Made by a program: the position numbers and the translations under genes. From Actinomycetota bacterium (lineage in GTDB: Bacteria > Actinomycetota > Humimicrobiia > Humimicrobiales > Humimicrobiaceae), in NCBI GenBank assembly GCA_016783985.1, contig JADHVM010000009.1, positions 1-20,331 of the forward strand: DNA of 20,331 nucleotides. Direction: 5' to 3'. The notes under the pieces are model-generated. The model was not told where the DNA came from. It searched no databases and saw only the letters and a list, made by a program, of their open reading frames with translations. Below, piece after piece: positions 1-20,331 of the stretch; within the stretch, counting starts at the first letter, position 1; every line of letters starts with the position of its first letter.

Positions 1-1527
1 TGAAAATTCATCTCCTCCCCACCTGGCAATAATATCTTCTGCTCTGAAGAAAATTTTTATCATATTAGCTACCCTCTTTAAAAGCTTATCTCCCTCCTCA
101 TGGCCAAAAGCATCATTTACTAGTTTCAGGCTGTTTAAATCACAAATTATCATAGAAATTGGAAGCTGTCTCTTTGTATTAAGTCTATCAAGTTCTGATT
201 CAAAATATGCTCTGTTGTATAGGCAAGTTAGTTTGTCGTGAAAAGAAAGGTATTTTAACTTTTCTTCTGTTTTCTTTTTCTCTGTTATGTCACGAACTAT
301 TCCTTCGTAGTAAATTATGCCATCTATATTATGAATTACTATAGAATTAATTTCTGCCCATATAATAGATCCATCCTTTCTCCTAAGTTGGGTTGTAAAT
401 ATTTTTTTTCTATCTTTAGGACCTGGGCGGTCTGATTTTTTTACATACAGTTGTGTTGGTATATCAATCTTTAAAAGCTCTTCCTTGTTTTTATACCCAA
501 GCATCTTTACTAATGCCTGATTTACATCTAAATATTTTCCCTTCACTGTAGTTCTATAAATACCATCAAGTGATCTTTCAAACAGTAAGCGGTATTTTCT
601 CTCACTTTCCTTTAGAGTTTCTCTGTCAGCTAATCTTGCAACAGCACCACCTATCAGGTTTGCTATACTCTCAAGTATACTGCGAGTGTTAACTGGTATT
701 TCACTTAATGTATGTGATGCAATATTAAGGCAGGCAATTACACTGCCTTCATGCTTGATAGGGATAACGGCAATAGCAAGAAGCTTTTCTTTATATCTAG
801 TTCTATCCAGAGGGACACCAAGTTTTTGATATTGTGTATATATGGGTTTTCCAGCCATTACTAGTTTAGCACTTGGCGAGTCTTTACTGTATTTTAATAT
901 ACTCTTTATAAAGCTTTTAGGCAGTCCTTTTAAATAGGAAAGATTTATATCTTGTGTTTCACTATCAACAAGATAGGCTCCACCGCAATCCATTCCTGTA
1001 GTTTCAATAGCTGTATCGACACATACTTTAAGTGCTTTACTCAAATTAGAAATGCTGCTTAGCTTGGTAATAAGGTTGCGCTGTATTTTAATTAAGTCTT
1101 CAATCTTCTTTTTATATGTAATATCCATAACTACTATATGGAAGCCTGTGATTTTATTTTCTTCCTTAATTGTTTTAAGGCGGGCTTCACCTATATAACT
1201 TGTTCCATTTTTATGCTTCTATGATATTTCAAATTTTGGTATTTTCTTATCTTTTAATACTTTTAAAACCATTTTAGTGAGTCTATGAATATCTGTTACT
1301 TTTAATAATTTAAGTTTAGTAAAATTTTTCTCTATTAATTCTTTCCTTGTATAACCAGTATAATCAAGAACTAATTCATTACATGATTTAATATTTCCCT
1401 TTATATCAATTGTTATAATTCCTACTGGAGATAGCTCTATAATGTTTCTATATTTTTCTTCACTATAACTGAAATTCTTTTTAGAAGTTTTATAATAATT
1501 TTCTAATTTGTTTGTTTTATTTTTCAT
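1..1527 (-). pseudogene. PAS-GAF-PAS-GGDEF sensor diguanylate cyclase, interrupted by one in-frame TAG, 3' end outside window
   Basis: The frame is open from the ATG at 1527 to the left edge (509 codons) except for one TAG at 1219-1221 (codon 103). I checked every in-frame triplet from 1 to 1218 and found no other stop or shift. Codons about 18-135 form a PAS domain. Codons about 150-300 look like a GAF domain, and about 307-425 form a second PAS starting ESERKYRLLFE and ending in a VRDVTEKKKTEE linker. A GGDEF domain follows (LSFHDKLTCLYNRAYFE, FGHEEGDKLLKRVA, RWGGDEF at codons 502-508); its end lies off the window. No membrane segments are visible, so it is probably a cytoplasmic sensor making cyclic di-GMP. 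The stop falls inside the first PAS, just before KHKNGTSYIGEARLK, where Trp is plausible (TGG to TAG). The upstream piece encodes 102 residues. It could be a recent pseudogene, a sequencing error or a read-through gene; no Shine-Dalgarno precedes the ATG. Confidence 0.8.
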
Positions 1528-1675
1528 TTTAAAGAATATTTTAACTTAATAATTTTAATACATTAACATTAATATATTAAAAAATTTACAACTATTATTA
1601 CATATTTTTTTAAAACATTATTCAATATTTATAATAATTTTAAGGAGTTTTTAAAAATATTGCAAATAATTCATT

Positions 1676-1777
1676 TTATCTGAAAAATAGTAGAGCTACA
1701 GTACCTCCATTTGTATATTTACATGGATCAAGGTATTGAACATCTACATCGTTTATTAAGGCTATGTAATATGGCAT
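1676..1777 (-). other. Short orphan reading frame or gene remnant, 33 codons
   Basis: A 33-residue frame starts at ATG 1777 with MPYYIALINDVDVQY and ends TVALLFFR before TAA at 1676-1678. It is in the same frame as the sugar transferase, beginning 10 codons after that gene's TAA. It has no Shine-Dalgarno (the bases before ATG are TTTTACTTCCATT). The composition looks more protein-like than the AT-rich spacer around it (Asp, Gly, Pro, Cys, Tyr), so it may be the 3' end of a decayed gene rather than a translated small protein. I recognise no family. Between it and the PAS gene (1528-1675) I see only AT-rich spacer with no convincing promoter. Confidence 0.25.
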
Positions 1778-1807
1778 AATGGAAGTAAAACAAAGGAAAA
1801 TTTTATT

Positions 1808-2380
1808 TTAGTTAGCACCTTTACCTGAAAGTACTATTTTTATTGTTATAAAAATGATTTTTATATCTAAAAATATCGAAGAATCGTACACATAAATTTT
1901 ATCATATCTTGCTTTTTCAAGTATGGATATGTCATCTCTACCATTGATTTGTGCTAATCCTGTAAGCCCTGGACGTATACTATCAGTTCTCGTTTCTTTC
2001 CTTATTTTTATCTGTAGGTGCTGACCAAGATGAGATGGCCTTGGGCCTACAAAACTCATATCTCCTTTTAAAATATTTATTAGTTGGGGTATTTCATCAA
2101 CACTAAACCTTCTTAGAAATACTCCAACTTTAGTATACATTCCACTATGATCACTTACTTCCTCTGCTGGTAAGTCTGGGACTCCTTCTTTCATTGTTCT
2201 GAATTTATACATAGCAAAATATTGACTATTCAAACCTACCCTTTTCTGCTTAAAAATAACCCCGCCAGATGAATCTAGCTTGATTAAAACAGGAATAATG
2301 ATCCAGAGAGGAATGAATAAAATCAGAAGAAAAATTGAAAATATTATATCAAAATACCTTTTTACTAATTTTCGAACCAT
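1808..2380 (-). CDS. Bacterial sugar transferase (monotopic phosphoglycosyl transferase)
   Basis: This 190-residue protein belongs to the small bacterial sugar transferase family (WcaJ/PglC-like catalytic domain). These enzymes move a sugar-1-phosphate from a nucleotide sugar onto undecaprenyl phosphate, the first membrane step of exopolysaccharide, O-antigen or glycan assembly. Visible marks are the N-terminal basic residues and a re-entrant hydrophobic helix (about 10-34), IFKQKRVG, the YKFRTM motif at 58-63, the catalytic Asp-Glu pair in SVDEIPQL (D95, E96), LKGDMSFVGPRP ending at 115 and the RPGLTGLAQINGRD block. The length fits the short single-domain form, and the C-terminal DIKIIFITIKIVLSGKGAN ending looks complete. 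It stands alone: no glycosyltransferases flank it, so its sugar substrate cannot be named. The start ATG has only a weak upstream GAGAAAG. Confidence 0.9.
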   Translation of the reverse strand: MVRKLVKRYFDIIFSIFLLILFIPLWIIIPVLIKLDSSGGVIFKQKRVGLNSQYFAMYKFRTMKEGVPDLPAEEVSDHSGMYTKVGVFLRRFSVDEIPQLINILKGDMSFVGPRPSHLGQHLQIKIRKETRTDSIRPGLTGLAQINGRDDISILEKARYDKIYVYDSSIFLDIKIIFITIKIVLSGKGAN

Positions 2381-2542
2381 TGCCTAAACCAAATTTCTTT
2401 CTCTATAAATAATATTTTATTAATTTTCAGTAATCATAACATCCTATTTTAATTAATTAAAACAATTGAATAATATTTTATTAGAAAAATTCTCATAAAT
2501 AGAATTAGCATTAAAAAAGTTAATCTTTCTATTAAATCCTTA
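2381..2542. other. AT-rich spacer marking the end of the housekeeping cluster
   Basis: This 162-base gap separates yraN from the sugar transferase and contains no frame I would support. It is the first long spacer after an almost gap-free run of core genes, so transcription of the cluster probably ends here and a promoter for the sugar transferase may lie in it. I could not find a GC-containing terminator hairpin. A loose inverted repeat (AATAGAA / TTCTATT) just past the yraN stop is too AT-rich to call. Confidence 0.4.
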
Positions 2543-3010
2543 TTATACGGTATTCTTTATATGTTCTAAAATAATATTTTTATTATTAAAAATCTTTTTT
2601 CCATTACAAACATTACTAATAATAAAATTATTTATAATATTTTTATTATTTTCTGCGTTTTTTTTATTAAAAATACTGTTAAAAAATTCTCTCTTTAAAA
2701 ATATAAAAATGTAATCTAACCTGATGTTAAAATTAAAATATTTTTTATTACTAACTAAAAAGAAATCTACCACATTTTTTATTTTTCTTATTTTAATCCT
2801 ATCAATAGACTCTACAGGATAACCATAACTTTTACTTGTCCTTGTCTTTACTTCTATAAATATTAAATTATTATCCTTTTTAGCAATAATATCTACTTCT
2901 CCAAATTTACATTTAAAATTTTTACATTCAATAATATAACCTGACTTGATTAAATGATTTTCAGCTATCTTTTCTCCTAATTTTCCAAGAATTTTATTTC
3001 TTAATGCCAT
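2543..3010 (-). CDS. yraN: YraN family (UPF0102) endonuclease-fold protein
   Basis: This 155-residue protein of the UPF0102/YraN family has a restriction-endonuclease-like fold; its cellular role is not firmly known. The family core is present: LGKLGEKIAENHLIKSGY at the N-terminus, the GEVDIIAKK motif (E38, D40), FIEVKTR (E53, K55) and the RIKIRKIKNVVDFFL helix. Together these give the E-x-D ... E-x-K pattern of PD-(D/E)XK nucleases. The family is usually about 115-125 residues. This copy is longer because of a lysine/asparagine-rich stretch after LDYIFIFLKREFF (about 111-145). Its ATG shares one base with the rnhB stop (TAATG), so the two are probably translationally coupled. The neighbour order lepB-rnhB-yraN is common in low-GC bacteria, which supports the call. 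Confidence 0.85.
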   Translation of the reverse strand: MALRNKILGKLGEKIAENHLIKSGYIIECKNFKCKFGEVDIIAKKDNNLIFIEVKTRTSKSYGYPVESIDRIKIRKIKNVVDFFLVSNKKYFNFNIRLDYIFIFLKREFFNSIFNKKNAENNKNIINNFIISNVCNGKKIFNNKNIILEHIKNTV

Positions 3011-3633
3011 TAATTTAGGACACCTCTAAAAGACATCCTATGCATTTTTGAAGGTCCATATTTTTGAAGATTTTTAAGATGCTCTTTTGTCCCATAGCCT
3101 TTATTGTATTCAAAGCTATACTCAGGATAATCTCTTGATAGCTTCATCATTATTTTATCCCTTATCACTTTTGCAATTATTGAGGCAGCAGCAATAGATG
3201 CACTTTTCTCATCACCATTAATTATCGGAATTACTTTTATGTCCATTTTTACATCAATAGCATCACTAATTACTATATCAGGTTTTATTTTTAATTTTTG
3301 TATTGCTTCTTTAATCACTAAAATATTAGCTTTGTTTATTGATATATCATCAATTACTCTCGGAGGGATTTTTGCAATAGACCATGTTATGCAGCTGTTT
3401 AAAATTTCTCTAAATACAAGCTCTCTATTTTTTTTACTTATTTTTTTTGAATCATTTAGATTTTCAATAAGAATTTTTTTCCTATCTAAGATTACTGCTG
3501 CAGCAACTATTGGACCTGCTAAAGGTCCTCTACCTACTTCATCAACTCCTGCTATCTTTTTATATCCATTTAAAAATAAATTGTCCTCATATACACATAA
3601 TCTCTTTAGTCTTTCTATTTCTTCAAACTTCAT
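3010..3633 (-). CDS. rnhB: Ribonuclease HII
   Basis: This is the 207-residue RNase HII, which cuts the RNA strand of RNA-DNA hybrids and incises at single ribonucleotides left in DNA. The catalytic signature IAGVDEVGRGPLAGP places D31 and E32 in the active site, with GR(G) at 34-36. NDSKKISKKNRE follows, and the third acidic residue is D124 in VISDAID, with a fourth at D141 in GDEKSASIAAASIIAKV. The C-terminal YPEYSFEYNKGYGTKEH motif is intact, so the enzyme should be active. Length is normal for the family. It overlaps lepB by one base upstream (TAATG) and yraN by one base downstream, forming a tightly coupled trio at the end of the ribosomal run. Confidence 0.97.
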   Translation of the reverse strand: MKFEEIERLKRLCVYEDNLFLNGYKKIAGVDEVGRGPLAGPIVAAAVILDRKKILIENLNDSKKISKKNRELVFREILNSCITWSIAKIPPRVIDDISINKANILVIKEAIQKLKIKPDIVISDAIDVKMDIKVIPIINGDEKSASIAAASIIAKVIRDKIMMKLSRDYPEYSFEYNKGYGTKEHLKNLQKYGPSKMHRMSFRGVLN

Positions 3634-4172
3634 TAATAATTTATCTTTCCAAATCTTGATAAAGGTCCATAAATAAAAATTACCTTACCAAAAATTTCTT
3701 CTTCAGAAATAGGGCCATAAAATCTGCTATCAATACTGTTATTTCTGTTATCACCCATTCCAAACATCTCATTATCATTTATCACAAGGGTTATATTTTC
3801 ATAAGATACTACATAATCTGAAGGTAAATAAGGTTCTGCTAATAATTCATTATTTATATATATTTCTCCATCTTCAGTTAATCTTATTTCATCTCCTTCT
3901 ATAGAAATAGCTCTTTTTACTAAATCCTTTCCCTCTTCTATTGGAGAATGAAATACTATAAGGTCTCCTTTTTTAACAGGGTTTAATTTATATGCTAATT
4001 TATTTACAATAACTCTATCCCCTGCAAGAAGTGTTGGAGACATCGAAGTTGAAGGAACAATAAAAGGTTCGAATATAAAAATTCTTATTGTAATTGCAAA
4101 TATTGAAGCAACTATAGCGACTACTAAATACCCAATAACTTCTTTTAATGCTCGAGTTTTTTTAGAAGACAT
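3633..4172 (-). CDS. lepB: Type I signal peptidase
   Basis: This 179-residue signal peptidase I (S26 family) cleaves signal peptides from exported proteins on the outer face of the cytoplasmic membrane. It has a short basic N-terminus (KKTRALKE) and one membrane anchor (about 11-34), then the box B motif VPSTSMSPTLLAGDRV with nucleophile S43 and the VKRAISIEGDEI motif with general base K86. The GMGDNRNNSIDSRFYG box (box E) is complete. The single-anchor, Ser-Lys form matches Gram-positive and other non-proteobacterial enzymes. It sits between rplS and rnhB, as in many low-GC genomes. There is no clear Shine-Dalgarno ahead of the ATG, so it may rely on coupling with rplS 31 bases upstream. Confidence 0.96.
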   Translation of the reverse strand: MSSKKTRALKEVIGYLVVAIVASIFAITIRIFIFEPFIVPSTSMSPTLLAGDRVIVNKLAYKLNPVKKGDLIVFHSPIEEGKDLVKRAISIEGDEIRLTEDGEIYINNELLAEPYLPSDYVVSYENITLVINDNEMFGMGDNRNNSIDSRFYGPISEEEIFGKVIFIYGPLSRFGKINY

Positions 4173-4203
4173 TTATTTAAAAAAGTCTTTATAATTTTTA
4201 AGT

Positions 4204-4581
4204 TTATTTTTTAAATTTAATTTTAGCTTTTTTACCAATTCTATCTCTAAGATAATAAAGTTTAGCTCTTCTAACAATACCCGAATTTATTTTTCTTATA
4301 GATTGAATAACTGGGGAATTTAAAAGAAAGGTTCTTTCTACACCAATATTAAAAGAAATCTTTCTTACTGTAAATGTTTCATTTATTCCCGATCCTTGTC
4401 TTTTTATTACAATTCCTTCAAAAGACTGTATTCTATCTTTATTTTCTTCACTTATTTTTATTTTAACTTTGACTTTATCACCTGGTTTAAAGTCAGGTAC
4501 ATCAGATTTTAGGTATTTACTTTCAATTTTTTCTAACTTATTCATTCTCTGCTCCACATAATTTAAATTATTAAATTCCAT
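4204..4581 (-). CDS. rplS: 50S ribosomal protein bL19
   Basis: Ribosomal protein L19, a large-subunit protein at the 30S-50S interface. At 125 residues it is close to the usual 115-120. Recognisable blocks are the [16 protein letters not shown] segment, [38 protein letters not shown] and the C-terminal [22 protein letters not shown]. It follows trmD, which is the classical rpsP-rimM-trmD-rplS order, although a KH-domain gene is placed between rpsP and rimM here. The 34-base gap to trmD contains half of a perfect inverted repeat (see 4601-4629). Confidence 0.98.
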
Positions 4582-4600
4582 TCATTCTAAATAAAACCAA

Positions 4601-4629
4601 ACAAATATAGTTAATTTAATTATATTTGT
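4601..4629 (-). terminator. AT-only hairpin overlapping the trmD stop, possible attenuator or weak terminator
   Basis: A perfect 9-base inverted repeat (ACAAATATA, 11-base loop, TATATTTGT) spans the end of trmD, including its stop codon. In the transcript the stem is followed by a U-rich stretch (UUGGUUUUAUUU). The layout resembles a Rho-independent terminator, but a stem with a single G-C pair is weak. It could also set the trmD/rplS ratio by RNA processing, since the L19 gene is needed in much larger amounts than trmD. It may equally be chance in AT-rich sequence. Confidence 0.3.
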
Positions 4630-5317
4630 CAAATAAATCTGGCCTTCTTTTTTTTGTTAAACTTATTGCCTCTTCTTTACGCCATTTTTCAATTTCCTTA
4701 TGATTTCCACTTAATAAAATTTCTGGCACTTTATACCCTTTGTAGATTAGAGGACGCGTATATTGAGGATAATCAAGCAAGTTATCTTCAAATGATTCGT
4801 ATTTAAGTGATTCTTCCTTCCCAACTACACCTGATAGTAATCTTATTACACCATCTATAACTACCATTGACGGAATTTCTCCTCCAGTTAATACATAATC
4901 ACCTATTGATAATTCCATGTCTACAACTAATTCTTTAACTCTCTCATCAACACCTTCATATCTTCCACATATAATGATAATATTTTCTAGATTAGATAAA
5001 TATTTTAATTTAGACTGTGATAACCTTAAACCCTTGGGTGAGAGAAGTATTGTTTTCTGTAATTCTTTATTAATAATGTTATTTTTCTTTTTAATAAAAT
5101 TAACTGCACTATCAATTGGCTGTATATTCATTACCATTCCTGGCCCTCCACCAAATGGTCTGTCATCAATCTTTTTATGTTTATCGTCCGTGAATTCCCT
5201 TAAATTATAAATATTTAACTGACAAAGATTTTTATTAAAAGCTTCTTTTATAACTCCATAATTTATAATGTTATTAAACATTTTAGGAAAAATAGAAATT
5301 ACATCTATTATAAGCAT
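4616..5317 (-). CDS. trmD: tRNA (guanine-N1)-methyltransferase
   Basis: TrmD methylates G37 next to the anticodon of tRNAs reading CUN, CCN and CGG, using S-adenosylmethionine, which prevents +1 frameshifting. The protein is a normal 233 residues. Visible family motifs are IDVISIFPKMF at the N-terminus, DDRPFGGGPGMVM, the trefoil-knot SAM pocket IIICGRYEGVDERV and SIGDYVLTGGE, then the VIDGVIRLLSGVVG helix and a C-terminal YTRPLIYKGYKVPEILLSGNH. There is no clear Shine-Dalgarno at the ATG, and the gap to rimM is 50 AT-rich bases. Its place between rimM and rplS is canonical. Confidence 0.98.
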   Translation of the reverse strand: MLIIDVISIFPKMFNNIINYGVIKEAFNKNLCQLNIYNLREFTDDKHKKIDDRPFGGGPGMVMNIQPIDSAVNFIKKKNNIINKELQKTILLSPKGLRLSQSKLKYLSNLENIIIICGRYEGVDERVKELVVDMELSIGDYVLTGGEIPSMVVIDGVIRLLSGVVGKEESLKYESFEDNLLDYPQYTRPLIYKGYKVPEILLSGNHKEIEKWRKEEAISLTKKRRPDLFDKYN

Positions 5318-5367
5318 TATTAAAATTTTATAATATCTTATTTTTTTATGACAATATTTATAAGTAA

Positions 5368-5922
5368 TTAAATATATTCAGGAATTTTTTCTAGAATTAT
5401 TCTCTTATTTTTTAAATCTATCTTTTTAATATAATCTTTTATAATGGGTACAAACAATATATTGCTGCTTTTTCCAACATTTTTAATTTTTAAATTTTTT
5501 ATTTCTATTACCAAATTATCATTTGCTGAATTTTTTTCTATCTTTATCACTTTGCCTAATAAAGTATTTTGATTACAATAAACATTACAATTAATAATAT
5601 CATCTATCCAGTATTCATTAACTTTTAGTATTGGGCTGTCTTTTGGATGACGGTAAATGAATTTATTTCTTAATTCTTCTGCAGTATCTATACTATCGAT
5701 ACATTCAAACTTAAATATTAATCTACTGCTGCCTTTATTTTTCTTTATCCTTATTTTACCTATTTTTATTTTATTCTTACACTTCTTATCTAAAAAGAGA
5801 ATATCTCCCTTTTTAATAGTACTGGGATAATCAGTAAACACCTCTACGCTTAATTCTCCTCTTATACCATGGGGTTTACGGATTATCCCAATTACACGTG
5901 CATCTACCTTTTTAAATGACAT
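5368..5922 (-). CDS. rimM: 16S rRNA processing protein RimM
   Basis: RimM assists maturation of the 30S head domain and binds ribosomal protein S19. The 184-residue product shows the N-terminal RimM domain (VIGIIRKPHGIRGELSVEVFTDYP; then GSSRLIFKFECIDSIDTAEELRNKFIY) and a C-terminal PRC-barrel (YWIDDIINCNVYCNQNTLLGKV ... NILFVPIIKDYIKKIDLKNKRIILEKIPEYI). It is slightly longer than the usual 165-175, mainly through lysine- and asparagine-rich loops in the barrel. Sequence drift is greater than in its neighbours, but the domain order and the place between the KH protein and trmD make the call secure. Confidence 0.95.
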   Translation of the reverse strand: MSFKKVDARVIGIIRKPHGIRGELSVEVFTDYPSTIKKGDILFLDKKCKNKIKIGKIRIKKNKGSSRLIFKFECIDSIDTAEELRNKFIYRHPKDSPILKVNEYWIDDIINCNVYCNQNTLLGKVIKIEKNSANDNLVIEIKNLKIKNVGKSSNILFVPIIKDYIKKIDLKNKRIILEKIPEYI

Positions 5923-5985
5923 AAAATAATTATGTCTCTATTAATTTAATTAACTTTATAAATAAATATTTAATATGTTAATTTA

Positions 5986-6219
5986 TCAATCTAAAATCTT
6001 AACTATGGAAGATTTTCCTCTTTTAGCAGATGCAGCCCTCATTATAACTCTTAAAGAATTGGCTGTTCTTCCTTTTTTTCCTATTACTTTTCCTAAATCA
6101 TCCTCAGCCACTTTAAGCTTATAAATTACTGTTTTATCATCTTCATTTTCCTCCGTAATTTCTACATCATCAGGACTATCAACTAGCTCTTTTACCATAT
6201 ACTCTAGCAATTCTTTCAC
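5986..6219 (-). CDS. khpA: KH-domain RNA-binding protein KhpA
   Basis: This 77-residue single KH domain belongs to the KhpA/YlqC family, an RNA-binding partner of KhpB (Jag/EloR) in Gram-positive bacteria. The GxxG loop appears in VIGKKGRTANSLRVIMRAAS, preceded by the acidic DDVEITEENEDDKTVIYKLKVAEDDLG strand region. Translation starts at GTG 6219, supported by GGAGGTAAATT directly upstream. The stop is TGA. Its place between rpsP and rimM is the standard one in Firmicutes and several other phyla. No khpB is in the window. Confidence 0.95.
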   Translation of the reverse strand: MKELLEYMVKELVDSPDDVEITEENEDDKTVIYKLKVAEDDLGKVIGKKGRTANSLRVIMRAASAKRGKSSIVKILD

Positions 6220-6244
6220 AATTTACCTCCAGTTCTTTTCATGA

Positions 6245-6490
6245 CTACTGTTTTAAATTAACGATATTAAAAATTTTCTGAACAGTATTTGTGGGTCTTG
6301 CACCCTTTTTTAGCCAATTAATGGCTTTATCTTTATCTAGTTCTATTTTCGAGGGTTCTTCTTTAGGATCATATGTTCCGATTCTCTCTATAAACTTCCC
6401 ATCTCTTGGTGACCTGATATCAGTAACTATAATTCTATAAAATGGCTTCTTTTTTGAACCAACCCTGGTTAGCCTAATCTTTACACTCAA
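6245..6490 (-). CDS. rpsP: 30S ribosomal protein bS16
   Basis: Ribosomal protein S16, an early-binding 30S assembly protein. The 81-residue sequence carries the family start [41 protein letters not shown], then the [16 protein letters not shown] end. The start is TTG at 6490, with a strong TAGGAGAGA six to seven bases upstream; no ATG is available at this position. It ends with TAG, followed two codons later by an in-frame TGA. This shows that TAG acts as a normal stop here, which bears on the interrupted PAS gene. A 78-base spacer separates it from ffh. Confidence 0.98.
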
Positions 6491-6568
6491 TAAAATCTCT
6501 CCTATTCTATAAATATCTTTTTATGCTTACATAATTATATATTTTTATTTAAAAGTTGCAAAACATTT

Positions 6569-7897
6569 TTAAAAATTACCAAAAGGTAATTTAGAGCTTC
6601 TATCAAGACTTGAAAATTGCTTTAACATCTGTTTTGTCTTATTAAACTGTTTTAATAATCGATTTACATCAGAAACAGTAGTTCCGCTTCCACTTGCTAT
6701 TCTTTTTTTTCTACTTCCATTTATAATAAAAGGTTTTCTTCTTTCATCTACTGTCATTGAATTAATAATAGCTTCAACCCTATCCAGTTGTGAGTCATTC
6801 AAATTAACATTCTTTAAAATTTTACTTTTATTTTTTATAGGAATCATAGAAAATATTTTTTCAAGTGATCCCATTTTCTTTATTCCTTTTAGCTGGTAAA
6901 CAAAATCTTCAAAATTTAATTCATTCTTAAAGATTTTTTCTTCCATTTCCTTTGCTTTTTTTTCATCGATCACTTTTTCTGCATTTTCAATTAATGTCAG
7001 GACATCACCCATTCCAAGTATCCTGGAAGAAATTCTATCTGGGTAAAATTGCTCAAAATCTTCTATTTTTTCTCCAGTAGAAATAAATTTTATAGGCTTT
7101 TTTATAACATAATATATAGAGAGAGCAGCACCACCTCTTGCATCACTATCTAATTTTGTTAAGATTATTCCATCACATTCTAATCTTGAATTAAATTCTG
7201 AAGCAATATTTACAGCCTCCTGTCCAGTCATAGCATCCAATACTAATAATATTTGATGCGGCTTCACTTTATTCCTAATATTTTCAACTTCTCTCATCAT
7301 ATTTTTATCTATCTGTAGTCTTCCTGCAGTATCTATAACAATTACATCACTACCTGCTTTTTTAAAGAACTCTACACCGTTATAAGATATTAAAACAGGA
7401 TCTTTATTTTCTTCTGAATAAACTTCTATATTAACTGATTTTGCCAAATCCTTCAGTTGAAGCACAGCAGCAGGTCTATAAATATCTGCAGCAACAACTG
7501 CAACTTTTTTTTGGTAATTTTTCTTTAAAAAATTTGCAAGCTTTATAGCTGCTGTTGTCTTACCTGTTCCCTGTATACCAACCATTAAAATAATAGTTGG
7601 AGACTTTCCAGAAAAGTTTATTTCACTGCTGTTGTTTCCAAGCATTGCTGTAATTTCTTCATTTACTATTTTTATAATCTGTTGTGAAGGTGTAAGACTC
7701 TCTAAAATTTTCCCACCTATTGCCTTTTTTTTAACTCCTTCAATAAACTCTTTTACTACCTTAAAATTTACATCAGCTTCTAAAAGTGCTAATTTTATCT
7801 CTCTTAATGATTTATCCAGATCATTAGGACTTAGTTTTCCTCTATTTCTTATTTTGTAAAATAAATCTTCAAATTTTGTTGTCAGAAATTCAAACAT
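6569..7897 (-). CDS. ffh: Signal recognition particle protein Ffh (SRP54)
   Basis: Ffh is the protein subunit of the bacterial SRP. It binds signal sequences of nascent membrane and secreted proteins together with the 4.5S/6S RNA and docks on FtsY. The 442-residue protein has an N domain (about 1-90), a G domain with the P-loop GIQGTGKTTAA (107-117), DTAGRLQ (from 189), TKLDSDARGGAALS (from 247) and the closing GMGDVLTLIENAEK. The M domain (about 305-442) has RIASGSGTTVSDVNRLLKQFNKTKQMLKQF, the SRP RNA-binding helices. Length and motifs are normal. It lies directly after ftsY without the ylxM gene that often precedes ffh in Firmicutes. The AGAGGA upstream is rather far from the ATG (about 12 bases). 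No SRP RNA gene is seen in the window. Confidence 0.98.
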   Translation of the reverse strand: MFEFLTTKFEDLFYKIRNRGKLSPNDLDKSLREIKLALLEADVNFKVVKEFIEGVKKKAIGGKILESLTPSQQIIKIVNEEITAMLGNNSSEINFSGKSPTIILMVGIQGTGKTTAAIKLANFLKKNYQKKVAVVAADIYRPAAVLQLKDLAKSVNIEVYSEENKDPVLISYNGVEFFKKAGSDVIVIDTAGRLQIDKNMMREVENIRNKVKPHQILLVLDAMTGQEAVNIASEFNSRLECDGIILTKLDSDARGGAALSIYYVIKKPIKFISTGEKIEDFEQFYPDRISSRILGMGDVLTLIENAEKVIDEKKAKEMEEKIFKNELNFEDFVYQLKGIKKMGSLEKIFSMIPIKNKSKILKNVNLNDSQLDRVEAIINSMTVDERRKPFIINGSRKKRIASGSGTTVSDVNRLLKQFNKTKQMLKQFSSLDRSSKLPFGNF

Positions 7898-7949
7898 TAT
7901 AAAAAAAATCCTCTCAAATAAAAATTTCTTTCATTTTTTAAAATATAAT

Positions 7950-8822
7950 CTAAGAAAAAATCATTTCTGTAAATTCTTCAGGATCAAAACAACAAATATT
8001 ATCTATTTTTTCTCCATTTGTCAAAAATTTTATAGGAATATTTAAATCATTTTTTATTGTAAGAATAATTCCACCTTTTGAAGAACTGTCAACTTTAGTA
8101 AGTATAATTCCTGTTATTTTTAATGCTTCGTGGAAAACTTTAATTTGAAATTTAGCATTTTGTCCGGTTGTTGAATCTAAAACCATTAATATTTCATCTA
8201 CATCTCTATTTAATTTCTTACAGATTACCTTTCTGATTTTTTTAAGCTCTTCCATTAAATTATAAGATGTTTGCATCCTACCTGCTGTATCAATCAATAC
8301 AATATCTATTTTCTTTGCTAATGCCTTCTCAAGGCTATCATATACAACTGCTCCTGGATCTGAATGCCTTTGATGATATACAATATCTAATCCAAGGTTT
8401 TTTGCAAAGTAATCAATTTGTTCAACTGCAGCTGATCTATAAGTATCTGCAGCTGAAATCAATATTTTATTCCCCATTTTTTGAAATAAATTAGCTATCT
8501 TCGCAATAGTTGTTGTTTTCCCAACACCATTTACTCCAACAAACATAATTACAGTTGGTGTTATTTTTGAAATATTGATTTCCCTTTTTCCATTACTTGA
8601 TAGGATATTTACTATTTGATTTTTTAACAAATTTTTTATAACTTTTACATCTTTAATATTTTCCCTAAATGAATATTCTTTTACATCAGATAACATTTTT
8701 TCTGCAGTATTAACACTGACATCACTTAATATTAAATGCTCTTCCAATTCATCCCAAAATTTCTTATTATCTTTTTTAAAGTTATTCCATAAGTAATTTA
8801 AATTCTTAATTAATTTTTGCAT
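7950..8822 (-). CDS. ftsY: Signal recognition particle receptor FtsY
   Basis: FtsY is the membrane-associated SRP receptor GTPase that pairs with Ffh. I start it at ATG 8822 (290 residues), because the alternative TTG at 8834 lies inside the TTGGAA that serves as Shine-Dalgarno. Motifs, numbered from that ATG: an NG-domain N helix (WNNFKKDNKKFWDELEEHL), P-loop GVNGVGKTT at 96-104, DTYRSAAVEQ at 126, DTAGRMQ at 178 and TKVDSSSKGG at 242. The acidic A domain found in enterobacterial FtsY is absent, as in many Gram-positive and deep-branching bacteria, so membrane contact probably relies on the N-terminal helix. The start overlaps the 3' end of smc by 17 bases. The stop is TAG with an in-frame TAA four codons on. 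The smc-ftsY-ffh order is classical. Confidence 0.97.
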   Translation of the reverse strand: MQKLIKNLNYLWNNFKKDNKKFWDELEEHLILSDVSVNTAEKMLSDVKEYSFRENIKDVKVIKNLLKNQIVNILSSNGKREINISKITPTVIMFVGVNGVGKTTTIAKIANLFQKMGNKILISAADTYRSAAVEQIDYFAKNLGLDIVYHQRHSDPGAVVYDSLEKALAKKIDIVLIDTAGRMQTSYNLMEELKKIRKVICKKLNRDVDEILMVLDSTTGQNAKFQIKVFHEALKITGIILTKVDSSSKGGIILTIKNDLNIPIKFLTNGEKIDNICCFDPEEFTEMIFS

Positions 8823-11091
8823 AATTATTTCCAATTTTTTCTGAAATTATTTTAGAAACCCCATTAGATTGCATGGTTATCCCATAAATAGTATCAGCTA
8901 TCTTCATTGTTCTTTTTTGATGCGTAATTAATATTATCTGCTGTTTTTCTCCAAACTTTTTAATAAAAGCTATAAATCTATTTAAATTTACATCATCAAG
9001 AGTAGCATCGATTTCATCAAATATATAAAAAGGTGAGAAATTAATTGAGAAAATAGAAAATAAAAATGCTATAGATACCAATGATTTTTCCCCACCTGAT
9101 AAAAGCGATATAGGAACAAATTTATTATTACCAATATCCACTTTTAGTTCTATTCCCATTTCATCATAATCACTATTATTATTAAAAAGTTGCATCTCAC
9201 CTTCACCTAACGGAAATAAAATTTTGAAATAATAATTAAAAGTTTTATTTATATCATCAAATTTTTTTAAAAATAAATTTACAATCTTATTATTAATGTT
9301 TTCAACCAGTTCTTCTAGACTTTTCTTACTTTCCACCAAGTCTATTTTTTGTATTTTTAAAAATTCATATCTTTCTTTTATTCTTTTGTACTCTATAGCT
9401 GCATTTGGATTAATACTGCCATAATTTCTTAATTGATTTTTTAGCTTTCTAACAGCCACATGTGAACCTTTGAGATCACTGCTTTGTTTATAATTTTTCA
9501 ATATAACATCCAATGATAAATTATAATTGTCTATTATATTGTTTGTTATATCCTTAACTTTTTCTTTTATTTGATCCTTTATTAAATTACTTTTATATAT
9601 GCTATTCTCCAGATCTGTTTTGGAATAATTTAATTTAATTATTTTATTGCCCAAATCATCTATCTTCTTATGATTATTTTTTAATTCATCCTGCAATTTG
9701 TTAAACTCAGGATAGAATTTATTCTTAATCAATTTAGAATTAATTAAAAATTTGCTTAAAATACTTGAAATTTTAATAGCTTTTGTAAGACTATTCTTAC
9801 AAAAAATCTTTATATTTTTAATTTTTTTAATTCGATCTTTTGTCTCAAGCTTGTTGTCTATTTTGCCATTATCTATTTCATGTTTTCTTATCAACATTTG
9901 TATACTGCTTAATTCTTCCTTTATTAAATCACCATATTTTTTAACCTCAATTATAAATTCTTTTTTTATATCAAACTTCTTTATTTTACTTAATAGATCT
10001 TCCAGTAATTTTTCTATGCTCTTTATTTTATTTAAAATCGTTTCTAGTTTTATTTCTTTTAACTTAGCAGCAGCTTCATTTTTAACATTCTCTGTATTTC
10101 TATCATTTATACCATTTCCATAAAATTCTAAATTAAACATATTGTATAATGTCTTAAAAACGTTTATCTTACTTTCAGCTATAGAAAATAAATTATTTAA
10201 TTCAGCCTCTTTCTGATTAAAATCATTAAATTTATTTTTTAAATTATTAAATCTATTTTCCTTATCAGAAATTGACATTTCATTTTTATCCTTTTCATTT
10301 TTAGTGCTTTCCAACTTATCAGATATTTCATTAATCCTGTTGCTATTTCTTTCACATTTGTTATTTTCATCATCCCAGTTTTTATTTAAATCATTTAATT
10401 GCCTTATAAACAAAGATATCTCTTCTTTCTTTAAAGAATTATAGATTTCAAAATATCTCTGTGCTTTCTTTGCTTCTATTTCTAATGGGTCCATTGTTCT
10501 TTTTACTTCCTGCATTAAATCTTTAATTCTATCTATATCATCCTTTACTTTAAGTAATCTTCCTTTAGATTTATCTCTTCTTATTTTATGTTTCGATATT
10601 CCTATTAATTCTTCTATTACCATTTTTCTATCAATAGGTTTTAAAACAGCAATTTCATTAATCTGCCCTTGATTAACAATTGTGTACAAGCCCTTTCCTA
10701 TTCCACTATCAGCAATCATTTCCTGAATATCCATCAACCTGCATGGAGAAGAATTAATAAAATATTCACTTCCTCCTTTAGAAAATACTCTCCTTGTAAT
10801 TTTTACCTCTTTAAACTCCAGTGGTATAACTTTGTCTGAATTATCAAATGTCAACGAAACTTCAGCAGTTGCTAATTCCTCATTTTTGCTTCTAAAAATC
10901 ACATCCTCCATTGAGTTTCCTCTAAGAGACTTTGGGCTCTGCTCTCCAAGAACCCAAGATACTGCATCAGCAATATTGCTTTTTCCACTGCCGTTTGGAC
11001 CTACAATTACACTGATACCAGGTTGAAATATCAGCAAACTTTTATTTGAAAATGATTTAAAACCTTTTAATATTATATTTTTTAAATACAA
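8806..11091 (-). CDS. smc: Chromosome segregation ATPase Smc, short form apparently lacking the hinge
   Basis: Smc forms the DNA-loop-extruding condensin core with ScpA and ScpB. Both ATPase half-heads are intact: Walker A VGPNGSGKSN (30-39), the Q-loop region WVLGEQSPKSLRG, the ABC signature LLSGGEKSL (663-671), Walker B FYIFDEIDATLDD (688-700) and the ITHQKRTM switch (722-729). The segment GSINPNAAIEYKRIKERYEFL (about 558-578) matches the C-terminal arm-head junction of true Smc. The protein is only 761 residues against about 1150-1200 for the family. The middle (about 170-545) is lysine/isoleucine/asparagine-rich helical sequence, and I find no hinge: no conserved glycine-rich dimerisation motifs and no CxxC zinc hook (Cys only at 117, 246 and 431). 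A loop around 320-330 (LEFYGNGIND) may be the turn. The start is TTG. The frame is unbroken and the ftsY overlap is intact, so a simple frameshift does not explain the length. Placement between rnc and ftsY is canonical. Confidence 0.93.
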   Translation of the reverse strand: MYLKNIILKGFKSFSNKSLLIFQPGISVIVGPNGSGKSNIADAVSWVLGEQSPKSLRGNSMEDVIFRSKNEELATAEVSLTFDNSDKVIPLEFKEVKITRRVFSKGGSEYFINSSPCRLMDIQEMIADSGIGKGLYTIVNQGQINEIAVLKPIDRKMVIEELIGISKHKIRRDKSKGRLLKVKDDIDRIKDLMQEVKRTMDPLEIEAKKAQRYFEIYNSLKKEEISLFIRQLNDLNKNWDDENNKCERNSNRINEISDKLESTKNEKDKNEMSISDKENRFNNLKNKFNDFNQKEAELNNLFSIAESKINVFKTLYNMFNLEFYGNGINDRNTENVKNEAAAKLKEIKLETILNKIKSIEKLLEDLLSKIKKFDIKKEFIIEVKKYGDLIKEELSSIQMLIRKHEIDNGKIDNKLETKDRIKKIKNIKIFCKNSLTKAIKISSILSKFLINSKLIKNKFYPEFNKLQDELKNNHKKIDDLGNKIIKLNYSKTDLENSIYKSNLIKDQIKEKVKDITNNIIDNYNLSLDVILKNYKQSSDLKGSHVAVRKLKNQLRNYGSINPNAAIEYKRIKERYEFLKIQKIDLVESKKSLEELVENINNKIVNLFLKKFDDINKTFNYYFKILFPLGEGEMQLFNNNSDYDEMGIELKVDIGNNKFVPISLLSGGEKSLVSIAFLFSIFSINFSPFYIFDEIDATLDDVNLNRFIAFIKKFGEKQQIILITHQKRTMKIADTIYGITMQSNGVSKIISEKIGNNYAKIN

Positions 11092-11110
11092 ATTACAGCC
11101 TTTGTTAAAA

Positions 11111-11830
11111 TCATAATTTTAAATTATATAAAGTCCCTAAAGCATTCCTTGCAGCTTCCTGTTCGGACTGCTTTTTACTTTTTCCTTCTCCTTTTCCTAT
11201 AACTTTATTATCCATAATAGCAATTGAATAAAATACTTTATTGTGAGCAGGGCCCTTAGATTTTTCCACTTTATATTTAATCAATTTTAGATAATCGGCC
11301 TGAACTAATTCCTGCAGATGAGTTTTATAATCTGAAATTTTATCACTTTCAATTTTATCATCTATCTTTTGCTTATATATTTTTAAAATCCACTTAGAAG
11401 TAAAATCTATTCCTTTATCTATATATAAAGCTCCTATAAATGCCTCAAGACTATCCGCAAGGATAGATTCTTTGTATCTTCCTTTAGATAATTCTTCATT
11501 TTCACTTAATAAAATATAGCTGTTAATTTTTATTTCCCCAGTAGCAATTTTCACCAGTGTTTTTTTATTAATTAAAATCGACCTAATTTTTGCCAATTTG
11601 CCTTCTGGAAAATAGCCATAATTTTTATATAAATAAGATGTGATTACAAAAGAGAGAATACTATCTCCTAAGAATTCAAGCTGCTCGTTACCCCTTGAAT
11701 TAATATCAAATTGGCGGGCATAAGATCTGTGTGTTAGACTTTGTATAAAAATCTCTAAATCATTGGCATTTATTTCCAAACCTTCAAGCCAATCTTTAAC
11801 TCTTTTTCTTAACACTCCTTCTTTAACCAT
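11111..11830 (-). CDS. rnc: Ribonuclease III
   Basis: RNase III cuts double-stranded RNA, including the 16S and 23S precursor stems. The 239-residue protein has an N-terminal catalytic domain with the signature GNEQLEFLGDSILSF (E49, E52, D56) and the second metal-binding pair in ESILADSLEAFIGALYID (D126, E129). A C-terminal double-stranded RNA-binding domain follows (about 165-236), starting at YKTHLQELVQADY and ending KGEGKSKKQSEQEAARNALGTL. All catalytic residues are present and the length is normal. There is no Shine-Dalgarno before the ATG. It stops with TGA 19 bases before smc. The acpP-rnc-smc-ftsY order is widespread in low-GC bacteria. Confidence 0.98.
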   Translation of the reverse strand: MVKEGVLRKRVKDWLEGLEINANDLEIFIQSLTHRSYARQFDINSRGNEQLEFLGDSILSFVITSYLYKNYGYFPEGKLAKIRSILINKKTLVKIATGEIKINSYILLSENEELSKGRYKESILADSLEAFIGALYIDKGIDFTSKWILKIYKQKIDDKIESDKISDYKTHLQELVQADYLKLIKYKVEKSKGPAHNKVFYSIAIMDNKVIGKGEGKSKKQSEQEAARNALGTLYNLKL

Positions 11831-11906
11831 TAAAATATATTATAATAAATATTATCAATATAACCATAAAATACATACATTGTTTTTTCATTAAAGCTAA
11901 AAAAAT

Positions 11907-12143
11907 TTATTTTTTAGTATTACTGTCAATATAGTCCAGAGCATTCTTTACAGTTATTATCTTTTCAGCATCTTCATCACTAATTTCTATTCCAAACTTA
12001 TCTTCAAAAGACATTATCAATTCTACTAAATCAAGAGAGTCTGCTCCCAGATCATCAACAAATTTACTTTCAGTTTTAATATCATCTGCATTTACTCCCA
12101 GTACATCAACTAATATCTCTTTTAGTTTTTCAAAATTTTCCAT
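11907..12143 (-). CDS. acpP: Acyl carrier protein
   Basis: This 78-residue acyl carrier protein carries acyl chains on a 4'-phosphopantetheine arm attached to S36 in the [15 protein letters not shown] motif. The acidic recognition helix II ([27 protein letters not shown]) is typical. A strong AAAGGAGATAGA precedes the ATG, fitting the high expression usual for ACP. It lies directly after plsX, and the two act together: PlsX converts acyl-ACP and phosphate to acyl-phosphate. The usual fabD and fabG between plsX and acpP are missing. The 76-base gap before rnc is AT-rich with nothing I can support in it. Confidence 0.98.
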
Positions 12144-12170
12144 TCTATCTCCTTTTACAAATTATATTAC

Positions 12171-13175
12171 TTAACTAATTATTTCTTCCTTGATTCTTTT
12201 AACAATATTTCTTTCAATACCATCAGCAGCTACCTTTATAGCATTTGTTATTGCTTTTGATTTCGAGCTTCCATGAGATATTATTACTATACCGTCAACG
12301 CCTAAAAGTAAAGCGCCTCCGTATTCTTCATAATCAAATTTCTTTTTCATATTTATAAAATATTTCTTTAATCCTATACCATATAATTTTGTGATAATAT
12401 TTTTAGTTAAAACATTTTTTATTTCAGTAAAAAATAATTTAGACATCCCCTCAAAAGATTTTAATATGACATTTCCAACAAACCCATCACATACAACTAC
12501 ATCAGACTTTCCTTCAAAGATATCCCTGCCTTCTATATTACCTATGAAATTAATATTTGATTCTTTTAAAAGGTTGTAACCTTCAGCTACTGCTTCACTT
12601 CCTTTTTTCTTCTCAGTTCCTACATTTATAAGTCCGATTCTTGGATTATTAATACCAAAGATACTTTCACAATAAATTTTTCCCATAATAGCAAATTGTT
12701 TTAAATACATAGGTTTAATATCAACATTAGCTCCAGCATCAATAAGAACAACTTTTTTTTCAGCTAACGGTATTACAATTGCAATTGCCGGTCTTAATAT
12801 ACCTTCTATTCTTTTTAAATTGAATAGAGAACATGCCATAACAGCACCCGTATTTCCAGCAGATAAAAATGCACTATTATCTAATTTTGATACAAAATTT
12901 GTTCCAATATATATAGAAGAATTTTTTTTATGCTTAACAACATTTGATGGAGAATCATCCATCTTTATTTCATCAGTACTATTAACTATTTCAAAATCAC
13001 TTATGTCTAACTCATTTAAAGACGCAAATCCGTTTATTTTCTCCTTGTTGCCAACTAAAATAATTTTTATATTTATATTTTTCGCTGCATTTACAGCACC
13101 TTTGATTATTTCACCAGGAGCATAATCTCCACCCATGGCATCAACAATAATTAAATATTTTTTTTGACCATCCAT
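12171..13175 (-). CDS. plsX: Phosphate acyltransferase PlsX
   Basis: PlsX makes acyl-phosphate from acyl-ACP and orthophosphate, feeding PlsY for the first acylation of glycerol-3-phosphate in phospholipid synthesis. It is a peripheral membrane enzyme. Visible motifs are IVDAMGGDYAPGEIIKGA near the N-terminus, NVVKHKKNSSIYIG, SAGNTGAVMACSLF, PAIAIVIPL, VLIDAGANVDIKP, IGLINVGTEKKKGSEAV and VCDGFVGNVILKSFEGM, all typical of the family, followed by GGALLLGVDGIVIISHGSS. Length (334) is normal. I use ATG 13175; a TTG at 13178 immediately before it is equally possible given the AAAGGA about 10-13 bases upstream. In this neighbourhood fakA supplies acyl-phosphate from free fatty acids, which PlsX can load onto ACP in reverse. 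Confidence 0.98.
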   Translation of the reverse strand: MDGQKKYLIIVDAMGGDYAPGEIIKGAVNAAKNINIKIILVGNKEKINGFASLNELDISDFEIVNSTDEIKMDDSPSNVVKHKKNSSIYIGTNFVSKLDNSAFLSAGNTGAVMACSLFNLKRIEGILRPAIAIVIPLAEKKVVLIDAGANVDIKPMYLKQFAIMGKIYCESIFGINNPRIGLINVGTEKKKGSEAVAEGYNLLKESNINFIGNIEGRDIFEGKSDVVVCDGFVGNVILKSFEGMSKLFFTEIKNVLTKNIITKLYGIGLKKYFINMKKKFDYEEYGGALLLGVDGIVIISHGSSKSKAITNAIKVAADGIERNIVKRIKEEIIS

Positions 13176-13184
13176 CAATTCTAT

Positions 13185-13200
13185 ATTATCCTTTGATAAT
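13185..13200 (-). promoter_or_regulatory. Small hairpin containing the plsX Shine-Dalgarno
   Basis: A perfect 6-base inverted repeat with a 4-base loop (AUUAUC-AAAG-GAUAAU in the transcript) lies in the 36-base gap between the DRTGG-protein stop and the plsX start. The only Shine-Dalgarno-like sequence for plsX, AAAGGA, spans its loop and 3' arm. If the hairpin forms, the ribosome site would be partly masked, which could couple plsX translation to the upstream gene. The stem is short and AT-rich, so the effect may be nil. Confidence 0.2.
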
Positions 13201-13211
13201 CTTGTATTTTT

Positions 13212-14276
13212 TTAACCCTTTGCAATTTCTATTAATTTGTCTACATCTATGTATTCCCTTACAACTTCAGTCACTTTATTTATTTTTTTTGCTTCATGAA
13301 ATCTTACACGACCTATAATCTCTTCTACTTTTTCTACTGCTGTAAGCGTATCATAATTTACAAGTATCATCGGAACTCCAATTTCTTCTGCTCTGCCTAA
13401 TACTACACTGCTTGGTTGAAAATTTCCTGTAAGTATCAAACATTTGGTTGATGTTTCTAAAGCTGCCAGCTGTACATCAGCTCTATCACCACCTGTAATA
13501 ACAGCTTTATTAGTTTTTCTTCTAAAGAACTTAAGAGCCTGTTCCTGTCCCATAGCACCTACCATAAATGATTCTACCATTTCGTCAACTTTATCTTCAC
13601 CACAGATTATCTGTCCGCCCAGAAATCTAGCAATTTCTTTAACGCTAACTGATGACAGCATTTTATCTGAAGTTATATATCCAAAAACTCTGATATTATT
13701 TCTTTTTAGATAAGGCAGTATTAACTCCTCTAAATATTCAAGCTGGCTTCTAGGAACCCAATTTAATATTACTCCTCCAAAATAATCCCCTAAAAATTCT
13801 TTAGATATTAATACCTGGTCAATAATCTCGCAACAAGATTTAACAACCAATATAGCTTTTGCTGAGATACTTTTACAGATTTCCCTTGATGATATACCTA
13901 AATAATAACCATCTTCAACACTTTTAGCACCCTCTAATAATATTATGTCCTTATCTTTCTTAATCTTATTGTAAGACTTATTGATATTTCCAAGAAAACC
14001 TTTTGAAAAATCTTTATCTTTCAAACCTTCTCTCAAGTATTGTTGAGTTATAACAATAGGAGATATATCATTCAATTTATCTTTTACACCCAGTATAGAA
14101 GATATATACTGAGCATCTTCATCTGTTGTTATACCACCTACTCTTATTGGAAGAGTTCCAACAGGCTTCATATACCCAACTTTTAACCCTTTCTCTAATA
14201 GAATTTTACCAATACCAACACATATCGAGCTCTTACCCGAAAAAGATTGATTTGAAATAAAAAATAACGGTACCAT
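13212..14276 (-). CDS. BioD-like/DRTGG-domain protein (COG0857-type, Pta N-terminal-like)
   Basis: The 354 residues match the stand-alone version of the regulatory half of long phosphotransacetylases: an N-terminal dethiobiotin-synthetase-like P-loop domain followed by a DRTGG domain. The P-loop is SNQSFSGKSSICVGIG (about 8-23), then GYMKPVGTLP and ILLEGAKSVEDGYYLG. The DRTGG half (about 210-320) holds FLGGQIICGEDKVDEMVESFMVGAMG, AVITGGDRADVQLAALET and CLILTGNFQPS. The catalytic acetyl-phosphate domain of Pta is absent, so it should not make acetyl-CoA from acetyl-phosphate by itself. It follows the ADP-forming acetyl-CoA synthetase by 15 bases behind a strong AAGGAGGTTAGA, so the two are probably co-translated. 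I infer a regulatory or nucleotide-sensing role in acetate/acetyl-CoA flux. The biochemical function of stand-alone members is not established. Confidence 0.85.
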   Translation of the reverse strand: MVPLFFISNQSFSGKSSICVGIGKILLEKGLKVGYMKPVGTLPIRVGGITTDEDAQYISSILGVKDKLNDISPIVITQQYLREGLKDKDFSKGFLGNINKSYNKIKKDKDIILLEGAKSVEDGYYLGISSREICKSISAKAILVVKSCCEIIDQVLISKEFLGDYFGGVILNWVPRSQLEYLEELILPYLKRNNIRVFGYITSDKMLSSVSVKEIARFLGGQIICGEDKVDEMVESFMVGAMGQEQALKFFRRKTNKAVITGGDRADVQLAALETSTKCLILTGNFQPSSVVLGRAEEIGVPMILVNYDTLTAVEKVEEIIGRVRFHEAKKINKVTEVVREYIDVDKLIEIAKG

Positions 14277-14291
14277 TCTAACCTCCTTCTT

Positions 14292-16394
14292 TTAATTTCC
14301 TATTCTTATTCTTGCATCTCCGGCTATTGAGCCTTCTCCTCTCTCTTTCACAAATAATGGATTAATATCCATTTCTATTATCTCCTGAAAATCTGTAACA
14401 AGCTGTGAAAACCTAAGTAAAATTTCTATAATACTTTCTATATCTGATGGTTTTTCTCCTCTGGTGCCTCTTAGTAAATTTATAGTTTTTATCTCTTCTA
14501 CCATCTCTTTTGCAACTTTCCTGCTGATCGGAGCTACTCTAAAAGAGACATCTTTTAATATTTCAACATATATTCCCCCTAAACCAAACATGACTATAGG
14601 CCCAAATTGGGGATCATAATTCATACCAATAATAGTTTCCTTTTTAGATTTTATCATTTCTTGAACTAAAATTCCCCTAATTTTAGCATCAGGCATATGT
14701 TTTTTTACATTCCATAATATTTGATCATAATTTTCTTCCAATTCTTTTTCATTTTCAATACCAATTTTTATGCCCCCAACATCTGTCTTATGTAAAATTA
14801 CAGGAGAAACAATTTTTAAAACTACAGGATAGCCTATCTTTCTAGCAATCTTTCTAGCTTCATTTACGTCTCGAGCAAGTTCAGCTTTTGGAACATCAAT
14901 TTTATAAGCCTTAAGTATCTCTCTTGATTCCATTTCTCCTAACTCTAATCTCCCATCATTTCTGCATACGTCAAATATTTCTTTAACTTTATTCTCATTT
15001 ACATCAAATTCTACAATTGGATCAGCTTTTTTAGATATCCAATCACTATGATCCATTAATACTTTCAAAGTATACACTGCTTCTTCCGGTATATCGAAAT
15101 TAGGAATTCCTTTTCTCATTAACAAGTCAATGCCTTTTTTAACTTCAAATCCCCCCATAAAACTGGTAAATACAGGCATTTTCTTTTTCGTTTTTTCCAT
15201 TACTTCAATAATTGACATAGCTGTCTTGAGTGATTGAGTCATAGCTTGTGGTGTAAGCAATATTAGTATAGCATCTACATTTTTATCTTTTATAACTGCC
15301 TCTAAAGTTTTTCTATACCTATCTGCTAAAGCATCCCCTAGTACATCAATTGGATTATAAAAACTAGCAGTTTCAGGCAGAAATTCTTTGAGTCTATCAA
15401 TTGTCTCACTTTTTAAATTAGCCAGTATTATATTATTCTCTTCACAAGCATCAGTTGCCATAATACCAGGCCCGCCTGCATTTGTTATTATTGCAACCCT
15501 TTTCCCTTTAGGTAATGGTTGATTTGATAAACCAATTGCATAATTGAATAGATCCTTTATAGTTTTTGCCCTTATTACTCCTGCTTGTTTAAATGCAGCA
15601 TCATAGGCCTTTGAGGAACCTGCTAATGTTCCAGTATGTGAAGATACTGCTTTTGCGCCTGCATCAGTATTACCTGCCTTTATAATAACAACAGGTTTTT
15701 TCTTTGAAACTTTTGAAGATATTCTTAAAAAATCCTTTCCATTCTTAACACCTTCCATATATACAGTTATAACCTTAGTTTTATCATCGTCTGCCCAATC
15801 TTCCAATAAATCATTTTCTGATATATCTGCCTTATTGCCTAAAGAAACAAATTTGGATAAACCTATCTTATTTGTTCTTGCCCAATCAAGAATTGCTGTA
15901 CCAAGAGCACCGGATTGCGATATAAATCCAATAACCCCTTTTTTTGGCATATTTGGAGAAAAAGATGCATTAATAGGACAATTACTATTAATAATTCCCA
16001 GACAATTAGGACCCAGTATTCTAATCCCATAATATTTGGCTTTTTCTATTAATCTCTTTTCCATTTTTGCACCCTTAATACCAGATTCTTTAAATCCTGC
16101 TGAGATAATTATTACCCACTTGGTAGTTTTCTCTGCACATTGTTCAATAACTTTAGAAACATACTTACTTGGAATCACTATAATAACTAGGTCTATATCT
16201 ATAGGAGTATCTAAAATGGATTTATAACATTTAATATTATGAATTTTATCTGCTCTAGGATTAATTAGAAATAATTTACCTTTATATCCAGAATCAATCA
16301 TATTCTCAACTATTGTATTACCAACTTTTCCTTCTTCCCTAGAAGCTCCTATTATAGCTACAGAGCGGGGGCAAAAAAAATTGTCGAAACTCAA
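14292..16394 (-). CDS. acd: Acetate-CoA ligase (ADP-forming), fused alpha-beta subunits
   Basis: This 700-residue fused NDP-forming acyl-CoA synthetase converts acyl-CoA + ADP + phosphate to acid + ATP + CoA, a substrate-level phosphorylation step common in archaea and some anaerobic bacteria and protists. Domains run from a CoA-binding Rossmann fold (1-130, SVAIIGASREEGKVGNTIV) to a succinyl-CoA-ligase-like part (150-450) with FISQSGALGTAILDW and the phosphohistidine loop SSHTGTLAGS (H253), and a C-terminal ATP-grasp domain (about 480-690) with LKIVSPVILHKTDVGGI and EMDINPLFV. The start is TTG 16394 behind GGAGG six bases away. The domain order is alpha then beta, as in the 700-residue bacterial and Giardia/Entamoeba forms. 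Acetate is the likely substrate by analogy, but propionate or branched acyl-CoA (from amino acids) cannot be excluded. It sits between rpmF and plsX, near the place where clostridia keep pta-ackA. Confidence 0.92.
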   Translation of the reverse strand: MSFDNFFCPRSVAIIGASREEGKVGNTIVENMIDSGYKGKLFLINPRADKIHNIKCYKSILDTPIDIDLVIIVIPSKYVSKVIEQCAEKTTKWVIIISAGFKESGIKGAKMEKRLIEKAKYYGIRILGPNCLGIINSNCPINASFSPNMPKKGVIGFISQSGALGTAILDWARTNKIGLSKFVSLGNKADISENDLLEDWADDDKTKVITVYMEGVKNGKDFLRISSKVSKKKPVVIIKAGNTDAGAKAVSSHTGTLAGSSKAYDAAFKQAGVIRAKTIKDLFNYAIGLSNQPLPKGKRVAIITNAGGPGIMATDACEENNIILANLKSETIDRLKEFLPETASFYNPIDVLGDALADRYRKTLEAVIKDKNVDAILILLTPQAMTQSLKTAMSIIEVMEKTKKKMPVFTSFMGGFEVKKGIDLLMRKGIPNFDIPEEAVYTLKVLMDHSDWISKKADPIVEFDVNENKVKEIFDVCRNDGRLELGEMESREILKAYKIDVPKAELARDVNEARKIARKIGYPVVLKIVSPVILHKTDVGGIKIGIENEKELEENYDQILWNVKKHMPDAKIRGILVQEMIKSKKETIIGMNYDPQFGPIVMFGLGGIYVEILKDVSFRVAPISRKVAKEMVEEIKTINLLRGTRGEKPSDIESIIEILLRFSQLVTDFQEIIEMDINPLFVKERGEGSIAGDARIRIGN

Positions 16395-16453
16395 TATAAG
16401 CCTCCAATAATAATTAACTTAAGAACTAATTATATTCCTAATTTTTTTTATTT

Positions 16454-16699
16454 TTACTTTTTTTCCTTTGTTTTTTCTTTTGATTGACTCTTGTCTTTTC
16501 CCTTGCTTTTCCCCTTGCCTTTTTCTTCAAATTTTATTATTTCATTATTATTATAGTATCCGCAATTTTCACAGACTCTATGAGCAATTTTTTTACTATG
16601 GCATCGTGGACAATCTATAATATTAATTAATTTTAAGCTGTCGTGCGCCCTGCGTTTGTCTCTTTTAGACTTTGTTGTCTTTCTCTTTGGAACTGCCAA
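16454..16699 (-). CDS. rpmF: 50S ribosomal protein bL32 with a lysine-rich C-terminal tail
   Basis: Ribosomal protein L32, recognised by the start AVPKRKTTKSKRDKRRAHDSL and the zinc ribbon with four cysteines, C30 and C33 (CPRC) and C43 and C46 (CENC). The common family form is about 55-62 residues. This one has 81, because a low-complexity tail made almost only of K, G, S, E, Q and D follows ENEGY-type sequence (from about residue 58, EEKGKGKSKGKDKS). The start is TTG 16699 behind AGGAGGTTG. The DUF177 gene that usually precedes rpmF is missing; a 180-base spacer is there instead, so rpmF probably has its own promoter. Confidence 0.96.
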   Translation of the reverse strand: MAVPKRKTTKSKRDKRRAHDSLKLINIIDCPRCHSKKIAHRVCENCGYYNNNEIIKFEEKGKGKSKGKDKSQSKEKTKEKK

Positions 16700-16753
16700 A
16701 ACTTACAACCTCCTGATTTTTTATTTTTTTTTATATTAAGAAACAAGTTTATT

Positions 16754-16781
16754 AATATATCATATATTAATATTAATTCAA
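16754..16781 (-). promoter_or_regulatory. Candidate sigma-70-type promoter for rpmF-acd
   Basis: In the 180-base spacer upstream of rpmF, reading the minus strand, TTGAAT (16781-16776) and TATATT (16759-16754) are separated by 16 bases. They lie about 55-80 bases ahead of the TTG start. This is the longest spacer inside the housekeeping cluster, so an internal promoter is expected here. The surrounding sequence is nearly all A and T, so chance matches are common. Confidence 0.3.
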
Positions 16782-16879
16782 TAATTAGAAATATGATTAA
16801 AATTAAATTATGCTAATTTGAAACCAATTTTAGCTTTTAAAAAACTAAGTGTTTGGCAATAGCTAAAAACTTTTACATC

Positions 16880-17341
16880 TCATTTATTTTTAGTAGAAAG
16901 AATTGCCTTAAATTGTTCCCTCCCCTTTTCTACAGCCGAAACTATTTTATATAAAACAGCTTCCAAACTTGCTAATTTTTCATCAGCATAATCCTCAGCT
17001 TCCAGCCTTATTGTTCTTGCTTTAGCTTCTGCTATAGATATTACTTCATCTGCTTTCCTGTTGGCTTTCTTTAAGATATCACTCTCATCAACCAATTTTT
17101 CTGCTTTCTCTTCTGCTTGCTGAATAATCTTTACAGATTGCCTCTTTGCTTCTTCAAGCATATTTTCTCTTTCTTTAACTATCCACCTGGCTTGCCTGAA
17201 TTCTTCTGGAAATATATTCCTAAGTTCATCCAGGGTATCATATATCTCATTCTCTTTGATTACTATGTTTGACGAGAAAGGAATTCTCTTACTTCTTTCC
17301 AGTAACTCTTCAATTTTATCAATCATTTCTAATACATCCAT
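16880..17341 (-). CDS. Coiled-coil protein of the V-ATPase subunit H / DivIVA-like type, unknown function
   Basis: This 153-residue, highly charged and mostly helical protein has a conserved-looking N-terminus (MDVLEMIDKIEELLERSKRIPFSS) and a central FPEEFRQARWIVKERENMLEEAKRQ. A long regular coiled coil of AEEKAEKLVDES / AEAKARTIRLEAEDYADEKL character follows. Such proteins beside coaD in clostridia-like genomes are often labelled ATPase or ATP synthase subunit B-like, but nothing here indicates catalysis or a membrane segment. A DivIVA-like scaffold or a ribosome/cell-envelope role is possible; I do not assign one. I place the start at ATG 17341 because GGAGA lies five bases upstream; the GTG at 17353 falls inside that Shine-Dalgarno region. 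It stops with TGA and the following 180-base spacer separates it from rpmF. Confidence 0.8.
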   Translation of the reverse strand: MDVLEMIDKIEELLERSKRIPFSSNIVIKENEIYDTLDELRNIFPEEFRQARWIVKERENMLEEAKRQSVKIIQQAEEKAEKLVDESDILKKANRKADEVISIAEAKARTIRLEAEDYADEKLASLEAVLYKIVSAVEKGREQFKAILSTKNK

Positions 17342-17360
17342 ATTTTTCTCCACTTATTTC

Positions 17361-17861
17361 TTAATTTAAATTAAAATTTCTTTTTTTAAAACTTAAAATT
17401 ATATCTTCTTCTATTTCTTTTGGTACTAGACCAGTAATACATCCATTATATCTTGCTACTTCTTTTACTGCACTAGAACTTAGATATGCAAATTTTGGAT
17501 TAGTCATTAAAAACATGGTTTCCAACTCTGGATTTAATTTTTTATTAATTTGAGCCATCTGAAATTCATATTCAAAATCCGATATAGCTCTCAAACCTTT
17601 TACTATTACTTTAACGTTATGAATTTTAGCAATATCTACAAGCAGCCCTTCAAATGATACAACTTCTATGTTTTTAAATTCTTTTAGTACCCTTTCCACA
17701 TAATTAACTCTTCTATCAAGAGGGAATAAAGATTTTTTTCTTGTATTATTTGAAACAGCTGCAATTACCTTGTCAAAAATTTTTGAGCATCTTACAATTA
17801 CATCCTTGTGACCTTCAGTAATTGGGTCATATGTTCCAGGGCATAGTGCAATTTTTATCAT
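17361..17861 (-). CDS. coaD: Phosphopantetheine adenylyltransferase
   Basis: CoaD adds AMP from ATP to 4'-phosphopantetheine, the penultimate step of coenzyme A synthesis. The 166-residue protein shows the nucleotidyltransferase signature ALCPGTYDPITEGHKDVI with T15-x-x-H18 (TEGH). The substrate loops DRRVNYVERVLKEF, VKGLRAISDFEYEFQMAQINKKL and FLMTNPKFAYLSSSAVKEVARYNG, ending in LVPKEIEE, are also present. Length is typical (about 160). The rsmD-coaD order is one of the most conserved pairs in Gram-positive bacteria. It links functionally to the CoA-dependent acd and the phosphopantetheine-bearing ACP nearby. Confidence 0.98.
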   Translation of the reverse strand: MIKIALCPGTYDPITEGHKDVIVRCSKIFDKVIAAVSNNTRKKSLFPLDRRVNYVERVLKEFKNIEVVSFEGLLVDIAKIHNVKVIVKGLRAISDFEYEFQMAQINKKLNPELETMFLMTNPKFAYLSSSAVKEVARYNGCITGLVPKEIEEDIILSFKKRNFNLN

Positions 17862-17887
17862 TATTTTAACTCTATCTATTATAATAA

Positions 17888-18439
17888 TTATGGAGAAAGA
17901 TATATTACTTTTTTATCTCCAAAAAAAGATTTTTTAAATATACTAAGATTGTTAATTTCTTTATCAATTTCTCTCTTAAAGAAACACTCGTATAAAATTA
18001 TTGTATTATCTGTAGTTATTTTCCTTTCAGCTATTATATTAAAAATCTCTTTCATAGTATTGCTTTTTACTTTATATGGTGGGTCTGTAAAAATTATATC
18101 CACTTTAAAATCATCAAATCTTTTTAAGAATTTTACTACATCACTCCTTATTATTTTGTACTTTCCTTCTATACCTTTTAAATCTTTAATATTATGTTTT
18201 GTAATTTCAATCGCTTTAAAACTATTATCTACGAAATGTACTGATTTACATCCTCTACTTAAAGATTCTATTCCCAAAGAACCAGTTCCTGAAAATAAAT
18301 CTAATACCTTTGAATTTACTATTTTGTTACCTAAAACATTAAAGATACTTTCCTTAACATTATCAAGAGTAGGCCGAATTCTAAAATCAGATGGTGCTTT
18401 TAATTTTTTGCCTTTAAATATTCCAGAAATAACTCTTAT
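17888..18439 (-). CDS. rsmD: 16S rRNA (guanine966-N2)-methyltransferase RsmD, with apparent ATA start
   Basis: RsmD methylates G966 of 16S rRNA using S-adenosylmethionine. Reading upstream of the TTG at 18277 reveals the full family N-terminus: IRVISGIFKGKKLKAP, RIRPTLDNVKESIFN, and the SAM-binding motif I VLDLFSGTGSLGIESLSRG. The catalytic FTDPPYK follows later. Starting at TTG 18277 would cut through motif I and leave 129 residues, so that start is not credible. No ATG, GTG or TTG exists between that point and the in-frame TGA at 18446-18448. The ATA at 18437-18439 aligns exactly with the usual first Met (M-R-V-I-S-G) and is preceded by GGTGA with a 6-base spacer. The full product would be 183 residues, normal for the family. 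It starts 21 bases after the fakA stop. Either a rare AUA start is used, or ATG has mutated or been misread to ATA. Confidence 0.88.
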   Translation of the reverse strand: MRVISGIFKGKKLKAPSDFRIRPTLDNVKESIFNVLGNKIVNSKVLDLFSGTGSLGIESLSRGCKSVHFVDNSFKAIEITKHNIKDLKGIEGKYKIIRSDVVKFLKRFDDFKVDIIFTDPPYKVKSNTMKEIFNIIAERKITTDNTIILYECFFKREIDKEINNLSIFKKSFFGDKKVIYLSP

Positions 18440-18460
18440 AGTTAATCACCATCCAGTTAT

Positions 18461-20194
18461 TTATTCAATAGAAAATATATATGGGTATAAGGGCTGACCT
18501 CCATCATGAAATTCAACTTCTAGTTTAGGTAAGCATTCTTTTAACCTACCTTCAATACTTTTACTGTCTTCTTTTTTAGCATCTTTCCCGGTATAGAATG
18601 TAACAATCTCTTCATTTCCTGTTGACATATCTTTAATTAAATCTATAACTACACCAACTAAGTTATCAGAAATAACTCTTACTTTTCCATCTTCCAAACC
18701 TATATAATCACCTTTTTTTATCTCACCAACTAACAAATTAGCTTTTCTTACTGCAGTAGTAACCTCGCCACTCTTTATTTTATTTACTGCCTCTTTCATA
18801 TTAAATATATTTTCTTCTACTTCAAGATCAGGATTATAATTTAAAATTGCAGTTATGCCCTGAGGAATTGATTTTGTAGGAACAACTATAATATCTTTTT
18901 TCACAATTCTTTTTGCCTGGTTTGCCGTTAGAATTATATTTTTATTATTAGGAAAGATAACAATTTTATCAGCTTCCAATTTATTAATAGCTTTTACGAT
19001 ATCATAAGTTGATGGGTTCATACTTTGCCCGCCTTTTATTATTACATCTACGCCAATACTTTTAAAAACCTCTTCAATTCCATCCCCGTTAGCTACCACC
19101 AAAAGACCTATTTTTTCTTTCTTTTCCTCTGCCTCTTCAATACCTCTGGCTTGTTTACTCTGATCAATCATATTATTTATCTGAATCTCGTGGAGTGTTC
19201 CCTCTCTTATTGTCCTCTTTAAAACTTTTTGGGGATAATTTGTGTGTACATGAACTTTTACTAATTTTTCGTTTCCAACTACTAATGCACTGTCTCCAAA
19301 TCTTTCAATATCTTGTTTTAACCTATCAATATTTATATTATCACCCAGAACAACCAATTCTGTACAATATACATACTTTATATCAGTACTGACATTAATA
19401 TCTTTTAAACTTTTAAAATCTTTTTTTACATCCATTTTGTTATTACTATTAATATTACCACTGTCATTAATACTACTTTCAGACAAAATTCCTTTATTAT
19501 TAAGCTTGGCACTTTCTTTTTTATTTTTACTTTTTTTTGTATTTTCTAATTTGCAATCACTTTTTTTTAATTCTATTAAGGCTTTTTTAAACCCAATTAT
19601 TATATCTAAAATACCTTGTGCGCCTGCATCAACAACATCTGCTTTTTTTAAAACAGGCAGAATATACGTTGATCTTATAACAGATTTCTCAGCTTCCTCT
19701 ATTATATTATCAAGAATCTCTATATAACTTATACTACCGGTTGTATTATTATTTAAATTATCAACAGATTGATGTATATCTTTAATAGTTGTTAGCATAG
19801 TTCCTTCTGTTGGGTTCTGAACGGAACTATAAGCTAACTTTTTAGAAGAATCTAAAGCATCCCTAATTGCATATAAGTCCATGTTTTTTTTACTTAATAA
19901 TTTGTCAAGAAAACCTTTTATTATTTGTGAAAGTATTACTCCTGAATTTCCTCTTGCTCCCATCAATGCTCCAAATGAAATTTTTTCTACTATATTTTTC
20001 AATGTATAACTCTTAATATTTATAACTTCCTGTTTTATTGCCTTTAAAGTCAGCAGCATATTTGTACCTGTATCACCATCTGGGACAGGGAAAACATTTA
20101 AATTATTAATTTTCTCTTCATTCTCTTTAAAATTCGTTATTATTATATCTAAAATATTTTGTACTTCTCTACCATTTAATTTAGCAAACATCAT
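18461..20194 (-). CDS. fakA: Fatty acid kinase FakA-like (DhaL/DAK2 and EDD-type domain protein)
   Basis: This YloV/FakA family protein phosphorylates FakB-bound fatty acids with ATP to give acyl-phosphate. Numbering from ATG 20194 (577 residues): the N-terminal DhaL kinase domain (1-208) carries FPVPDGDTGTNM (36-46, Mg-binding D39 and D41), FGALMGARGNSGVILSQI and DAGAQGILDI. A middle domain starts near 272 with YVYCTELVV (C277) and has VKVHVHTNYP (H315, H317), the Cys-His-His set known to bind zinc in FakA. A C-terminal EDD/DegV-like domain follows. A low-complexity linker of K, S, N and E (about 209-270) joins the first two and makes the protein slightly longer than usual (about 550). The start is ATG 20194 (or 20191) after AAAGGTGGG; the GTG at 20203 sits inside that Shine-Dalgarno. 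No fakB is in the window. Confidence 0.92.
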   Translation of the reverse strand: MMFAKLNGREVQNILDIIITNFKENEEKINNLNVFPVPDGDTGTNMLLTLKAIKQEVINIKSYTLKNIVEKISFGALMGARGNSGVILSQIIKGFLDKLLSKKNMDLYAIRDALDSSKKLAYSSVQNPTEGTMLTTIKDIHQSVDNLNNNTTGSISYIEILDNIIEEAEKSVIRSTYILPVLKKADVVDAGAQGILDIIIGFKKALIELKKSDCKLENTKKSKNKKESAKLNNKGILSESSINDSGNINSNNKMDVKKDFKSLKDINVSTDIKYVYCTELVVLGDNINIDRLKQDIERFGDSALVVGNEKLVKVHVHTNYPQKVLKRTIREGTLHEIQINNMIDQSKQARGIEEAEEKKEKIGLLVVANGDGIEEVFKSIGVDVIIKGGQSMNPSTYDIVKAINKLEADKIVIFPNNKNIILTANQAKRIVKKDIIVVPTKSIPQGITAILNYNPDLEVEENIFNMKEAVNKIKSGEVTTAVRKANLLVGEIKKGDYIGLEDGKVRVISDNLVGVVIDLIKDMSTGNEEIVTFYTGKDAKKEDSKSIEGRLKECLPKLEVEFHDGGQPLYPYIFSIE

Positions 20195-20269
20195 TTTACC
20201 CACCTTTAAAAAACTTAATTTTATTTACAATAATTTAAATATTAATATTTTAATATACTACATTAAAAT

Positions 20270-20329
20270 TTATTCTAATTCTATTTGATTAATCATACCA
20301 TAAGCTATTAAATTCATATAAATATTATC
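20270..20329 (-). other. Possible 3' end of an upstream gene (19 codons to TAA)
   Basis: Reading in from the right edge on the minus strand, one frame stays open for 19 codons (ending AYGMINQIELE) and stops with TAA at 20270-20272; the other two frames hit stops within six codons. It could be the tail of the gene preceding fakA, often an Asp23-family protein, but I cannot recognise that family from so short a piece. The 75 bases between this stop and fakA hold an AT-rich spacer and the AAAGGTGGG ribosome site. Confidence 0.25.
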
Positions 20330-20331
20330 CG

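What the first reader, a model, noticed from the sequence alone, without database searches (positions are those of the whole stretch)
8806..11091. Smc of 761 residues with complete ATPase heads but no recognisable hinge and short arms
True Smc markers are all present: Walker A, ABC signature, Walker B, the NPNAAIEYKRIKERYEFL junction, and the rnc-smc-ftsY context. The region between the heads is only about 375 residues (170-545) instead of roughly 800-850 in typical Smc, and I see no hinge sequence and no Rad50-type CxxC hook. The two helical stretches either side of the loop near 320-330 are unequal (about 150 and 210 residues). LEFYGNGIND resembles the segment that usually leads into the hinge, as if the hinge were deleted after it. 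The hinge is the constitutive dimerisation site, so this protein would have to dimerise by another route, act through its heads and ScpA/ScpB, or work as a different machine in a standard smc locus.
Basis: partly seen in the sequence, partly recalled or inferred. Interest (0 to 1): 0.72.

Follow-up and report, generated by a model that had tools for sequence, protein, structure and literature searches.

The report
Naturally hingeless Smc chromosome-folding protein
This uncultured actinobacterium carries an Smc chromosome-folding motor that has lost the hinge thought to hold its two halves together; close relatives share the loss and other actinobacteria have lost it independently, so nature has already run the experiment of removing the hinge.

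Summary
Confirmed, and wider than reported. The 761-aa Smc (minus strand, 8806-11091) has complete ATPase heads and no hinge: no Pfam SMC_hinge hit at E<=1, none with an actinobacterial hinge HMM, only helices between the heads in AlphaFold. It is no artefact: 119 of the 120 listed homologues are 760-794 aa, one a fragment, and SMC_hinge is found in 0 of 40 genomes of the class. ScpA (36 of 40) and a ParB-type protein (35 of 40) are kept; no second Smc appeared in 17 genomes. So it is most likely the lineage's condensin Smc, not a different machine. Three further actinobacterial groups, one named Solirubrobacterales, also lack the hinge. Head trees give four losses; three is the firm minimum. 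Hinge-less SMCs were already reported in oceanic Actinobacteria (PMC12153180), so the kind is known. New here: the short-arm variant of this class, its ScpAB/ParB context, and the repeated losses. How two Smcs are joined is not shown; I favour ScpA bridging, head engagement and distal-arm contacts.

The parts
8806..11091 (-). smc, 761 aa, hinge-less Smc (TTG start)
10597..11091 (-). N-terminal ATPase half-head, residues 1-165; Walker A at 10978-11001
10108..10596 (-). N-terminal arm, one predicted helix, residues 166-328
   Evidence: block pLDDT about 75-91 up to residue 320, lower after
10132..10185 (-). distal conserved patch, residues 303-320: highest-scoring 18-residue window in residues 236-507 (0.616; runner-up 490-507 at 0.602); candidate substitute contact site (inferred)
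9847..10107 (-). tip in place of the hinge, residues 329-415: loop plus two short helices (347-371, 377-406), poorly conserved
9403..9846 (-). C-terminal arm and joint, residues 416-563
8806..9402 (-). C-terminal ATPase half-head with its last helix, residues 564-761 and stop; signature LLSGGEK 9085-9105, Walker B 9007-9030
11111..11830 (-). rnc (ribonuclease III), directly upstream
7950..8834 (-). ftsY (SRP54-type GTPase), overlapping the end of smc; listed start is TTG, the true start may be a few codons later
6569..7897 (-). ffh (SRP54)

Best explanation
This is the orthologue of bacterial Smc, still serving as the ATPase of an Smc-ScpAB condensin with a ParB-type loader, in a lineage that lost the hinge and much of the distal arms. 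SHOWN: complete heads at the standard locus; no hinge in the protein or, by Pfam search, anywhere in 40 relatives' genomes; ScpA, ScpB and a ParB-type protein kept in most of them; a single Smc; strongly conserved length. INFERRED: each monomer is a head with a helical hairpin about 160 residues long, ending in a small helical tip. Two monomers are joined at the head end by ATP-dependent head engagement and by one ScpA binding the neck of one Smc and the cap of the other (established for Smc-ScpAB, not tested here). At the far end they are joined not by a hinge but by contacts of the distal arms (conserved patch 303-320, C-arm 425-465) and/or the tip helices. The result is a 'core-only' motor that can extrude loops but has no hinge gate for bypassing obstacles.
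For: No hinge: no SMC_hinge among the precomputed domains of the 120 listed hits; 0 of 40 class genomes; 10 of 14 control genomes positive; no strand in residues 141-629. Smc identity. Partners: ScpA 36 of 40, ScpB 15 of 17, HTH_ParB 35 of 40. Single copy. Constraint: P-loop to signature is 644 or 645 residues in 106 of 120; patch 303-320 ranks first in the arms. Literature: the hinge fold is replaceable by a zinc hook in B. subtilis (PMC5344682, section 12); a Wadjet JetC lacking the elbow-to-hinge part still cleaves plasmid DNA, but only while held closed by a disulfide (PMC12647877, section 10), which argues for some substitute closure.
Against: The tip is poorly conserved (mean 0.35 for 321-415), unlike a dedicated interface. 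The lead of patch 303-320 over 490-507 is slight, and the patch is absent or altered in the basal class members G018 and G037 (by eye), which were not in the conservation set. The AlphaFold model is a monomer with pTM 0.38 and poorly modelled heads, so it says nothing on dimers. The window's own genome is not held, so its ScpA, ScpB and ParB are inferred from relatives, the nearest being G027, whose Smc is 90% identical over residues 1-401 and which has ScpA and HTH_ParB. At a loose threshold one of 17 genomes gave a weak SMC_hinge match (G001, E 0.056, 14.6 bits, a 59-residue frame), which I take for chance.
Confidence: 0.62

Rival explanations
1. Open tweezers: the two Smcs are joined only at the heads and by ScpA, with no contact at the far end. 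The complex never forms a ring closed at the tip, and DNA is held by heads and kleisin alone.
For: No recognisable dimer module; the tip is weakly conserved in two independent hinge-less groups.
Against: Arm length is nearly invariant, which a loose end would not obviously require. The hinge-less JetC core lost activity when its cross-link was reduced (PMC12647877).
Confidence: 0.25
2. A diverged hinge is present in residues 321-415 but unrecognised.
For: Profile searches miss some real hinges: Caulobacter rings for SMC_hinge only at a loose threshold, and my hinge HMM misses G230 and G142, which Pfam detects.
Against: Only about 87 residues lie between the arm helices and no strand is predicted; the Pfam hinge alone is 116 positions. 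No hit with the actinobacterial hinge HMM. The tip is the least conserved part. In the 1018-aa group 27 bases stand where 173 profile positions are missing (G083).
Confidence: 0.04
3. It is a different machine (Rad50/SbcC or RecN-like repair protein), and chromosome folding is done by something else.
For: Its hinge-less hairpin outline resembles SbcC/Rad50.
Against: It scores far below the Rad50 and RecN cut-offs (66.5 against 700; 46.6 against 407.85 bits) and above the Smc cut-off. No CxxC hook. RecN-sized SMC_N matches (about 590 aa) exist besides it in most of the 17 genomes. ScpA, ScpB and a ParB-type protein are retained.
Confidence: 0.04
4. The hinge is supplied in trans, by a separate protein or a second full-length Smc.
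For: The genomes are drafts; 4 of 40 gave no Smc match at all.
Against: A six-frame search finds no SMC_hinge at E<=0.01 in any of 40 class genomes, and no second Smc stands among the listed SMC_N matches of 17 genomes (the list is cut at its weak end).
Confidence: 0.02
5. Assembly collapse or a fresh deletion in this one contig.
For: None found.
Against: 119 of the 120 listed homologues, from several sources, are 760-794 aa long.
Confidence: 0.01

Closest known systems
Bacterial Smc of Smc-ScpAB (SMC_prok_B, TIGR02168)
   Same: Heads, Walker A/B, signature, head-arm junction, rnc-smc-ftsY locus, ScpA/ScpB/ParB context in relatives; profile above its cut-off.
   Different: No hinge; P-loop to signature 633 residues, against 842-1090 in the hinge-bearing actinobacterial Smcs extracted here, most of them over 960.
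'Hinge-less' SMC of oceanic Actinobacteria (PMC12153180; section 15 read in full, passages of the Discussion seen)
   Same: SMC heads, antiparallel coil, no hinge, no CxxC, in Actinobacteria.
   Different: Marine clade assigned by its authors to class Actinomycetes; they call a paralogue unlikely and leave open lineage loss and function. Its sequences are not held here, so kinship with the window's family is untested.
Wadjet JetC(core), an engineered hinge-less SMC (PMC12647877; abstract, section 10 and Discussion read)
   Same: Head and arm core without the distal periphery.
   Different: Engineered; needed a disulfide to stay dimeric and active.
Rad50/SbcC
   Same: Heads plus coil without an SMC hinge.
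   Different: Dimerises by a CxxC zinc hook, absent here.

Membership tests
Bacterial Smc (canonical) | ABC ATPase head halves with Walker A, signature, Walker B | tested here: met
Bacterial Smc (canonical) | SMC_prok_B profile above curated cut-off | tested here: met
   613.8 against 567.35 bits, in two pieces
Bacterial Smc (canonical) | SMC hinge domain | tested here: not met
   hence filed as a hinge-less variant, not as a canonical Smc
Bacterial Smc (canonical) | long antiparallel coiled-coil arms | tested here: inconclusive
   Helices predicted at 166-328 and 416-523; pairing and register not measured; much shorter than usual
Bacterial Smc (canonical) | kleisin ScpA and KITE protein ScpB in the same genome | tested here: inconclusive
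   Window's own genome not held; in relatives ScpA 36 of 40, ScpB 15 of 17
Bacterial Smc (canonical) | rnc-smc-ftsY locus | tested here: met
   same order in L077 and L084 by eye
Bacterial Smc (canonical) | constitutive homodimer | not testable with these tools
   Only single-chain prediction available
Hinge-less SMC (PMC12153180) | SMC heads, no hinge, no CxxC, actinobacterial | tested here: met
Hinge-less SMC (PMC12153180) | same clade as the oceanic cluster | not tested
   Those sequences were not at hand
Rad50/SbcC | CxxC zinc hook at the tip | tested here: not met
   0 of 120 listed homologues
RecN | RecN profile cut-off | tested here: not met
   46.6 against 407.85 bits
MukB/MksB | MukB-type heads with MukE/MukF partners | not tested
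   No MukBEF search was made; the Smc profile fits and ScpAB are present in relatives

The most novel reading that the evidence does not exclude
The hinge is dispensable in nature: actinobacteria have discarded it at least three and probably four times while keeping the kleisin ScpA, and in the window's class also ScpB and a ParB-type loader. These are natural 'core-only' condensins that fold chromosomes without an SMC-kleisin ring closed at the far end and without hinge-gated obstacle bypass. The two-helix tips predicted in two independently derived groups would then be mere caps; if instead they are clasps, dimerisation without a hinge was reinvented.
Probability: 0.3. Interest if true: 0.87.

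Novelty: new variant of a known kind. Interest (0 to 1): 0.64.

Why it matters
The hinge is taught as the permanent joint of SMC rings. Recent work on Wadjet concludes that it is a gate for bypassing obstacles and not needed for loop extrusion as long as the ring is closed (PMC12647877). Lineages that lost it repeatedly, yet keep the kleisin, turn that into a testable natural experiment: is the ring closed some other way, or is closure unnecessary? The same paper notes that SMCs without a hinge channel tend to have longer arms; the window's class goes the other way, with neither hinge nor long arms. The Solirubrobacterales group suggests cultivable subjects (that members are cultivable is recalled, not from a call).

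Tried and rejected
Assembly artefact: rejected, because the architecture is shared by the listed homologues. Divergent hinge missed by Pfam: a hinge HMM from 26 actinobacterial hinges hit 53 of 102 Smcs (28.0-117.4 bits; the 26 used to build it are among them) and not the window or any of the other hinge-less ones. It also missed four long Smcs: G230 and G142, which Pfam does detect, and G174 and G204, which I class as long and divergent rather than hinge-less. Zinc hook: rejected. LEFYGNGIND as hinge-entry relic: not supported. One common loss for all hinge-less groups: rejected (AU p = 9.5e-47). Also rejected: 1018 with 916 (2.0e-5), class with 780 (6.3e-15), 780 with 1018 (7.1e-5), 780 with 916 (6.0e-6). 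NOT rejected: class with 916 (0.357) and class with 1018 (0.118), so the firm minimum is three losses against four on the best trees. The first genome-contig scan, with the single protein, found nothing; the repeat with an alignment worked. Foldseek listed known SMC, Rad50 and MukB structures and added nothing on the tip. Paper searches for 'hingeless' SMC and 'monomeric Smc' with ScpA found no paper; 'hinge-less' with SMC gave 3 papers, of which I read parts of one (PMC12153180); the other two were seen only as listings.

Rows dropped: of 116 loci put into the extraction, 15 yielded no complete Smc ORF. The remaining 101 and the window made 102 sequences; 15 were left out by hand to thin the set before the 87-row tree, and 29 of the 87, long branches among them, before the 58-row tree.
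Full report
WHAT IS THERE. The window holds a complete 761-codon smc gene on the minus strand (8806-11091), between rnc (11111-11830) and ftsY (7950-8834), followed by ffh. The heads are intact: Walker A 31-38, signature 663-669, Walker B 688-695, junction 561-578. Against PDB sequences the two halves match Smc head constructs: residues 1-216 and 551-753 against entry 5xg3. SMC_prok_B scores 613.8 bits against a cut-off of 567.35.

THE HINGE IS ABSENT. Pfam SMC_hinge does not appear at E<=1. A hinge HMM that I built from 26 actinobacterial hinges hits 53 of 102 Smcs at 28.0 to 117.4 bits and not the window's; it also misses four long Smcs (G230, G142, G174, G204), so its silence alone is no proof. 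AlphaFold2 on 62 sequences (mean pLDDT 70, pTM 0.38, heads poorly modelled) gives helix 166-328, a low-confidence loop, short helices 347-371 and 377-406, then helix 416-523, with no strand in 141-629. No CxxC occurs in the 120 listed homologues.

IT IS A FAMILY TRAIT. Of 7,982 homologues scored, the best 120 are listed: 119 are 760-794 aa and one is a 619-aa fragment; none shows SMC_hinge among its precomputed domains. Names given are Actinobacteria/Actinomycetota bacteria, Candidatus Hydromicrobium and Candidatus Humimicrobiaceae, which NCBI places in class Candidatus Humimicrobiia. A scan of genome contigs returned 18 loci, one of them archaeal. The other 17 lie in genomes that all fall in one class of 40 held genomes, among them Ca. 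Hydromicrobium americanum (L003, G003) and Ca. Humimicrobium oleiphilum (L017, G017); I use NCBI's class name for it, the tool tells none. SMC_hinge is found in 0 of 40 at E<=0.01, against 10 of 14 control genomes. In the first 17, at E<=1, one weak match appeared (G001, E 0.056, 14.6 bits, 59-residue frame). The window Smc finds a match in 36 of 40. By my count of that table 26 have one intact frame, 9 are partial or lie on two contigs, and 1 is split (G012). Intact proteins, with the starts I chose, run from 730 to 893 aa. The divergent members G018 (849 aa) and G037-G039 (885-893 aa) also lack the hinge.

PARTNERS. ScpA is found in 16 of 17 loci genomes and 36 of 40 of the class; ScpB in 15 of 17; HTH_ParB in 35 of 40 (this family does not separate ParB from its kin such as Noc or plasmid ParB). 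SMC_N shows one Smc in each of 17 genomes among the listed matches, best first; other long matches have sizes of RecF (about 400 aa) and RecN (about 590 aa), names given here from length, not from a test. The genomes are drafts of unstated completeness. The window's own genome is not held. The nearest is G027, 90% identical over Smc residues 1-401, with ScpA and HTH_ParB and no hinge.

WIDER: REPEATED LOSS. In a sample of 296 genomes of the phylum, SMC_prok_B matches 292 and SMC_hinge 233 at E<=0.01, 231 over its cut-off. Of the 63 without a match, 28 are class members and 35 are not (by difference between the two calls; one search names only 20 of the 63). By my reading the 35 are: 19 whose Smc runs from N-arm to C-arm without room for a hinge (G252 with stops in the second match, G105 and G233 cut at one end), 11 too broken to judge, 3 long and divergent (G174, G204, G114; hinge probably kept), and 2 without Smc. 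Among the 19 are three architectures. (i) About 1018 aa, arms of full length with the hinge cleanly gone: in G083 the profile matches 2-507 and then 681-1179 with 27 bases between. (ii) 916 aa. (iii) About 780 aa, whose named relatives are Solirubrobacterales. ScpA was found in 16 of the 16 tested of these 19, in G191 and G091 over only the first 100 or so positions. The 120 best listed relatives of (i), 1014-1064 aa, and of (iii), 698-822 aa, show no SMC_hinge either. AlphaFold on a member of (i) (mean pLDDT 72.5, pTM 0.30) again gives two short helices (479-498, 503-524) at the tip and no strand in 120-890.

TREE. Head domains only, so the trait's own columns are left out. The 87-row quick tree needs 4 changes for the hinge-less label (3 forced by starred branches). 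The 58-row careful tree needs 4, all forced, and none of 200 bootstrap trees has one. The Solirubrobacterales-type group sits beside hinge-bearing Smcs G181/G239 (100/100). AU tests on the quick tree reject all hinge-less as one clade (9.5e-47), 1018 with 916 (2.0e-5), class with 780 (6.3e-15), 780 with 1018 (7.1e-5) and 780 with 916 (6.0e-6), but not class with 1018 (0.118) or class with 916 (0.357). So three losses at least, four the best estimate. Caveats: class branches are long and their composition is skewed; groups were named after the tree was seen; the direction (loss) rests on the hinge being general in SMCs, which is established knowledge.

CONSTRAINT. The distance P-loop to signature is 644 or 645 in 106 of 120 class-like proteins and 893 in 110 of 120 of the 1018 group, but spread in the Solirubrobacterales-type group (637 in 9 of 120 the commonest). 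In the first two, arm length is held nearly constant without a hinge, as expected if arms align in a rod (inference; length rules for hinge-bearing arms are in PMC5344682, passages and section 12 read). In 137 sequences of the window's family (basal G018 and G037-G039 not included) residues 303-320 form the most conserved 18-residue window of the arms, barely ahead of 490-507; Cys431 is also strongly conserved; the tip is poorly conserved. In the 1018 group conservation lies along the arms, not at the tip.

MECHANISM. Shown: a kept ATPase, kept kleisin, ScpB and ParB-type loader in relatives, no hinge. Inferred: head engagement and ScpA bridging hold two Smcs; distal arm contacts replace the hinge. 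The JetC core had to be held closed to act (PMC12647877), which favours a substitute contact; nothing here shows one, and an open complex remains possible.

PRIOR WORK. PMC12153180 (section 15 read; passages of its Discussion) describes an abundant oceanic 'hinge-less' SMC clade in Actinobacteria; the authors think a paralogue unlikely and leave lineage loss and a different function open. My searches for natural hinge-less SMCs turned up no other report, within open-licence papers and, within the 15 listed of 473 and 230. The present data favour lineage loss of the sole Smc, several times over, for the groups seen here.

Noticed in passing
L171, L172, L173 (G042, G057, G071): Hinge-bearing Smcs with shortened arms (967-985 aa). 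Two of them come out as weakly supported sisters (80/45) of the hinge-less class in the 58-row tree, but the 87-row tree puts the three elsewhere; arms may have shortened before the hinge was lost.
   Followed up: partly
L191-L193 (G191, G278, G091): Solirubrobacterales-type hinge-less Smc of about 780 aa with a variable acidic insert before the signature (e.g. about residues 621-655 of P0241).
   Followed up: partly
L185-L188 and P0121-P0240: 1018-aa hinge-less Smcs with a P-loop to signature distance of 893 in 110 of 120 and conserved patches along the arms (e.g. ETEEGYRERIRLLE, LVRAEGSEAAGRAT).
   Followed up: partly
L196 (G204), L087 (G174), L116 (G114): Long Smcs with no Pfam hinge hit; they look like diverged hinges rather than losses. 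G204 has a very long branch.
   Followed up: partly
L085 (G012, smc): smc split into two frames with an ambiguous residue nearby; probably a draft-assembly fault. Left as it is.
   Followed up: no
window 1-1527, minus strand: A 102-aa ORF (1219-1527), PAS-like by eye, just upstream of a GAF-PAS-GGDEF gene (1-1128, cut by the window's end); possibly one gene interrupted.
   Followed up: no
window 12171-16394, minus strand: A DRTGG/AAA_26 protein beside an acyl-CoA synthetase-type protein (CoA_binding, Succ_CoA_lig, ATP-grasp domains), upstream of a plsX-like gene (by eye). The DRTGG-type gene recurs beside plsX, rnc and smc in several class loci (L078-L085, by eye).
   Followed up: no
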